Below are positions 1 through 64,000 of a stretch of 64,000 nucleotides of DNA, one piece after another. The notes below the pieces were generated by a model. That model searched no databases, was not told the origin of the DNA, and worked only from the letters and a program-made list of their open reading frames with translations. Within the stretch, counting starts at the first letter, position 1. The number at the start of each line of letters is the position of its first letter. Source of the stretch: Microbacterium esteraromaticum (GTDB lineage Bacteria; Actinomycetota; Actinomycetes; Actinomycetales; Microbacteriaceae); NCBI RefSeq assembly GCF_016907315.1, contig NZ_JAFBBS010000001.1, forward strand, positions 2,976,001-3,040,000, written 5' to 3'. Position numbers and translations under genes: made by a program.

Positions 1-442
1 CTGCCCAGATCACGGGCACGGCGGCGAGGGTCTGCGCGCCGATGCTCAGCGCGGTTCCGCCAGCGCGCCCGCGCAGGAGGGCGGAAAGAACCCCGAGCGG
101 CACGGCGATGAGCAGTGCGATGGCCAGAGCCATGAGACCGAGCGGCACGGTCACGCGCGACTTCTCTGCGAGCTCGGCCCCCACCGATGCCCCGCTGAGC
201 TGCGAGGTGCCGAGATCGCCGCGCAGGATGCCTGCGATCCAGTCGCCGTACTGCGCGAGCAGGGGCTTGTTGAGCCCGAGTGATTCGCGCAGGGCCTCCA
301 CGGTCTGCGGATCGGCCTGTGTCCCCGCGATCAGCTGGGCGACATCGCCGGGGAAGACGCGGAGGGTGAGGAAGATGATCGCGCTCGAGACAAGGAGCCC
401 CGCGATCAGCAGGGCTCCTCGAGTCAGCGCGTACCGGATCAC
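1..442 (-). CDS. Peptide-type ABC transporter permease, DppB/OppB family (partial)
   Basis: Inner-membrane permease of a peptide/nickel-class ABC importer; only the first 147 codons are in the window and the C-terminal end lies outside. The translation opens with a hydrophobic segment followed by the LRVFPGD region typical of DppB-family proteins, then a periplasmic loop (GLNKPLLAQYGDW) and a second membrane segment. It starts with GTG at 440-442, which overlaps the TGA stop of the upstream binding-protein gene (GTGA), so the two are translationally coupled. Substrate is not evident from this fragment; family members carry peptides, nickel or other small solutes. The family call is firm. Confidence 0.88.
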   Translation of the reverse strand, partial: MIRYALTRGALLIAGLLVSSAIIFLTLRVFPGDVAQLIAGTQADPQTVEALRESLGLNKPLLAQYGDWIAGILRGDLGTSQLSGASVGAELAEKSRVTVPLGLMALAIALLIAVPLGVLSALLRGRAGGTALSIGAQTLAAVPVIWA

Positions 443-1965
443 TCCGCGGACTTCGTCACGCCGGCGAGGTCGATGCGCGAGTTGATCGAATCGGTCGGAA
501 AGCCGGAGACCGCAGCGGTGTGGGCGGTCAGGGTCGCGCCGTTGTACAGCCAGTCGGCGGCGTGGTCCTCCGACACGAGGCGGGCCGCCTTCTTCAGCAA
601 GCCGGCGGACTTGTCGGGGTCGATCTCGGTCTGCGACTGCTCGTACAGCTTCTGCACCTCGGGGTTGTCGTATCCGAAGTAGTAGTCCGGGTTCGCGAAG
701 TTCACGAAGTCACGAGGCTCGACGTGCAGCACGAAGCTCAGTTCGTAGTCGTGGTTGGTGTAGACGTCCTCGAGCCACGTCGGGAACTCCACGCGCTTCA
801 CCTCGAGTGAGACGCCGACCTTCGCGTAGTCCGACACGAGCACCTGGGCCGCGGTCGTGCCGTAGAACGAGGGGATGGTCAGCGTGAGCTCGAGCTTCTC
901 GTGGCCCGACTCCTTCAGCAGCTTCTTCGCCTTCGCGGGATCGTAGGGTGCGACGTCGCTGAGGTCCTCATACCCGGGGTCCAGCTCGGGGATCGGCCCA
1001 TACAGCGTCTGCCCGGCGCCGATCGCCTCGACGAGGGCCTCGTGATCCACTGCGAGGCGCAGCGCCTCGCGCACTCTGACGTCGTCCAGGGGGGCCTTCG
1101 CGTTGTTGAATGCCAGAGTCGCCTTATCGGTGGTGCGACCCGTCGTGACCGTGAAGTCGCCGGTGCCCTCGAGCTGCGACACGAGGTTGGGGTCGACCGC
1201 GGTGAGCACGTCGAGTGTGCCGTCGAGCGCCGCGTTCACGCCCGCAGTGAAGTCGGGGATGTACTGGAAGACCACCTCGCCGATGGTCGCCGCATCTCCC
1301 CAGTAGTCGTCGAAGCGGTCGAACGTGATGGCGCTGCCTTTGGCCCAGCGCTCGAGCGCGAACGGGCCTGTGCCGTTCTCGGCGGTCTTCAGGTCCGTCG
1401 TGTCGCCCTTCTTGAAGACCAGGCCGGCGGGCCCCGTGAGGGTGAACAGGAAGTTCTGATCGGGCTTGGTGAGCGTGATCGTCACGGTCTGGGCATCCGG
1501 CGCAGTGATGGAGGCGACGTCAGCGAACTCGGCGTGGCCCTGCACGCTCGCGTCGGACTTGACCGCCTGGTATGAGGCGACGACGTCGGCCGAGGTGAGG
1601 GCAGTGCCGTCGTGGAAGGTGATGCCGTCGTTGAGCGTGAAGGTGTAGATCAGCCCGTCGTCCGAGATCTCATATGCGCTCGCGAGGCGCTCCTCGATGC
1701 CGTTGTCCTGAGTGCGGGTGACGAGTCCTTCGTAGATGTTGTCGACGAGCACCTGCTCGAGCGCGGCACCGCTCGTGTGCCGGATGTCGAGGTTGGTGGG
1801 CTCGAGCACGAGTCCGACGGTGAGGGTCGCGTCGGGCTCTGCCGCGACGGATGCGGTCGGCTTCGGCTCACCGGACGGGGAGCACGCGCTGAGGGCGAGG
1901 GCGCCGACGGCGAGCAGGCCCACCGCGGCGAGTGCGCCGCGGCGTCGGGGGTATGGTGCAGACAC
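439..1965 (-). CDS. Family 5 extracellular solute-binding lipoprotein (DppA/OppA-like)
   Basis: Substrate-binding lipoprotein (508 aa) of a peptide/nickel-class ABC importer. The N-terminus has a basic stretch (RRR at 7-9), a hydrophobic core and a lipobox LSAC with the lipidated Cys at residue 28. The mature part follows the SBP_bac_5 pattern, including the region around FTLNDGITFHDGTALTSADV. It is the second gene of a minus-strand operon: 34 bases after an alpha/beta hydrolase and overlapping the permease by 4 bases. Peptides are the most common ligands of the family, but nickel, opines and sugars are also known, so the substrate is open. The neighbouring hydrolase could act on the imported compound (inference). 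Confidence 0.9.
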   Translation of the reverse strand: MSAPYPRRRGALAAVGLLAVGALALSACSPSGEPKPTASVAAEPDATLTVGLVLEPTNLDIRHTSGAALEQVLVDNIYEGLVTRTQDNGIEERLASAYEISDDGLIYTFTLNDGITFHDGTALTSADVVASYQAVKSDASVQGHAEFADVASITAPDAQTVTITLTKPDQNFLFTLTGPAGLVFKKGDTTDLKTAENGTGPFALERWAKGSAITFDRFDDYWGDAATIGEVVFQYIPDFTAGVNAALDGTLDVLTAVDPNLVSQLEGTGDFTVTTGRTTDKATLAFNNAKAPLDDVRVREALRLAVDHEALVEAIGAGQTLYGPIPELDPGYEDLSDVAPYDPAKAKKLLKESGHEKLELTLTIPSFYGTTAAQVLVSDYAKVGVSLEVKRVEFPTWLEDVYTNHDYELSFVLHVEPRDFVNFANPDYYFGYDNPEVQKLYEQSQTEIDPDKSAGLLKKAARLVSEDHAADWLYNGATLTAHTAAVSGFPTDSINSRIDLAGVTKSAE

Positions 1966-1999
1966 GGGTTGTCCTCTCGAGGGGAAGCGGAACGCGCGG

Positions 2000-2911
2000 T
2001 CAGCGCGTTCCGCGGATCAGTGCGCCGGTGGCGATGGCGGCAAGTGCGGCGGGTGCGGTCTCCTGCACGTTGTGGCCGGCGTCCACCATGACGACGGCGG
2101 CCTCCGGCAGATGCTCGGTGAAGGCCGCGACATCGGCATCCTGAAGGAAGCCGCGCTCTCCGCGGACCAGTGTGACGGGCGCGGAGACGGATTGGAGCGG
2201 CATCCACGGGTCGGCGCCGGATGCCGAATGCGCCGCCTTGAGCGAGTCGAAGGCCGATCCGATGATGTGAGCGAAGTGATGCTTCCACTCGACCCGCCCG
2301 TCGGCTCGCACTCTCGTGTTGAAGAACACGCCGCGCTCGGTGTCGCTTCGGCTGCCGCCGAACCCGAATTCCTGGGCGCGGTCGACTGCGTCGTCTCGCG
2401 AGGCGAAGTCGGTGACTGCGTAGAAGTCGCGGAGGATGGCGGGCGCAGCGTCGGTGTCCAGCCCGGGAACGATATCGACCAGCACCAGCTCGCGCACGAG
2501 TTCGGGATGCTCGGACGCGACGCTCGATGCGGTCAATCCGCCCAGCGAGTGCCCGACGAGCACCTGCGGACGTGATGTCCAGACGGTCATCGCGCGGGCG
2601 ACGTCGTCGGCGAGGACGGCGGGGGAGTAGTCGAGGTCGTCGCGCCAGGATGAGTCGCCGTGTCCGGCGAGGTCGATGGCGAGCACTGGTCGTTCTATGA
2701 GCAGCGCGACCGTGTCCCAGGTGTGCGCGTTGAGCCCGGCGCCGTGCAGCAGGGTGACCTCCGGCTCGCCGCCGCCGAACAGCAGGGCGCTGAGCACGCG
2801 GCCGTCGGGCAGGGTGAGAGCGATACGCTCTGCGGAGGGCGCACGGGTGCCGAGGGCCTGCGCCTGGGCGGGCAGGTAGCGGAACTCGCTGTCGTCTTGG
2901 ACCACGGGCAT
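2000..2911 (-). CDS. Alpha/beta-fold hydrolase
   Basis: Serine hydrolase of the alpha/beta fold, 303 aa from the start chosen here. The oxyanion-side HGAGLN motif follows the second strand, the nucleophile elbow GHSLGG places the catalytic Ser at residue 122, and DAGHNVQE near the C-terminus supplies the likely catalytic His. The frame stays open to a GTG at 2974, but the fold begins after MPVVQDDSEF and the extra upstream codons fall in an AT-rich, repeat-containing intergenic stretch, so 2911 is preferred. No strong ribosome-binding site supports any of the starts. It leads the operon with the binding protein and permease. The substrate cannot be told from sequence. Confidence 0.82.
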   Translation of the reverse strand: MPVVQDDSEFRYLPAQAQALGTRAPSAERIALTLPDGRVLSALLFGGGEPEVTLLHGAGLNAHTWDTVALLIERPVLAIDLAGHGDSSWRDDLDYSPAVLADDVARAMTVWTSRPQVLVGHSLGGLTASSVASEHPELVRELVLVDIVPGLDTDAAPAILRDFYAVTDFASRDDAVDRAQEFGFGGSRSDTERGVFFNTRVRADGRVEWKHHFAHIIGSAFDSLKAAHSASGADPWMPLQSVSAPVTLVRGERGFLQDADVAAFTEHLPEAAVVMVDAGHNVQETAPAALAAIATGALIRGTR

Positions 2912-3098
2912 ATTCTGCTCTGATGGCGCCGACACAGGAAATGCGGGACCAATCTGCATGTCTTTCGGCGTCACGAAACACGAATGTGCTTACATTTTCG
3001 ATGATCTAGTACGCAATCTGCATTTCGCCTGTTCTCGTGGCGATGTCCGAGTGGACATAGGGTGGACGTATGGCACACCTGCGGATCCGAGGTCGCGC
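2912..3098. promoter_or_regulatory. Divergent regulatory region with palindromes and a direct repeat
   Basis: This is the longest intergenic gap of the window and is visibly AT-richer than its surroundings. It holds a perfect inverted repeat AATGT-gctt-ACATT (2983-2996), a second perfect one TGTCC-gagt-GGACA (3044-3057), and two copies of CAATCTGCAT (2950-2959 and 3014-3023). It separates the hydrolase/transporter operon from the phosphatase gene, so the elements could be operators acting on either side. No convincing -35/-10 pair was found. If the hydrolase instead starts at 2974, the first repeat copy would be coding. Confidence 0.45.
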
Positions 3099-3803
3099 AT
3101 GACCGTTATCGACGTAGACGGCGTCGCCAATGTGCGCGACGTGGGCGGTATGCGCGCCGGTTCATCGCGTGTGCGCTCCGGCGTGCTGCTGCGCTCGGGT
3201 CACCTCGCTCAGCTGACCGCGCAAGGCAGTGCGGTGCTGTGCGAGCGTGTACGACACGTGGTCGACCTGCGAGATGACGTTGAAGTCGAGCGGGAGCCCT
3301 CCGCCCTCATCGGCGTGCGGACGACCCGCATCCCGCTCTTCCTCGGATCGGTCGGATCGTTCTTCGCGCAGAACATGGATCTGGCGGCGATGTACCGCCA
3401 TCTCGTCGACGAGTCGGCGCCCCGCTTGGTCGAGGCGGTGCGCGTCATCGCGGCAGGCGAGCCGACCCTCGTGCACTGCACGGTGGGCAAGGACCGCACC
3501 GGGGTCACGGTCGCGCTCGCGCTCAGCGCGGTCGGCGCCGACCGGGATGCCGTGATCGCCGACTACGCACTCACCGCCTCGCAGCTGCCGCCCGAGCGCA
3601 ACCGGGCCATCGTCCAGTACCTGCGCACTCATCTCCCCGATGCGACGAATGCGGTGCAGCTCGCGACCGAGTCGCCGGCGCCGGTCATGGCTGCGCTGCT
3701 CGCCGACATCGATGAGCGTCACGGCTCCGTTGCCGACTATCTGCGTGCCGCGGGGATGAGCAGCACAGAGCTGGATGCGCTGGCCTCAGCGCTGCTCGAG
3801 TGA
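3099..3803 (+). CDS. Tyrosine-protein phosphatase, Y_phosphatase3 family
   Basis: Cysteine-dependent phosphatase (234 aa) of the bacterial PtpB-like group. It opens with the family's typical N-terminal pattern (GVANVRDVGG, then VRSGVLLRSGHL) and carries the P-loop HCTVGKDRTG with the catalytic Cys at residue 127, including the KDRTG variant seen in the PtpB lineage. The start MTVIDVDG at 3099 is preferred because homologous sequence begins there; the frame is open upstream to 2958 but that part is intergenic in character. A short GAGG lies about 7 bases upstream. Substrates may be phosphotyrosine proteins or phosphoinositides; the sequence does not decide. Confidence 0.88.
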   Translation: MTVIDVDGVANVRDVGGMRAGSSRVRSGVLLRSGHLAQLTAQGSAVLCERVRHVVDLRDDVEVEREPSALIGVRTTRIPLFLGSVGSFFAQNMDLAAMYRHLVDESAPRLVEAVRVIAAGEPTLVHCTVGKDRTGVTVALALSAVGADRDAVIADYALTASQLPPERNRAIVQYLRTHLPDATNAVQLATESPAPVMAALLADIDERHGSVADYLRAAGMSSTELDALASALLE

Positions 3804-3811
3804 CGAGCCGG

Positions 3812-3830
3812 TGAGGTTAGGCAACCCTAT
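3812..3830. promoter_or_regulatory. IdeR/DtxR-type iron box
   Basis: The 19-mer TGAGGTTAGGCAACCCTAT matches the IdeR/DtxR consensus TTAGGTTAGGCTAACCTAA at 15 of 19 positions, including the whole left half from position 3 to 11. It lies just upstream of a -10-like TAGAGT and covers the place where the -35 would be, so iron-loaded repressor bound here would block transcription of the following siderophore-interacting-domain gene. Site and gene function agree, which supports the call. Confidence 0.75.
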
Positions 3831-3838
3831 ATCGGTGA

Positions 3839-3844
3839 TAGAGT
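3839..3844 (+). promoter_or_regulatory. Predicted -10 element for the SIP-domain gene
   Basis: TAGAGT ends 9 bases before the ATG at 3854. The expected transcript would have a leader of only about 2-3 bases. The iron box sits directly upstream. Confidence 0.5.
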
Positions 3845-3853
3845 GGATGCATC

Positions 3854-4303
3854 ATGAGCACCACGCAGACGTCCGCAGGCAGCCGTGCCGCGCGTCGTCC
3901 GCAGGTGCAGCACCTCATCACGGCCGACGAGCACTCGCTCGCCGATCTCGAGCTGGCCCTCGCCACGCTGCCGATGTGCGCCGTGGGCCGCGTCTTCATC
4001 GAGGTCCCCGAGCAGTCTGATGTGGGTATCGTCGTGGCTCCGCCCCGCATGACCGTCACGTGGCTTCCGCGCGCCCGGCGTCAGGCTGCGCCGCGTGCGG
4101 TCGGAGAGGCACTCACCCGGGCGGCTGTCGCATGGTCCGACGAGATGCTCTGCGACGGCTCCGCAGAAGGGCTGCGCACCGAGGCCATCCTTCTCGGCGG
4201 GTGGCTGAGCACGGCTGACATCGCCGAGCACCTCACCGCTGCGCATGCTGTGCCCGCAGAGGCCATCCAGGCTCCCGAGAGCTACGGCCTGTCGCTCGAC
4301 TGA
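3854..4303 (+). CDS. Stand-alone SIP (siderophore-interacting protein C-terminal) domain protein
   Basis: Small protein of 149 aa that resembles only the C-terminal NAD(P)H-binding part of siderophore-interacting ferric reductases: the pattern LADLELALATLP, then RVFIEVPE, then VTWLPR, then a helical tail with AILLGGWLS. The FAD-binding N-terminal barrel of the usual 250-300 aa proteins is absent, and no piece of it is found upstream. The 5' region has an IdeR/DtxR-like iron box, so expression under iron starvation is likely. It may assist iron release from ferric siderophores with a partner flavoprotein encoded elsewhere (inference). Its last 22 bases overlap the convergent next gene. Confidence 0.75.
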   Translation: MSTTQTSAGSRAARRPQVQHLITADEHSLADLELALATLPMCAVGRVFIEVPEQSDVGIVVAPPRMTVTWLPRARRQAAPRAVGEALTRAAVAWSDEMLCDGSAEGLRTEAILLGGWLSTADIAEHLTAAHAVPAEAIQAPESYGLSLD

Positions 4304-4764
4304 GCAACGCTCCTGCCACCGCGGCTGCGTGCCGCCCGCTGCACGTAGCCGCCGTCCTCGAGGCCCGCTTCGACCTCGAACCTGTTGCGCAGCGGATCGC
4401 GCCCCGCGAACAGGTACAGCACGGGCATGAGAAGGCCGTAGCGCCGCCATTGACGTGTGTGAACAGCCTCATGCCTGAGAACGGCGTCCGACGGGGCGCG
4501 GTCGCCGGTGAGGAAGCAGGCTCCGACGCAGACGCCGCCTCGCGCGTACGACCACCCCGGCAGTCCGCGGAACACCCAGAGTCCCTCTCGCCGCTCCACG
4601 GCACCCGTGCTCCACAGTGAGCCCCACACCCAGCCGACGGCCGTGCCCCACCAGAAGCCGACACGGCTGATGGGCGAGTCGAGCAGCACCGAGGGGATCA
4701 GGCGGTCGAACCTGCGGCCGCGCTCCAGGGCTGTCTCTGCATCTGCTCGCCAATCGACGCTCAT
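4282..4764 (-). CDS. Small membrane-associated protein with HEAVH putative metalloprotease motif
   Basis: A 160-aa protein of unknown function. Residues 34-53 form a Trp/Gly-rich hydrophobic segment, and residues 98-102 read HEAVH followed by TRQWRRYG, resembling the zinc-binding HExxH helix of M48/M56-type peptidases. A hydrophobic stretch LLMPVLYLFAG and then NRFEVEAGLEDGGY follow; a Glu there (130 or 132) could be the third ligand. At this length it would be a minimal or degenerate peptidase. Its ATG overlaps the stop of the arginase-family gene (ATGA) and it is the last gene of the minus-strand TPM-pspA-arginase run. Convergent overlap with the SIP gene. Confidence 0.65.
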   Translation of the reverse strand: MSVDWRADAETALERGRRFDRLIPSVLLDSPISRVGFWWGTAVGWVWGSLWSTGAVERREGLWVFRGLPGWSYARGGVCVGACFLTGDRAPSDAVLRHEAVHTRQWRRYGLLMPVLYLFAGRDPLRNRFEVEAGLEDGGYVQRAARSRGGRSVAQSSDRP

Positions 4765-5567
4765 GCCACCGCGCCGATCAGGCGCAGGATGGCGCCGAGA
4801 TCGAGAACGGCGTCGGCCGGGCTGCGTGGCGCGAACCCGGCGATGGTCGCGCCCGCCAGCGGCACCTCATCGCGGAGCGTCTTCAGGGCAGCGGCGAGAC
4901 CGGCGGCGCTGACACCGAACGGCGCTGCCTCCGACACGCCCTCGAACTCGGCGGGGTCGAGCACGTCGACGTCGATATGAACCCACACGCGGCTCGCCCC
5001 GGTCGCGCGGACGGCGGCGGCGACGGCGCCGGCGTCGTCGAGCGCTCCGGGGGCCAGCTGGGTGATTCCGTGCAGGGCATCCTGCTCGCCCGAATCGATG
5101 CTTCGAGCGCCGAGCAGGACCACGCGCTCTGCAGGGATCCCGGGGGAGAGCACGAGCTGCGGTTCGCCTTCGCCCATCAGCGCACGCAGCGCCATGCCGG
5201 CGAAAGCACCGGAGGGGGAGGTGGCGGGCTCGTTCAAGTCGGGATGGGCGTCGCACCAGAGCACCGCGAGGTCGGAGGTGTCGAGAGCTGACAGCGCGAA
5301 GACGCTGACGCTGCAGTCACCGCCGACGACGACCAGCGGCTCCTCCGCGGCGGTGACCTGGCCGGTCACCAGCTCTCGCGTGCGCAGCAGCGCGCTCAGA
5401 CGGCGGATGCCCGTACCGAGCGAGTCTCCTGCTTCGAGGGGAACATCGAGCACGGTGGTGTCGCGACGCGGCAGGTCGCCGGCGATCGCTGCGGCGCCGT
5501 CGGTGAGCAGCATCGCGCGAGCCGACGGCGAGCCCTGCCACTGCGGAACGATGAGGAATCGGGTCAT
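4761..5567 (-). CDS. Arginase/agmatinase-family (ureohydrolase) protein
   Basis: Metal-dependent ureohydrolase fold, 268 aa. The three metal-site blocks are visible: GGDCSV (residues 82-87), CDAHPDLN (D106, H108, D110) and HIDVDVLDP (D199, D201). The first block normally reads GGDHS; here the His ligand is Cys85, so one metal site may be altered. The start at 5567 has a clear GGAG 6-9 bases upstream; the frame is open further but that part runs into the pspA 3' region. It follows pspA by 58 bases and overlaps the next gene by 4. Arginase, agmatinase and formimidoylglutamase are all possible; the specificity is not decided by the sequence. Confidence 0.8.
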   Translation of the reverse strand: MTRFLIVPQWQGSPSARAMLLTDGAAAIAGDLPRRDTTVLDVPLEAGDSLGTGIRRLSALLRTRELVTGQVTAAEEPLVVVGGDCSVSVFALSALDTSDLAVLWCDAHPDLNEPATSPSGAFAGMALRALMGEGEPQLVLSPGIPAERVVLLGARSIDSGEQDALHGITQLAPGALDDAGAVAAAVRATGASRVWVHIDVDVLDPAEFEGVSEAAPFGVSAAGLAAALKTLRDEVPLAGATIAGFAPRSPADAVLDLGAILRLIGAVA

Positions 5568-5625
5568 GGTCTCTCCGGAGGGAGAAGGCGGGGTGGATGC
5601 CGGCCGGCGGCACCCACCCCGGATT

Positions 5626-6366
5626 TCACTCTGCTTCGAGGGCGGCCCGCGAGGTGCCGCCCGACTTGAGCTCAGCGAGGCGGGCCTCAACCTCGGTCAG
5701 CTCACCGAGGTCCTCGAGGCTCTCGAACTGCGCGTCGAGCGACGAGGCCGCGATCTCGGCCTTGCCCTGGGCAAGAGCCTCCTGGCGGCGGATCTTGTCT
5801 TCGAAGCGGCCCAGCTCGCTGGTGGGGTCGAGCACGTTGATCGAGCCGATCGCGTCCTGAACCTTGGTCTGAGCCTCGGCGACCTTGGCGCGGGCCAGCA
5901 GCTCGCTGCGCTTCGTCTTGAGCTGACCGAGCTTCTCCTTCATGCCGTTGAGGCCGCCCTTGAGCTTCTCGACGATCTCGGTCTGAGCGGCGATCTGCGG
6001 CTCGGCTGCCTGTGCTTCGCGCTCCTCGCCGATCTGGCGCTGCAGCGCGATCTTCGCGAGGCTGTCGAACTTGTCGGCATCGGTCGTGTTGCCGGCTGCG
6101 CGCAGTTCGTCTGCCTTGCGGCTGGCTGCCAGCGCCTTGTTGCCCCACTCGCGTGCAGCGCGGACGTCCTCTTCGTGGTCGCGCTCGAGCAGGCGCAGGT
6201 TGCCGATGGTCTCGGCGATGGCCGACTCCGCGTCGGCGATGTTGTTCGTGTAGTCGCGGACGAGCTGGTCGATCATCTTCTGCGGGTCCTCGGCCTGGTC
6301 GAGGAGGGAGTTGATGTTCGCGCGGACGAGGGTCGAGATGCGTCCGAAGATTGATTCCTTGGCCAT
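5626..6366 (-). CDS. pspA: PspA/IM30-family envelope stress protein
   Basis: Phage-shock protein A homologue of 246 aa, a peripheral inner-membrane protein that stabilises damaged membranes and belongs to the ESCRT-III-like superfamily. The N-terminal amphipathic start (MAKESIFGRISTLVRANINS) and the following EDPQKMIDQLVRDY block are characteristic. The rest is almost entirely charged coiled coil with heptad-like Ala/Glu/Lys/Arg spacing and no membrane segment, and the length is near the usual 220-250. It sits 52 bases after the TPM-domain gene on the same strand; TPM and PspA genes are often neighbours. An AAAGGAACC-type ribosome site precedes the ATG. Confidence 0.92.
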   Translation of the reverse strand: MAKESIFGRISTLVRANINSLLDQAEDPQKMIDQLVRDYTNNIADAESAIAETIGNLRLLERDHEEDVRAAREWGNKALAASRKADELRAAGNTTDADKFDSLAKIALQRQIGEEREAQAAEPQIAAQTEIVEKLKGGLNGMKEKLGQLKTKRSELLARAKVAEAQTKVQDAIGSINVLDPTSELGRFEDKIRRQEALAQGKAEIAASSLDAQFESLEDLGELTEVEARLAELKSGGTSRAALEAE

Positions 6367-6418
6367 TGTGGTTCCTTTCGTCAGGGAAGAAGCGTGTCAG
6401 GGTTGTCAATGCGGGAGA

Positions 6419-8458
6419 TCAGAAACGGCCACCTCCGCTGCGTCCGCTGCGTCCACCGCCGCTGCGTCCGCCGCCGCCGAAGCCGGAGCTGCGGAAGCCG
6501 CCGCCTCCGCTGGAGCGCCAGCCACCGCTGCGTGACGAGCCGCCGCCTCCGGAGAGCAGGCCGCCGATGATGCCGCCGAGGATGTCACCGGCGAGTCCAG
6601 AGTCGGCGCGTGCGCGAGAACCGCCGCCGAACAGGCCGCCGTCCCAGCCGCTGTCGTCGTACTGGCTGCGTGGAGCCTGGTACATCGCCACGTCGTTGCG
6701 GGCCTGCCCGCCCGCCTGGCGGATGAGCTGAAGTGCGCGATTGGCCTCCGCCAGCGCGGCCGGCTCGTCGGCGGACTGCAGCGCGATCGCCTGATTGAGC
6801 GACGCCTCGGCCTGCGCCAGACGCGTCCTGGCGTCGGGGCCGATCGTGCCGCGCCTGGTCTCGATGAACTGGCGCGTCGACGCGATCTCCATGGCGGCCT
6901 GATTGATGGTCTGCACGAGCAGCTGGCTCTGCCGACGGGCATTCTCGGCGCGTTCGCGTGCTTGCGCGATCGCCGTGTCGATCTGCGTGTTCGCGGCTGT
7001 CAAGGCGTCCAGTGCCCGCTGCGGGCTCCGGCGTGCGCCGGTGATGCTGCTCTCTGCCTGCCGCACCTGTGCGTCGACCGACGACACGATCGCCGTGATG
7101 GCACCGTCGGGGTCGGGCAGCTGCCTTGCGGTGGAGAGGTCGTTCTGCAGCTCGACCAGCAGGGTGCGCGACTGATTCTCGGCTTCGGCGAGCTGAGCGC
7201 CCAGCGCCGTGATCGCGGTCGCGAGCTGGCCGGCCTGAGCGACCGCCTGCTCTGCGGTGCGGATCGCGAAGGCCGCCCTTCCCGTCTCGCCCGACGCGAT
7301 CGCCGCACGGGCCGCCTCGATCGAGCGGTCGGCGAGCGCCACGCGCTCCTGCGCCTGGGCAGGGTTGTCGATGACGGTCGCTAGCGCCTGTTCGTCGTAC
7401 TCGTCCGCCAGCGCTGCGAGAGCGTCGGCGGCCGGCGTGATGACCCCGTCCACGGCCGCGCGCTCACGGCGCACCCTCTCGAGTTCCTGCGGGGCGTTCT
7501 GCTGCAGCGCGCGTAGCGCATCGAAGGCCTCGGTGTTGTCGTCGAGCATCGCGTCGATCTCATCGCAGAGGCCGATGATGCGGATGTGCCAGGCACGCCG
7601 GTCGTGCACCGAGTCCTCGACCTCGTCGTCGAGCTTCTGCTTGAGGTCGAACGCCTCTGCCATCTTCGCTTTCGCGGCCTCGATCACCTCGGTGAACCCG
7701 GCCGTAGCCTCTTCACCGAACTGGGCGATGGCGAAGCCGAGCTCCTCTCGGCTCGACGTGATCGCGTCATCGGCACGAACGATGGCGGATCCCGCCTGCG
7801 TCTCCACCTGGTCATCGGTCAGGGTGGAGAACGGGTCGTCCGGGTCGGGATGCTCGGGCATGGCTCCTCGGGCGCGGATCGCTGCTTCACGGCGCCGCCT
7901 GGCCATGAAGCGGATCACCAGCCAGACCACGGCGATCGCGGCGGCGACGCCGACGAAGATCAGCACGCCCCGCATGAGTCCTGCGCCGCCGTCGCCCTGG
8001 ATCTCGTCCGCGGCGAGCAGCACGGCGCCATCCCAGTCCTCCTGGCCGAGGAGGGGCTGGATCTTCTGCTCGATGTCGTCGAGTCTGCTGTCGCTGAGCG
8101 GGCCACCGGAGGCGGCCGAGATGTAGTACGCGCGCTGCTCGACGGCGACGGCCAGCAGGTACTGCTCGGGTCCCAGGTTGTTGCCGGTGGCGACCTGATC
8201 CGCCCAGGCGACGCGGTCGGACGGCGAGGTGAACTCGTCGACGAACACGACGTAGAGATCGGATGAGGAGTTCTGCGCCAGCTGCTCGAGTCGGGACTCG
8301 ACGGCGTTCTCCTCAGAGGACGACAGCACGCCCGCGTGATCCGTGACGTGGCCTGGGTCGAGCTGGACGGGATCCGTAGCGGACGCCACGGAGGCGGTGG
8401 CGATGCTCGCGGTCGCGGCCAGCAGCAGTGCGGCCGCAGTCAGCCACCGATTCCTCAT
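6419..8458 (-). CDS. TPM-domain membrane protein with long coiled coil and Gly/Ser-rich tail
   Basis: A 679-aa exported membrane protein. Residues 1-27 form a signal peptide ending VASA; residues about 35-155 are a TPM (YgcG/Psb32-like) domain starting at HVTDHAGVLSSSEENAVESRL; residues 161-183 are a transmembrane helix followed by ARRRR. The cytoplasmic part (about 190-610) is helical, rich in Ala/Glu/Gln and probably coiled coil. The last 60 residues are Gly/Ser/Arg repeats (GGGRSGGGRSGRSGGG), as in many TPM proteins. The ATG at 8458 has GGAGGG upstream; a -10-like TAGACT lies at 8498-8503 on the minus strand. It heads the run with pspA, suggesting an envelope-stress role (inference). Confidence 0.85.
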   Translation of the reverse strand: MRNRWLTAAALLLAATASIATASVASATDPVQLDPGHVTDHAGVLSSSEENAVESRLEQLAQNSSSDLYVVFVDEFTSPSDRVAWADQVATGNNLGPEQYLLAVAVEQRAYYISAASGGPLSDSRLDDIEQKIQPLLGQEDWDGAVLLAADEIQGDGGAGLMRGVLIFVGVAAAIAVVWLVIRFMARRRREAAIRARGAMPEHPDPDDPFSTLTDDQVETQAGSAIVRADDAITSSREELGFAIAQFGEEATAGFTEVIEAAKAKMAEAFDLKQKLDDEVEDSVHDRRAWHIRIIGLCDEIDAMLDDNTEAFDALRALQQNAPQELERVRRERAAVDGVITPAADALAALADEYDEQALATVIDNPAQAQERVALADRSIEAARAAIASGETGRAAFAIRTAEQAVAQAGQLATAITALGAQLAEAENQSRTLLVELQNDLSTARQLPDPDGAITAIVSSVDAQVRQAESSITGARRSPQRALDALTAANTQIDTAIAQARERAENARRQSQLLVQTINQAAMEIASTRQFIETRRGTIGPDARTRLAQAEASLNQAIALQSADEPAALAEANRALQLIRQAGGQARNDVAMYQAPRSQYDDSGWDGGLFGGGSRARADSGLAGDILGGIIGGLLSGGGGSSRSGGWRSSGGGGFRSSGFGGGGRSGGGRSGRSGGGRF

Positions 8459-8568
8459 AGTGATCCCTCCGACCGGCAGCCGTGCCCCCATGGGACGAGT
8501 CTATGCACTGGGCCGTGGCGACGACAGCACCGGCGGCGGGTTCGCCGTTCGCCCTCAGCGCAGACGCA

Positions 8569-8574
8569 TACGCT
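8569..8574 (+). promoter_or_regulatory. Predicted -10 element (near-leaderless) for DUF3097 gene
   Basis: TACGCT ends 7 bases before the ATG at 8582. This places the start of transcription at or beside the start codon. Confidence 0.5.
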
Positions 8575-8581
8575 GGAGGGC

Positions 8582-9421
8582 ATGGACGACATGTACGGCT
8601 CAGACGTGCTCGCAGACGGCTGGCGCCAGCGCGGCGTCGCGAAGACGCCCGAGGTCGCCGCCGAGAAGGACCTCGTCGTCGAGGTCGCGCAGGACGGCTA
8701 CTGCGGTGCGGTGACCCGAGTGGAGGCCGGCATGGTCGAGCTCGAGGACTGGAAAGGCCGTCGGCGCAGCTTTCCGCTGGGCGGCGGCTTCATGATCGAC
8801 GGCAGGCCGGTGAAGCTCGTGGTGCCGGCCGCCAAGCAGGCAGGACCGCGCCGCACGGCATCCGGGTCCTTCGCGGTCGCCGACAGCCGCGCCCGCACCG
8901 CGCTGCCCAGCCGCATCCTCGTCGAGGGACGCCATGACGCTGAACTCGTCGAGAAGGTGTGGGGCGCAGACCTGCGGGTCGAGGGCGTGGTCGTCGAGTA
9001 CCTGAAAGGCCTCGACCTGCTCGACGAGCTGCTCGCCGAGTCACCGCCATCGACCACGAGACGCTACGGCGTCCTCGTCGACCACCTCGTGCCTGGCTCC
9101 AAGGAGACCCGCATCGTCGAGCAGATCATGCGCGGACCGCACGGGCGCCATCTGAAGATCGTGGGGCACCCCTACATCGACGTCTGGCAGTGCGTGACGC
9201 CCGCAGCCATGGGCATCCGCGCCTGGCCGACGATCCCGCGCGGCACCGACTGGAAGACGGGCATCTGCCGCGCCTTCGGCTGGCCCGCCGAAGACCAGAC
9301 CGATATCGCGCACGCATGGAAGCGGATCCTCTCCCGCGTCACCACCTACCGTGACCTCGAACCGGCGCTGCTCGGCCGCGTCGAGGAGCTGATCGACTTC
9401 GTCACTGAGCCGCGGCGATGA
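8582..9421 (+). CDS. DUF3097 family protein
   Basis: A 279-aa protein of an actinobacteria-specific family of unknown function. Recognisable blocks are the N-terminal MYGSDVLADGWR, the central RILVEGRHDAELVEKVWGADLR, which resembles a TOPRIM-like strand-Glu-Gly-x-x-Asp element, and later VDHLVPGSKE and WKTGICRAFGW. It is cytoplasmic by composition. Start options are ATG 8582 and ATG 8591; 8582 is chosen because a TAnnnT hexamer lies 7 bases upstream, while a GGAGGG (8575-8580) would better serve 8591. It is divergent from the TPM gene and followed 60 bases later by trmB. A nucleic-acid role is only a guess from the TOPRIM-like block. Confidence 0.85.
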   Translation: MDDMYGSDVLADGWRQRGVAKTPEVAAEKDLVVEVAQDGYCGAVTRVEAGMVELEDWKGRRRSFPLGGGFMIDGRPVKLVVPAAKQAGPRRTASGSFAVADSRARTALPSRILVEGRHDAELVEKVWGADLRVEGVVVEYLKGLDLLDELLAESPPSTTRRYGVLVDHLVPGSKETRIVEQIMRGPHGRHLKIVGHPYIDVWQCVTPAAMGIRAWPTIPRGTDWKTGICRAFGWPAEDQTDIAHAWKRILSRVTTYRDLEPALLGRVEELIDFVTEPRR

Positions 9422-9468
9422 GCGGCCGGTCGCGGGGCATAGCGTCGGAGTCGACGGGGCGGCGCCGG

Positions 9469-9474
9469 TATCCT
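9469..9474 (+). promoter_or_regulatory. Predicted -10 element (leaderless) for trmB
   Basis: TATCCT ends exactly 6 bases before the ATG at 9481. Confidence 0.5.
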
Positions 9475-9480
9475 GAAGGG

Positions 9481-10206
9481 ATGCCTGAACCCCGCACCTT
9501 CCGCGATGAACCGGTCTCGTTCGTCCGCCGCAGCGGCCGCATGTCGGAGGGCCAGGAGCGGGCGTTCGAGGAGCACGCACCCTTCTACCTGCTCGACGTG
9601 CCCCGCGACGTGGCGTTCACCTCCGTGCATCCGGATGCGCGGCTCGATGTGGCGGCCGAATACGGTCGCACGGCACCGCTGATCGTCGAGATCGGCTCTG
9701 GCCAGGGACATGCCATCATCGCCGCCGCGTCCGCGGCGCCGGAGACCGACTTCCTCGCGGTCGAGGTGTTCAGAGCAGGACTGGCCCGCACCATGCTCGA
9801 CGCCGACAATGCGGGCGTCCGCAACCTGCGTCTGATCGAGGCGAACGCACCGGAGGTGCTCTCGACCTATCTTCCCGAGGGCTCGGCGGCCGAGGTGTGG
9901 ATCTTCTTCTCGGACCCGTGGCACAAGAAGCGCCACACGAAGCGGCGGCTGATCCGGCCGGGATTCCCGGCGACCGCGGCGCGGGCGATCGCCGATGGCG
10001 GTCTGCTGCGCCTGGCGACCGACTGGGAGGACTACGCGCTGCAGATGCGTGAGGTGCTCGACGGCGCGCCGGAGTTCGAGCGCGCTTTCGAGGGCGAGTG
10101 GGCCGAGCGCTTCGACGGCCGGGTCATGACCGCCTTCGAGCGCAAGGGCATCAGCAAGGGACGCGAGATCCGCGACCTCACCTATCGGCGGGTGCCGCGG
10201 GTGTGA
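9481..10206 (+). CDS. trmB: tRNA (guanine-N7-)-methyltransferase TrmB
   Basis: S-adenosylmethionine-dependent enzyme (241 aa) that makes 7-methylguanosine at position 46 of tRNA. The Rossmann SAM-binding start reads LIVEIGSGQGH, the acidic motif is FLAVEVFRAGL, and the diagnostic TrmB block FFSDPWHKKRHTKRRL is intact, followed by LATDWEDYA. Length fits the family. The ATG at 9481 is preceded by GAAGGG, but this touches the start codon and is more likely the spacer after the TATCCT -10 element. Its stop overlaps the GTG of the next membrane-protein gene (GTGA). Confidence 0.95.
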   Translation: MPEPRTFRDEPVSFVRRSGRMSEGQERAFEEHAPFYLLDVPRDVAFTSVHPDARLDVAAEYGRTAPLIVEIGSGQGHAIIAAASAAPETDFLAVEVFRAGLARTMLDADNAGVRNLRLIEANAPEVLSTYLPEGSAAEVWIFFSDPWHKKRHTKRRLIRPGFPATAARAIADGGLLRLATDWEDYALQMREVLDGAPEFERAFEGEWAERFDGRVMTAFERKGISKGREIRDLTYRRVPRV

Positions 10207-11069
10207 CGAAGTCCACCTGGCACAGCATCCCGCCCGCCGCGCTCGTCTGCGCGGCCGCGCCGGCCTTCTTCGTGCTCGGCTGGACGTGGGTCGGATGGCT
10301 GCTGCTCGCCGCAGGGATCGGTGCGGCCGCGCTGGTCGAGCGCGGAGCGGAGCGAACGGTGACCGTCTTCGCCGGAACGCGCCCGGACTGGGCGGTCGGT
10401 GAGCGACGTGCGCCCTCGCTCACGCGAGACCTGTCGCTGATCGGGATCGGGATGCTGATCGTGCACGCGATCTCGCTCGAGGCGAAGCTCGATGACCTGT
10501 CGATGGTGCGCTTCACGCTGGCACTCGGGGGAGCGGTGCTCGTGCCCTATCTCCTGTCGCGCTTCGTGTTCCGCGACCGCGCGATCTCGTTTCCGTGGCG
10601 CACGCGCCGCCGATGGACGCGCTGGCAGTGGATCTGGCTGTTCGCCGTGCTCGTGCTCGGCTGGCTCATCCTGCCCTACTACTTCATCACGAGCGGCGTC
10701 TACCAGAACTGGCCGGTCGTCGACACTCCTTCGCTGATCGCGCGACTGTTCGTGGGCGTCGGCGCGGTCGGCATCTGGGACGAGCTGTTCTTCATCTGCA
10801 CGGTCTTCGCCCTGCTGCGCAGGCACATGTCTGCCGTCAACGCGAACGTGCTGCAGATGATCGTGTTCGTCTCGTTCCTGTGGGAGCTCGGGTACCGGGC
10901 CTGGGGGCCCGTGCTCACGATCCCCTTCGCGCTGCTGCAGGGGTGGATCTTCCTGCGGACGCACTCGCTCGCCTACGTCGTCACCGTGCACCTGCTCTTC
11001 GACGCGGTCGTGTTCGCTGTGCTCGTGCACGCACGCAACCCCGGCCTGCTGCCGTTCTTCCTCGTGTGA
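10203..11069 (+). CDS. Polytopic membrane protein, CPBP-like with degenerate motifs
   Basis: A 288-aa integral membrane protein with about eight hydrophobic segments, coupled to trmB by a GTGA overlap. The layout resembles the CPBP (CAAX-protease/bacteriocin-processing) family: a conserved acidic pair appears as WDELFF near residue 190, and the last helices carry VHLLFD. However, the family motif EExxxR is here DELFFI without the Arg, and the FxxxH motif is not evident, so protease activity is doubtful. It could be an inactive relative or another membrane family. No signal peptide beyond the first membrane helix. Confidence 0.7.
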   Translation: MTKSTWHSIPPAALVCAAAPAFFVLGWTWVGWLLLAAGIGAAALVERGAERTVTVFAGTRPDWAVGERRAPSLTRDLSLIGIGMLIVHAISLEAKLDDLSMVRFTLALGGAVLVPYLLSRFVFRDRAISFPWRTRRRWTRWQWIWLFAVLVLGWLILPYYFITSGVYQNWPVVDTPSLIARLFVGVGAVGIWDELFFICTVFALLRRHMSAVNANVLQMIVFVSFLWELGYRAWGPVLTIPFALLQGWIFLRTHSLAYVVTVHLLFDAVVFAVLVHARNPGLLPFFLV

Positions 11070-11157
11070 TGCCCTGCGCCGTCATGGGCAGGACTGCCCA
11101 TCGCGGCCCTCGACGGCGGTCGATAGCCTCGGTCTGGTCGCACGTAGAGGAGGACGC

Positions 11158-11766
11158 ATGTCGATCAAGCCGGTGATCCGCGAGATGCGGCAGGCCGTGA
11201 TGCACGGCATGGGGCATGCGAACCTGCGTCTGCACCACCTCGCAGACAACCTGGGTGATCACATGGACACCGTCGTCCGCGAGGTGCGCGAGATCGACGA
11301 CCTCGATGCCGTCTCGCGCGGCTGGCTCAAGGACCGCAAGCTGCGAAAAGGTGAGAAGACCGACGTCGGCTGGCACTTCCTGCCGGAGAAGGACCGAGAG
11401 TTCTCCTCCGACGTGCCCTCCTACAAGGGCGAGTACGTGCTCGACCTGCACGGCGCGCCGAACCAGGTGCAGGGCGGCGACGGGAACATGCTCGATGCTG
11501 AGCAGTTCGCCGCGCTCGTGAAGAAGCGCACCGATTGGGACGGCGAGACGCCGATACGCTTGTTCTCGTGCCACACCGGTGCAGACCCCGATGGTTTCGC
11601 CCAGCAGCTGTCGAACCACCTCGGCGTCGACGTCACCGCGCCGACGAAGCCGGTGTGGTCGCGAAGGAACGGCGAACCCTTCGTGACCGACATCGACCCC
11701 GTGACGGGTCGCCCGGTCAAGCCGCACAACGGCACCTGGGTGCTGTTCCAGCCGAATGGAGAGTGA
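11158..11766 (+). CDS. Putative HG/SC cysteine-peptidase-like effector (toxin-domain protein)
   Basis: A 202-aa protein with a helical N-terminal part (His-rich, residues 1-60) and an alpha/beta domain at about 90-200. This domain has strand-HG (LDLHG, His98-Gly99), then LDAEQFAALVKKR, then strand-SC (IRLFSCHTG, Ser137-Cys138), then GFAQQLSNHLGV and a final strand GTWVLFQP. The HG...SC arrangement with about 40 residues between is that of caspase-clan (clan CD) cysteine peptidases such as the MARTX-type C80 domain, and the same block ends many actinobacterial polymorphic toxins (recalled, not searched). A strong GAGGAGG ribosome site precedes the ATG. The next gene, 6 bases later, looks like its immunity partner. 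There is no secretion signal or WXG motif. Confidence 0.6.
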   Translation: MSIKPVIREMRQAVMHGMGHANLRLHHLADNLGDHMDTVVREVREIDDLDAVSRGWLKDRKLRKGEKTDVGWHFLPEKDREFSSDVPSYKGEYVLDLHGAPNQVQGGDGNMLDAEQFAALVKKRTDWDGETPIRLFSCHTGADPDGFAQQLSNHLGVDVTAPTKPVWSRRNGEPFVTDIDPVTGRPVKPHNGTWVLFQPNGE

Positions 11767-11772
11767 GCGCAG

Positions 11773-12147
11773 ATGGTCAGAGAAGTCTCGGTGTTCCAGC
11801 CGGACTGGGTGCAGAGCCCGTCGCAGCTGCGACCCCCGCTGAACGACGAACGGCTGTCTCCTGAAGAGACCGAGCGCATCGGCGCCTACCTCGAATCCGG
11901 CGCAGTGGTGATGCATACCACCGCGCGCGGCATCGACGTGCTGGCCGACGACGCGCCGGTCGTTCCCCTCACGATCAGGACCGACGGGGAGTTCGTCTGG
12001 ACCGGCCCCGTAACCTATTACGTGCAGAACTACGGTGTCGCACCAGACGCGGATTTCCTTGCGCACGTGCGCGAGCGCGACTACGTGCCGCGCGTGCCCA
12101 CTGACGACGAGATCGACGCAGCGACCGCCCTGTTCGCCGACGACTGA
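11773..12147 (+). CDS. Putative immunity protein paired with the upstream effector
   Basis: A small acidic 124-aa protein encoded 6 bases after the effector-like gene. It has no signal peptide or membrane segment. The second half, with IRTDGEFVWTGPVTYYVQNYG and then a C-terminal VPTDDEIDAA, resembles small proteins found beside polymorphic-toxin domains in actinobacteria, where the RTDGEfvW...YY pattern recurs (recalled, not searched). Small size, acidity and tight coupling suit an antitoxin/immunity role. A terminator-like hairpin follows at 12161-12185, closing a two-gene unit. The function is inferred mainly from position. Confidence 0.55.
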   Translation: MVREVSVFQPDWVQSPSQLRPPLNDERLSPEETERIGAYLESGAVVMHTTARGIDVLADDAPVVPLTIRTDGEFVWTGPVTYYVQNYGVAPDADFLAHVRERDYVPRVPTDDEIDAATALFADD

Positions 12148-12160
12148 GCGACGCGCTGCG

Positions 12161-12185
12161 GCCTGCCGACGTGCATTCGGCGGGC
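12161..12185 (+). terminator. Hairpin after the effector/immunity pair
   Basis: GCCTGCCGA / TCGGCGGGC form a 9-bp stem (one G-T wobble) with a 7-base loop, 13 bases after the stop codon. No strong U-tract follows. Confidence 0.5.
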
Positions 12186-12196
12186 TTCGCAACTGG

Positions 12197-12202
12197 TAGG
12201 CT
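12197..12202 (+). promoter_or_regulatory. Predicted -10 element for tRNA-Arg
   Basis: TAGGCT lies 10 bases before the mature tRNA 5' end. No clear -35 was seen. Confidence 0.4.
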
Positions 12203-12212
12203 CGACCGGTAC

Positions 12213-12285
12213 GCCTCCGTAGCTCAGCGGATAGAGCGCCGGTTTCCGGTACCGTAGGTCGCAGGTTCGATTCCTGTCGGGGGCA
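12213..12285 (+). tRNA. tRNA-Arg (anticodon CCG)
   Basis: A 73-base cloverleaf. The acceptor GCCTCCG pairs with CGGGGGC (one T-G pair); the D arm is GCTC...GAGC; the anticodon loop TTCCGGT gives anticodon CCG, which reads the CGG Arg codon; and the T arm is GCAGG-TTCGATT-CCTGT. The outermost anticodon-stem pair (27-43) is C-T. The discriminator is A and CCA is not encoded. Confidence 0.95.
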
Positions 12286-12293
12286 CACTCATC

Positions 12294-12320
12294 AGAAGAC
12301 CGCCCATAGGGCGGTCTTCT
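12294..12320 (+). terminator. Strong hairpin downstream of tRNA-Arg
   Basis: Perfect 12-bp stem AGAAGACCGCCC / GGGCGGTCTTCT with a 3-base loop, 8 bases after the tRNA. It is followed by CTCATTT rather than a pure U-tract. It ends the tRNA transcript and separates it from the DUF2945 gene. Confidence 0.75.
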
Positions 12321-12358
12321 CTCATTTCCGGCAGCTCGATGATCGAGAGGAGCACCGG

Positions 12359-12574
12359 ATGGCCAGACGATACGAGGTTGGAGACCACGTCAGCTGGAAC
12401 TCCGAGGCGGGCCGGGTGCGCGGGCGGATCATGAAGGTCCACACCGCCGATTTCGAGTTCATGGGTCGCACCCGCCGAGCAGACGACGACGAGCCGCAGT
12501 ACGAGATCAAGAGCGACAAGACCGGGCACGTCGCAGCGCACAAGGGGAGTGCTCTGACCCTCCTGAAGGGCTGA
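12359..12574 (+). CDS. DUF2945 (hypervirulence-associated TUDOR-like) protein
   Basis: A 71-aa cytoplasmic protein with the DUF2945 pattern: YEVGDHVSWNSEAGRVRGRI, a loop, then PQYEIKSDKTGHVAAHKGSAL. The family folds as a small TUDOR/SH3-like barrel. The ATG at 12359 has GAGAGGAG about 7 bases upstream. It is followed 3 bases later by the DUF488 gene, so they are co-transcribed. DUF2945 and DUF488 genes commonly sit together; no biochemical role is established. Confidence 0.85.
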   Translation: MARRYEVGDHVSWNSEAGRVRGRIMKVHTADFEFMGRTRRADDDEPQYEIKSDKTGHVAAHKGSALTLLKG

Positions 12575-12577
12575 GCG

Positions 12578-13108
12578 GTGATCCTCACCGTCGGCCACTC
12601 CACGCATCCCTTCGACGAGTTCGCGGATCTGCTCTCGCGCGCACAGGTCGGCGCCCTCGTCGACGTGCGCCGACTGCCTGGTTCGAACAGGTACCCGTGG
12701 TTCAACGAGGATGCGCTCACCGCGTCCCTGCCTCGCAAGGGCATCGTCTACCGGCGCATCGAGCAGCTGGGCGGACGGAGGAACGTGCAACGCGACGTTC
12801 CGGATGAGGTCAATGCGCTGTGGCGCAACCGCAGCTTCCACAACTACGCCGACTACGCGATGGGCGAAGAGTTCGGGGAGGGGATCACCCGGCTGCTCGC
12901 CCTGGATGATGCCGCCACCGGGCATGTGGCCGTCATGTGCTCCGAGGCGGTCTGGTGGCGCTGCCATCGCCGGATCATCGCGGACAGCCTGCTGGCGCGC
13001 GGCATCGCCGTCGGCCACCTCATGCCAGACGGCAGGGTGAGCGAGGCTGCTCTCACGCCCGGAGCCGTGGTGAAAGACGGTGCGGTGGAGTACCCGGCGC
13101 GCGAGTGA
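12578..13108 (+). CDS. DUF488 family protein
   Basis: A 176-aa protein opening with ILTVGHSTHPFDEFADLL and followed by LVDVRRLPGSNRYPWFN, the hallmark blocks of DUF488. Downstream VAVMCSEAVWWRCHRRIIADSL contains the conserved Cys and CHRR element of the family. Starts with GTG at 12578, three bases after the DUF2945 stop. Its stop abuts the stop of the convergent SGNH hydrolase gene with no gap. Function is unknown; DNA-repair or stress roles have been proposed for relatives, but nothing here tests that. Confidence 0.88.
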   Translation: MILTVGHSTHPFDEFADLLSRAQVGALVDVRRLPGSNRYPWFNEDALTASLPRKGIVYRRIEQLGGRRNVQRDVPDEVNALWRNRSFHNYADYAMGEEFGEGITRLLALDDAATGHVAVMCSEAVWWRCHRRIIADSLLARGIAVGHLMPDGRVSEAALTPGAVVKDGAVEYPARE

Positions 13109-13903
13109 CTACTTGGCGGGCTTCGGCTTCGCGCCGTCGGCCGCGGTCACGGGGGCTGTGCTGAAGCGTTCGAGCGCGCCGGCGACCTTGTCGGCGAGAT
13201 AGGCGTGCCCCGCGTCGGTGGGGTGCTTGCGCCCCGCGCCGACGTCGATCAGCTGCAGGTAGTTCGCATCGGTGATCCAGTTCTCCTGCACGGGGGAGAT
13301 GTACCACCAGCCCCTCGACGCGGCGAGACTGCCGAGATCGCGGTCGATGCGTGCCGTGGACGCGGCCACCGGGAGCTCATGCGGTGCGGGACCGAGGATG
13401 ACGACCGGCGTCTCCGGGTACTTTGCGACCACAGCATCCCAGACCGCGTTGACGGCAGCGGGGTAGGCCGCAGCATCCGACCGACGATCGTTGATCGATC
13501 CCTGGAGGATGATGAGGTCGGGGTCGATCCACTTCTCCAGCGCCGCCACACGTGTGAGGAAGTCGGGGCCGTCGATGCCCGGCTTCTGGTAGCCGCTGCC
13601 GCGCACCCCGCGCACGACGGTGTCTCCGTCTATCAGCCCCGCGAGCCGGTGCGCGTATCCGTTGGTGGGCACCGTCGCGGCTGAGCCGTACGTCCACGAG
13701 TCGCCGAAGATCAGAACCTCCGGGTCTTCGGGGAGCGTCAGGGCAGCCGGGGAGATGCCGTTCTCGGCGGCGGCGACCGGAGCGGTCTCTGCAGGCGGCA
13801 GCCAGGGACGGGCGATGCCCAGGGCGACGGAGGTTGCGACCGCGAGCGCGCCCGCGATTGCGAGGGCCGTGCGGCGCCGTCGGGTCGGCGGGAGCAAGGT
13901 CAT
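13109..13903 (-). CDS. SGNH/GDSL-type hydrolase, exported or membrane-anchored
   Basis: A 264-aa esterase/lipase-like protein. After a basic start (PTRRRRT) comes a hydrophobic segment (residues 13-30) that could be a signal anchor. SGNH block I reads LIFGDSWTYGS (nucleophile Ser in GDSW), the Asn block is LQGSINDRR, and the C-terminal HPTDAGH supplies the Asp-His pair. The tail is Lys/Pro-rich. It is monocistronic: a terminator hairpin lies upstream and a TACGCT -10 element ends 6 bases before its ATG. Likely acts at the cell surface on an ester or acetyl group of glycan or lipid; the substrate is unknown. Confidence 0.85.
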   Translation of the reverse strand: MTLLPPTRRRRTALAIAGALAVATSVALGIARPWLPPAETAPVAAAENGISPAALTLPEDPEVLIFGDSWTYGSAATVPTNGYAHRLAGLIDGDTVVRGVRGSGYQKPGIDGPDFLTRVAALEKWIDPDLIILQGSINDRRSDAAAYPAAVNAVWDAVVAKYPETPVVILGPAPHELPVAASTARIDRDLGSLAASRGWWYISPVQENWITDANYLQLIDVGAGRKHPTDAGHAYLADKVAGALERFSTAPVTAADGAKPKPAK

Positions 13904-13909
13904 GAGAAG

Positions 13910-13915
13910 AGCGTA
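13910..13915 (-). promoter_or_regulatory. Predicted -10 element (leaderless) for SGNH hydrolase
   Basis: TACGCT on the minus strand ends exactly 6 bases before the ATG at 13903. Confidence 0.5.
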
Positions 13916-13982
13916 AGCGAACGCGCAGGATGCTGAGTTCCAGCGAGGTCACAGTGCGACAACGCTCGTTCTTGTGACATGA

Positions 13983-14020
13983 CGATCGCCCCCTCGCGCC
14001 GAGGCGGGAGGGGGCGATCG
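13983..14020 (-). terminator. Terminator-like hairpin ending the amino-sugar transporter operon
   Basis: Perfect 13-bp stem CGATCGCCCCCTC / GAGGGGGCGATCG with a 12-base loop, 12 bases after the last permease stop. No U-tract on the minus strand. Confidence 0.7.
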
Positions 14021-14032
14021 GAGAGCGGATGC

Positions 14033-14944
14033 CTACTTCGAGGTGCCCTGAGCCACCGAGCCCTGCAGCTGGCGCTGGAAGAGCACGTAGACGACCAGCA
14101 CCGGGATGATCGTGATCATCACCGCAGCGAACATCTGGCCGAAGTCGAGGGCGTAGCCGGCCGATGAGGCATAGGCGGCCATACCCTGCGACAGCACCCA
14201 GTTGTCCTTCTGGGGGTTCAAGGCGACCGGGAGCAGGAACTGGTTCCACAGTCCGAGGAAGTTCATGATCGCGACTGCGGCCATTCCGGGCTTGGCCATC
14301 GGCAGCATCACCGTGAAGAACGTGCGCCACTCGCTCGCACCGTCCATGTACGCGGCTTCCTGGATCTCGTACGACAGGGACTTGAAGAACGAGAAGAGGA
14401 AGAACACGGTGAACGGCAGTGCGAATGCCACGTAGGTGATGATCAGGCCGAACAGCGAACCGAGCAGCTGCATGTTCTGCAGGATCATGAACAGGGGCAC
14501 GATCGCGAGGAAGACCGGGAACGTGAGGCCGGCCAGCATCAGGTAGTAGATGATCCTGCTGCCCGGCACCGAGAATCGGGCCAGCACATAGGCGCACATG
14601 GCGCCGAGGATCATCACCGAGACCAACGCTACGCCGACGACGATGACTGTGTTGAGGAACATCCCGCCGAAGTTGTTCTCGACCCAGGCGCTGATGTAGT
14701 TGTCGAGGTTCCAGTTCTCCGGCAGCCCGAACGGCGACGCGAAGATCTCCTTCGTGGTCTTGAAGGAGCCGAGCAGCGTCCACAGCATCGGCAGGATCAC
14801 GACGAGCGACCAGATCGCCATCACGACGTGCGAGGTGATGCCGACGGCCTTGTCGCCTGCCGTCGACTGGACCCCTACCTGAGGCGGGCGCGGCGTCGAG
14901 CTGCGACGGTTCACGGTCACGGCCGCGCGGGTGTCGGTGCTCAT
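14033..14944 (-). CDS. Carbohydrate ABC transporter permease, MalG/NgcG-like
   Basis: Second inner-membrane permease (303 aa) of a CUT1-type sugar importer. Six hydrophobic segments are visible after a Pro-rich N-terminus, and the EAA loop that contacts the ATPase reads EAAYMDGASEWRTFFTVMLP. Its ATG overlaps the stop of the upstream permease by 4 bases. With the NgcE-like binding protein this is probably the NgcG counterpart of an N-acetylglucosamine/chitobiose importer. No ATPase gene is present in the cluster; relatives share a general MsiK-type ATPase. Confidence 0.88.
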   Translation of the reverse strand: MSTDTRAAVTVNRRSSTPRPPQVGVQSTAGDKAVGITSHVVMAIWSLVVILPMLWTLLGSFKTTKEIFASPFGLPENWNLDNYISAWVENNFGGMFLNTVIVVGVALVSVMILGAMCAYVLARFSVPGSRIIYYLMLAGLTFPVFLAIVPLFMILQNMQLLGSLFGLIITYVAFALPFTVFFLFSFFKSLSYEIQEAAYMDGASEWRTFFTVMLPMAKPGMAAVAIMNFLGLWNQFLLPVALNPQKDNWVLSQGMAAYASSAGYALDFGQMFAAVMITIIPVLVVYVLFQRQLQGSVAQGTSK

Positions 14945-15963
14945 GAGCGTCCTCCTTCGTCCTTGCCGCCGATGAGGCGGAACACGCCGATGATCAGCGC
15001 TGCGAACAGGAGCGTGATGATGGCGAGCACCACTCCCATGGCCGTGGCGAGACCGAACTGGCCCTTCTCGAAGGCGGTGCGGTACAGGTACTGGCTCATG
15101 ACCAGGGTGCTGTTGCCGGGGCCGCCGGTCGAGTTGAGGCCGGCCATGTAGACGAAGGCGTCCAGCGCCATGATGCCGAGGTAGATGTATGCGGTCTGCA
15201 CGTTGTCTCGGATCTGCGGGAGCAGGATCGAGATGACGGTGCGCCAGCGGCCGGCGCCGTCGATGCGGGCGGCCTCGAGCGTCTCAGCCGGGATGCCCTT
15301 GATCGCGGCGATGAACAGGATCATGTAGAAGCCCACCATGCTCCACACGATCACGAAGATCGTGGCGCCCATGGCGGTGCGCTCGTCGCCGAGCCAGGAG
15401 GGCTGCTCCGTGACGCCGAAGAGGCCGAGCACGCCGTTCAGCAGGCCACCGCTGGGCGTGTAGATCATGTTCCAGAGGATCGCGATGACGATCGCGGGGA
15501 TCACGTACGGGAAGAACGAGATGACGCGGTAGAAGCTCGAGCCCTTGAGCCCGCGCACCTGACCGTGACTCGGGCCGCCGACCGTGATCATGCTCGCGAA
15601 GATCAGGGCGATCACGATGGTGATCAGCGGCACCACCAGCGCGAGGACGATGTTGTTGCGCATCGCCTGCATGAAGGTGGGATCGTTCAGCAGCCTCACG
15701 TAGTTGTCGAAGCCGACGAAGTCCATCGTGTCCGAGAACCCCGTCCAGTTCGTCGACGCGTAGTACAGCGCCTGCGCGAACGGGGAGATCACGAAGATCA
15801 GGAAGATCGCCAGCGGAAGCCCCAGGAAGACCAGGAGGAAGGAGACATAGTCGAATGTCAGCTTGCGCCCGCCGAGGCGGAGCGACCTGCGTCGCCCCGC
15901 CCCGGCCGCGACGACCGCGGCTGTCTCCAACCCCGGTCCACCGCTGACGGTGGAATTACTCAT
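14941..15963 (-). CDS. Carbohydrate ABC transporter permease, MalF/NgcF-like
   Basis: First permease (340 aa) of the CUT1-type importer. A cytoplasmic N-terminal tail with RRRSLRLGGRK is followed by six or more membrane helices, and the EAA loop reads EAARIDGAGRWRTVISILLP. It starts 3 bases after the binding-protein stop and overlaps the second permease by 4 bases, so the three are one transcript. Family assignment to sugar permeases is firm; amino-sugar specificity follows from the binding protein and neighbours. Confidence 0.9.
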   Translation of the reverse strand: MSNSTVSGGPGLETAAVVAAGAGRRRSLRLGGRKLTFDYVSFLLVFLGLPLAIFLIFVISPFAQALYYASTNWTGFSDTMDFVGFDNYVRLLNDPTFMQAMRNNIVLALVVPLITIVIALIFASMITVGGPSHGQVRGLKGSSFYRVISFFPYVIPAIVIAILWNMIYTPSGGLLNGVLGLFGVTEQPSWLGDERTAMGATIFVIVWSMVGFYMILFIAAIKGIPAETLEAARIDGAGRWRTVISILLPQIRDNVQTAYIYLGIMALDAFVYMAGLNSTGGPGNSTLVMSQYLYRTAFEKGQFGLATAMGVVLAIITLLFAALIIGVFRLIGGKDEGGRS

Positions 15964-15966
15964 GGG

Positions 15967-17385
15967 TCACTTGATCTCGATCTTGGTGACCGAGCTGTCG
16001 TTCGCGATCTTGTCGGTCAGTGCCTGCAGCTGCTTCGTGATCTCGGCGACCGTCATCTTGCCGTCGAGGAACGAGTTCCAGATGGGCAGCTGGTCGGAGT
16101 TCATGCCGTACAGGTTGAACGACTTGATGGTGAAGACGTTCTCGCCCGCCGACGCCAGCAGCTCGGACTGCGACACGAGGGCGGTCGAACCGAAGCCATC
16201 GGCAGGAACGGTGTCCTTGACGATGGTCGGAGCGAGCTTCGCCTTGGCGAACGCAGTGGCCGACTCCTTCGACAGCATCGTGCGCAGCAGCTCCTTGCCG
16301 CCGGCCGGGTTCTTCGCCTTGGACGGGACGATGAACGGCTCGCCGGCCTCGGCGCGCATGGTGCCCTTCGGCGTGGTCTGCTTGTCGTCGAGGGGGAGTT
16401 CGGCGATGCCCTTCATCTTGAAGTTGTCGGCTGTCGTCTTCTTCATCTCGTTCTCGATCCACGAGCCCGACGGGTACAGCAGGGCCTCCTGGTCGAGGCT
16501 CCACTGCGACTGCGCCTGCGTGAACTGCGTGCCGCCACCGCCGGGCTTGACGTAGCCCGACTTGATGAGGTCGTGCAGGATCTCGAGGATGCCCTGGACG
16601 GCCGGGTGCGACCATGCCTTCGGGTCGAGGTTCTCGAGCGGCAGACGGAAGTCGTCACCGGCCTGGATGACAGCGGAGTCCACGACCATGGTCTGGTAGT
16701 AGGTCGCCGCCTCCTTGCCCCAGAGGAAGAGGTACTTGCCCTTGGCCTTCGCCTTCTCGCCGAGCGCCTTGAGGTCCTGCCACGAGGTGGGGACGTCCCA
16801 GCCGTTCTCCTCGAACAGGCTGGACGAGTACCAGATCCCGTAGACGGTCATGACGTAGTTCAGCGCGACGAAGCGGCCGTCGAACGTACCGGGAGCCTCG
16901 ACGCCGCCGAAGAGCGTGTCGCGGATCTTCTCGCCCTCGAGGTTCTCGGAGTCGAGCACGTCGTCGAGCTCCTCGAGCTGCTCGAGGATGGTGTTCCATC
17001 CGATCGAGTTGGCACCCGAGTTGTCGATGAGGTCCGGCGGGTTGCCGCCGACGAAACGGGGCTGCAGCTCCTGCGCGATCTTCGTGGACGACGAGACCTT
17101 CACGGACACGCCGTCGAGGTTCTTGTTGCCCTCCATGATCTTCGCGGCGCTCTCGACGTAGTCGATGCCGTAGCCGCCGTCGAAGATGACCGCGTCGACC
17201 TTGGCGTTGGCTGCGACGCCGAACGGGTTGTCGGCGCTCTTCTCTCCGCCGCCGGTGTTTCCGCCGCCTCCGCCGCCCGGCGCCGCGCACGAGGCGAGGG
17301 TCGCGCCGAACGGCAGCAGGATCGCTGCAGCGGCTGCGCCGCGCAGCAGGTTGCGACGGCTGATGGATGCTTCGTTGAGGTCCAT
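15967..17385 (-). CDS. N-acetylglucosamine/diacetylchitobiose-type ABC substrate-binding lipoprotein (NgcE-like)
   Basis: A 472-aa binding lipoprotein. The N-terminus combines a twin-arginine motif (SRRNLLRG) with a lipobox LASC, so it is likely exported folded and lipidated, followed by a Gly-rich linker. The mature start SADNPFGVAANAKVDAVIF and the blocks LQPRFVGGNPPDLIDNSGA and NYVMTVYGIWYS match my recollection of the NgcE family. The gene follows the SIS gene on the same strand and precedes two permeases. The substrate is inferred from family resemblance and the amino-sugar regulator, isomerase and kinase around it. Confidence 0.85.
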   Translation of the reverse strand: MDLNEASISRRNLLRGAAAAAILLPFGATLASCAAPGGGGGGNTGGGEKSADNPFGVAANAKVDAVIFDGGYGIDYVESAAKIMEGNKNLDGVSVKVSSSTKIAQELQPRFVGGNPPDLIDNSGANSIGWNTILEQLEELDDVLDSENLEGEKIRDTLFGGVEAPGTFDGRFVALNYVMTVYGIWYSSSLFEENGWDVPTSWQDLKALGEKAKAKGKYLFLWGKEAATYYQTMVVDSAVIQAGDDFRLPLENLDPKAWSHPAVQGILEILHDLIKSGYVKPGGGGTQFTQAQSQWSLDQEALLYPSGSWIENEMKKTTADNFKMKGIAELPLDDKQTTPKGTMRAEAGEPFIVPSKAKNPAGGKELLRTMLSKESATAFAKAKLAPTIVKDTVPADGFGSTALVSQSELLASAGENVFTIKSFNLYGMNSDQLPIWNSFLDGKMTVAEITKQLQALTDKIANDSSVTKIEIK

Positions 17386-17466
17386 CTCATTACCTTCCGT
17401 AGTGATTGATCGGTGTTCAGGGTCGGGTTCGTTGACGAGCTCAGGAACCCAGGTCGAGCTCGGAGG

Positions 17467-18219
17467 TCAAGCTCCCCGTCGCATTCGGCCCGCGTAGCGG
17501 TCCTCAAGGACGGAGTTGTGCTCATCGCCGCCGGGGATGTTGGCGGAGATGTACATCGGTGGGGTCTCGCCGCGGTCCGCGATCGTGCGCGCGACGCCGA
17601 GCGTCAGCAGCTGCGCGATGAAGGCGGCGGTGATCGATGAGATCGCGCCGGCGCCGATGCCGTCGGCGACCTCGAGGGTGGCGTCGCCGTACGGTGCGAG
17701 ATTGTCGATCACGACGTCGGCGACCTCGCTGAGGCGCTTGCCGCTCGGATGCTTGGGCTCGACACGGGCGGTGTGCTCGAGGCTGGTGACGGCGATGACG
17801 GAGTGGCCGCGCTCCTTCGCCCACAGCGCAGTGCCGACGATCGAGCCGTTCACGCCGGAGTTGGAGGCGATGAGGAACACATCGTGCTCGTTGACCGGAA
17901 CTGTCGCCATCAGCTCGTCGACCACCCATGGCTCCCTCTCGAGGGAGCCGGTGAGCACCTCGACCTCGCGGTCGCCGTGCATGACGATGTCGCGGAGCGC
18001 GAAGCGGTTGGTGGGGATGAGGCCTCCGGCGCGACCTGCGATCTCCATCGCGAAGGCCTCGGAGTGTCCGGTACCGAAGGCGTGGAGGACTCCGCCGCAG
18101 TCGAGCGCGGTGACCATGAGCGCGATCGCGGGGTCGAGGGCGCCCTGCTCGGCGTCCGCGGCCAGTCGTTCGAGACGGGTCGTCGCTTCATGCAGCAGCG
18201 CGGTAGGGGTGGCGCTCAT
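17467..18219 (-). CDS. SIS-domain protein (UPF0309-like sugar isomerase domain)
   Basis: A 250-aa SIS (sugar isomerase) protein that binds phosphosugars. The sugar-phosphate loop reads HAFGTGHSEAFAMEIAGRAGG, the second SIS block is DVFLIASNSGVNGSIVGTA, and the C-terminus has the GGDEHNSVLEDRY tail. It overlaps the RpiR regulator stop by 4 bases and lies 81 bases upstream of the NgcE-like gene. Within this module it may convert or sense an amino-sugar phosphate such as GlcNAc-6-P or MurNAc-6-P (inference); the sequence lacks a clear GlmS or NagB signature. Confidence 0.85.
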   Translation of the reverse strand: MSATPTALLHEATTRLERLAADAEQGALDPAIALMVTALDCGGVLHAFGTGHSEAFAMEIAGRAGGLIPTNRFALRDIVMHGDREVEVLTGSLEREPWVVDELMATVPVNEHDVFLIASNSGVNGSIVGTALWAKERGHSVIAVTSLEHTARVEPKHPSGKRLSEVADVVIDNLAPYGDATLEVADGIGAGAISSITAAFIAQLLTLGVARTIADRGETPPMYISANIPGGDEHNSVLEDRYAGRMRRGA

Positions 18220-19151
18220 CGGTTCTCCTGGGTGCCGGGGGCGGGCTTGGTGGTGCGCGGTGCGCGGCGGTGCGGGGCCACGGCCATCGCGCTGGCGGCG
18301 AGGCGGGTCGATGCGACGCCGAAGGTCTGCTGCGCGGCGAGCACGTAGAGCAGGTCGAGCACGAGCAGCTGCGAGTGCTTCACCGAGAGGTCGTCGGGGC
18401 GCAGATAGGCGGTCGGCTCTGCTGTGGCGAGCGAGATGTCGGCGAGGGCGGCCAGAGGCGACTCAGCGTCGTGGGTGATGGCCACGGTGAAGGCGCCCGC
18501 GGAGTGCGCCTGGGAGAGCATCTGCACGGTCTCCTCGGTGCGACCGGTGCTCGATATGCCGATCGCGATCGACGACTGGTCCTGCAGCACCGCGCTGGTG
18601 AGCCCGTCGTGCACGTCCGACCAGCTGTGGGCGTTGACCCCGATCCGGTACAGGCGCCCCTGGAACTCGCGGGCCATGACGCCGCTGCCGCCGACGCCGT
18701 AGATGTCGACGTGGCGGGCGGCCGTGATCGCATCGGCGGCGCGCAGCACCGAGTCGAGGTCGAGTCGGGTCGCCGTGCTCTGCAGGCTCTCGACGTGCAA
18801 TGACAGAAGGGTGTTGAGCACCTTGCCCGGCTCGTCCGATGCGCTCAGCTCGCGGCCCATGTCGGCCTGCCAGCTCTCGTCCGCGTCGCCGCGGCCGATC
18901 TCCGAGGCGACCCCGACGCGGAACTGCGTGTACCCGTCGAAGCCGAGCGCTCGGCAGAACCTGGTGACGGTCGCGGCAGAGGTTCCGGCCCGGTCTGCGA
19001 GCTCGGTGATGGTCAGCTCGACGGGGGCGGCGGGATGCTCGGTGACGACGTCGGCGATCTTGCTCATCGCTGCGGGCATCGCGCGTCGACGGTCTGCGAT
19101 GCGCCGTGCGATCGTCAGGCCGTTGCCGATGTCCCGGGTCCGTGGCACCAT
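18216..19151 (-). CDS. MurR/RpiR-family transcriptional regulator
   Basis: A 311-aa regulator with an N-terminal RpiR helix-turn-helix (ITELADRAGTSAATVTRFCRALGF, about residues 50-75) and a C-terminal SIS effector domain (DIYGVGGSGVMAREF; later SSTGRTEETVQ). RpiR proteins usually sense phosphorylated sugars. The start at 19151 is supported by TTGGAGG 2-8 bases upstream; the frame is open to 19211 but that overlaps the promoter. It is the first gene of the operon with SIS, NgcE, NgcF and NgcG genes and is divergent from a GlcNAc-kinase-like gene. It probably acts on the palindrome at 19212-19226, controlling both sides. Confidence 0.9.
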   Translation of the reverse strand: MVPRTRDIGNGLTIARRIADRRRAMPAAMSKIADVVTEHPAAPVELTITELADRAGTSAATVTRFCRALGFDGYTQFRVGVASEIGRGDADESWQADMGRELSASDEPGKVLNTLLSLHVESLQSTATRLDLDSVLRAADAITAARHVDIYGVGGSGVMAREFQGRLYRIGVNAHSWSDVHDGLTSAVLQDQSSIAIGISSTGRTEETVQMLSQAHSAGAFTVAITHDAESPLAALADISLATAEPTAYLRPDDLSVKHSQLLVLDLLYVLAAQQTFGVASTRLAASAMAVAPHRRAPRTTKPAPGTQENR

Positions 19152-19174
19152 TGCCTCCAACTTCTTCCGCGGTT

Positions 19175-19196
19175 CCGGGCGAGTGCTCTCGCCCGG
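19175..19196 (-). other. Hairpin in the 5' leader of the RpiR operon
   Basis: Perfect 9-bp stem CCGGGCGAG / CTCGCCCGG with a 4-base loop, lying between the predicted start of transcription (about 19208) and the ribosome site of the regulator gene. It could affect mRNA stability or translation. Confidence 0.5.
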
Positions 19197-19211
19197 CGAT
19201 CTCCGTTGCAA

Positions 19212-19226
19212 TGAAAACTATTCTCA
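19212..19226. promoter_or_regulatory. Palindromic operator candidate between RpiR operon and kinase
   Basis: TGAAAACTATTCTCA is an imperfect dyad (TGArAA...TTyTCA). It covers the -10 box of the RpiR operon promoter, so binding would block transcription. It lies 35 bases before the kinase start, so one site could serve both directions. Confidence 0.5.
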
Positions 19227-19243
19227 CGCGACGAAAACGTCAA
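19215..19243 (-). promoter_or_regulatory. Sigma-70-type promoter of the RpiR/SIS/Ngc operon
   Basis: On the minus strand, -35 TTGACG (19238-19243) and -10 TAGTTT (19215-19220) are separated by exactly 17 bases. Transcription would begin near 19208, giving a leader of about 57 bases. This is the clearest two-box promoter in the window. Confidence 0.7.
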
Positions 19244-19260
19244 ACAGGACAAGATCACAA

Positions 19261-20244
19261 ATGAATCACGAACCGCTGCTCGTCGGCGTCGACGCCGGGG
19301 GCACATCGACCCGGGCTGTGCTCACAGACCCCGCAGGTCGCTGTCTCGGCTACGGCGTCGGGGGCCGGGGAAACCCCATCTCCGCCGGCCCCGATCGAGC
19401 CGCGGCCGGTGTTCTGGATGCGATACGCGGCGCTCTCGCGACCACCGGGCGCGATCTCGCCGACGTCGACGTCATCGTGCCCGCCATGGCCGGCATGCGG
19501 GCATCCGGTGGCGGCGACTGGCTCATGCAGCGGCTCGCCCCCGCGGGGTTCCGGGGGACTCTCCGCTTCGAGTCCGACCTCCTCGCGGCGTATTTCAGCG
19601 GGGCGGCGGCGCCGCTGGGCTACGCGCTCGTCTCGGGTACGGGCGCGTGCGTCATCCGCGTGCAGGACGGCCGCATCGACGGTGCCGGTGACGGCCTCGG
19701 ATGGCTGCTCGGCGACCGGGGGAGCGGGTTCTGGATCGGCCACGCGATCGCGCGCGCAGCGGTGCAGGATCTCGATGGCACAGGGCCTGCCACCGCCCTC
19801 ACCGATCGCGTCCTCGCGCACTACGAGCTCGCACGCACCGAGGTTCGCACGGACGGTCGTCAGCTCGAGCTCGAAGAGCTGATCGGCCGGCTGTACGGGC
19901 ATCCGCCGATCGAGCTCGCCGGTCTCGCCCCGTACGCCTTCGACGTCGACGATGCGGTCGCGCACGGCATCCTCACCTCGGCAGGAGCGCACCTGGCCGA
20001 CACGCTCTCGGCCGTGCTGGCGGGTCCGGGGCCGGTGGTGATCGGCGGCAGCGTGCTGACCCGCTCCGGTCCGGTGCGCGACGCCTTCCTCGCACGACTC
20101 GGGGCCGCCGGTGAAGGCCTGGACCTGAGGTCGGTCAGCGACGGTGCCGTCGGTGCCGCGGTGCTCGCCGTGCGCGCTGCCGGAGGCGCCGCGGACGACG
20201 CCGTGCTCGGGCGCCTGACCGAGTCGGTGGCGGCGTTCCGGTAA
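19261..20244 (+). CDS. BadF/BadG-type ATPase, probable N-acetylglucosamine kinase
   Basis: A 327-aa ASKHA-fold kinase. The phosphate-1 loop is VGVDAGGTSTRAVL, the middle has GYALVSGTGACVI, and GDRGSGFWIGHAIAR is the signature of the BadF/NAGK-like group. No iron-sulphur-cluster Cys pattern of the benzoyl-CoA reductase activators is present, so a sugar kinase is more likely. It is divergently transcribed from the amino-sugar transporter operon, fitting phosphorylation of imported GlcNAc or related sugar in the cytoplasm. Starts at ATG 19261. No strong ribosome site precedes it. Confidence 0.85.
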   Translation: MNHEPLLVGVDAGGTSTRAVLTDPAGRCLGYGVGGRGNPISAGPDRAAAGVLDAIRGALATTGRDLADVDVIVPAMAGMRASGGGDWLMQRLAPAGFRGTLRFESDLLAAYFSGAAAPLGYALVSGTGACVIRVQDGRIDGAGDGLGWLLGDRGSGFWIGHAIARAAVQDLDGTGPATALTDRVLAHYELARTEVRTDGRQLELEELIGRLYGHPPIELAGLAPYAFDVDDAVAHGILTSAGAHLADTLSAVLAGPGPVVIGGSVLTRSGPVRDAFLARLGAAGEGLDLRSVSDGAVGAAVLAVRAAGGAADDAVLGRLTESVAAFR

Positions 20245-20261
20245 GAGGTTCTGGCGAGCCG

Positions 20262-20267
20262 TAGACT
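20262..20267 (+). promoter_or_regulatory. Predicted -10 element for argS
   Basis: TAGACT ends 9 bases before the ATG at 20277; the leader would be only 2-3 bases. Confidence 0.45.
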
Positions 20268-20276
20268 TGGCCGTCT

Positions 20277-21938
20277 ATGAACCCTGAAGCTCTCTCCGCC
20301 GCAGTCCTCGCCGTTCTCGACCCCATCGCGGTCTCGCTGCGACCGGACGAGCAGCTCGCGCTCGAGGCAGCGGACATCGTGCTGGAGCGCCCGCGCAACC
20401 GCGACCACGGCGACTGGTCCACCAACATCGCGATGCGCCTTGCCAAGCGGCTCGGCACGAACCCGCGCGACCTGGCCCAGCGCATCGCCGACGGACTCAC
20501 GCAGTCCGACGGCATCGCGGGGGTCGAGATCGCCGGCCCCGGGTTCATCAACATCCGCCTCGAGGCGGGCGCCGCCGGCGCGCTCGCGAAGACCATCGTC
20601 GACCAGGGCTCCGCCTACGGCACCAACGCCTCGCAGGCGGGCGTCTCGGTCAACGTCGAGTTCGTCTCGGCGAACCCCACCGGTCCGCTGCACATCGGCC
20701 ACACCCGCTGGGCGGCGCTCGGCGACTCGATCGTGCGCCTGCTGCTGGCCAGCGGCGCCCAGGCGGTGCGCGAGTACTACATCAACGACGCCGGCGCTCA
20801 GATGGAGCGCTTCGCGCGTTCGGTGCTCGCCGCGGCGAAGGGTGAGCCGACCCCGGAGGACGGCTATCCGGGTGCATACATCGCCGAACTCGCCCAGCGC
20901 GTGCTCACCGCGCACCCCGGCCTGCTCGATCTGCCCGAGGCGGAGCAGCTCGTCGTCGCCCGCGACCAGGCGTACGAGTATCAGCTCGCCGAGATCAAGG
21001 CATCCCTCGACGCCTTCAACGTGCCGTTCGACGTGTGGTTCTCCGAGCGCACGCTGCACGCAGACTCCGGGGGCCCGAGCCTCGTCGACCAGGCCGTCGA
21101 CCGTCTGCGTGCGCAGGGCCATGTCTTCGACGAAGAGGGCGCCGTGTGGGTGCGCACGACCGACTTCGGTGACGACAAGGATCGCGTGATCCGCCGCTCG
21201 AACGGCGAATACACCTACTTCGCCGCCGATGCCGCCTACTACCTCAACAAGGGCGACCGCGGCTTCCAGAACAAGATCTATCTGCTCGGGGCCGACCACC
21301 ACGGTTACGTGCACCGCCTCAAGGCGGTCGCGGGCGCGGCGGGAGAGGACCCCGAGAAGAACATCGAGGTGCTCATCGGCCAACTGGTCTCGGTGCGGGG
21401 CGCTCGCCTGTCGAAGCGCGCGGGGAACATCATCGAGATGGACGACCTTCGCTCGTGGATCGGCACGGACGCGCTGCGCTACGCGCTCGAGCGCTCACCA
21501 GCGGACTCGCCGCTCGACCTCGATCCCGAGCTGCTGCAGAAGCGCACCAATGACAATCCCGTGTTCTACGTGCAGTACGCCCACGCGCGCACCCACAACG
21601 TCTCCCGCAACGCCGCCGACTCCGGCGTCGATCGCTCGGAGTTCGCCCCCGAGCTGCTGACCCACGAGACCGAGAGCGCGCTGCTCGGCGCCCTGCAGGA
21701 GTTCCCGCGACTGGTGGCGTTCGCCGCCGAGGTGCGTGAGCCGCACCGCATCGCTCGCTACCTCGAGGAGCTCGCGGGGCTGTACCACCGCTGGTACGAC
21801 AACTGCCGTGTCATCCCCAAGGGCGACGACCCGATCGAGTCGGTGCACCGCACACGGCTGTGGCTGAACGACGCCACAGGACAGGTGCTGCGCAACGGAC
21901 TCGACCTGCTCGGCGTCTCGGCTCCCGAGAGGATGTGA
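20277..21938 (+). CDS. argS: Arginyl-tRNA synthetase
   Basis: Class I aminoacyl-tRNA synthetase (553 aa) charging tRNA-Arg. The N-terminal Add-1 domain is followed by the HIGH motif in SANPTGPLHIGHTRWA, the NDAGAQMERFARSV block, and the KMSKS-equivalent RLSKRAGNIIEM typical of ArgS. The C-terminal DALR anticodon-binding domain ends with WLNDATGQVLRNGLDLLGV and PERM, the usual ArgS terminus. Length is normal. A short AT-poor gap separates it from the kinase; the lmeA-like gene follows after 4 bases. Confidence 0.97.
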   Translation: MNPEALSAAVLAVLDPIAVSLRPDEQLALEAADIVLERPRNRDHGDWSTNIAMRLAKRLGTNPRDLAQRIADGLTQSDGIAGVEIAGPGFINIRLEAGAAGALAKTIVDQGSAYGTNASQAGVSVNVEFVSANPTGPLHIGHTRWAALGDSIVRLLLASGAQAVREYYINDAGAQMERFARSVLAAAKGEPTPEDGYPGAYIAELAQRVLTAHPGLLDLPEAEQLVVARDQAYEYQLAEIKASLDAFNVPFDVWFSERTLHADSGGPSLVDQAVDRLRAQGHVFDEEGAVWVRTTDFGDDKDRVIRRSNGEYTYFAADAAYYLNKGDRGFQNKIYLLGADHHGYVHRLKAVAGAAGEDPEKNIEVLIGQLVSVRGARLSKRAGNIIEMDDLRSWIGTDALRYALERSPADSPLDLDPELLQKRTNDNPVFYVQYAHARTHNVSRNAADSGVDRSEFAPELLTHETESALLGALQEFPRLVAFAAEVREPHRIARYLEELAGLYHRWYDNCRVIPKGDDPIESVHRTRLWLNDATGQVLRNGLDLLGVSAPERM

Positions 21939-21942
21939 CCGG

Positions 21943-22710
21943 ATGACGAGCGCATCGTCCGCCAGGCGCAGGGCGCGCTGGCCGTGGGTCGTGCTCGTCA
22001 TCGTGCTCGTGCTGGCCGCACTCGGGGTGGCGGCCGAGTTCATCGCCCGCTCGGTCGTACCGAGCACCGTCCGCTCACTCGTGATCGACAACCTCGACCT
22101 TCCCGCTGACCAGCAGCTCGACGTGCAGGTTCCGGGCATGATGCTCCCGCAGCTGATCGCCGGCACGTTGGACGAGGTGCGACTCGCCTCCGACGAGGTG
22201 ACTGTGGGCGGGATCAGCGGGTCGGCTCGGGTCACCGCCACTGACGTGCCCGTCAGCGGCGGGGCGCTGGGAGCGGCGAAGGGCACGGTCTCCATCGATC
22301 AGGACGAGTTCAGCTCTCTGCTCGACAGTGCCCAGCTGCCGGTCTCGCGCATCGCGCTGGCCGCGCCGAACGCCACCGTCGAGGGCGAGGTCGACCTGTT
22401 CGGCCGGCAGATCCCGGTGGGCATCACGGTCACCCCCGGCGCCGAAGACGGGGACCTGCTGCTCACGCCCGTGTCCCTCTCCCTGAACGGCATGGATGTG
22501 AACCTCGATGCGGTCTCCGGCATGATCGGCTCGGCAGGCGACACCATCACCCAGCCGCAGCGCGTGTGCATCGCCGACCGGCTGCCCGTGGGAATCACCC
22601 TCACCGGACTGCGCATCGAGGGGACCAGCGCCGTAGCCGACATCTCAGCCGACGGTCGGATCACGGTCGACCAGAAGCTGCTCGAGAACGGCACCTGCCC
22701 GCGGTCCTGA
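21943..22710 (+). CDS. LmeA-like (DUF2993) lipid-binding protein
   Basis: A 255-aa protein anchored by one N-terminal membrane segment (residues 14-32, after SARRRARWPW) with an extracytoplasmic DUF2993 domain. Beta-rich repeats such as VRLASDEVTVGGISGSARVTA and LLTPVSLSLNGMDVNLDAV fit the family, which includes mycobacterial LmeA, a phosphatidylinositide-binding protein. It starts 4 bases after argS and probably shares its transcript. The lipid ligand in this organism is unknown. It ends 3 bases from the convergent YihY gene. Confidence 0.85.
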   Translation: MTSASSARRRARWPWVVLVIVLVLAALGVAAEFIARSVVPSTVRSLVIDNLDLPADQQLDVQVPGMMLPQLIAGTLDEVRLASDEVTVGGISGSARVTATDVPVSGGALGAAKGTVSIDQDEFSSLLDSAQLPVSRIALAAPNATVEGEVDLFGRQIPVGITVTPGAEDGDLLLTPVSLSLNGMDVNLDAVSGMIGSAGDTITQPQRVCIADRLPVGITLTGLRIEGTSAVADISADGRITVDQKLLENGTCPRS

Positions 22711-22713
22711 GCG

Positions 22714-23766
22714 TCAGGGGTGATCGGGGGCCGCGGCCTTCTGGGCCGCTCGCAGAGTCGCCGTGGCGGCGCGCACGTCGTCCTCCGCCCTGCGCAGCGC
22801 GAACTCGGGCAGTGTGTCGGCACCGAAGCGCTCAGCCACCCTGTCGCTCTGCTCACGATGCGACACCGTGATGAGTGAACTCGCGAGCAGGATCACCTGC
22901 GTCGACAGGTTCAGCCAGAGCAGCAGCGCCAGCAGCGAGGCGAAGGAGGCGAGCAGGGGGTTGGACTTCGCGCCGCCGACGAACAGGCCTGACAGCTCCT
23001 GCAGCACCAGCAGTCCGGCCGCGCCGACGAGTGCACCGCCCCAGAGGGCCCCGCCCGAGGCGCGTACGCCCGACAGCATCCGGTACACGGCGGCGATCAG
23101 AAGTGCATCGAGGGCGAACACGATGACCAGAGAGAGAAGCCGCACCGTCCAGAACACAGCGGGGGAGTCGTCAGGCACGCCGAAGAGCCCTGCCATCCAG
23201 CTCACGACCGCATCACCGGCGAACGTGAGCGCGGCCGCGCCGACGAAGCCGCCGCCGATGATCAGCGCGAGCAGGATGCTGCGCAGCAGCACCAGCCACC
23301 ACGCCACGTCGGTCGATTCTGTGCCGGCGATCGTGCGGACGGCGTTGCGCATCGACCCGATGGCGCCCAGCGCCGAGCCGATGAGGCCGACGAGCGAGAT
23401 CACACCGGCCACGGACAGCCCGGCCGGGGCGGTGATCTCGTCGAGGTCGATGAGACCCTTCTCCTGGTCGGTGCTGACGAGCCCTGGCACAGCCGAGTCC
23501 ACCGCCGAGACCACGGCTGTCCAGGCGACCGCGTCCTGCGACAGCCACAGGGCGGCCGCGGAGAATCCGAGCAGCACTGCGGCGAAGACGCTGAACAGGG
23601 CTCGATATGTCACGGCGTCGGCGAGCATCGGGCCGCGCCTGCCGGTGTACAGCAGTGCGGCGCGGACGATCCGGAACCGCAGCAGCCTCCGGATGACGTC
23701 CGCGGACGTCCGTGCGAACCATCCCTGCTGCGCCGGGTGCGTGGTCGAATCTGCTTCTGAACTCAT
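22714..23766 (-). CDS. YihY/BrkB-family inner-membrane protein
   Basis: A 350-aa polytopic membrane protein with about six membrane helices, the family block MLADAVTYRALFSVFAAVLLGFSA near residue 50, and the later LLALLLWLNLSTQVILLASSLI. A charged cytoplasmic tail follows (about 295-350). Although once annotated as RNase BN, the family is not a nuclease; its role, possibly transport, is unsettled. The frame is open for hundreds of codons further upstream, but that part is antisense to lysA. The ATG at 23766 has GGAGAGG 4-10 bases upstream and is preferred over ATG 23778. Confidence 0.88.
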   Translation of the reverse strand: MSSEADSTTHPAQQGWFARTSADVIRRLLRFRIVRAALLYTGRRGPMLADAVTYRALFSVFAAVLLGFSAAALWLSQDAVAWTAVVSAVDSAVPGLVSTDQEKGLIDLDEITAPAGLSVAGVISLVGLIGSALGAIGSMRNAVRTIAGTESTDVAWWLVLLRSILLALIIGGGFVGAAALTFAGDAVVSWMAGLFGVPDDSPAVFWTVRLLSLVIVFALDALLIAAVYRMLSGVRASGGALWGGALVGAAGLLVLQELSGLFVGGAKSNPLLASFASLLALLLWLNLSTQVILLASSLITVSHREQSDRVAERFGADTLPEFALRRAEDDVRAATATLRAAQKAAAPDHP

Positions 23767-23892
23767 CGGCCTCTCCATCCTCTCCACACTATTCAGCACA
23801 TCGGAATGTGAGCAGGGGTTGACGCGGAGGTGTCTTAGAATCAGGGGCGACGTCGCCGACACGGCGAGACCCCGTGACCCGATTGGTGCTGC

Positions 23893-25284
23893 GTGCATTC
23901 CGCTGATTCCCCTCCCGCCCCCGGATGGCTGTCCGTTCCCGACGACGCCAACGACCTGGTCGAGGCGGTGTGGCCGCAGTCCGCAGAGCGCGATGCCTCT
24001 GGCGAGCTGCGCATCGGCGGTGTCGGGGTCGGGGAGCTCGCCCGCACCTACGGCACGCCGCTGCAGGTTATCGACGAGAACGAGGTGCGTCGCCGTGCGT
24101 CGGTGCTGCGCGCCGCGTTCGACCGGGCGGCGACCGCGCACGGCACGTCGGCCCGCGTCTACTATGCGGGCAAGGCGCTGCTGACCACGTCGATCGTGCG
24201 GTGGGTTCTCGACGAGGGACTGAACGTCGATGTCTGCACCGGTGGCGAGCTCGAGGTGGCGCTCGCCGGGGGAGCGGATGCCGGAAGGCTGGGCTTCCAC
24301 GGCAACAACAAGTCGGTCGCCGAGCTCGAGCGTGCGGTGCAGGTCGGTGTCGGCACGATCATCATCGACAGCGTCATCGAGATCGAGCGTCTCGCGGCGA
24401 TCGTCTCGCGCACGGGGGCATCGCAGAGAGTCATGCTGCGCGTCAACAGCGGCGTGCACGCCGAGACCCACGACTTCCTGGCGACGGCGCATGAGGATCA
24501 GAAGTTCGGCTTCCCGCTCGACCATGCGGCTGCTGCCGTCACGCGCATCCGTGAGGTGGACGGTCTCGTCTTCACCGGTCTGCACTGCCACATCGGCTCG
24601 CAGATCTTCGGCGTGGCCGGTTTCCGAGAGTCCGCGTCGCGCGTGCTCGATCTGCACCAGCAACTGCTCGAGGGCGGTGAGATCCCTCAGCTGAACCTCG
24701 GCGGCGGCTTCGGCATCGCGTACACCCGTGTCGACGACCCCACGCCGATCGCCGACCTCGCCGAGGCGATCGTGTCGACGGTCGCCGAGGGCTGCGCGGC
24801 GCGCGGCATCCCGCTGCCGGACCTGTCGTTCGAACCCGGCAGGGCGATCGTCGGCAACGCCGGCGTCACCCTCTACGAGATCGGCACCACGAAAGACGTG
24901 ACCCTCGACAGCGCGGTGCGACGCTACGTCAGCGTCGACGGCGGCATGAGCGACAACGCCCGTCCTGCGCTCTACGGCGCGCAGTACTCGGCGCGACTGG
25001 CCTCTCGAACCGGTACGGGTGAGCCCGTGCTCGTCCGCGTCGTCGGCAAGCACTGCGAATCGGGTGACATCGTGGTCGATCACGAGTACCTGCCCGCCGA
25101 CGTCACTCCCGGTGACCTGCTCGCCGTCGCCGCGACCGGCGCCTATTGCGCGCCGCTGTCGAGCAATTACAACCACGTGCCCCGCCCGCCCATCGTCGCC
25201 GTCGCCGACGGCGTCTCGAGGGTCATCGTCCGCGGCGAGTCCATCGCCGACCTGCTCGCGCGCGACGCGGGCATCTCGCAGTGA
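23893..25284 (+). CDS. lysA: Diaminopimelate decarboxylase
   Basis: PLP-dependent fold-III decarboxylase (463 aa) making L-lysine from meso-diaminopimelate. PLP lysine K94 lies in RVYYAGKALLT; the Gly-rich phosphate loop is LNLGGGFGI; and the dimer-partner Cys/active block is VGKHCESGDIVV. The GTG at 23893 is the only good start in front of the conserved sequence. It is followed 49 bases later by hom and then thrB, an aspartate-family gene set. A TAGAAT -10-like box lies about 50 bases upstream without a properly spaced -35. Confidence 0.96.
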   Translation: MHSADSPPAPGWLSVPDDANDLVEAVWPQSAERDASGELRIGGVGVGELARTYGTPLQVIDENEVRRRASVLRAAFDRAATAHGTSARVYYAGKALLTTSIVRWVLDEGLNVDVCTGGELEVALAGGADAGRLGFHGNNKSVAELERAVQVGVGTIIIDSVIEIERLAAIVSRTGASQRVMLRVNSGVHAETHDFLATAHEDQKFGFPLDHAAAAVTRIREVDGLVFTGLHCHIGSQIFGVAGFRESASRVLDLHQQLLEGGEIPQLNLGGGFGIAYTRVDDPTPIADLAEAIVSTVAEGCAARGIPLPDLSFEPGRAIVGNAGVTLYEIGTTKDVTLDSAVRRYVSVDGGMSDNARPALYGAQYSARLASRTGTGEPVLVRVVGKHCESGDIVVDHEYLPADVTPGDLLAVAATGAYCAPLSSNYNHVPRPPIVAVADGVSRVIVRGESIADLLARDAGISQ

Positions 25285-25333
25285 CCGGCCTTCTCGGCCA
25301 GAACTTCCCTACCCGACGTGCTGAGGAGCGCAG

Positions 25334-26650
25334 ATGACTGACTACCGACGACTTCGCGTTGCGCTGCTGGGAGCCGGAGCCGTTGGCTCTCAGGTGGCGT
25401 CGCTGCTGCTGCGTCACGGCGACGAGCTCGCCGACCGCGCCGGCGCCCGCCTCGAGCTCGCCGGGATCGCCGTGCGCGATGTCGACGCGCCGCGTGACGT
25501 CGACCTTCCTCGTGAGCTGTTCACGACGGATGCCGAGACGCTGATCACCGGTGCCGACATCGTCATCGAGCTGATGGGGGGCATCGAGCCCGCGCGCTCG
25601 CACATCCTGCTGGGTCTCGGCTCGGGCGCGGATGTGGTGACGGCGAACAAGGCGCTGCTCGCCACCCGCGGTCCCGAGATCTTCGACGCGGCGAGCCGCG
25701 TTGGAGCGTCGGTGTACTACGAGGCGGCCGCCGCGGGCGCCATCCCGATCATCCGTCCGCTGCGGGACTCGCTGGCCGGCGACCGGGTCGTGCGGATCAT
25801 GGGCATCGTCAACGGCACCACTAACTACATCCTCGACCGCATGGACGGCGAGGGCGCCGACTTCGCCGACGTGCTCGCCGATGCGCAGCGTCTCGGCTAC
25901 GCCGAGGCCGACCCCACCGCCGACGTCGAGGGCTACGACGCGGCGCAGAAGGCAGCGATCCTGGCATCGCTCGCGTTCCACACCGCGGTGCCGCTCGAGG
26001 CCGTGCACCGCGAGGGCATCACCACGATCACGGCCGACATGATCGAGGAAGCGCGCGAAGCCGGTTTCGTCATCAAGCTGCTCGCGGTGTGCGAGCGTCT
26101 CGGAAACGGCGGCGACGAGTCGATCTCGGTGCGCGTGTATCCGGCGCTCGTGCCGAGGGACCACCCGCTCGGCGCTGTGCACGGAGCCAACAACGCGGTG
26201 TTCGTCGAGGCAGAGGCCGCCGGCTCGCTGATGTTCTACGGTGCGGGCGCCGGTGGGGTGCAGACTGCGTCCGCCGTTCTGGGCGACGTCGTATCGGCAG
26301 CGCGGCGCCACATCGCGGGCGGCACCGGCGTCGGCGAGTCGACGCGCGCGAACCTGCCCGTCGTCTCGATCGGGCACGTGCTCACCCGCTACCAGATCAC
26401 CCTCGAGGTGGCGGACGAAGCGGGTGTGCTCGCCACGATCGCGGGTCTTCTCAGCGACGGCGACGTCTCGGTGGCGACCCTCGTGCAGACCGTCATCCCC
26501 GCAGAGGACGGAGCCGACGGCGAGACCGCTCGGCTCATCATCGGCACGCACCGCGCGACCGATGATGCGCTGAGCGCTGCGGTCGATCGTCTCGCGGCGA
26601 GCGACGTCGTCGAGCGCGTGGTGTCGGTGCTTCGCGTCGAGGGGGAGTGA
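25334..26650 (+). CDS. hom: Homoserine dehydrogenase
   Basis: NAD(P)-dependent reduction of aspartate semialdehyde to homoserine (438 aa). The Rossmann motif LLGAGAVGSQV lies at residues 9-19, the substrate and catalytic region includes NKALL, GTTNYIL and the block GYAEADPTADVEGYDAAQK, and the C-terminal quarter is an ACT domain (about 350-430, ITLEVADEAGVLATIAG) that typically gives feedback inhibition by threonine. GAGGAGCG about 6 bases before the ATG is a good ribosome site. The thrB start is one base beyond its stop. Confidence 0.96.
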   Translation: MTDYRRLRVALLGAGAVGSQVASLLLRHGDELADRAGARLELAGIAVRDVDAPRDVDLPRELFTTDAETLITGADIVIELMGGIEPARSHILLGLGSGADVVTANKALLATRGPEIFDAASRVGASVYYEAAAAGAIPIIRPLRDSLAGDRVVRIMGIVNGTTNYILDRMDGEGADFADVLADAQRLGYAEADPTADVEGYDAAQKAAILASLAFHTAVPLEAVHREGITTITADMIEEAREAGFVIKLLAVCERLGNGGDESISVRVYPALVPRDHPLGAVHGANNAVFVEAEAAGSLMFYGAGAGGVQTASAVLGDVVSAARRHIAGGTGVGESTRANLPVVSIGHVLTRYQITLEVADEAGVLATIAGLLSDGDVSVATLVQTVIPAEDGADGETARLIIGTHRATDDALSAAVDRLAASDVVERVVSVLRVEGE

Positions 26651-26651
26651 C

Positions 26652-27635
26652 GTGGGAGTGACCCTGGTACCGGCTGAGCCGGTCACCGGCGAGGCACCGC
26701 TCGTCGACGGGGCGGTGCGCACGGTCATGGTCACCGTGCCGGCGACCAGCGCCAACCTGGGGCCCGGCTTCGACACGCTCGGTCTGGCTCTGAGCGTCTA
26801 TGACACGCTCACGGCGTCATCGTTCGACGACGACCGCCTCGTGATCGACGTCGCCGGGTCCGGCGCAGACGAGATCCCCACCGACGCCAGCAACCTCGTG
26901 GTCAGGTCGATCGCGCACGTGTACGCGGACGCCGGCCGTCGGATGCCCGGTCTGCACCTGCACGCCGAGAACGGCGTGCCGCACGGTCGCGGACTCGGGT
27001 CGTCGGGCGCGGCCGTGACGGCGGGCATCCTCATCGCGAAGGGGCTGCTCGCGGGCGATGTCGACCTCGACGATGAGACCCTGCTGCGCCTTGCGACCGA
27101 GCTCGAGGGCCATCCCGACAATGTGGCGCCGGCCCTGTTCGGCGGACTCACGATCGCCTGGACAGGGGAGCGCGGGCCGCAGCACAAGAAGCTGCTCGTG
27201 CATCGCGGCGTCGCTCCGCTGGTCTTCGTCCCCGGATTCACCATGTCGACCTCGCTGGCCCGCTCGCTGCAGCCACCGCAGGTCTCACGTGAGGACGCCG
27301 TCTTCAATGTGTCGCGCTCGGCCCTGCTGATCGCCGCGCTCACGCAGAGCCCCGAGCTGCTGCTCGACGCGACCGACGACCGGCTTCATCAGGACTACCG
27401 CGGCCCCGCGATGCCCGAAACGCTCCGCCTGGTGCAGGCGCTGCGCGCAGAGGGCTTCGCCGCCGTCGTATCGGGCGCAGGCCCCAGCGTTCTCGTGCTG
27501 GCAGACGGCCCCGGTGCACGACAGCGCGCGGTGGAGGTCGCGGATGCTGTGACGGACACTCCGTGGCAGGCGCACATGCTCGCCGTTGACGTGCAGGGTG
27601 GTACAGTGAGGGAACGAGCGGAGGGCACCACGTAA
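26652..27635 (+). CDS. thrB: Homoserine kinase
   Basis: GHMP-family kinase (327 aa) phosphorylating L-homoserine. The ATP loop reads PHGRGLGSSGAAVTAG, the N-terminal GHMP block is VTVPATSANLGPGFDTLGLAL, and the C-terminal GAGPSVLVL block is present. GTG at 26652 is one base from the hom stop; the first 26 residues precede the conserved start, so an internal GTG or ATG (MVTVPATS) is possible. No threonine synthase gene is seen beside it, unlike the frequent hom-thrC-thrB order. Confidence 0.95.
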   Translation: MGVTLVPAEPVTGEAPLVDGAVRTVMVTVPATSANLGPGFDTLGLALSVYDTLTASSFDDDRLVIDVAGSGADEIPTDASNLVVRSIAHVYADAGRRMPGLHLHAENGVPHGRGLGSSGAAVTAGILIAKGLLAGDVDLDDETLLRLATELEGHPDNVAPALFGGLTIAWTGERGPQHKKLLVHRGVAPLVFVPGFTMSTSLARSLQPPQVSREDAVFNVSRSALLIAALTQSPELLLDATDDRLHQDYRGPAMPETLRLVQALRAEGFAAVVSGAGPSVLVLADGPGARQRAVEVADAVTDTPWQAHMLAVDVQGGTVRERAEGTT

Positions 27636-27801
27636 CTTCGTGATTCTCGCCCTATCGCAATTCTGCGAAGTCCGCACGCGATCCCCAGGAACATCCAGGT
27701 ACTGGCTGGCAGGCGCTCTGCGTCGGCGCGTGTGATGCACGCGGCATCCGCTGCGTGCTCGTCGGACTGCTCGTCTTCCCACGACATATGAGGGAGTACT
27801 C
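27636..27801 (+). promoter_or_regulatory. Leader/intergenic region of rho
   Basis: A 166-base gap before rho, long for this window. It has a small perfect hairpin CGCGTG-tgatg-CACGCG (27727-27743) and GAGGGAGTACTC shortly before the GTG, whose AGGGAG is the likely ribosome site. Rho is often autoregulated through its leader; whether this one is cannot be judged. No clear promoter boxes were found. Confidence 0.4.
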
Positions 27802-29862
27802 GTGGAGAACCTCTCCGAGACCCAGAACGACACCACGGCTACCGAATCGGTGGCGACCCAGGCTGCGGCACCGGTGCGCAAGCGCGCGCCGCGTCGCGCC
27901 ACCACAGCCTCCGCTGCGGCCGCCACCGAGGCGTCCGTGGCCGAGACGCCCGCCGCGTCGTCTTCGGACGCTGCTCCCGCTGAGGAGCAGCCGAAGGCCA
28001 AGACCCCGCGCCGTACGCGCGCCAAGAAGGCCGACGCCGAGACGCTCGACCTGCCGGTCGCCGACGCTCCGGCCGAGGCCGCACCGGCGACGCCCGCCGC
28101 AGAGAAGTCCGACGACGCCGAGGCGCCGGCGAAGCCTGCGCGCAAGCGCGCCGCTCGCCCCAAGAAGGCGGATGCCGATGCTGCGACTGCGGTGGATGCG
28201 GACGGTGCCGCCGAGGCTCCCGCTGCTGACGCCGGTGCCGCCGCAGGCAAGAAGGAGAAGGGCAGCAGCGACGAGCAGTCGGCAGAGGCCCCCTCCGAGC
28301 CCGCGAAGCGTCCCGCACGTGGCCGCCGCGGTGCCAAGGCCGCCGAGAACGAGGCTCAGGCTGAGGCGACTGCCGACTCTGCACAGAGCGAGCAGGCGCA
28401 GGCATCGGCCGATCAGAGCAACGGCGAGGGCGAGACCGACGGCGAGGGCTCGGGCCGCAGCCGCAGCCGGAGCCGCAGCCGCAGCCGTGGTCGTGGAGGC
28501 AACGCCCAGAACGGCCAGAGCGCCAACGGACAGAACGGCGGGTCGCAGAGCGGCAGCGGTCAGAACGACCGTCAGAACGACTCCGACGACGATGGCGGTT
28601 CGGGCCGCGGGCGTCAGCGCGGCAGCAAGCGCCGCGGCGGCGCCAACGCGACATCCGACGAGTTCGAGACCGAGATCGGCGAGGATGATGTGCTCATCCC
28701 CGTCGCGGGCATCCTCGACGTCCTCGAGAACTACGCCTTCGTGCGCACCACCGGCTACCTCGCGGGCTCCAGCGATGTGTACGTCTCGCTCGGGCAGGTC
28801 AAGAAGTACAACCTGCGCAAGGGCGATGCCGTCGTCGGTGCGATCAAGCAGCCTCGCGAGGGCGAGCAGCAGGGGCGTCAGAAGTACAACGCGCTGGTGA
28901 AGGTCGACTCGATCAACGGCCTCTCTCCCGACGACGCCGCGAACCGCGTCGAGTTCGGCAAGCTGACGCCGCTGTACCCTCAGGAGCGCCTGCGGCTCGA
29001 GACCGCTCCCGAGAAGCTGACCCAGCGGATCATCGACCTGGTCGCCCCGATCGGCAAGGGCCAGCGCGGACTGATCGTCGCACCGCCCAAGGCGGGCAAG
29101 ACGATCGTCCTGCAGCAGATCGCCAACGCGATCGCTCAGAACAACCCCGAGGTGCACCTCATGGTCGTGCTCGTCGACGAGCGCCCCGAAGAGGTCACCG
29201 ACATGCAGCGCACGGTCAAGGGCGAGGTCATCGCCTCGACCTTCGATCGCCCGGCGGAAGACCACACGACGGTCGCGGAACTCGCCATCGAGCGGGCCAA
29301 GCGCCTGGTCGAGCTGGGCCGTGACGTCGTGGTGCTGCTCGACTCGATCACCAGACTGGGACGCGCGTACAACATCTCCACCCCCGCGTCGGGCCGTGTG
29401 CTCACCGGAGGCGTGGACGCCGCGGCGCTCTACCCGCCCAAGCGCTTCTTCGGCGCTGCCCGCAACATCGAGAACGGCGGCTCGTTGACCATTCTCGCTA
29501 CCGCTCTCGTCGAGACCGGCTCGAAGATGGACGAGGTGATCTTCGAGGAGTTCAAGGGCACCGGCAACAGCGAGCTGCGTCTGTCTCGTCAGCTCGCCGA
29601 CAAGCGCATCTTCCCGGCGGTCGACGTGAACGCGTCCAGCACGCGCCGCGAGGAGATGCTGCTCTCGGCAGACGAGGTCAAGATCACGTGGAAGCTGCGG
29701 CGCGCCCTTGCGGGCCTCGACCCGCAGCAGGCGCTCGAGGTCGTTCTGGGCAAGCTCAAGGAGACCGGCTCCAACGTCGAGTTCCTCTTCCAGATGCAGA
29801 AGTCGGTGCCGACGCCGGGCTCGAACGGCGGCTCGCACGCCCACGAGAACAGCATCCGCTGA
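27802..29862 (+). CDS. rho: Transcription termination factor Rho with long N-terminal extension
   Basis: Hexameric RNA-dependent ATPase that ends transcription (686 aa, against about 420 for E. coli Rho). The first about 290 residues are low-complexity: Ala/Pro/Glu/Lys-rich, then RS dipeptide repeats near 216-232 and Gly/Asn/Gln-rich sequence with [12 protein letters not shown]. The core follows: the RNA-binding domain from [21 protein letters not shown], the P-loop APPKAGKT at 427-434, the [12 protein letters not shown] block and the Q/R-loop region. Starts with GTG. Extensions like this are known in actinobacterial Rho and can bind RNA. prfA follows 24 bases later. Confidence 0.96.
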
Positions 29863-29886
29863 TCCACCGCTGAGCGGAGCAGAGGC

Positions 29887-30969
29887 GTGTTCGATTCGGT
29901 CCGGGCCCTCATCGAGGAGCATCGCCGGGTGCAGGAGGAGCTCTCCGACCCGGCGGTGCACGCCGATGCCGCTCGCGCCAAGCGCGTGAATCGGCGCTAT
30001 GCGGAGCTGAACCGCATCGTGGCCGCTCATGAGGCATGGACGGCCGCATCCGACGACCTCGAGGCGGCCCGTGAGCTCGCCAGGGAGGACGACGCGTTCG
30101 CCGACGAGGTGCCTGTTCTCGAGGAGGGGCTGCGTGTCGCTCAAGAGAAGCTGCGCCGCCTGCTGATCCCTCGCGATCCCGATGACGCGCGTGACGTGAT
30201 CATGGAGATCAAGGCGGGGGAGGGCGGGGCCGAGTCGGCGCTGTTCGCCGCCGACCTGCTGCGCATGTACGTGCAGTACGCCGCCTCAAAGGGCTGGAAG
30301 ACCGAGCTGCTGGAACGCAACGAGTCCGATCTGGGTGGCTACAAGGACGTGCAGGTCGCGATCAAGGGGTCATCGACCGATCCGTCTCAGGGCGTCTGGG
30401 CGCACCTGAAGTACGAAGGCGGAGTGCATCGCGTTCAGCGCGTTCCCGCGACCGAATCGCAGGGCCGTATCCACACCTCGACGACGGGTGTCCTCGTCTT
30501 CCCCGAGGTCGACGAGCCGGAGGAGATCCAGATCGATCAGAACGATCTGAAGATCGACGTATATCGCTCGTCCGGCCCCGGCGGCCAGTCGGTCAACACG
30601 ACCGACTCGGCGGTGCGCATCACGCACGTGCCCACGGGGATCGTCGTGTCGATGCAGAACGAGAAGTCGCAGCTCCAGAACCGCGAGGCGGCCATGCGCG
30701 TGCTCCGCGCGCGGCTGCTCGCCAAGCAGCAGGAGGAGCTCGACGCCGCAGCATCCGACGCCCGTCGATCGCAGATCCGCGGCATGGACCGCTCCGAGCG
30801 CATCCGCACCTACAACTTCCCCGAGAACCGCATCGCGGATCATCGCACCGGCTACAAGGCGTACAACCTCGATCAGGTGATGGACGGGGCTCTCGAGCCC
30901 ATCATCGAGTCAGCGATCCACGCTGACGAGGACGCCCGCCTGGCGGCCCTTGGCGGCGACGACTCGTGA
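29887..30969 (+). CDS. prfA: Peptide chain release factor 1
   Basis: Class I release factor (360 aa) that reads UAA and UAG. The tripeptide anticodon PAT is in [16 protein letters not shown], which makes it RF1 rather than RF2 (SPF). The catalytic GGQ is at 232-234 in [20 protein letters not shown]. Length is standard. Starts with GTG 24 bases after rho, and its stop overlaps the following GNAT gene (GTGA). Confidence 0.97.
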
Positions 30970-31475
30970 GTGCGAACGGACGCGACCGGATGCTGATCCG
31001 CGACGCCACCGCTGCCGACTGGCCTCAGATATTCCCGTTCTTCGCCGCCATCGTCGAAGACGGCGAGACGTACGCCTACCCGGACGGCCTCAGCTCCGAG
31101 CAGGCGTCGGCGCTCTGGATGGAGCAGGCTCCCGCCCGCACGGTCGTCGCCGTGCTCGACGGGCGCGTCGTCGGGTCGGCGAAGATGGGTCCGAACCGCC
31201 CCGGCCGAGGCTCGCATGTCGGCACCGCGTCCTTCATGGTCGACCCGTCCGTGCGCGGAGCGGGTGTAGGCACGGCGCTGGCACGCCACATGATCGACTG
31301 GCACCGCGCCCAGGGATTCTCGGCCATCCAGTTCAACGCTGTGGTCGAGACCAACACCGGCGCGGTGCGCCTCTGGCAGTCGCTCGGCTTCGAGATCATA
31401 GGCACCGTGCCGGCAGCGTTCGTCTCGCGCAGGCACGGCCTGGTCGGCCTGCACGTGATGCATCTCGCTCTCTGA
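30966..31475 (+). CDS. GNAT-family N-acetyltransferase
   Basis: A 169-aa acetyltransferase. Acetyl-CoA-binding motif A reads [21 protein letters not shown], preceded by the strand [13 protein letters not shown] and followed by [23 protein letters not shown], an arrangement typical of GNATs acting on small molecules or antibiotics. GTG start overlaps the prfA stop by 4 bases, so it is translated from the rho-prfA message. An alternative start is ATG at residue 9. Not to be taken as RimI; the substrate is unknown. Confidence 0.88.
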
Positions 31476-31503
31476 CCCCCGCACAGCAGGGCTTTCGCCG
31501 ATC

Positions 31504-32073
31504 TCAGATCACGTAGTCGGCCGCGGTGAGCAGAGCGCGTGAGTCATCGCTCTCGGTGCGCCGGCGGGGCTTCGCCGGCACGCCAACCAGAATGCTGTCG
31601 GCCGGAGAATCCTTCGTCACGACGGCATTCGCGCCGACCACGGAACGCGCGCCGATGCGCACGGGACCGAGGATCTTCGCACCGGCACCCACGGACACGC
31701 CGTCCTCGAGGGTCGGGTGCCGCTTGCCGTGATCGCGCGTGCGACCGCCGAGCGTGACTCCGTGATAGAGCATCACATCATCGCCGATCTCAGCGGTCTC
31801 GCCGATCACCACGCCCATGCCGTGGTCGATGAAGAAGCGCCGCCCGATCCGCGCACCGGGGTGGATCTCGATGCCGGTGAGCCAGCGGGTCACCTGCGAT
31901 CCCATCCTCGCTACGAAGCGCAGGTCACGTCGCCACAGAGCGTGCCAGAGCCGGTGGCTCCACACGGCGTGCAATCCCGGGTACAGCAGAGCCACCTCCA
32001 CCCCGCTGCGGGCGGCGGGGTCGCGGCGGCGCGCAGCGGCGAGGTCTTCGCGGACCCGGGAGAAGATGCGCAC
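31504..32073 (-). CDS. cysE: Serine O-acetyltransferase (EpsC/short CysE type)
   Basis: Makes O-acetylserine, the substrate of cysteine synthase. The short form (189 aa) has a helical N-terminus ([21 protein letters not shown]) and the left-handed hexapeptide-repeat domain: [25 protein letters not shown] with the catalytic His, then [14 protein letters not shown]. It lacks the long N-terminal domain of E. coli CysE (273 aa). Starts with GTG at 32073, eight bases after the cysK stop; the upstream part of the open frame overlaps cysK. Operon with cysK confirms the pathway. Confidence 0.93.
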
Positions 32074-32081
32074 GGCGGGGA

Positions 32082-33020
32082 TCAGTCCTCGCGCAGGTCT
32101 TCGAACAGCGCGGTGCTGATGTAGCGCTCGCCCGTGTCGGGGGCGATGACGACGATCGTCTTGCCGGCGTTCTCGGGGCGGGCGGCGACCTTGAGCGCCT
32201 GCGCCACAGCGGCACCGCATGAGATTCCGACCAGCATGCCCTCCTTGGCGGCCAGCGCCCTCGCGGTCGCGATGGACTCGTCGAACTCGGCGGTGATGAT
32301 CTCGTCGATCACGTCGCGGTCGAGCACGGGAGGAACGAAGTTCGGGCCGATGCCCTGGATCTTCGCGGGTCCAGTGCGTCCCTCGGAGAGCAGGGGGGAG
32401 TCCTTCGGCTCGACGGCGATGACCTTGATGCCGGGAATGGCAGCCTTCAGCGCCTGGCCGGTGCCGGTGACGGTGCCGCCGGTGCCGACGCCTGCGACGA
32501 AGATGTCGACGTCGCCATCGGTGTCGCGGAGGATCTCCTGCGCGGTGGTGTCACGGTGGATCTGCGGGTTCGCGGCGTTCTCGAACTGACGCGCCCACAC
32601 GGCGCCTGGGGTGCTCTCGATGATCTCCTTGAGAGTCTCGATCGCGCCGCTCATGCCCTTCGTGGGATCGGAGAGCACGAGCTCGGCACCGAATGCCTTG
32701 AGCAGAACCCGTCGTTCCTTCGACATCGACGCGGGCATCGTCAGGATGACGCGGTAGCCGCGCGCGGCGCCGACCATCGCCAGCGCGATGCCGGTGTTGC
32801 CGCTGGTCGCCTCGACGATCGTTCCGCCCGGCTTGAGCTCGCCCGATGCCTCGGCGGCATCGACGATCGCGATCCCGATGCGGTCCTTCACGCTGGACGC
32901 CGGGTTGAACGACTCGAGCTTGACGAGCACGGTGGCATCGATGCCCTCGGTCAGGTGGTTCAGTCGCACGAGCGGAGTGTTGCCGAAGGTGCTCGTGATG
33001 TCGTTGTGGATGCCGGTCAT
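32082..33020 (-). CDS. cysK: Cysteine synthase A (O-acetylserine sulfhydrylase)
   Basis: PLP enzyme (312 aa) forming cysteine from O-acetylserine and sulfide. The PLP lysine is K45 in [11 protein letters not shown]; the substrate loop is [13 protein letters not shown]; the phosphate-binding Gly loop is [14 protein letters not shown]. The ATG at 33020 has GAAAGG about 7 bases upstream and a -10-like TAGGCT (33055-33060) placed to give a leader of about 28 bases. It is co-transcribed with cysE and divergent from prmC. OASS rather than cystathionine synthase is favoured by length and the cysE neighbour. Confidence 0.96.
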
Positions 33021-33054
33021 GACAGACCTTTCGTATGCGGGGTTCAGCGAGATC

Positions 33055-33060
33055 AGCCTA
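33055..33060 (-). promoter_or_regulatory. Predicted -10 element for cysK-cysE
   Basis: TAGGCT on the minus strand, 34 bases upstream of the cysK start codon. No -35 is evident. Confidence 0.4.
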
Positions 33061-33110
33061 CGGTGCGGGCCTCGTCTGATGACGGAATGTGACCGCATCC
33101 GCCAACCGCC

Positions 33111-33116
33111 TACGCT
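33111..33116 (+). promoter_or_regulatory. Predicted -10 element (leaderless) for prmC
   Basis: TACGCT ends exactly 6 bases before the ATG at 33123. Confidence 0.5.
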
Positions 33117-33122
33117 GAGAGG

Positions 33123-33980
33123 ATGCCCATCCTCATCTCAGCGCAGCTGCGCGCCGTCGCGCAGCGGCTGGCGGACGCCGGCGTCCCGGATCCGCTCGTC
33201 GATGCCGAGCTGCTGATCGGGTACGTGCTCGGACGGGGGCGCGGCGAGCTGCAGGCTGCCGTCGTCCGTGGCGATGAGATGGCCGATCCGGATGCCGAGC
33301 GGCTGGCATCACTCGTCGACCGCCGTGCCGCTCGTGAACCGCTGCAGCATCTGACCGGGCGCGCCGCGTTCCGTCACCTCGAGCTCGCCGTCGGACCTGG
33401 CGTCTTCGTCCCGCGGCCCGAGACGGAGACGGTCGTGCAGTTCGCGATCGACGCGCTCCTGGAGAGCGCTTCGCCCGCACCGACCGCGATCGATCTCGGA
33501 ACGGGCAGCGGGGCCATCGCCCTCGCGATGGCGACAGAGGTGCCGCATGCGCGCGTGCACGCCGTCGAGCGCTCCGCCGAGGCCCACGCCTGGGCGGCTC
33601 GCAACGTGCGGGGGGTCGAGAACCTGACCCTCGTGCACGGTGACCTCGCGACAGCGTTCGACGAGCTGCGGGGCGCGGTCGACGTCGTCATCTCCAACCC
33701 TCCGTATGTGCCTGACGCGGCGATCCCCCGCGATCCCGAGGTGCGTCTGCACGATCCGGCGCAGGCGCTGTACGGCGGCGCCGACGGGCTGGACGTCGTC
33801 CGTGTGATCAGCCGCCGCGCGCAGGAGCTGCTGCACTCCGGCGGCCTCCTGGTGCTCGAGCACGGTGAACTCCAGGGCGCGGCCATCCGGGACATCCTGA
33901 GCGCAGACGGCTGGTGCGCAGCGGCGACGCACCAGGACCTCACTCGACGCGACCGCGCGACGACCGCGCTGCGCGCCTGA
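33123..33980 (+). CDS. prmC: Release factor glutamine methyltransferase
   Basis: SAM-dependent enzyme (285 aa) that N5-methylates the Gln of the GGQ motif of release factors. The helical N-terminal domain contains REPLQHLTGRAAFRHLELAVG; motif I is AIDLGTGSGAIALAM; the active site NPPY is at about 192-195 (VISNPPYVPD). This places it beside its substrate gene prfA in the ancestral order, although GNAT and cysE-cysK genes lie between here. The predicted promoter is leaderless. Confidence 0.95.
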   Translation: MPILISAQLRAVAQRLADAGVPDPLVDAELLIGYVLGRGRGELQAAVVRGDEMADPDAERLASLVDRRAAREPLQHLTGRAAFRHLELAVGPGVFVPRPETETVVQFAIDALLESASPAPTAIDLGTGSGAIALAMATEVPHARVHAVERSAEAHAWAARNVRGVENLTLVHGDLATAFDELRGAVDVVISNPPYVPDAAIPRDPEVRLHDPAQALYGGADGLDVVRVISRRAQELLHSGGLLVLEHGELQGAAIRDILSADGWCAAATHQDLTRRDRATTALRA

Positions 33981-34029
33981 CACGCCTGCCGGGCCGCGCC
34001 CTGCCAGGTGGTCACAGGGCTGACCGACG

Positions 34030-34035
34030 TAGACT
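34030..34035 (+). promoter_or_regulatory. Predicted -10 element for tsaC
   Basis: TAGACT ends 9 bases before the ATG at 34045. Confidence 0.45.
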
Positions 34036-34044
34036 GGGCATGCC

Positions 34045-34761
34045 ATGTCAACTGTCTTCGATTGCCGCGACGATTCTCAGATCCTCGCCGGCATGCGCCA
34101 CGCCCGCCAGGCCATCGCCCGCGGTGAGCTCATCGTGCTTCCCACCGACACCGTGTACGGCATCGCCGCCGACGCCTTCTCGCCGGCTGCGGTGCAGCGG
34201 CTGCTGGATGCGAAGGGCCGCGGGCGCGACATGCCGCCGCCCGTGCTGGTGGCAGGCCCGGACGTGCTCGCAGCACTCGTCGAGGAGGTGCCCGCGGCGG
34301 TGCAGAAGCTCGTCGACGCGTTCTGGCCAGGCGGACTCACGATCGTCCTGCCCGCTCAGCCGTCGTTGACCTGGGACCTCGGCGAGACCAAGGGCACCGT
34401 CGCCGTGCGGATGCCCGACCGTCGCGTCGCCCTGGAGCTGCTCGCCGAGACCGGCCCGCTCGCCGTGTCGAGCGCCAATCTCACGGGTCGCGACGCGGCG
34501 ATCATCGCCTCTGACGCTCAGGAGATGCTCGGCGACAGCGTCGCGGTCTACCTCGAGGAGGGCTATAGCGAGAACGGCATCCCGTCGACGATCGTCGACG
34601 CCACCTCGCTCGTAGCGACGCCCGAGGGCGAGGTTCCGGTGGTGCGCATCCTGCGTGAGGGTGCTGTCAGCCGCGAGCAACTGGCCGAGGTGCTCGGAGA
34701 CCTGCTCGAGCCGGAGGAGGAGCCCGCCGAGGTCGATGAGAGCCCGGTCGACGAAGAGTGA
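34045..34761 (+). CDS. tsaC: L-threonylcarbamoyladenylate synthase (TsaC/Sua5 family)
   Basis: First enzyme of the t6A37 tRNA modification; makes threonylcarbamoyl-AMP from threonine, bicarbonate and ATP (238 aa). YrdC-domain blocks are clear: IARGELIVLPTDTVYGIAADAF, AKGRGRDMPPPVLVA, and the SSANLTGRDAA loop. An acidic C-terminal tail (EPEEEPAEVDESPVDEE) is extra; the full Sua5 C-terminal domain is missing. Its TGA overlaps the GTG of the wecA-like gene. It is part of the prmC-tsaC-wecA-atp order. Confidence 0.95.
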   Translation: MSTVFDCRDDSQILAGMRHARQAIARGELIVLPTDTVYGIAADAFSPAAVQRLLDAKGRGRDMPPPVLVAGPDVLAALVEEVPAAVQKLVDAFWPGGLTIVLPAQPSLTWDLGETKGTVAVRMPDRRVALELLAETGPLAVSSANLTGRDAAIIASDAQEMLGDSVAVYLEEGYSENGIPSTIVDATSLVATPEGEVPVVRILREGAVSREQLAEVLGDLLEPEEEPAEVDESPVDEE

Positions 34762-35942
34762 AGCAGTACCTGTTCACGATCATCCTGACGGCGGCGATCA
34801 CCTTCGCGCTGTCCTGGGCGGTGTGGCGCCTGAGCCTGAGGTTCAAGCTCTACCCTGGCATCCGTGAACGCGATGTGCACAAGACCCCGACACCGCGCCT
34901 GGGCGGGGTGGCGATGTTCATCGGCATCGCCGCCGCGATCCTGATATCGGCCGCCAACCCCTTCTTCGAGCGCATGTGGTCACCGCCGAACACCCTGTGG
35001 GCGATCCTCGCCGCGGCGCTGCTGATCGCGGTGGTCGGAGTCGTCGATGATCTGATCGATCTCGACTGGATGATCAAGCTCGCCGCACAGTTCCTCGCGG
35101 CCGGCATCATCTCGGTCGGGGGAGGGCTGCAGATCCTGTCCCTGCCCGTCGGCGACATGATCCTCGTGTCGAGCTGGGTGAGCATCTCGATCACCATGTT
35201 CGCGATCGTGGTTGTGATGAACGCGGTGAACTTCATCGACGGGCTCGACGGTCTCGTCGCCGGGGTGTGCCTGATCGCCAACGGCGTGTTCTTCGTGTAC
35301 GCGTACATCCTGACCCGCGACTCCGGCGCCACGAGCTACTTCAACCTCGCGACGTTCCTCGCCGCCGTGCTCATCGGCGCCTGCCTCGGATTCCTTCCGC
35401 TGAACTGGAGCCCGGCGAAGCTGTTCATGGGGGATTCCGGTGCGCTCGTGCTCGGTCTCCTGATGGCGACGTCGACGATCGCGCTCACCACCCAGGGCGA
35501 TGTGAACGCCTTCGATCCCGAGCGCTTCGGCCGCTCCCAGCTTCTGGGAGCATTCATCCCGATCGTCCTGCCACTGGTGATCGTGATGCTCCCGCTGCTC
35601 GACTTCGGTCTCGCCGTCTTCCGTCGTATGCGCGCCGGCAAGTCGCCCTTCTCACCGGACCGCAAGCATCTGCATCATCGGATGCTCGATCTCGGACACC
35701 GTCATCGCGATGCGGTGCTGATCTTCTACGCATGGAGTGCGGTCATCTCGCTGACCGTGCTGCTGATGTACATCGCCGGCCGCCAGGACTGGCCTGGCGG
35801 CTACTTCGCCGCTATCGCGTTCGGGGTCGTCGGCATCATCGCGTGCCTCATCGTCACGCGCACACCGCCGCGAGCCCGCCTGGCATCCACCTCCGCGTCC
35901 AGCCTGGACGAATCCGACTCCGAACCGCACAGGGAGCCCTGA
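34758..35942 (+). CDS. Undecaprenyl-phosphate glycosyl-1-phosphate transferase (WecA/TagO/MraY family)
   Basis: Membrane enzyme (394 aa) that transfers a sugar-1-phosphate from a UDP-sugar to undecaprenyl phosphate, starting teichoic-acid-like or other wall polymer synthesis. It has about eleven hydrophobic segments; the family motifs are DVHKTPTPRLGG, VVDDLIDLDW, NAVNFIDGLDGLVAG, KLFMGDSGAL and the C-terminal DRKHLHHRMLDLGH, which separates WecA/TagO from MraY. The GTG start overlaps tsaC, and its stop shares one base with the atpI-like ATG. Confidence 0.92.
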   Translation: MKQYLFTIILTAAITFALSWAVWRLSLRFKLYPGIRERDVHKTPTPRLGGVAMFIGIAAAILISAANPFFERMWSPPNTLWAILAAALLIAVVGVVDDLIDLDWMIKLAAQFLAAGIISVGGGLQILSLPVGDMILVSSWVSISITMFAIVVVMNAVNFIDGLDGLVAGVCLIANGVFFVYAYILTRDSGATSYFNLATFLAAVLIGACLGFLPLNWSPAKLFMGDSGALVLGLLMATSTIALTTQGDVNAFDPERFGRSQLLGAFIPIVLPLVIVMLPLLDFGLAVFRRMRAGKSPFSPDRKHLHHRMLDLGHRHRDAVLIFYAWSAVISLTVLLMYIAGRQDWPGGYFAAIAFGVVGIIACLIVTRTPPRARLASTSASSLDESDSEPHREP

Positions 35943-36451
35943 TGACCCCGAGCCCCGTCTCGAGCACACCCATTCTGCGCCGCACGCTCGCGTGGTCCGC
36001 AGGAGCCGCCCTCGTACTCGCCCTGGCCGCAGCAGGGATCGGATATGCCGTCGACGGCATGAGCGGGATGTGGAGCGGGCTGATCGGCGTGCTTCTCGCA
36101 TTCCTGTTCCTCGGGATCACGGCGGGCAGCATCCTGTTCGCCAATCGCTGGTTCGGCGATCCGATCTATGTGCAGCTGTTCTTCGCGATCGTCCTGGGCG
36201 GCTGGCTGCTCAAGCTCGGTGTCTTCCTCGTGGTGATGATCATCCTCGGCGGGCAGCCGTGGATCTCGCCCATGGTGTTCTTCCTGTCGATCGTGGCCGG
36301 CGTCGTGCTCTCCCTCGTGGTCGACATGATCGTGCTCATGCGCATGCGCCTGCCCAATGTCAGCGACATCGACCTCCCGACCACCAATCCGGAGGACGAG
36401 CCCGACGTCGATGGCCGGCAGGGCCGCGCCGCGGCGGATGGCGACCGCTGA
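35942..36451 (+). CDS. AtpI-like membrane protein preceding the ATP synthase operon
   Basis: A 169-aa protein with four membrane helices (roughly residues 20-40, 44-65, 78-102, 108-130) and an acidic hydrophilic tail. Position directly before atpB and the topology correspond to AtpI (ATP synthase protein I), thought to assist c-ring assembly, although sequence is poorly conserved in this family. Its ATG overlaps the upstream stop by one base (TGATG). A TAGTGT -10-like box follows the stop, so atpB may also have its own promoter. Confidence 0.75.
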   Translation: MTPSPVSSTPILRRTLAWSAGAALVLALAAAGIGYAVDGMSGMWSGLIGVLLAFLFLGITAGSILFANRWFGDPIYVQLFFAIVLGGWLLKLGVFLVVMIILGGQPWISPMVFFLSIVAGVVLSLVVDMIVLMRMRLPNVSDIDLPTTNPEDEPDVDGRQGRAAADGDR

Positions 36452-36457
36452 ATCTGG

Positions 36458-36463
36458 TAGTGT
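36458..36463 (+). promoter_or_regulatory. Possible internal promoter -10 before atpB
   Basis: TAGTGT sits in the 113-base gap between the atpI-like gene and atpB. No -35 is evident; the site is tentative. Confidence 0.35.
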
Positions 36464-36564
36464 TTACCCGTGCCCGCCGCTCGTCTCGCGAGCGCTTGCG
36501 CTGATGCACACCGTCCCTCGTCGCCCCGGTTCCGACCGGTGACCCGAAGCTGGAGCCCGCGCTT

Positions 36565-37654
<1,090 letters not shown>

Positions 37655-37681
37655 TCCGCACCGACTTCTGAAGGAGACAGG

Positions 37682-38227
37682 ATGCTGAACGCTCTTGTCA
37701 CGAACCTCGCGGCGGCGGAGACCGAGGCGCAGAACCCGCTCATCCCCGCGTGGTACGACATCATCTGGTCGGGCCTGTGGTTCCTCATCATCCTCATCGT
37801 GGTGTGGAAGGTCGCCCTTCCTCGCCTGACCGCGATCCTCGACGAGCGCTCGGCCGCCATCGAAGGCAACATCGCCAAGGCTGATGAGGCCCAGAAGCAG
37901 GCTGAGGCAGCGCTGGAGGAGTACACCCGCCAGCTCGCCGAGGCACGCACCGAGGCCGGTGAGATCCGCGAGGCCGCCCGTGAGGACGGCAAGAAGATCG
38001 TGACCGAGGCCAAGGAGACGGCGGTCGCCGAGGCGAACCGCATCACCGCGGCTGCTCACACGCAGATCGAGGCGGAGCGCCAGGCGGCGTTCGTCTCGCT
38101 GCGCAGCGAGGTCGGCACGCTCGCGATCGACCTGGCCGGCGGCGTCGTGGGGGAGACCCTCAGCGATGACGCTCGTGCGACGGCGGTCGTGGACCGCTTC
38201 CTCGCCGACCTCGAGAAGGCCAAGTAA
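37682..38227 (+). CDS. atpF: F1Fo ATP synthase subunit b
   Basis: Peripheral stalk subunit (181 aa): a short N-terminus, one membrane helix (IIWSGLWFLIILIVVWKVALP, split about 28-48) and then a long charged helix that dimerises along F1. AAGGAGA precedes the ATG by about 6 bases. The stop codon TAA shares its last A with the ATG of atpH. Confidence 0.96.
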   Translation: MLNALVTNLAAAETEAQNPLIPAWYDIIWSGLWFLIILIVVWKVALPRLTAILDERSAAIEGNIAKADEAQKQAEAALEEYTRQLAEARTEAGEIREAAREDGKKIVTEAKETAVAEANRITAAAHTQIEAERQAAFVSLRSEVGTLAIDLAGGVVGETLSDDARATAVVDRFLADLEKAK

Positions 38228-39015
38228 TGGGCAGCGCGACCACTCAGGCACTCGCGGCATCGACGGACGCGCTTGCCGCAGCGTCGGGCCTGAACCTCGA
38301 CAGCGCGGCCGAGCTCTTCGCTTCGGCTCGCGCCATCGGGGAGTCGGCCCAGCTGAGCGGCGCGCTCGCCGATCCCGCGGCTCCGGCTGAGGCGCGCAGC
38401 GCGCTCGTCTCAGCTGTGTTCGCCGGTGTCTCGGCTCCGGTGCGCTCGCTGCTGACCACGGTCGCCGCACAGCGCTGGTCGTCGGTGTCCGATCTGATCG
38501 ACGGTGTCGAGGAGCTCGCCATCCGTGCGGCCGCGAAGGCGGCCCCCGGTGACGACATCGCGGGTGAGCTCTTCGGCTTCTCGCGCGTCGTCGCGGCGAA
38601 CCCCGAGCTCGAGCTCGCTCTCGGCAGCCGCCTCGGCGGTGCGTCGGCGAAGGGCGATCTGGTCGAGAAGGTGCTCGGCGGCTCCGCGTCGCCCGCGACA
38701 GTCCTGGTCGCCTCGTCGCTGGTGCGCATGCCGCGCGAGCGTCGCGTGCGTCAGGTGCTGAGCCGTGCGACCGACATCGTCGCCGCACAGGCCGGCCGCG
38801 CGGTGGCGACGGTGTACACCGCGACCGCTCTCTCCGCTGCTCAGGAGACGCGCCTGCGCGATGCGCTGGCACGTCGCTATGGCGGCGAGATCTCCATCAA
38901 CCAGGTGATCGACGCGACCGTCGTCGGGGGCCTGCGCGTGCAGATCGCCGATGATGTCATCGACGGCAGCATCTCCGCCCGACTCGCCGACCTTCGCCAG
39001 AAGCTCGCGAGCTGA
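38227..39015 (+). CDS. atpH: F1Fo ATP synthase subunit delta
   Basis: Connects the peripheral stalk to the top of F1 (262 aa, longer than the 177 of E. coli, as usual for actinobacteria). The conserved C-terminal part is [21 protein letters not shown] and the region [23 protein letters not shown] with IDGSISARL. Its ATG overlaps the atpF stop by one base. The N-terminal extra length is Ala-rich and helical. Confidence 0.95.
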
Positions 39016-39065
39016 ACAACTTGACGCGGGGAACCGCGCCCACCCAGACACACAAAGGGAAGACA

Positions 39066-40706
<1,641 letters not shown>

Positions 40707-40725
40707 TCGCGTGAGGTACTGATTC

Positions 40726-41622
40726 ATGGGCGCTCAACTCAGGGTCTACAAGCAGAAGATCTCTTCTGCTCAGACGACCAAGAAGATCACGAAGGCGATG
40801 GAACTCATCGCGGCTTCGCGCATCCAGAAGGCGATGGCACGCGTCAAGGCGTCCAGCCCCTTCGCGCAGGCCGTGACGAGGGCCGTGTCCGCCGTCGCGA
40901 CGCACTCCAGCGTCGATCACCCGCTCACTCGCGAGGCAGAGACGATCCGCCGCACGGCGGTCGTCATCTTCTCGAGCGACCGTGGTCTCGCAGGCGCGTT
41001 CAACTCCCAGGTGATCCGTGAGGGCCTGGAGCAGGGCGAGCGTCTGCGCGAGCTCGGCCGCGAGCCGGTCTACTACCTGGTCGGTCGCAAGGCCGTCGGG
41101 TACTTCCAGTTCCGTCGGATCGAGTCCGCAGCCGAGTGGATCGGCGACACCGACACGCCGTCGTTCCACACGGCCGAGGAGATCGCGCACACGCTGCAGC
41201 AGGCATTCCTGCGCGGCGGCGAGTCCGAGGGCGTCGACGAGATCGTGCTGGTGTACAACCGCTTCGTCAGCATGATGACGCAGGAGCCCACGGCTCTTCG
41301 TCTGCTGCCGCTCGAGATCGAAGAGGCCGAAGACACCGCGAGCGCGGCCGTCTACCCGCTCTACGAGTTCGAGCCCGACGCAGAGACCGTGCTCGACGCG
41401 ATCCTGCCGGTGTACATCCAGAGCCGCGTGTTCAACGCCCTCCTGCAGTCCTCGGCAGCCAAGCAGGCCGCGACGCAGAAGGCGATGAAGTCGGCAAGCG
41501 ACAACGCCGACAAGCTGATCACCGACTACACCCGCCTGCGCAACAACGCTCGCCAGGCGGAGATCACCCAGCAGATCGCAGAGATCGTCGGTGGAGCCGA
41601 CGCCCTCTCGTCGAGCAAATAA
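40726..41622 (+). CDS. atpG: F1Fo ATP synthase subunit gamma
   Basis: Central rotor shaft (298 aa). The N-terminal coiled-coil strand has the family signature KITKAMELIAASRIQKAMAR, the middle domain has VVIFSSDRGLAGAFNSQVI, and the C-terminal helix ends with TRLRNNARQAEITQQIAEIV. No long insertion such as the mycobacterial gamma loop is apparent at this reading level. It starts 19 bases after atpA. Confidence 0.96.
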   Translation: MGAQLRVYKQKISSAQTTKKITKAMELIAASRIQKAMARVKASSPFAQAVTRAVSAVATHSSVDHPLTREAETIRRTAVVIFSSDRGLAGAFNSQVIREGLEQGERLRELGREPVYYLVGRKAVGYFQFRRIESAAEWIGDTDTPSFHTAEEIAHTLQQAFLRGGESEGVDEIVLVYNRFVSMMTQEPTALRLLPLEIEEAEDTASAAVYPLYEFEPDAETVLDAILPVYIQSRVFNALLQSSAAKQAATQKAMKSASDNADKLITDYTRLRNNARQAEITQQIAEIVGGADALSSSK

Positions 41623-43101
<1,479 letters not shown>

Positions 43102-43103
43102 CC

Positions 43104-43364
43104 ATGGCGCTGCACGTGAGCCTCGTCTCCGCTGATGCGGAGGTCTGGACGGGGGAGGCGTCGCTCGTCGTCGCCAAGACCGTCGAGGGCGAGATCGGCA
43201 TCATGTCCGGTCACGAGCCGGTGCTGGCCATCCTTGCCCAGGGCGAGGTCCGCATCACTCAGACCGACGGCAGCAAGGTGCTCGCGAACGCGCAGGATGG
43301 GTTCCTCTCCATGGAGGGCGACACCCTGACGATCGTGGCAGGCAACGCCGCTCTGATCGCCTGA
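43104..43364 (+). CDS. atpC: F1Fo ATP synthase subunit epsilon, short form
   Basis: At 86 aa the protein holds only the N-terminal beta-sandwich (VSLVSADAEVWTGEASLVVAKTVEGEIGIMSGHEPVLA and on to VAGNAALIA); the C-terminal two-helix inhibitory domain of the usual 120-140 aa subunit is absent. The following sequence is a terminator and then another gene, with no leftover helical-hairpin coding, so this is the native form. Last gene of the operon. Confidence 0.94.
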   Translation: MALHVSLVSADAEVWTGEASLVVAKTVEGEIGIMSGHEPVLAILAQGEVRITQTDGSKVLANAQDGFLSMEGDTLTIVAGNAALIA

Positions 43365-43379
43365 CAGCAAGACAACCCG

Positions 43380-43422
43380 GCGTCCGCCTCGGTTCGTGCC
43401 CTGCACGTGCCGAGGCGGACGC
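43380..43422 (+). terminator. Terminator hairpin of the atp operon
   Basis: Perfect 13-bp stem GCGTCCGCCTCGG / CCGAGGCGGACGC with a 17-base loop, beginning 15 bases after the atpC stop. TTCGTCTG follows. Confidence 0.75.
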
Positions 43423-43440
43423 TTCGTCTGTGTGGAGCCC

Positions 43441-44181
43441 ATGAGAATCCTTCTGCCCCCGTCCGAGACCAAGCGTGCTGGTGGCACCGGCCGCCCGCTG
43501 CGCCTCGACGCGCTCGCTCTGCCGTCGCTGACCTCGCAGCGCATCGAGGTCGTCGATGCCCTCGTGGAGCTCAGCTCCGACTCGAGCGAGGCGCGACGCG
43601 TCCTCAAGCTCAGCGAGCGTCAGGCGGGTGACGTCGAGCACAACCGGATGCTGCGAACGGCCCCCACGATGGCCTCGATCGACCGCTACACGGGAGTGCT
43701 CTACGACGCACTCGACGCGGCGTCGCTCGACGCGGCCGCACGGCGGTGGCTCGGATCGCACGTGATGATCCATTCCGCTCCGTTCGGACCGATCGGTGCG
43801 CTGGATGAGATCCCCGCCTATCGCCTGGCAGCGGGGACATCGCTCCCTGGCATCCGCCCGCTGAAGCGGCATTGGGCCGACGCGACCTCCGCCGCGCTGT
43901 CGGGCTGCGGGTTCGTCCTCGACCTGCGCAGCGAATCGTATGTGGCGCTCGGGCCCGTCGCCGGAGTCGTCGCCTCCGCTTACGTGAGGGTGGTCACAGA
44001 CAAGGGGCGCGCGCTGAATCACTTCAACAAGAAGGCGAAGGGCGCGTTCGTGCGTGCTCTCGCCACGACACGCCCGAGAGGGAACTCCGTCGGCGCGCTG
44101 ATCGCGTGGGCCGATGAGCAGGGCATCCGTCTGCGAGAAGCGCAGGATGCCGGTGTTCTGGAGCTCGTGGTCGCCGGCTGA
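43441..44181 (+). CDS. yaaA: YaaA-family peroxide-stress protein
   Basis: Member of the YaaA/DUF328 family (246 aa), which in E. coli limits free iron under hydrogen peroxide and binds DNA. Signature blocks are the N-terminal MRILLPPSETK, YTGVLYDALD, the DLRSESYVALGP block, and RALNHFNKKAKGAFVRAL, corresponding to the conserved Asn-Lys-rich motif. ATG 43441 is chosen because the family begins MxILLPPSE; the open frame upstream overlaps the atp terminator. Confidence 0.9.
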   Translation: MRILLPPSETKRAGGTGRPLRLDALALPSLTSQRIEVVDALVELSSDSSEARRVLKLSERQAGDVEHNRMLRTAPTMASIDRYTGVLYDALDAASLDAAARRWLGSHVMIHSAPFGPIGALDEIPAYRLAAGTSLPGIRPLKRHWADATSAALSGCGFVLDLRSESYVALGPVAGVVASAYVRVVTDKGRALNHFNKKAKGAFVRALATTRPRGNSVGALIAWADEQGIRLREAQDAGVLELVVAG

Positions 44182-44241
44182 GTCCCCACGGCCGCCCCCG
44201 GGAGCGAGGATGCATCGTTGCCCGCGGTGCGGACGCTTCGC

Positions 44242-44307
44242 TAGCATGACCGTGCGCGAGATGCGCACGGGGGAGCGAAACCGCTTCCTCTCTACGAGGG
44301 AAGTGGT
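44242..44307 (+). promoter_or_regulatory. Structured leader of the DUF5684 gene
   Basis: A TAGCAT -10-like box (44242-44247) is followed by two hairpins. The first is a perfect 8-bp stem CCGTGCGC-gagat-GCGCACGG (44250-44270), which might instead terminate yaaA. The second is a 9-bp stem ACCGCTTCC / GGAAGTGGT (44280-44307), whose right side holds GAGGGAAG, the only ribosome site of the ATG at 44314. Confidence 0.45.
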
Positions 44308-44313
44308 TCACTC

Positions 44314-45123
44314 ATGGACTATGGCGACTACGGGGGCTACGAGGGCCTCGCCGCGCTGTTCGCCCTTCTGGGCATCCTGCTCTTCATCGTCGGACCGATC
44401 ATGTACGTGCTCTCGTCGATCTTGATGATGAAGATCTTCGAGAAGGCCGGCGTCGAGGGCAAGTGGCGGGCCTGGGTGCCTGTCTACCGGGAGATGATCT
44501 TCTTCAAGCTCGGCGACATGAGCCCCTGGCTCGTGCTGTATGCGCTCGGCGCCACGCTCCTGCTGTCGTGGACCGGCATCGGCAGCATCTTCGGCCTGGT
44601 CTTCACCGCTCTCTTCGCGATGGCCGGCTGGCGCGTCGGCCTCAAGCTGCAGAAGGAAGCGGCCTGGGTCATCCTGTTCGTGCTGCTCAACATCGTCTGG
44701 ATGGGCATCCTCGCATTCGACCGCTCGCGCTGGAACCCCAACATCGCGCCGGCTCCATGGGCGGGCAACAGCTTCCTCGGCGACAACACCGTGTGGGACG
44801 GAATCCCCGTGCAGCCTGGCCAGAGCGCGGCCCCGGCAGCCGGCTACGCAGCGCCCCAGGGCTACCAGCCTCCTGCGCCTCAGGGATACCAGCCGCCTGC
44901 TCAGCCCGGCTATGCTCCGCCGGCACAGCCCGGTCTTGGCCAGCCGACGCAGCCGGGGTACGGCGCACCTCACAACCCGGGTGCTCCTGTTCCGCCTGCG
45001 CCCGGCGCCCCGGTGCCTCCCCCCGCCACTCCGCCGGCGCCGCCCGCAGCGCCGCCGACCGCGCCGCCCGCGCCTCCGGCTCCGCCTGCGTCGCCGAACG
45101 ATCCGACGCAGCCGCCCGCGTGA
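44314..45123 (+). CDS. DUF5684 membrane protein with Pro/Gly/Ala-rich tail
   Basis: A 269-aa protein with four membrane helices in the first 135 residues: an N-terminal helix after DYGDYGGYEGLA, then the conserved DUF5684 loop MMKIFEKAGVEGKWRAWVPVYREMIFFKLGD, then three more. The C-terminal half (about 165-269) is a disordered Pro-rich cytoplasmic tail with YQPPAPQGYQPPAQPGYAPPAQPG repeats (about 7-residue period). The conserved loop resembles that next to signal-peptidase-associated proteins. Function unknown. A strong hairpin terminator follows the stop. Confidence 0.8.
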   Translation: MDYGDYGGYEGLAALFALLGILLFIVGPIMYVLSSILMMKIFEKAGVEGKWRAWVPVYREMIFFKLGDMSPWLVLYALGATLLLSWTGIGSIFGLVFTALFAMAGWRVGLKLQKEAAWVILFVLLNIVWMGILAFDRSRWNPNIAPAPWAGNSFLGDNTVWDGIPVQPGQSAAPAAGYAAPQGYQPPAPQGYQPPAQPGYAPPAQPGLGQPTQPGYGAPHNPGAPVPPAPGAPVPPPATPPAPPAAPPTAPPAPPAPPASPNDPTQPPA

Positions 45124-45133
45124 GCTGATCTGA

Positions 45134-45168
45134 CGAAGAAGCCCTCGACGACGTCGGGGGCTTCTTCG
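45134..45168 (+). terminator. Terminator hairpin after the DUF5684 gene
   Basis: A 16-bp stem CGAAGAAGCCCTCGAC / GTCGGGGGCTTCTTCG (one T-G wobble) with a 3-base loop, 10 bases after the stop. Confidence 0.8.
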
Positions 45169-45203
45169 CATGGTGTGGCGAACGACGTGTCCGGGCGCCC
45201 CGA

Positions 45204-45209
45204 TAGTGT
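45204..45209 (+). promoter_or_regulatory. Predicted -10 element (leaderless) for aldo/keto reductase
   Basis: TAGTGT ends exactly 6 bases before the ATG at 45216. Confidence 0.5.
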
Positions 45210-45215
45210 GGATGC

Positions 45216-46199
45216 ATGGCTACCTCGCAGCGCCGCGTCGGCGCATCCGGACTCGTCGTATCCACCGCCGGCCTCGGCTGCAACAACTTCGGCCGAGCCG
45301 GCACCGTGACCGAGACGCTCGAGGGCACGCGCGCGGTCATCGACGCGGCGCTCGCGAACGGTGTCTTCTTCTTCGACACCGCCGATATGTACGGGGCTGA
45401 GGCCGGACGCAGTGAGGAGCTCATGGGGGAGGTGCTCGAGGGGCGCCGCCACCGCGCAGTGCTCGCGACCAAGTTCGGTCACGAGCGCGATATGGGCTAC
45501 GACTTCCCCGGCGGGCGGGGCTCGCGTCGATATGTGCGTCATGCGGTGGAGCAGTCGCTGCGGCGTCTGCGCACCGACTGGATCGACCTGTACCAGCTGC
45601 ACCTTCCCGATCCGCAGACGCCGATCGCCGAGACCATCGACGCGCTCGACGAACTCGTCGACGAAGGCAAGATCCGCTACTACGGCCATTCGAACTTCAC
45701 CGGCTGGCAGATCGCCGAGGCCGAGTTCGCCTCGCGAGCCCGCTCGACCGGGCGCTTCATCTCCGCGCAGAACCACTACTCGCTGCTCGCCCGCGCCTCA
45801 GAGCGCGAGGTGCTTCCCGCCGTGAACAGGTACGGGCTGGGCTTCTTCCCGTTCTTCCCGCTGAAGAACGGCCTCCTGACGGGTAAGTTCACGCGCGAGG
45901 GCGGGCCGTCGGGCACCCGGATCATGGACACGCGGCAGCACATCTGGGCGGACGCCCCATGGGACGCGCTCGAGCGGTACCAGGAGTTCTGCACTCAGCG
46001 CGACATCTCGATGCTGCAGGCGACATTCGGGTGGCTGCTCGCCCAGCCGGGCGTGTCGAGCGTGATAGCCGGGGCCACCAGGCCGGAGCAGGTCGAGGCG
46101 AACGCCGAAGCGGCCGACGCGTGGACCCCCGATGCGGCTGACCTGGCTGAGATCGACGCGCTGTTCCCGCTCGTCGACGACCCGGCCGACCGGATGTGA
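45216..46199 (+). CDS. Aldo/keto reductase
   Basis: NADPH-dependent (alpha/beta)8-barrel oxidoreductase (327 aa). The catalytic Asp-Tyr pair lies in FFDTADMYGAEAGRSEELMG, the Lys in LATKFGHERDMG, and the His-containing QLHLPDPQTP follows the SLRRLRTDWIDLYQ signature. The C-terminal block VSSVIAGATRPEQVEAN is typical of the YghZ/AKR11-13-like group. No linked pathway genes identify the substrate. It is preceded by its own promoter and a terminator of the upstream gene, so it is monocistronic at its 5' end. Confidence 0.93.
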   Translation: MATSQRRVGASGLVVSTAGLGCNNFGRAGTVTETLEGTRAVIDAALANGVFFFDTADMYGAEAGRSEELMGEVLEGRRHRAVLATKFGHERDMGYDFPGGRGSRRYVRHAVEQSLRRLRTDWIDLYQLHLPDPQTPIAETIDALDELVDEGKIRYYGHSNFTGWQIAEAEFASRARSTGRFISAQNHYSLLARASEREVLPAVNRYGLGFFPFFPLKNGLLTGKFTREGGPSGTRIMDTRQHIWADAPWDALERYQEFCTQRDISMLQATFGWLLAQPGVSSVIAGATRPEQVEANAEAADAWTPDAADLAEIDALFPLVDDPADRM

Positions 46200-46271
46200 G
46201 CGCGCGCACCACTACGATGAACATGAACCCTGCGGCGTCCCCGCCGCTCAGCAGTCCGACGGAGAACCCAC

Positions 46272-47129
46272 GTGCCTGAGACCACGACGCAGACGTTCCG
46301 CGTCAGCGATGAGCTGGAGCTCACCTGGGCGGGGGTCACGGACCGCGGGCGTCGCCGCGAGAACAATCAGGACTCCTTCCTCGCGAAGTACCCGCTGTAC
46401 ATCGTCGCCGACGGCATGGGCGGCCATGCCGGCGGCGAGATCGCCAGCCAGGCGACGGTCGACCGGCTCTCCGACATGGTCGACGCGGGCCACATCGACG
46501 ACGATCGCATCCTCGCGGCGCTGCAGCTCGCGGTCGACGACATCCACCAGCATCCGGACACCACCGACGAGGGAACGGGCACGACCCTCACGGGCGTCTA
46601 TCTCGACCGTGGCGAAGACGGCTGGCGCTGGATCTCGCTGAACATCGGCGATTCCCGGGTGTACCTCGAGCGTGACGGACGGCTCATCCAGGTCACGACC
46701 GATCACTCGGTCGTGCAGGAGCTGATCTCCTCGGGCAAGATCAGCCCGGAAGAGGCCGACGCCCATCCGTACAGCAACGTCATCACGCGCGCCGTCGGCG
46801 CGAACGAGCTGGTCTCACCCGACTACGTGGCGATCGACGTCGTCGACGGTGACCGCTTCATCATCTGCTCAGACGGTCTCACCAAAGAGCTGACCGACTA
46901 CGGGATCCTGCATTTCCTCCGCGAGAACTCCGAACCTGCAGCAGCAGTGAACGCGATGGTGGAGGCTGCGCTGGAGAACGGCGGGCGTGACAACGTCACG
47001 CTGATCGTGCTGAACGTGCGGTACACGGGCGCTTCCGAAGACGAAGTGGATGACGGCGCGGCAGGGGAGGAAGCCGAACCGGCCGAACCCGAGCACTCTT
47101 CCTCCACAGAGGCCGCCACCGCGGAATGA
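46272..47129 (+). CDS. PP2C-family serine/threonine protein phosphatase
   Basis: Metal-dependent phosphatase (285 aa). PPM motifs in order: GRRRENNQDSFLAKYP, the metal-binding ADGMGGHAGGEIAS, GTGTTLTGVYL, ISLNIGDSRVYLERDG, FIICSDGLTKEL and GGRDNVTLIVLNV. It has no membrane segment; the C-terminal 35 residues are acidic (EEAEPAEPEHSSSTEA). GTG start. It is 58 bases upstream of the FtsK/SpoIIIE-type gene on the same strand. It resembles the PstP/Stp class that reverses Pkn kinases; no kinase gene is in the window. Confidence 0.92.
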   Translation: MPETTTQTFRVSDELELTWAGVTDRGRRRENNQDSFLAKYPLYIVADGMGGHAGGEIASQATVDRLSDMVDAGHIDDDRILAALQLAVDDIHQHPDTTDEGTGTTLTGVYLDRGEDGWRWISLNIGDSRVYLERDGRLIQVTTDHSVVQELISSGKISPEEADAHPYSNVITRAVGANELVSPDYVAIDVVDGDRFIICSDGLTKELTDYGILHFLRENSEPAAAVNAMVEAALENGGRDNVTLIVLNVRYTGASEDEVDDGAAGEEAEPAEPEHSSSTEAATAE

Positions 47130-47187
47130 TCACTCCCCGCCTGTGGAGAGGCCAGATCTGATTCCGTCGATGGTCTGAGATGGACGG

Positions 47188-49896
47188 ATGGATGCCACGA
47201 CCATCGTCCTCCCCGCAGCCCCGGCCGAGCCGGCCCGCCCCCAGCTCCCCTTGCTGGCGGCCATCGTCCCCGTCATCGCAGGCGTCGTGCTGTGGCTCGT
47301 CACAGGTTCGCTGTTCGCTCTGTGCTTCGCCGCCATCGGGCCGCTGATGCTGCTCGCGTCGTTCTTCGACGGAATGCGGGCTCGGCGCCGTGGCCGGAGA
47401 CGGGCGGAGAGCGAGGCTGATCTCGCCTGGCTGCGCGCTGACGAGGAGCTCGCGCGGCTGCACGATCAGGAGCATGAACTGCTCTGGCACCGGACTCCCG
47501 ACGCGGCGCGCTGCCTGCTCGACCCGCCCCTGCGCGGACGCGTGCCGCTGGGTTCAGCCACCGAGGTCGTGATCGGGCGCGGGGATCGCCGCAGCACCGT
47601 GCGCGCCTCGGGCGGTGATGACGAACGGGCGCGTTCCTTCCGCGAGCGTGCGGAACGGCTCGCAGACGGGCCGGTCGTCGTCGAACTCGGTGGCGGCATC
47701 TGCGTCCGCGGTCCCGAACCCGTAGCGGCTGCCGTCGTCCGGGCACTCGTGACGCAGCTGTGCCTTCGGTTCGGGCCGGCCGAGCTGAGCCTGCACGGCG
47801 CGGGCGTCGCCCCCTGGGGATTCGACGCGTTCCCGCACGCAGGACGGCGTCGTGCACGCTTCCGGCTGCGTCTGGGGGAGGGCGCGGATGCCGCGGACGC
47901 CGTGATCTGCATCCGGAGCCCCGGCGACGAGCCCCCGGGAGGAATCACGACGGTGCTGGATTTCGCGGTGCCCGGTCAGGCGCGGGTGCGCACTGCGGAT
48001 GGCGTTCGCGAACTCGCCCTGGAGGGACTGTCGGCGCAGCAGACGGCAGTGATCGCGGTGGAGATGACACGACGCAACGATGAAGGATCCGACGTGCCCG
48101 ACGCGGTCGCTCTCGCCGAGATCGAGCCGACCTCCGGCGGCGACGGGCGGCTCACCGCTCGGTTCGGCCGCGGACCGCATGGCGATGTGGTGATCGATCT
48201 CGTCGACGACGGACCGCACGCGATCGTGACCGGCATGACAGGCACAGGCAAGAGCGAACTGCTCACCAGCTGGCTGGCGGCCATCGCCTCAGGGCACAGT
48301 CCGAGCGAAGTGGCGTTCGTGCTGATCGACTTCAAGGGGGGAACGGCGTTCGAGCCGCTGCGCACCCTGCCCCACGTTGTGGCAGTGGTGACCGATCTCG
48401 ACTCAGTCGGAGCCCGCCGCGGCGTCGGCAGCCTCACTGCTGAGCTGCGACGGCGTGAAGCCGCTCTCGCTGTCGCCGGTGCTCGTGACGTGCGTGAATG
48501 TCCCTCGCTCGGGCGCCTCGTGATCGTCGTCGACGAGTTCGCCGCACTCGTTCAGGAGCACCCGGATCTGGCGCAGATCTTCACCGACATCGCCGCGCGC
48601 GGGCGGGCGCTCGGGATGCATCTCGTGCTCGGCACGCAGCGAGCCGGAGGAGTGATACGGGAGGCCCTGGCCGCGAACTGTCCGCTGCGGCTCAGCCTCC
48701 GCGTCGCGGAGTCGGCGGACAGTCGTCTCGTGATCGGCTCGGACGCAGCCGCCGATCTGCCGGGCGGGCTCGAGACCAGAGGGCTCGGCTACGTCCGGCG
48801 CCCCGAGGACGTCGAGCCTCATCCGATGCGGGTGGCGCTCACGTCACCCGCCGACCTCGCCACCGTCGCGCAGCAGTGGGCGGGAGCACCCAGGCTGGCC
48901 AGCCCGTGGCTGCCGCCGCTGCCGTCCGTGATCGATGTGCCCGTGACCCGTGATGCCGACGACGGACCGCATGCGGTGATGCTCGGTCGCGCCGACCACC
49001 CCGATCAGCAGAGCCAGCCATGGGTCCGCCTCGCGCCAGGCGAGGGACTGGGCGTCGTCGGCGGCCCGGCTTCGGGCAAGAGCACCTTGATCCGGGCGCT
49101 GCACACCCAGCAACCGGATGCCGTCATCGTCCCCACCGACGCGGAGGAAGCGTGGGACGCCGTAGCCGAGCTGTCAACCGGTCGTCATGGCGTGGTGCTG
49201 TGCGACGATCTCGACGTGCTCGTCGCACAGTATCCGCCCGAGCACGCGCAGCTCTTCCTCAGCCGCTGGGAGACGATCGTACGAGCGCCGGCCGGCGCGG
49301 TCATCACCGCCTCGCGCGCGTCCGGCCCCGTCGGTCGGCTGCTGGACGGACTCGCGCGCCGCGCCCTGCTGCGGGTGAGCAGTCGGGTCGAGCACGTCGC
49401 GGCAGGCGGTGATTCCGCTGCGTTCGATCCGCATCGCCCGCCCGGGCGCGCCTGGATCGACGGTCGCGACGTCCAGCTGTGCTGGACGGATCGCACTCCC
49501 GCTGCCGGTCTCGTCGCACCCGTTGCCGGCTGGCATCCGCGCAGGGGTCGCTCCGGGGTGGTGACGCCAGCAGTCGACGGCACTCGGGCTGCGCTCGCAG
49601 CCGCTCACCCAGGCTGCCGGGTGACGACCCTCGCCCAGCTCGCCGGGACGTCGGGTGATACGGATGCCACTGATGCGCCCGTGGTGATCGTGGGCGACCC
49701 CGAGGAGTGGCGTTCGCAATGGGCGAGGCTGCAAGGCATCCGGACCGAGGGGGAGCTGGTCATCGCCGCCGAGTGCGCGCCGGAGCTGCGTCAGCTCGCC
49801 GGCGTGCGCGAGACGCCGCCCTTCGCCAGGCTTCACGAAGGCAGGGCCTGGGCGGTCGAGCCGGGGCGTCGTCCCCGGAGGGTTCGGCTGGGGTGA
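47188..49896 (+). CDS. FtsK/SpoIIIE-domain ATPase, EccC-like, membrane-anchored
   Basis: A 902-aa protein. Two N-terminal membrane helices (about 20-60) are followed by ARRRGRRR and a helical linker. The first ATPase domain has Walker A GMTGTGKS at 349-356, the block VLIDFKGGTAFEPL, Walker B RLVIVVDEFAAL (about 442-453), and HLVLGTQRAGGVI. A second, more divergent domain has GGPASGKST (about 625-633) and a CDDLDVL Walker-B-like strand. The topology is like EccC of type VII secretion or the FtsK/SpoIIIE family, but no EccB, EccD, EccE or WXG100 genes are adjacent. Its PP2C neighbour suggests signalling control. The start ATG 47188 lacks a strong ribosome site. Confidence 0.85.
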   Translation: MDATTIVLPAAPAEPARPQLPLLAAIVPVIAGVVLWLVTGSLFALCFAAIGPLMLLASFFDGMRARRRGRRRAESEADLAWLRADEELARLHDQEHELLWHRTPDAARCLLDPPLRGRVPLGSATEVVIGRGDRRSTVRASGGDDERARSFRERAERLADGPVVVELGGGICVRGPEPVAAAVVRALVTQLCLRFGPAELSLHGAGVAPWGFDAFPHAGRRRARFRLRLGEGADAADAVICIRSPGDEPPGGITTVLDFAVPGQARVRTADGVRELALEGLSAQQTAVIAVEMTRRNDEGSDVPDAVALAEIEPTSGGDGRLTARFGRGPHGDVVIDLVDDGPHAIVTGMTGTGKSELLTSWLAAIASGHSPSEVAFVLIDFKGGTAFEPLRTLPHVVAVVTDLDSVGARRGVGSLTAELRRREAALAVAGARDVRECPSLGRLVIVVDEFAALVQEHPDLAQIFTDIAARGRALGMHLVLGTQRAGGVIREALAANCPLRLSLRVAESADSRLVIGSDAAADLPGGLETRGLGYVRRPEDVEPHPMRVALTSPADLATVAQQWAGAPRLASPWLPPLPSVIDVPVTRDADDGPHAVMLGRADHPDQQSQPWVRLAPGEGLGVVGGPASGKSTLIRALHTQQPDAVIVPTDAEEAWDAVAELSTGRHGVVLCDDLDVLVAQYPPEHAQLFLSRWETIVRAPAGAVITASRASGPVGRLLDGLARRALLRVSSRVEHVAAGGDSAAFDPHRPPGRAWIDGRDVQLCWTDRTPAAGLVAPVAGWHPRRGRSGVVTPAVDGTRAALAAAHPGCRVTTLAQLAGTSGDTDATDAPVVIVGDPEEWRSQWARLQGIRTEGELVIAAECAPELRQLAGVRETPPFARLHEGRAWAVEPGRRPRRVRLG

Positions 49897-49905
49897 TCGC
49901 CGCGG

Positions 49906-50901
49906 TCAGATGCCCGAGCCGGGGCGGATCATCCCGACCGGCTGGCCGCCGCCGAGCACCTCCAGAGGCAGGGCGCTCGCCAGGGTCGCGACATCCGACT
50001 CGCTGAGGGCACCGGCGCGCGCGAGCAGGGTCGCGGCGACGATCGCCGAAGCGCGGCTGCTGCCGTCGAGCATCTTGCTGGCGACGGTCGTGCCGTCAGG
50101 GGCGACCATGACCATCACGCCCTCCGCGCCGTGCTTGGCGAACACGCCGAGGGTCTCGATGGCGATGGTGTCGGGCTCGCCCGGTCCGGCAATGGTCCAC
50201 GGGTTCTCGCGCACAGCGCGGACGAGCGCGCCGGCGACACGATGCAGAGCGAACGGCGAGCGCTCGGATGCCGAGCCGATCCGGTGGATCGCGCGCGCGA
50301 GGCCGAGCAGCGTGATCGCGTGGACTGGCGCTCCGCAGCCGTCGATGGAGGTGTGCGCGATCTTCTCGCCGGCAAGGCGCTCGACGACGTCGCGGATGTG
50401 CACCTGCAGCGGGTGGGCGGGGTCGAGGTAGCCCTCGGTGGGCCAGTCGGTCGCGACGCACGCGCGCAGCATCAGAGCGTGCTTGCCCGAGCAGTTCATC
50501 CGCACGCGCGCCTTGTCGGCGTGGTCGCGGATCATGTCACGACGAGCCGTCGCATCGGAAGGCCATGCGGTCGGGCAGCCGAGGTCGTCCTCGTTCAGAC
50601 CGCCGGCGGCGAGCATCTCACGTACCACCTCGACATGGCGGTCGGTGCCGCTGTGGCTGGCGGTGCCGAGCGCGAGCTGCTCGCTATCGAGGGCGGCGCC
50701 GGCTGTCACGCTGGCGATCGCCTGCAGCGGCTTGAGGCTCGAGCGCGGCAGGATGAGCGCCTCGGCATTGCCGTGCTGCGCGACGACCTCTCCTTCGGGG
50801 GAGAGCACGACCGCAGCACCCGCATGGCGGGACTCCACGAAGCCGTTGCGCTCCACGATCGCGAGTTCGACAGCGTCAGCGATGGTGAGAGTCTCGAGCA
50901 C
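49906..50901 (-). CDS. Asparaginase (thermolabile/R. etli type II family, PF06089)
   Basis: A 331-aa protein of the rhizobial-type L-asparaginase family, unrelated to the E. coli type. The conserved blocks are ALILPRSSLKPLQAIA (Ser-x-x-Lys pair), ASHSGTDRHVEVV, RMNCSGKHALMLRACV and SIDGCGAPVHAITL. No signal peptide, so cytoplasmic. Starts with GTG; a TAGGCT box ends 6 bases upstream, so it is probably leaderless. It converges with the FtsK-like gene, with about 10 bases between the stops. Confidence 0.9.
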   Translation of the reverse strand: MLETLTIADAVELAIVERNGFVESRHAGAAVVLSPEGEVVAQHGNAEALILPRSSLKPLQAIASVTAGAALDSEQLALGTASHSGTDRHVEVVREMLAAGGLNEDDLGCPTAWPSDATARRDMIRDHADKARVRMNCSGKHALMLRACVATDWPTEGYLDPAHPLQVHIRDVVERLAGEKIAHTSIDGCGAPVHAITLLGLARAIHRIGSASERSPFALHRVAGALVRAVRENPWTIAGPGEPDTIAIETLGVFAKHGAEGVMVMVAPDGTTVASKMLDGSSRASAIVAATLLARAGALSESDVATLASALPLEVLGGGQPVGMIRPGSGI

Positions 50902-50907
50902 CAGACA

Positions 50908-50913
50908 AGCCTA
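50908..50913 (-). promoter_or_regulatory. Predicted -10 element (leaderless) for asparaginase
   Basis: TAGGCT on the minus strand ends exactly 6 bases before the GTG at 50901. A variant CAGACT ends 6 bases before the divergent OsmC start. Confidence 0.5.
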
Positions 50914-50941
50914 ATGCGCCGCGCAGTGGCAGACTGGCGCA

Positions 50942-51433
50942 ATGGCCCCGCTCGGCGAACACCACTACGCGCTCACCACCACCTGGACGGGAAATCGCGG
51001 CTCCGGCACGAGCGGATACCGGGATTACACCAGAGACGTGACGATCAGCATCCAGGGCAAGACCGAGCTGCTGGCATCGTCCGACAAGCCTTTCCGCGGC
51101 GACCCGGCACGCTGGAATCCAGAGGATCTTCTCCTCGCCGCTCTGTCGGAGTGTCACCTGCTCTCGTACCTTCACGCATGCGTCACCGCGGGCGTCGTCG
51201 TGATCGACTACTACGACGACGCTCAGGGCGTGATGCGGGAGGATGGCCGCGGTGGCGGCGCATTCGCCGAGGTCACTCTGCGGCCGCAGGTGACCGTCGC
51301 AGACGAGTCGATGCTCGAGGCTGCCCGCGATGCCCACCGCACGGCGAACGAGTGGTGCTTCATCGCGAACTCGGTGAACTTCCCCGTGCGCCACGAGGCC
51401 ACGATCGTCGTCGCGTCGGCGCCTCGTGACTGA
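50942..51433 (+). CDS. OsmC/Ohr-family protein
   Basis: A 163-aa peroxiredoxin-like protein of the OsmC superfamily, which reduces organic hydroperoxides with two cysteines. The first catalytic Cys is in NPEDLLLAALSECHLLSYL and the second in RTANEWCFIANSVNFPV. The block YTRDVTISIQGK and the C-terminal VRHEATI fit the OsmC rather than the Ohr subgroup. It is divergent from the asparaginase gene and convergent with plsC. Confidence 0.9.
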   Translation: MAPLGEHHYALTTTWTGNRGSGTSGYRDYTRDVTISIQGKTELLASSDKPFRGDPARWNPEDLLLAALSECHLLSYLHACVTAGVVVIDYYDDAQGVMREDGRGGGAFAEVTLRPQVTVADESMLEAARDAHRTANEWCFIANSVNFPVRHEATIVVASAPRD

Positions 51434-51445
51434 GATCGCCGAGGC

Positions 51446-52234
51446 TCAGCGGCGCTCGTGCGGGAACGCCTGCTTGATCTTCTCGATCGGCGTCTGCGCC
51501 GGAGGCTCGTTGTACACGCCGGCGAGCTCCTGACCGCTCAGGGCGTGGATGGCGGCCATGATCTCGTCCGTCGCGAGCCGACGGGCCTTGCCACTGGTCG
51601 CAGGGCCGTGCTTCGAGACGTCGATGGGTGTCCCGAACCTGACTGTCACCCGCTCGCTCGTCGACGGCATCTTCGCGCCGACCGGCATCACCTTGTCGGT
51701 GCCGATCAGACCGACCGGCACGACGGGCGCCCCGGTCTGCAGGGCCAGGAAGGCGACGCCGGTGCGGCCCTTGTACAGGCGGCCGTCGGTCGAACGAGTG
51801 CCCTCGGGATACAGCGCGACCGCGAGGTCCTGCTCGAGCAGCTGTCGCTGCTGGTCGAGCGCGTCGAGAGCGGCCTGGCCTGCGCCGCGGCGCACGGGGA
51901 TGGCGCCGACAGAGGTGAAGAACTGGCGTGAGAGCGCACCCTTGAAACCAGTGCCCTCGAAGTAGCTCGACTTCGCCAGAAAGTGCACAGGCCGGGGAGC
52001 GGCCACCGGGATCGCCATCGAGTCGATGAAAGAGAGGTGATTGCTGGCGAGGATGACGGCGCCGCTGAGGGGCACGTTCTCGCGTCCCTCGATGCGAGGA
52101 CGGTAGACCACCCGAGCGAGGGGAGCGGCGATCATCCGTCCCAGCTTGTACTTGAACCCCGCGCGCTTCGGCGTGGTGTGCTCGGCCTCCCCGGACTCGG
52201 GATCGACGGGGGTGACCGAATGCTCAGAACTCAC
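51446..52234 (-). CDS. 1-acyl-sn-glycerol-3-phosphate acyltransferase (PlsC family)
   Basis: Acylates lysophosphatidic acid in phospholipid synthesis (262 aa). Motif I is ILASNHLSFIDSM (NHxxxxD as NHLSFID), motif III is ALYPEGTRSTDG and motif IV APVVPVGLIG. The hydrophobic N-terminal part is weak, so it is a peripheral membrane protein. Starts with GTG at 52234; TAAGCT ends 6 bases upstream. The C-terminal tail after motif IV extends by about 80 residues. It is not linked to plsB/plsX, so the acceptor may differ. Confidence 0.88.
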   Translation of the reverse strand: MSSEHSVTPVDPESGEAEHTTPKRAGFKYKLGRMIAAPLARVVYRPRIEGRENVPLSGAVILASNHLSFIDSMAIPVAAPRPVHFLAKSSYFEGTGFKGALSRQFFTSVGAIPVRRGAGQAALDALDQQRQLLEQDLAVALYPEGTRSTDGRLYKGRTGVAFLALQTGAPVVPVGLIGTDKVMPVGAKMPSTSERVTVRFGTPIDVSKHGPATSGKARRLATDEIMAAIHALSGQELAGVYNEPPAQTPIEKIKQAFPHERR

Positions 52235-52240
52235 CGGATG

Positions 52241-52246
52241 AGCTTA
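52241..52246 (-). promoter_or_regulatory. Predicted -10 element (leaderless) for plsC-like gene
   Basis: TAAGCT on the minus strand ends exactly 6 bases before the GTG at 52234. Confidence 0.5.
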
Positions 52247-52360
52247 TCTTTCCGTGCATGCCGAGCGTGGAATGGCTGCTGAGCCGGACGGCACTCAGCG
52301 GCAGCAAAGCCAGGTGGTTCACTATGGAAGATCCCTGCCCTGCGAATCCGAGGTCTCATC

Positions 52361-53308
52361 TTGCGCCTGCGCCCCCTCACCTTTGTCTCCACCGTGGCTC
52401 TCGCCGCGCTCGTGCTCACCGGATGCTCCGGTTCGCCGAAGCCCTCGGAGTCGGCCGACCCGACCGGCAGCGCCGATGCGTGCGCACAGGCGGCTGCGCC
52501 CGGATCGTACACCGACGGCGTCAAGGTCGACGGGGAGGTCGGCAAGCCGGCGAAGGTCACCGTCGACAAGAGCAAGAAGGTCGGCGAGGTGCAGCGCACG
52601 GTCGTCAGCGAGGGCGACGGCGAGAAGGTCGCCGAGGGCGACTACATCGCCTACGCGATGAGCGCGTTCGACTCGAAGACCGGAGACCACCTCGGCGACC
52701 TGGGGTACAAGGAGGGCGAGCTCCTGCCACAGAACGCGCTCGCGAACCAGGCGCTCGCCGAGGCGATCGGCTGCGCCACCATCGGAACCCGCGTCGCGTT
52801 CGCCTTGCCTGCGGCGGAGGGTGCGGAATCGCAGCTGTACATCATCGACGTGCTCGACAAGGTCCCCACCGCCGCGTGGGGAGAGAAGCAGAAGCCGGTC
52901 GACGGCATGCCGACGGTGAAGCTCGCGAAGGACGGCGAGCCCGATGTCGACGTTCCCGCCGGCGACGCTCCCAAGGAGCTGAAGATCTCTGTGCTGAAGG
53001 AGGGCGACGGTCCTGAGGTCGCCGACGGCGACACCACGCTGCTGCAGTACTACGGCGTCGACTGGAAGGACGGCAAGAGCTTCGACTCGTCGTGGTCGAA
53101 GGGCGCACCGTACGCAGCCCCCGGCAACACCTACGTACCGGGATTCGTGCAGGCGCTCGCGGGCCAGAAGGTCGGCTCGCAGGTGCTTGTCGTCATCCCG
53201 CCGGCGCTCGCCTACGGCGAGGACCCCGAGGCTCATGAGCTCGGAGGTCAGACGCTGGTGTTCGTCATCGACATCCTCGCGACGCAGCACGCGCCCGCCG
53301 GGCAGTGA
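52361..53308 (+). CDS. FKBP-type peptidyl-prolyl isomerase lipoprotein
   Basis: An extracytoplasmic lipoprotein (315 aa) with lipobox LTGC, lipidated Cys22, followed by a Ser/Pro/Thr linker. The C-terminal half is an FKBP domain: LLQYYGVDWKDGKSFDSSW, then YVPGFVQALAGQKVGSQVLVVIP and ALAYGE, with the hydrophobic active-site residues kept. The N-terminal half (about 50-180) looks like a second, divergent FKBP-like unit (VSEGDGEKVAEGDYIAYAMS). The start TTG at 52361 directly precedes the signal sequence; GAGG lies about 7 bases upstream. It probably helps fold secreted proteins. Confidence 0.88.
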   Translation: MRLRPLTFVSTVALAALVLTGCSGSPKPSESADPTGSADACAQAAAPGSYTDGVKVDGEVGKPAKVTVDKSKKVGEVQRTVVSEGDGEKVAEGDYIAYAMSAFDSKTGDHLGDLGYKEGELLPQNALANQALAEAIGCATIGTRVAFALPAAEGAESQLYIIDVLDKVPTAAWGEKQKPVDGMPTVKLAKDGEPDVDVPAGDAPKELKISVLKEGDGPEVADGDTTLLQYYGVDWKDGKSFDSSWSKGAPYAAPGNTYVPGFVQALAGQKVGSQVLVVIPPALAYGEDPEAHELGGQTLVFVIDILATQHAPAGQ

Positions 53309-53317
53309 CCGACTGAC

Positions 53318-53353
53318 GAGAGGGCGGCGATCCGGCAGGGTCGCCGCCCTCTC
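53318..53353 (+). terminator. Terminator hairpin of the FKBP gene
   Basis: Perfect 13-bp stem GAGAGGGCGGCGA / TCGCCGCCCTCTC with a 10-base loop, 9 bases after the stop and immediately before the dxr promoter. Confidence 0.8.
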
Positions 53354-53356
53354 GCA

Positions 53357-53362
53357 TAGGCT
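53357..53362 (+). promoter_or_regulatory. Predicted -10 element (leaderless) for dxr
   Basis: TAGGCT ends exactly 6 bases before the ATG at 53369. Confidence 0.5.
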
Positions 53363-53368
53363 GGCGGC

Positions 53369-54451
53369 ATGCGTCGCGTCATCGTCCTCGGCTCCACCGG
53401 CTCCATCGGCACACAGGCGCTGGACGTGATCCGCGGCAATCCGCGCCGCTTCGAACTCGTCGGCATCGCCGCAGGCAGCAACGCGGAGATGCTCGCAGAG
53501 CAGGCTGCCCAGTTCCAGCTCGAGCACACCGCACTCGGCGCCGCAGAGGCGGAGCAGATGGTGCGGGACGTCGAGGCTGATGTGGTGCTCAATGCGATCA
53601 CCGGCTCCATCGGGCTCGGATCGACCCTCGCGGCGCTGAAGGCGGGGCGCACGCTCGCCCTCGCCAACAAGGAGTCCCTCATCGTGGGCGGCGAGCTGGT
53701 GCGTGCGGGCGCCGCCCCCGATCAGATCGTGCCGGTCGACTCAGAGCACTCCGCCCTCGCACAGGCGCTGCGCGCCGGAACCCGCGCCGAGGTCGGCAGG
53801 CTCGTGGTCACCGCATCCGGTGGGCCCTTCCGAGGCCGTGCCAGGGCGGAGCTCGCCGACGTCACACCCGCCCAGGCTCTCGCCCATCCCACCTGGGACA
53901 TGGGGCGCATGGTCACCACGAACTCGGCGACGCTGGTGAACAAGGGCCTCGAGGTCATCGAGGCGCATCTACTGTTCGACGTGCCGTACGACGACATCGA
54001 GGTGGTCGTGCACCCGCAGTCGATCGTGCACTCCATGGTCGAGTTCGTCGACGGCTCGACCATCGCGCAGGCGTCGCCGCCCGACATGCGCCTGCCGATC
54101 TCGCTGGGTCTGGACTGGCCTCACCGTGTCGGCGGCGTCGGACGCCCGCTCGACTGGCGCACTGCGACCAGCTGGACCTTCGAGCCGCTCGACGACGAGG
54201 CCTTCCCCGCGGTCGCGCTGGCCAAGGCCGTCGGCCGCGCCGGCAGCACGTTCCCCGCGGTCTACAACGCCGCGAACGAGCAGGCCGTGCACGCCTTCCA
54301 CGACGGCCGGCTCACGTTCCTCGGCATCGTCGACACGATCCAGCGGGTCATCGATGCTCATGACGCTCCCGACGAGCTCACGATCGAGGCACTGGCCGAC
54401 GCCGAGGCCTGGGCGCGGGCGAAGGCGGATGCCCTGATCGCGGCATCCTGA
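53369..54451 (+). CDS. dxr: 1-deoxy-D-xylulose 5-phosphate reductoisomerase
   Basis: Second enzyme of the MEP isoprenoid pathway (360 aa, normal is about 380-400). The NADPH loop is [31 protein letters not shown], the metal-binding block [15 protein letters not shown] and the TASGGPFRG loop are intact, with CTD-linker [14 protein letters not shown]. Its pathway partner ispG is at 60.3 kb, with rseP between, an order often contiguous in other bacteria but here split by minus-strand genes. A weak bidirectional hairpin follows. Confidence 0.96.
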
Positions 54452-54459
54452 CCATCGAA

Positions 54460-54492
54460 AGAGCCGACCCCCCGGAATGGGCAGCCGGCTCT
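54460..54492. terminator. Weak bidirectional hairpin between dxr and murE-like gene
   Basis: AGAGCCG / CGGCTCT pair as a 7-bp stem with a 19-base loop in the 58-base gap between two convergent stops. No U-tract on either side. Confidence 0.4.
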
Positions 54493-54509
54493 CGTCGCCG
54501 AAGCCGGCG

Positions 54510-56120
54510 TCAGTCGGTGTACGGGACGGGCCAGTGGGATTCGGGGGCCTGCCATCCCGCGGCGATGAGCGCTCGGCGGGCGAGTTCGCGCGCGGAGTAC
54601 GGGGTGCGCACGCCGCGGATGTCGCGGTAGTCCTGGTGCCCCGGTCCCGCCCAGAGAATGGCGTCTCCGTCTCCGACCAGGCTCACGGCCGTCACGATCG
54701 CGTCCTCAGGTGGAGAGACCTCGTGGATCTCAGCATCCGGGCGCGCACGGCGCGCGCCCTCGACGAGGGTGGCGCGTATCGACGCGGGGTCCTCGAATCG
54801 GGGGTGGTGGTCGGTCACCACGAGGATGTCGCTGCCCTCGACAGCCGTGCGGGCCATGTCGAAGCGCTTGGTCGCGTCGCGGTCACCGTCGGCGCCGAAC
54901 AGCATGAGCACCTTGCCCGGGGTCACGCGGCGCACGGCTGCGAGGGTCTTCTCGAAGGCATCCGGAGAATGGCCGAAGTCGACGTACACGGCAGGTCCGC
55001 TCTCGCCCGAGATGAACTGGGTGCGGCCGGGCAGATGCGCGACGATGTGGCCGTCGCGCCCAAGGGCGTCGGTGATGCGCTCCCACGTGTAGCCGCCCTC
55101 GAGCAGCATGACGATCGCCAGCCCCGCGTTGGCCGCCATGTGCGGACCGATCACTGGCACGACCGTCGACAGGGTGCGTCCTCCGGGGCCGGTCAGAGTG
55201 AATGCGGTGCCGCTGGGGCGCTCGTCGTCGATCGTGACGACCCAGTCGGCTGACGCGGCGGTTTCGGGGTCTGCCGCGATCGCCGGCGTGCCGACGGTCA
55301 CGACAGGAACAGTGGCACGATCGACGACGACTGCTCCTGAGGGTGAGTCGACGCTCACCACGGCACGGCGCGAGCGCACCGGCGTGAACAGGGGCAGCTT
55401 CGCCTCGAAGTACTCCTCCATGTCGGCGTAGTCGTCGAGGTGGTCGTGCGAGAGATTGGTGAACCCGGCGACGTCGAACATGATGCCGTCGACGCGGTGC
55501 CGCGAGAGCGCCTGAGCGCTGACCTCGACCGCGACGGCCTCGACCTGCCGCTCGCGCATGAGGGCGAGCAGGGCGTGCATCTCGGACGCTTCGGGGGTTG
55601 TCAGCCGCGAGACGATGACCTCGCCGGCGATGTGCCGCTCGGCCGTCGACGACAGGCCAGACACGACTCCGATCTGGTCGAGCAGTCCCTGCAGCAGGTG
55701 CGACACGCTCGTCTTGCCGTTGGTGCCCGTCGTACCGAAGAGCAGCGGAAGAGGATCGCCTGCACCCGTGCCGTATACCCAGGCGCTGAGCGCGCCGAGC
55801 ACTGCACGGGGGTCGTCGACGACGACGACCGGCAGTCCGGACGAGGCGGCGATCTCGGCGCCCGCTTCATCGGTGATGACCGCGACGGCGCCCTGATCGG
55901 CGGCGGTCTGCGCGAACTCGGCGCCGTGCTTGTTCACGCCCTGGATCGCGACGAATGCCTCGCCGGCGCGGAGGTCGGCGGTGGCGAGGGTGATGCCGCT
56001 CAGCTCGACGTCGGCGATGTCTCCGCGGACGTCTCGGGCGAAGCGGTCGGCCAGCTCGGCCAGAGCACGACGGGGTGGGTCGGCCGGACGGAGCACTGGG
56101 GGCAGTGATGTCGTGGTCAT
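54510..56120 (-). CDS. murE: Mur ligase, MurE-like (UDP-MurNAc-tripeptide synthetase family)
   Basis: ATP-dependent ligase (536 aa) that adds residue 3 to the UDP-MurNAc dipeptide, or a paralogue. The ATP loop is LFGTTGTNGKTSVSHLLQGL; VSAQALSRHRVDG and the FTNLSHDHLDDYADMEEYF block carrying the carbamylated-Lys segment are typical. The amino-acid-selecting motif, DNPR in DAP-adding MurE, reads TDHHPRFED here, and VDYAHTPD reads VDFGHSPD. It is isolated from any dcw genes, 536 aa is longer than usual, and it lies between dxr and rseP. Native MurE with a Lys/Orn/other specificity or a second MurE are both possible. Confidence 0.85.
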   Translation of the reverse strand: MTTTSLPPVLRPADPPRRALAELADRFARDVRGDIADVELSGITLATADLRAGEAFVAIQGVNKHGAEFAQTAADQGAVAVITDEAGAEIAASSGLPVVVVDDPRAVLGALSAWVYGTGAGDPLPLLFGTTGTNGKTSVSHLLQGLLDQIGVVSGLSSTAERHIAGEVIVSRLTTPEASEMHALLALMRERQVEAVAVEVSAQALSRHRVDGIMFDVAGFTNLSHDHLDDYADMEEYFEAKLPLFTPVRSRRAVVSVDSPSGAVVVDRATVPVVTVGTPAIAADPETAASADWVVTIDDERPSGTAFTLTGPGGRTLSTVVPVIGPHMAANAGLAIVMLLEGGYTWERITDALGRDGHIVAHLPGRTQFISGESGPAVYVDFGHSPDAFEKTLAAVRRVTPGKVLMLFGADGDRDATKRFDMARTAVEGSDILVVTDHHPRFEDPASIRATLVEGARRARPDAEIHEVSPPEDAIVTAVSLVGDGDAILWAGPGHQDYRDIRGVRTPYSARELARRALIAAGWQAPESHWPVPYTD

Positions 56121-56194
56121 ATCCCGTCCATGATCTCACGCGACCCGCTCGCACCGCTCTGGCGCGGATCCAGGCGATTCCTCAGCGCTGCCGT

Positions 56195-56200
56195 TAGCGT
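56195..56200 (+). promoter_or_regulatory. Predicted -10 element (leaderless) for rseP
   Basis: TAGCGT ends exactly 6 bases before the GTG at 56207. Confidence 0.5.
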
Positions 56201-56206
56201 GGTCGG

Positions 56207-57520
56207 GTGGAGATCCTGCTGTACCTGGGCGGCGTCGTGTTCATGCTGATCGGCCTCGGCCTCTCGATCGGGCTGCACGAGGTCGGTCACCTGCTGCCCG
56301 CGAAGCTCTTCGGCGTTCGCGTGGGGCAGTACATGATCGGATTCGGACCACGTCTGTGGTCGAGGCGGATCGGAGAGACCGAATACGGTTTCAAGGCCCT
56401 CCCGCTCGGCGGCTTCATCTCGATGTCGGGCATGTACCCGCCGTCGGCCAGGAGTTCGCCGGCCCGCGGGGTCTTCGCTTCGCTGGTGCAGGATGCCCGC
56501 ACCGCCAACGACGAGACGATCGCCGACGGCGAGGAGCATCGGGTCTTCTACCGCCTGCCGGTGTGGAAGCGCGTGATCGTCATGCTCGGCGGGCCGGCGA
56601 TGAACTTCCTGCTCGCGATCGCGATCTTCACGGTCATGGCATCCGGAATCGGAATCCAGCAGGCGAGCACGACCGTCAGCGCCGTCACGGAGTGCGTGCT
56701 GCCCGCAGGCAGCACGCAGCAGGCCTGCGCGGCCGACGACCCTGTGGCGCCCGCCGCCGAGGCGGGCGTCGAGGCGGGAGACGTGCTCGTCAGCGTCGGA
56801 GGCCAGCAGGTGCAGACATTCGCCGACGCATCCCAGATCATCCAGCGCTCGCCGGGCGAGCCGCTCGACATCGTCGTCGACCGCGACGGCGAGAACGTCG
56901 ATCTGACCCTCACCCCCGTTGCAGCCGAACGGGCAGAAGTGGATGCCGAGGGCCGTCCTGTGGTCGACGCGAACGGCGACCCCGTCACGCGCACGGTCGG
57001 CTACGCGGGCATCTTCGCGCAGCAGGAGTACGTGCCGCAGCCGCTCGGCACCGGCACGGAACTCGCTGTGCAGCAGACCGGCGCCGTCGCATCGCTGGTC
57101 GTGAATCTTCCGGTGAAGCTGTGGAATGTGGGAGTCTCGCTCGTCACAGGGGCCGAGCGCGACCCTAATGGTCCGCTCAGCGTGGTCGGCGTCGGTCGAC
57201 TCGCGGGAGAGGTGGCGGCGACGGATGCTCCGGTGCTCAACCGCCTGGTCGTTCTGATGAACCTGCTCGCAGCGCTGAACATCGCCCTGTTCGTGTTCAA
57301 CCTCATCCCGCTTCTGCCGCTCGACGGCGGACACGTCATCGTCGCGCTCTGGGAGGGCGTGAAGCGGGCGTGGGCGAAGCTCACCGGACGTGCTGAGCCC
57401 AAGCCCGTCGATGCAACAAGGCTGGTGCCCGTCACCGTCGTCGTTGCGGTGCTCCTGATCGGTATGGGCGCTCTGCTCATCATCGCCGACCTCGTGAAGC
57501 CGATGAACCTGCTGGGCTGA
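56207..57520 (+). CDS. rseP: Site-2 membrane metalloprotease RseP (M50 family)
   Basis: Intramembrane zinc protease (437 aa) that cleaves anti-sigma factors after site-1 cleavage. The zinc motif HEVGH is at 24-28 in the first membrane helix, followed by KALPLGGFISMSGM. A PDZ domain lies at about 165-240 (AAEAGVEAGDVLVSVGGQQV), preceded by an insert with two Cys (CVLPAGSTQQAC). The second metal motif reads NLIPLLPLDGGHVI in helix 3. Starts with GTG and has a leaderless-type promoter. Confidence 0.94.
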   Translation: MEILLYLGGVVFMLIGLGLSIGLHEVGHLLPAKLFGVRVGQYMIGFGPRLWSRRIGETEYGFKALPLGGFISMSGMYPPSARSSPARGVFASLVQDARTANDETIADGEEHRVFYRLPVWKRVIVMLGGPAMNFLLAIAIFTVMASGIGIQQASTTVSAVTECVLPAGSTQQACAADDPVAPAAEAGVEAGDVLVSVGGQQVQTFADASQIIQRSPGEPLDIVVDRDGENVDLTLTPVAAERAEVDAEGRPVVDANGDPVTRTVGYAGIFAQQEYVPQPLGTGTELAVQQTGAVASLVVNLPVKLWNVGVSLVTGAERDPNGPLSVVGVGRLAGEVAATDAPVLNRLVVLMNLLAALNIALFVFNLIPLLPLDGGHVIVALWEGVKRAWAKLTGRAEPKPVDATRLVPVTVVVAVLLIGMGALLIIADLVKPMNLLG

Positions 57521-57539
57521 CGCCCTCCGCCGCCCGGGA

Positions 57540-59420
57540 TCAGACGAGGGCGTGCGCCGTGAGGCGCTCGAGGGTCTCGAGCCCGTCGCGCGACAGGATC
57601 GACTCCAGATGGCCCTGCACCGAGGCGAAGCGCTCGCCGCGAAGCGCGTAGACGTCGCCGCTGTCCGCATCCGCGGACACCTCGGCATCCCGCACCCGGG
57701 TCGTCCCGGGGGCGACGCGAGCGGTGAACGTGTTGTAGAACCCGACCGACGCGTCCTTGCCGAACACCGGCACCGTCTTCTGCACGCCCTGGTGCGGGAC
57801 GTCGAGCGGAACGAGGGAGATGCCGAGGCGATCCGCGAGGATCTGGTGACTGAGGCACACGGCCAGCAGCGGGGCACCGGCGTCGCATCGCCGCGCGACC
57901 ACATGCTGCATCCGCGCGATGCGCTCAGAGGCGGCGTCACGGGGATCGCCGGGACCTGGGCCTGCGACGACCAGGTCCGCAGCATCGATCGCGGCGTCGG
58001 TCACGGCATCCCAGGTCGCGATCTCGACGTCCAGCCCGAGGTGACGCAGCTGATGGGCGAGCATCGTCGTGAAGCGGTCTTCGGCATCTACGACCAGTGC
58101 GTTCCGACCCGAGAACCGACCCCCGGGATGGGCGTCCTGCGGCTGCACCCAGAAGTCGGCGAGTCGGGTGTTGCGGGATGCCAGCAGCGCGGCGATCTCG
58201 GGATCGTCGGCCAGGCTCGCGTCTGCCGGGGCGTCGTCGTCGCGCGCCTCCGCGGAGCGGTCGCGCTCGATGGCGCCGATCGCCCCCAGGACGCCCGCGG
58301 CCTTCCCGTGGGTCTCGTTCACCTCGCCCTGCGGATCGGAGTGGCGCACCAGCGTGGCGCCGACCGGCACCCGCAGACGGCCGCCGTCGAGGTACACGGT
58401 GCGGATCAGGATGGGGGCGTCGAGATCGTGCCCGCCCTCCGCATTCGGAGTGAACAGCGCGGCGACGCCGGAGTAGTAGCCGCGAGGCGACTGCTCGTGC
58501 CGGCGGATCACTGCGCATGCGTTCTGCATGGGAGAGCCCGTGACGGTGGGGGCGAACATCGTCTCGCGCAGGATGTCGCGCGGGTCGAGGCGGCTGCGCC
58601 CCCGCAGCATGTACTCGGTGTGAGTCAGCCGCGACATCTCCTTCAGATGCGGGCCGGTGATGCGGCCGCCGTCTGAGCAGACCTGGCTCATCATTTTGAG
58701 TTCTTCATCGACGACCATGAACAGCTCCTCTGTCTCCTTCGTCGACGAGAGGAATTCGGTCAGCGACTCGCGTGTCGACCCGCCTGCGGGGTGACGGAAG
58801 GTCCCGGAGATGGGATTCATGGTGACGACGCCGTCGCGCGCGACGACGTGTGCCTCGGGGCTCGCCCCGACGGCGATCTGTCCGGGGGTGATGACGGCGA
58901 AGGTCCAGTACGCGCCGCGCTCGTGCTCGAGCAGGGCGCGGAACCAGGTGAGCGCGGCGGTGCGGTCGTCGGCGTCGAACGCGGCGCGGTAGTCGCGGCG
59001 GATGACGAAGTTCGCGCCCTCGCCGTGGCCGATCTCGTCGGCGATGACCCGTCGGACGATCTCGGCGTAGTCGGCATCGGAGATGTCGAACCCGCCGTCG
59101 GCCAGCGTGATCTGCGCATCCGGGAGCGCCGCGATCAGGTCGGCGCGGTTCAGCTGCTCGTGCTCGGAGACCACGATGCATCGCAGCGGGGTGCCGTCGT
59201 CGTCGGCGTCGAATCCGCGCTCGCGAACCTGGCGATAGGGCACCATCGCGAAGACTTCGCGTGCCTCCACCCCGTCGCTCAGCGGGATGTCGGCGAGACT
59301 GTCGACGTCTAGGACATCGCCGGTGAGCAGATCGACGCTCCCGTCGCGCGCGATGAGCACGAAGGATGCCTCGTGGTCTGCGGCGAGCTCTGCCAGACGG
59401 GCGAGCGGAAGTGCGGTCAT
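57540..59420 (-). CDS. Fused anthranilate synthase (TrpE-TrpG; PhzE-type)
   Basis: One 626-aa chain joins a chorismate-binding domain (about 1-420: IGHGEGANFVIRR, MNPISGTFRHPAGG, FMVVDEELKMMSQVC, and the Mg2+/substrate block HTEYMLRGRSRLDPRDIL) to a class I glutamine amidotransferase (about 440-620: AGPGPGDPRD, nucleophile Cys in LLAVCLSHQILADRLG, and the C-terminal VQGHLES). The product is anthranilate, or 2-amino-2-deoxyisochorismate if it is a true PhzE; GVQKTVPVFG and SVGFYNTF look PhzE-like. No other phz genes are here, and the Trp attenuator in front argues for tryptophan synthesis. The start ATG 59420 has GAGGAGA 6-12 bases upstream. Confidence 0.88.
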   Translation of the reverse strand: MTALPLARLAELAADHEASFVLIARDGSVDLLTGDVLDVDSLADIPLSDGVEAREVFAMVPYRQVRERGFDADDDGTPLRCIVVSEHEQLNRADLIAALPDAQITLADGGFDISDADYAEIVRRVIADEIGHGEGANFVIRRDYRAAFDADDRTAALTWFRALLEHERGAYWTFAVITPGQIAVGASPEAHVVARDGVVTMNPISGTFRHPAGGSTRESLTEFLSSTKETEELFMVVDEELKMMSQVCSDGGRITGPHLKEMSRLTHTEYMLRGRSRLDPRDILRETMFAPTVTGSPMQNACAVIRRHEQSPRGYYSGVAALFTPNAEGGHDLDAPILIRTVYLDGGRLRVPVGATLVRHSDPQGEVNETHGKAAGVLGAIGAIERDRSAEARDDDAPADASLADDPEIAALLASRNTRLADFWVQPQDAHPGGRFSGRNALVVDAEDRFTTMLAHQLRHLGLDVEIATWDAVTDAAIDAADLVVAGPGPGDPRDAASERIARMQHVVARRCDAGAPLLAVCLSHQILADRLGISLVPLDVPHQGVQKTVPVFGKDASVGFYNTFTARVAPGTTRVRDAEVSADADSGDVYALRGERFASVQGHLESILSRDGLETLERLTAHALV

Positions 59421-59453
59421 CGGTGTCTCCTCGGTCGGGGATCCGGTGCGGAC

Positions 59454-59481
59454 AAAAAAAGACCGCCCCGGGAGGCGGTCT
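59454..59481 (-). terminator. Rho-independent terminator of the Trp attenuator
   Basis: On the minus strand AGACCGCC-tcccgg-GGCGGTCT forms an 8-bp stem directly followed by seven Ts. It lies between the leader peptide and the anthranilate synthase start, so it can stop transcription before the structural gene. Confidence 0.85.
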
Positions 59482-59503
59482 GATCTCGTGGGTACGCGAA
59501 TCA

Positions 59504-59518
59504 CCGCCTAGAAGGCGG
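59504..59518 (-). promoter_or_regulatory. Attenuator hairpin 1 / antiterminator arm
   Basis: CCGCC-ttcta-GGCGG is a 5-bp hairpin right after the tandem Trp codons, with the leader's TAG stop at its loop. Its right arm GGCGGT (59503-59508) is also complementary to ACCGCC (59474-59479), the left arm of the terminator. This gives the mutually exclusive fold expected of attenuation. Confidence 0.75.
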
Positions 59519-59543
59519 GCCACCAGGAACGGGTCGCGGACAT
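59508..59543 (-). CDS. trpL: Trp leader peptide MSATRSWWPAF
   Basis: An 11-codon ORF (ATG to TAG) upstream of the fused anthranilate synthase. Codons 7 and 8 are tandem TGG (59520-59525). When charged tRNA-Trp is scarce, a ribosome stalled there would cover the left arm of hairpin 1 and free the antiterminator arm; otherwise it runs to the TAG and lets the terminator form. The ORF lacks a ribosome site, but a TACTTT -10 box ends 7 bases upstream, so it may be the first codon of a leaderless mRNA. Confidence 0.85.
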   Translation of the reverse strand: MSATRSWWPAF

Positions 59544-59550
59544 ACCGTGA

Positions 59551-59556
59551 AAAGTA
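59551..59556 (-). promoter_or_regulatory. Predicted -10 element of the trpL-anthranilate synthase transcript
   Basis: TACTTT on the minus strand, 7 bases before the leader-peptide ATG. No -35 match was found at 16-18 bases. Confidence 0.5.
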
Positions 59557-59608
59557 GCACATCGTGCTTCGCCGGCCGGTGCGTGTGACGCAGGGGAGCG
59601 ACGCTCCG

Positions 59609-60235
59609 TCACCAGACGGCACCGCCTGGCACGGGGCGCTCGGGCTCGAAGACCAGGTCTACGCAGCGCCGCACAGCGCGCGCGATCACGTCGTCGGGCA
59701 GACTCGGTGCACCAGCCGGTGCCGTCGACGTCGACCAGGGCAGGTGCACGAATCCGGTCGGCACCGTCGCCGGCACCGCCCCCAGGGCCGTGTAGAGCAC
59801 GTGATTGCACACATATGCTCCGGCAGACAGAGAGGCACGGGCAGGTATCCCCTCCTCTTCGAGCGACGCGACCACATGCTTGACGGGCGCCGTCGCGAAA
59901 CGCGCCGCCGGTCCGTCGGGTTCGCAGGGCTGGTCGATCGGCCTCGCCCCATCGTTGTCGGCGATCCTGGCATCCATCAGATTGATACCCACCCGCTCGA
60001 CGGCGACCCGGTCGCTGCCGCCGGCGAGACCTGTCGCGATCACCGCGTCGGGGTCGTGGTCGGCGATCAGCGAGCGCAGCCGCAGTGCCGAGCCCTCGTA
60101 CGACACCGGCAGAGTCGCGGTGATCAGCCGGTCGGGGCCGTCGTACGACGCGGCGACCGCCGCGACCGCATCGGCCGACGGGTTCCGGCTGTCGCCGCCG
60201 AAGGCTTCGAACCCCGTGAGCAGGATGGTGCGCAT
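59609..60235 (-). CDS. pcp: Pyroglutamyl-peptidase I
   Basis: Cysteine peptidase of family C15 (208 aa) that removes N-terminal pyroglutamate. Blocks in order: MRTILLTGFEAFGGDSRNPS, DAVIATGLAGGSDRVAVERVGINLMDARI, the catalytic Cys in SAGAYVCNHVLYTAL, and the His in TGFVHLPW. The Glu of the catalytic triad is in the ERVGIN block. ATG 60235 is preferred because the family starts there; the frame is open upstream into the ispG promoter. A TAGGCT -10 box lies 8 bases upstream. Confidence 0.92.
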   Translation of the reverse strand: MRTILLTGFEAFGGDSRNPSADAVAAVAASYDGPDRLITATLPVSYEGSALRLRSLIADHDPDAVIATGLAGGSDRVAVERVGINLMDARIADNDGARPIDQPCEPDGPAARFATAPVKHVVASLEEEGIPARASLSAGAYVCNHVLYTALGAVPATVPTGFVHLPWSTSTAPAGAPSLPDDVIARAVRRCVDLVFEPERPVPGGAVW

Positions 60236-60243
60236 GGAACACG

Positions 60244-60249
60244 AGCCTA
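60244..60249 (-). promoter_or_regulatory. Predicted -10 element for pcp
   Basis: TAGGCT on the minus strand ends 8 bases before the ATG at 60235. Confidence 0.45.
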
Positions 60250-60281
60250 CGGACATCCAGCCGACCCCGATCCGGCGACGG

Positions 60282-60287
60282 TAGCCT
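60282..60287 (+). promoter_or_regulatory. Predicted -10 element (leaderless) for ispG
   Basis: TAGCCT ends exactly 6 bases before the GTG at 60294. Confidence 0.5.
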
Positions 60288-60293
60288 GGAGTC

Positions 60294-61445
60294 GTGCCTG
60301 CAGTGAATCTTGGGATGCCGCGCGTCCCCGAAGTCCTCGCCCCGCGTCGCAAGTCCCGTCAGATCCGGGTCGGCAAGGTGCTCGTCGGTGGCGACGCTCC
60401 TGTCAGCGTGCAGTCGATGACCACCACGAAGACCACCGACATCAACGGCACGCTGCAGCAGATCGCCGAGCTGACGGCCTCCGGATGCGAGATCGTGCGC
60501 GTCGCCGTTCCATCTCAGGACGACGCGGATGTGCTGCACATCATCGCGAAGAAGAGTCAGATCCCCGTGATCGCCGACATCCACTTCCAGCCGAAGTACG
60601 TCTTCCAGGCCATCGACGCGGGTTGCGCGGCCGTGCGCGTCAACCCGGGCAACATCCGCAAGTTCGACGACCAGGTGGGTGCGATCGCGCAGGCTGCGAA
60701 GGCCGCCGGAGTCTCGCTGCGCATCGGCGTGAACGCCGGCTCGCTGGATCGTCGCCTGCTCGAGAAGTACGGCAAGGCCACGCCCGAGGCGCTCGTCGAG
60801 AGCGCGGTCTGGGAGGCGTCGCTGTTCGAGGAGCACGACTTCCACGACTTCAAGATCTCGGTCAAGCACAACGATCCCGTCGTGATGGTGAAGGCGTACC
60901 GCCAGCTCGCCGAGCGCGGCGACTGGCCCCTGCACCTCGGCGTGACCGAGGCCGGCCCCGCATTCCAGGGCACCATCAAGAGCGCCACCGCCTTCGGCAT
61001 CCTGCTCGGCGAGGGCATCGGCGACACGATCCGCGTATCGCTGTCGGCTCCGCCCGCCGAAGAGGTGAAGGTCGGCCACCAGATCCTGCAGTCGCTCAAC
61101 CTCCGTGAGCGCAAGCTCGAGATCGTCTCGTGCCCGTCGTGCGGTCGCGCTCAGGTCGATGTGTACACGCTCGCCGAAGATGTCACCGAGGGCCTGAAGG
61201 ACATGACTGTCCCGCTGCGCGTCGCCGTGATGGGCTGCGTCGTGAACGGCCCGGGCGAGGCCCGCGAGGCCGACCTCGGCGTCGCGTCGGGCAACGGCAA
61301 GGGCCAGATCTTCGTGAAGGGCGAGGTCATCAAGACCGTGCCCGAGGCGGACATCGTCGCCACCCTCATCGAAGAGGCCAATCGCATCGCGGCCGAGATG
61401 GGCGCCGACGCCCCGCTCGGCACCGCACAGGTCGTCACCGGCTGA
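60294..61445 (+). CDS. ispG: 4-hydroxy-3-methylbut-2-en-1-yl diphosphate synthase (GcpE)
   Basis: Penultimate MEP-pathway enzyme (383 aa), a [4Fe-4S] protein that reduces MEcPP to HMBPP. The TIM-barrel N-terminus has [19 protein letters not shown], and the cluster ligands lie in [16 protein letters not shown] and [17 protein letters not shown]. The length is the short bacterial type without the plant insertion. GTG start; promoter is leaderless. It completes the dxr-rseP-ispG set. Confidence 0.97.
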
Positions 61446-61465
61446 CGCCCCGACAGGAAGAACAC

Positions 61466-62320
61466 ATGCAGTCGACGCTCGTCTCCTTTCCTGATGGCGC
61501 TCTCACCGGCGAGGGCGAGGTGCTGCTCGTAGATCAGGCCGCGTCCGTCGTGATCGTCGACGCGACGCCGTTCCACCCCGTCGATCACACCTGGCCCGAC
61601 CAGCCTGGCGACGCCGGCGTGATCACAGCCGGCGACGTGCAGGTGCGCGTGACCGAAGCGGTGATGGCGGCGATCAGCGACGAGGGTGCGCTCGCCGTCG
61701 GATCCGATATCCCGGTCAAGCGCGGCGGCGAAGGCTGGACCTGGATGGTCGGCCATCGGACCGACGGCGCCATCCCCGCCGCTGTCGCGGTCGGGGCGCG
61801 GGTCGCGCTGGAGGTGGATGCCGATCGCCGGGCGTCGCTGAGCCGCGGGCACACCGCGTGCCACCTGGCATCCCTCGCGCTCGACACCGCGCTGGCCGAC
61901 CTCTGGCGCAAGGAGATCGGCGCAGACCCGCTGGGCAATCCGGACTTCGAGGGCAAGGCGAACCAGTCGAGCCGCATCCACGCGGACGGCAGCGTCGACG
62001 AGTACCGGCTCGGCAAGAGCCTGCGCAAGGCCGGCTTCGACTCCGAGGGCTTCGCGTCTTCGCTCGCCGAGCGCGAGCAGCGGATCAACGAGCTGCTCGC
62101 GGGCTGGGTCGCATCGGGCGGGCAGAGCCGCATCGACGTCGACGGGCCGAGCATCATCGACCGCCGCACGTGGCGCTGCGCTCTGCCCGAGGGGGAGGTC
62201 GGCTTCCTCTGCGGCGGCACTCACGTGCGCTCGCTCGCGGAGTTCGAGTCGATCACCGTGTCACTCGATCTCGGCGACCCGCAGCTGCTCGTCATGACGA
62301 CCACCGCTGTCGCGGCCTGA
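61466..62320 (+). CDS. AlaX-like tRNA editing / tRNA_SAD-domain protein
   Basis: A 284-aa protein related to the editing domain of alanyl- and threonyl-tRNA synthetases. The metal-binding motif HxxxH appears as SRGHTACHLASLAL, and the second half motif Cys-x-x-x-His as FLCGGTHVRSLAEF. The N-terminal part (1-110) is a beta-barrel-like domain as in AlaX-M. It probably hydrolyses mischarged Ser- or Gly-tRNA-Ala in trans. ATG 61466 has AGGAAG upstream, 20 bases after ispG, so they can be co-transcribed. Confidence 0.85.
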   Translation: MQSTLVSFPDGALTGEGEVLLVDQAASVVIVDATPFHPVDHTWPDQPGDAGVITAGDVQVRVTEAVMAAISDEGALAVGSDIPVKRGGEGWTWMVGHRTDGAIPAAVAVGARVALEVDADRRASLSRGHTACHLASLALDTALADLWRKEIGADPLGNPDFEGKANQSSRIHADGSVDEYRLGKSLRKAGFDSEGFASSLAEREQRINELLAGWVASGGQSRIDVDGPSIIDRRTWRCALPEGEVGFLCGGTHVRSLAEFESITVSLDLGDPQLLVMTTTAVAA

Positions 62321-62330
62321 TCGCCGCTGA

Positions 62331-62489
62331 TCACCACATGGCGCGGACGATGCGCACCGCATCCTCTGTGGTGAGCCCCTCACGGCGAGCTGCCGATGTG
62401 AGCGCCCGAGCGGCGCGCGCCACCTCCTGCGAGACGGGGGCGGCGGATCTGCTCACTCGGGTGCCCGCTCCCTCGGGCACCGCTTCCAT
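62331..62489 (-). CDS. Small 52-residue ORF coupled to the RNB ribonuclease
   Basis: The ATG overlaps the RNB stop by one base (TGATG), which suggests translational coupling. The product MEAVPEGAGTRVSRSAAP... is 52 aa, helical, with the C-terminal half EVARAARALTSAARREGLTTEDAVRIVRAMW mixed basic and acidic. I recognise no family. It converges with the AlaX-like gene, 10 bases apart. It may be a genuine small gene or merely the read-through region after the RNB gene. Confidence 0.45.
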   Translation of the reverse strand: MEAVPEGAGTRVSRSAAPVSQEVARAARALTSAARREGLTTEDAVRIVRAMW

Positions 62490-63910
62490 CACACGACGAA
62501 TTCGACGGTGCCCTCGGAGACGTCGACCGCGGCGACCCGCAGCTTCACGGTCGCGCCAGGCTGGATGCCGACGGTGACGGGCGCCGTCGCCGTCACCGCG
62601 GGTTCGGCGATCTGCACCGAGGCACGGTCCTCGCCGCGCAGCTCGATGACGGTGGCATCGATGGTCCGGCCCACCAGCGGCTGCAGCAGAGCCGCCTCGA
62701 CGCGGTTGATCGTCTCGGCGTCCAGTCGCGATGCCCGCTGCGCGGAGTCCTGCATCAGGCCGGGCAGCAGGGGCAGCGACTCCCGAGCCCACGCGGGCGC
62801 TGCCTCACCGCGAGACACGGCGAGGCAGATGGCCAGCGACCAGCGGTCGACCAGGCGACGCAGGGGAGCGGTCGTGTGGGCGTAAGGGGCCCCGATCGCG
62901 GCCTGCGTGAGGTCGCCTTCGGGGAGCTGCCCGTCGAAGGTGATGTAGCCCGCACCGCGGAACAGGGCTGCAGCCGCTTCGAGCACCGGCAGCGCCACAG
63001 GGTCGGCGGTGTCGAGTGCACGCAGATAGTCGCCATACCGACCCGCGGTCCATGGGCGGCCGAGAGCCTCGGTCTGCCGTCGGAATCTGTCGAAGGCGCG
63101 CTCGTCCGGCTGCGGCATGGTGCGCAGCACGCCGACCTTCGCGTCGATCATCAGCTCGGCGGCAGCCATGCCTGTCATCAGCGACAGCTGCGCGTTCCAG
63201 TCCTCGATCGGCAGGGGGCGGCGGCGCTCTATGTCGTAGCGCCCGTCCTCACGCACCACGACCTCCTCATCAGGGAGGTTGAGACTCGCGCCCCCTCGCT
63301 GGGCCTCCTGTACTCGTCGCAGCTCGCCGATCTCCCGCAGCAGCGAGAGGTGGTCGTCGTCGCCGCGGTCGATGGCTGCCTGTGCTGAGGCGTAGTCGAG
63401 CTGATCGCGCGAGCGGATGAGCGCGCGCTCCAGCCGGAACCCGGTCTTCGCCCCCTCAGCGTCGAGCGCGAAGGTCCAGACGAGTGCGGGGCGCTCGACA
63501 CCCGCCAACAGCGACGCGCGATCCTCTGACAGCACCCGCGGATGCAGCGGGATGTTCCCGTCGGCCAGATACAGGGTCTGACCGCGCAGACGAGCCTGCG
63601 CATCGAGCGCACCTCCCGGCTCGACGTAGCCCGGCACATCGGCGATCGCATATCGCACCTGATATCCCGAACCCGCGCGCTCCAGCTGGAATGCCTGATC
63701 GAGGTCTTTCGAGCCCAGCGGATCGAGCGTCACGAAGGGCACGTCTCGCAGGTCGAGGTCGGGCGTGGGGGCGCTCGCCGCCTCGGCTTCGGCGATCGCC
63801 TCGGGCGGGAACTCGACCGGCGCCTCGATGCCGGCCCGAAGCGCTGCGAGCGCTTCGGCGAGCTCGCTCTGCTCGGCGGAAGAGGAGACATGTGATCGAC
63901 GCTGAGGCAT
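62489..63910 (-). CDS. RNB-domain ribonuclease (RNase II/R family)
   Basis: A 473-aa 3'-5' exoribonuclease-like protein with the catalytic RNB domain: FVTLDPLGSKDLDQAFQLER (Asp cluster), YAIADVPGYVEPGGALDAQA, YLADGNIPLHPRVLSEDRASL, and the C-terminal YAHTTAPLRRLVDRW. The N-terminal cold-shock and C-terminal S1 domains of full RNase R (about 800 aa) are missing or reduced to a short beta tail (about 400-473), as in the short actinobacterial RNB proteins. Leaderless-type promoter TAGGGT ends 6 bases before the ATG. Confidence 0.9.
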   Translation of the reverse strand: MPQRRSHVSSSAEQSELAEALAALRAGIEAPVEFPPEAIAEAEAASAPTPDLDLRDVPFVTLDPLGSKDLDQAFQLERAGSGYQVRYAIADVPGYVEPGGALDAQARLRGQTLYLADGNIPLHPRVLSEDRASLLAGVERPALVWTFALDAEGAKTGFRLERALIRSRDQLDYASAQAAIDRGDDDHLSLLREIGELRRVQEAQRGGASLNLPDEEVVVREDGRYDIERRRPLPIEDWNAQLSLMTGMAAAELMIDAKVGVLRTMPQPDERAFDRFRRQTEALGRPWTAGRYGDYLRALDTADPVALPVLEAAAALFRGAGYITFDGQLPEGDLTQAAIGAPYAHTTAPLRRLVDRWSLAICLAVSRGEAAPAWARESLPLLPGLMQDSAQRASRLDAETINRVEAALLQPLVGRTIDATVIELRGEDRASVQIAEPAVTATAPVTVGIQPGATVKLRVAAVDVSEGTVEFVV

Positions 63911-63916
63911 GCACCC

Positions 63917-63922
63917 ACCCTA
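63917..63922 (-). promoter_or_regulatory. Predicted -10 element (leaderless) for the RNB gene
   Basis: TAGGGT on the minus strand ends exactly 6 bases before the ATG at 63910. Confidence 0.5.
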
Positions 63923-63976
63923 CGCACGGCCCCCGCAACCTCGGGTAACAGCGGCCCTCCGCTCGCCCACGCCCAG

Positions 63977-63982
63977 TAGCGT
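63977..63982 (+). promoter_or_regulatory. Predicted -10 element (leaderless) for the gene at the right edge
   Basis: TAGCGT ends exactly 6 bases before the ATG at 63989. Confidence 0.45.
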
Positions 63983-63988
63983 GAAGAC

Positions 63989-64000
63989 ATGACGAACGCT
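63989..64000 (+). CDS. First codons of an unidentified gene (partial)
   Basis: Only ATG ACG AAC GCT (MTNA) is inside the window. It is called because a TAGCGT hexamer lies 6 bases upstream, the same arrangement as for ten other genes here, and the strand is opposite to the RNB gene. The product cannot be told. Confidence 0.4.

Follow-up and report, generated by a model that had tools for sequence, protein, structure and literature searches.

The window, a 64,000-nucleotide stretch of the Microbacterium esteraromaticum genome (a single contig of 3.24 Mb), carries the trpEG gene on its minus strand (57540–59420). The gene encodes a protein of 626 aa in which Pfam identifies fused chorismate-binding and glutamine amidotransferase domains, and a likely Shine-Dalgarno site, GAGGAG (59427–59432, minus strand, assigned by eye), lies 6 nt 5' of its ATG. 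The upstream neighbour in the ORF list is a pyroglutamyl-peptidase-like gene on the same strand (ORF 59609–60352), whose stop (59609) is located 65 nt upstream of the ATG of a short leader ORF. This neighbour scores under every NCBIfam cut-off among the matches listed, the best being 185.1 against 199 bits.

The minus strand between the two genes reads TGcTACTTT, 7 nt, and the codons ATG TCC GCG ACC CGT TCC TGG TGG CCC GCC TTC TAG, followed by a stretch with TCGCGTAC and then by AGACCGCC-TCCCGG-GGCGGTCT and a T run. The TG-extended −10 box (59551–59559; TACTTT 59556–59551, TG 59559–59558) was assigned from the sequence and the relatives. The leader ORF, also found in the relatives, spans 59508–59543 (ATG 59543–59541, TAG 59510–59508), has 11 codons for MSATRSWWPAF before the stop, and its translation probably begins at the 5' end of the mRNA. 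In it, codons 7 and 8 are the tandem Trp codons TGGTGG (59520–59525). Just behind them, the sequence and the alignment define arm 1, CCGCC (59518–59514), which is separated by the loop TTCTA from GGCGG (59508–59504) and forms an inner hairpin with it. The latter belongs to arm 2, GGCGGT (59508–59503), for which the sequence and the folding energies indicate two partners, arm 1 in the hairpin or ACCGCC (59479–59474) within arm 3 in an antiterminator. Arm 3, AGACCGCC (59474–59481; sequence, terminator scan and alignment), is at once the 3' side of the antiterminator and the 5' side of a terminator. The terminator is completed at 59454–59467 by arm 4, GGCGGTCT (59467–59460; sequence and terminator scan), and a T run (59460–59454) whose first T belongs to the stem. 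The alternative pairings 1:2, 2:3 and 3:4 and the terminator are thus all present as sequence. An earlier note on this DNA had listed the leader ORF, the tandem TGG codons, the hairpin, the GGCGGT arm, the 8-bp terminator with its T run and the −10 box, and each of these parts was found in its place.

A terminator scan of 59300–59800 returned one site, whereas shuffled sequences averaged 0.1, and no promoter-like site with a −35 element was found in the same interval. The 92-nt leader folds at −38 kcal/mol, compared with −30.34 (sd 3.13) for its shuffles (z −2.45). The terminator has an energy of −14.8 kcal/mol and the inner hairpin −8.7 kcal/mol. The antiterminator reaches −9.7 kcal/mol as a bare 6-bp stem and −14.1 kcal/mol when nt 34–70 fold alone, with arm 2 on arm 3. 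When nt 34–90 are folded together, the terminator beats the antiterminator, indicating that switching must rest on timing. An Rfam search of 50000–64000 with E up to 5 gave six matches with no Trp leader among them; the trp leader family of Rfam is RF00513 (PMC4046766).

The locus was compared with 80 TrpEG loci in named records, the best 80 of 577, and a leader was scored where an in-frame start codon, TGGTGG and stop codon were found ahead of the trpEG relative. The closest TrpEG relative among the matches listed is that of Microbacterium commune (88% identity). A TGGTGG leader is present upstream in 77/80 relatives, which gives 78 leaders with the window and argues that the attenuator is not a chance arrangement. 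Of the three rows with no leader, two are truncated at contig ends (L034 and L039, the latter unscored), and in the third, L082 (Streptomyces sp. I6), the gene overlaps the upstream ORF by eye, suggesting a cluster copy. Across the 58 Microbacterium-type rows, the GCGG of arm 2 is invariant. RNAalifold predicted 14 pairs for these rows, none with a change on both sides, because arms 2, 3 and 4 hardly vary within Microbacterium. An outer helix, described below, was not predicted from these 58 rows, in which its columns look out of register. In the f32/g37 group the inner hairpin is CCTCC/GGAGG (L152 and L169, by eye) versus CCGCC/GGCGG elsewhere, so that both sides have changed and the pairing is kept. 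The earlier note had looked to related genomes for retained Trp codons and co-varying stems. The Trp codons are indeed kept; the near-invariant arms make co-variation uninformative within Microbacterium, and a change on both sides appears in the f32/g37 inner hairpin.

A survey of 246 genomes of the class identified 85 with a trpEG-type match at E 1e-60 or better. The upstream stretches of 92 of the 94 matches outside the host genome were analysed, two pieces of genome G144 at contig ends being omitted. A TGGTGG leader is present in 62/92 regions and absent from 30/92. One of the 62, in L170, lies 418 nt away from the gene with no promoter match and is probably due to chance. By group, leaders were found in 6/6 regions of f1/g1, 2/2 of f1/g2, 17/18 of f25, 9/11 of f23, 21/29 of f24/g29, 2/2 of f40, 4/4 of f32/g37 and 1/1 of f32/g100 (L170), and in 0/5 of f22, 0/13 of f32/g49 and 0/1 of f4. 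The f32/g49 regions (L145, L149, L153, L160, L162–L168, L171 and L182) have a trpEG-type gene with no TGGTGG leader in the ~700 bases upstream. In seven f24/g29 genomes with two or three trpEG-type matches, exactly one copy each has the leader. Several f24/g29 leaders read MFAHSTQNWWWTAHPAAH, one residue off the S. lividans TrpL1 peptide MFAHSTRNWWWTAHPAAH, and from this likeness the group g29 is taken to be Streptomyces. The tandem Trp codons in a short ORF ahead of trpEG very probably mark a ribosome-mediated Trp transcription attenuator of this gene, read from a leaderless leader mRNA. Attenuation by Trp, as claimed in the earlier note, is supported by the recurrence of tandem-TGG leaders before trpEG relatives, and trpEG would be expected to respond to Trp.

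The start codons of the 78 leaders were picked blindly as the nearest ATG, or else GTG. TANNNT ends 6 nt before the start in 39/78 leaders and 7 nt before it in 32/78 (71/78 together), at 8 nt in 1/78, and at no other spacing in more than three. The −10 box is TG-extended at the 6 or 7 nt spacing in 60/78, and SD-like 4-mers in the −18 to −4 interval occur in 0/78. The class survey showed TANNNT 5–8 nt before a start in 61/62 leaders when promoter-bearing starts were preferred, and at 6–7 nt in 48/62 under the promoter-blind start rule; an SD-like 4-mer was found in 0/62. With a TANNNT box 6–7 nt from the start, a Shine-Dalgarno site would not fit in between, and a leaderless transcript requires just this arrangement. 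At the sequence level, the window leader has the same features, a −10 box within 6–8 nt of the start and no Shine-Dalgarno site. The leader mRNA is probably leaderless, beginning at or next to the leader ATG, and the leaderless leader peptide of the earlier note gains support from the spacing in the relatives, which points to that mRNA 5' end. A Trp attenuator mRNA that carries a few untranslated bases at its 5' end, and so is not strictly leaderless, would be compatible with a start point placed from the −10 match in an interval with no promoter-like site with a −35. However, it is quite improbable given that the box spacing in 71/78 leaders leaves no Shine-Dalgarno room, that SD-like motifs occur in 0/78, and that an S. 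lividans relative is reported to be leaderless (PMC8079986). The earlier note took attenuation from a leaderless leader to be an unusual variant; this does not hold, since leaderless trpL1 of S. lividans was reported in 2021 (PMC8079986).

The identity of the fused enzyme bears on what the attenuator controls. TrpEG lies under the curated cut-offs of the NCBIfam TrpE equivalogs, with a best score of 164.5 against 645 bits and a score of 150.2 against a cut-off of 739.15 for TrpE-clade3 (25 of 41 families listed). Among solved structures, 3r74 is the nearest (E 2.1e-162, nearly full length); it was deposited as 'Anthranilate/para-aminobenzoate synthases component I', and we take it to be the phenazine enzyme PhzE. 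Chains named anthranilate synthase match TrpEG with a best E of only 1.1e-17. With both domains in one chain and 3r74 as the nearest structure, TrpEG is of the fused PhzE/TrpEG type. The structural match and the NCBIfam scores far under the cut-offs would suit an enzyme of the PhzE type that makes 2-amino-2-deoxyisochorismate for a secondary product, the attenuator serving that pathway. However, trpB and trpD are present elsewhere in the same genome, with trpC and trpA adjoining trpB (genes named by eye), and of the two further chorismate-binding enzymes in the genome one scores above the PabB cut-off and one above the isochorismate synthase cut-off. By these assignments trpEG is the only anthranilate-synthase candidate of a one-contig genome, which fits Trp control of trpEG. 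As the leader carries Trp codons as well, a PhzE-type role appears very improbable. Through the leader Trp codons, this fused enzyme, whose label is uncertain, would be linked to the Trp supply.

There is next to no likelihood that the hairpin is a plain intrinsic terminator of the pyroglutamyl-peptidase-like gene beside a chance ORF, with no Trp sensing: that gene is on the same strand and stops 65 nt before the leader ATG, but the tandem TGG codons, the arms and the promoter spacing recur over many genera. In the Trp attenuator, a 70S ribosome would bind the 5' AUG of the leader mRNA, which presumably has its 5' end at the leader ATG or immediately beside it. When charged tRNA-Trp is scarce, the ribosome would stall at codons 7–8 and cover arm 1, arm 2 would pair with arm 3, and RNA polymerase would read into trpEG. 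When Trp is plentiful, the ribosome would reach the TAG, arm 2 would be covered or paired with arm 1, and the pairing of arm 3 with arm 4 would stop transcription. We infer the Trp response and the ribosome positions, the latter at codons 7–8 and at the TAG from the usual ribosome footprints. The antiterminator would win by time, as in other attenuators.

When the leaders are read side by side, the first leader codons appear able to pair with the bases immediately following arm 2, with both sides changing together. L036 has UUCACGAA with UUCGUGAA, L028 and L029 have UUCGCGAA on both sides, and L143 has GUACGCAC/GUGCGUAC among relatives with GUUCGCGC/GCGCGUAC. A further pairing variant is AUGUACGC/GCGUACAU in L115, and GUGACA/UGUCAC was read by eye in L161, where the computed best duplex differs. 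In the window, the pairing tests place the two sides of this proposed outer clamp helix at arm 0 (59534–59541, minus strand, leader nt 3–10 from the G of ATG) and arm 2b, TCGCGTAC (59492–59499, minus strand). The helix is weak here, with 2 + 5 pairs and one mismatch.

In an alignment-free test, every leader start was paired with the post-arm-2 segment of its own locus and with those of other loci, and the duplex energies were compared. In the first set (69 distinct pairs) the own energy averaged −12.58 against −10.26 (sd 0.28) for shuffled partners (z −8.3, reached in 0/5000 shuffles), and five control segments gave z −0.4 to 1.1 overall and −1.8 to 1.5 in two subsets. Anchoring on arm 2 and adding the class survey gave −13.11 against −10.56 (sd 0.21; z −12.1, 0/5000) over 119 distinct pairs, with z −4.9 in the Microbacterium genus (52), −9.0 elsewhere (67) and −0.7 to 0.8 for the controls. 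These pairs come from 136 anchored rows, identical pairs being counted once; L170 (no promoter match) and L079, L084 and L157 (no arm 2 anchor) were omitted, and L100/L067 and L105/L071 look like the same genomes. For 92/119 pairs, the start codon contains the first base of the best duplex. The half next to arm 2 gives the stronger signal (own −8.92, shuffled −7.27, sd 0.19) and the far half the weaker one (own −6.01, shuffled −5.44, sd 0.16). However, in 17/119 cases the leader's own segment is no better a partner than the median foreign one. The window is among these (−8.5 with its own, −8.5 with the median foreign 2b), and in three relatives of the window, L005, L006 and L008, the own segment is the poorer partner. 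The window clamp is absent from the 90-nt minimum-energy fold and present in the centroid of the 92-nt leader. Thus, the outer helix is well supported for the family and weakly for the window sequence. An extra antiterminator helix formed by 2b and the following bases was unsupported (own −4.82, shuffled −4.58, sd 0.16, 325/5000; 102 distinct spacers, 12/119 pairs omitted because the arm 3 anchor was missing or the spacer was too short).

The own-partner signal between the leader start and the post-arm-2 segment could also reflect shared ancestry or a DNA operator rather than an RNA helix. Kinship inflates such tests and CGCG-rich arms pair with many partners. Within Microbacterium the half-segment test is weaker (27/5000 shuffles reach it), one control gave z −1.8, and the far half also gave some signal. 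However, the control segments of the same loci are near zero (z −0.4 to 1.1 and −0.7 to 0.8), and the signal persists with one sequence per group (20 groups, three pairs of groups having been merged; 30 draws, z −4.0 to −6.1; control −1.5 to 0.9). Co-changes such as that in L143 also argue for pairing, and an origin other than an RNA helix appears unlikely.

The outer helix between the first leader codons and arm 2b would lengthen the hairpin of arms 1 and 2 and bury the start codon, suggesting a role as a clamp. A leaderless mRNA needs a free 5' AUG for the 70S ribosome, so under such a clamp the ribosome would have to land before 2b is made. A leader that receives no timely ribosome, or that has already been read once, would fold into the hairpin and the terminator, and transcription would end. 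We regard it as an evenly balanced proposition that actinobacterial leaderless trp attenuators share a conserved clamp and are readable only if a 70S ribosome lands before arm 2b is made. In that case the switch would respond to the availability of ribosomes in addition to that of Trp, and the opening residues of the leader peptide would be set by the RNA pairing. If the clamp exists, leaderless attenuators inherently pit the landing of the ribosome against the progress of transcription, and this race would help to account for their function without a Shine-Dalgarno site.

The arm scheme of 1:2, 2:3 and 3:4 alternatives and the two Trp codons are shared with the trp leader of Escherichia coli, whereas the latter begins with an untranslated stretch that contains a Shine-Dalgarno site, and its arms are different. 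In Streptomyces venezuelae, a trp attenuator described by Lin in 1998 is said to precede an anthranilate synthase gene, as in the window. The attenuators of Corynebacterium glutamicum are reportedly leaderless in general, a statement attributed to Neshat in 2014. The closest counterpart is trpL1-trpE of Streptomyces lividans, for which a leaderless leader, two hairpins and a uridine-rich stretch are reported before a monocistronic trpE (PMC8079986). It shares with the window the monocistronic trpE-type gene, the leaderless leader (a probable one in the window), the tandem Trp codons, the hairpins and the uridine-rich stretch. Its leader has 18 aa with WWW, whereas the window leader has 11 aa with WW, and the accessible text of that report describes no clamp (PMC8079986). 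The S. lividans leaders leuL, metL, thrL, ilvL and trpL2 are likewise reported to be leaderless (PMC8079986). Trp attenuators with repeated UGG leader codons and with antiterminators and terminators sharing arms were predicted in Corynebacterium and Streptomyces by Seliverstov in 2005 (PMC1262725); the accessible passages of that paper do not mention Microbacterium, a leaderless start or an outer helix. A leaderless Trp attenuator is thus already known from S. lividans, and trp attenuators have been predicted in Actinobacteria since 2005, as far as these partial sources go (PMC8079986, PMC1262725). The present comparisons extend the switch known from Streptomyces to Microbacterium and other genera, and the open-licence literature searched yielded nothing on Trp attenuation or a leader peptide in Microbacterium. 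The nearest likeness to the clamp is in C. glutamicum ilvBNC, where the transcript is reported to start 1 nt from the leader start and a hairpin H1, called an antiantiterminator, shields the start site (PMC11857589). That leader senses branched-chain amino acids and H1 is proposed for one operon in the accessible text (PMC11857589), whereas the clamp helix proposed here belongs to trp leaders, shows its own-partner signal in many genera and is deduced from sequence comparison. The open-licence literature searched, as far as its accessible text goes, held no description of a clamp in trp leaders, and a start-codon clamp in such leaders is possibly new.

In the host genome, no second Trp leader was seen by eye in the stretches upstream of trpC, trpS and ilvB. 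The absence of a Trp leader before trpC suggests that Trp attenuation may be confined to trpEG. At trpC-trpB-trpA (L085, 3400–4146), a small membrane-type-looking ORF precedes trpC, with no Trp leader by eye. Upstream of leuA (L186, G000:C1:336267–340961, reverse), a leaderless-looking leader, MPLGGLLLLSCRDES, was noticed by eye with TGcTAGCAT 6 nt before its ATG; it resembles the S. lividans LeuL1 peptide MRFGLLLLSCRGEGL as reported in the accessible text (PMC8079986).
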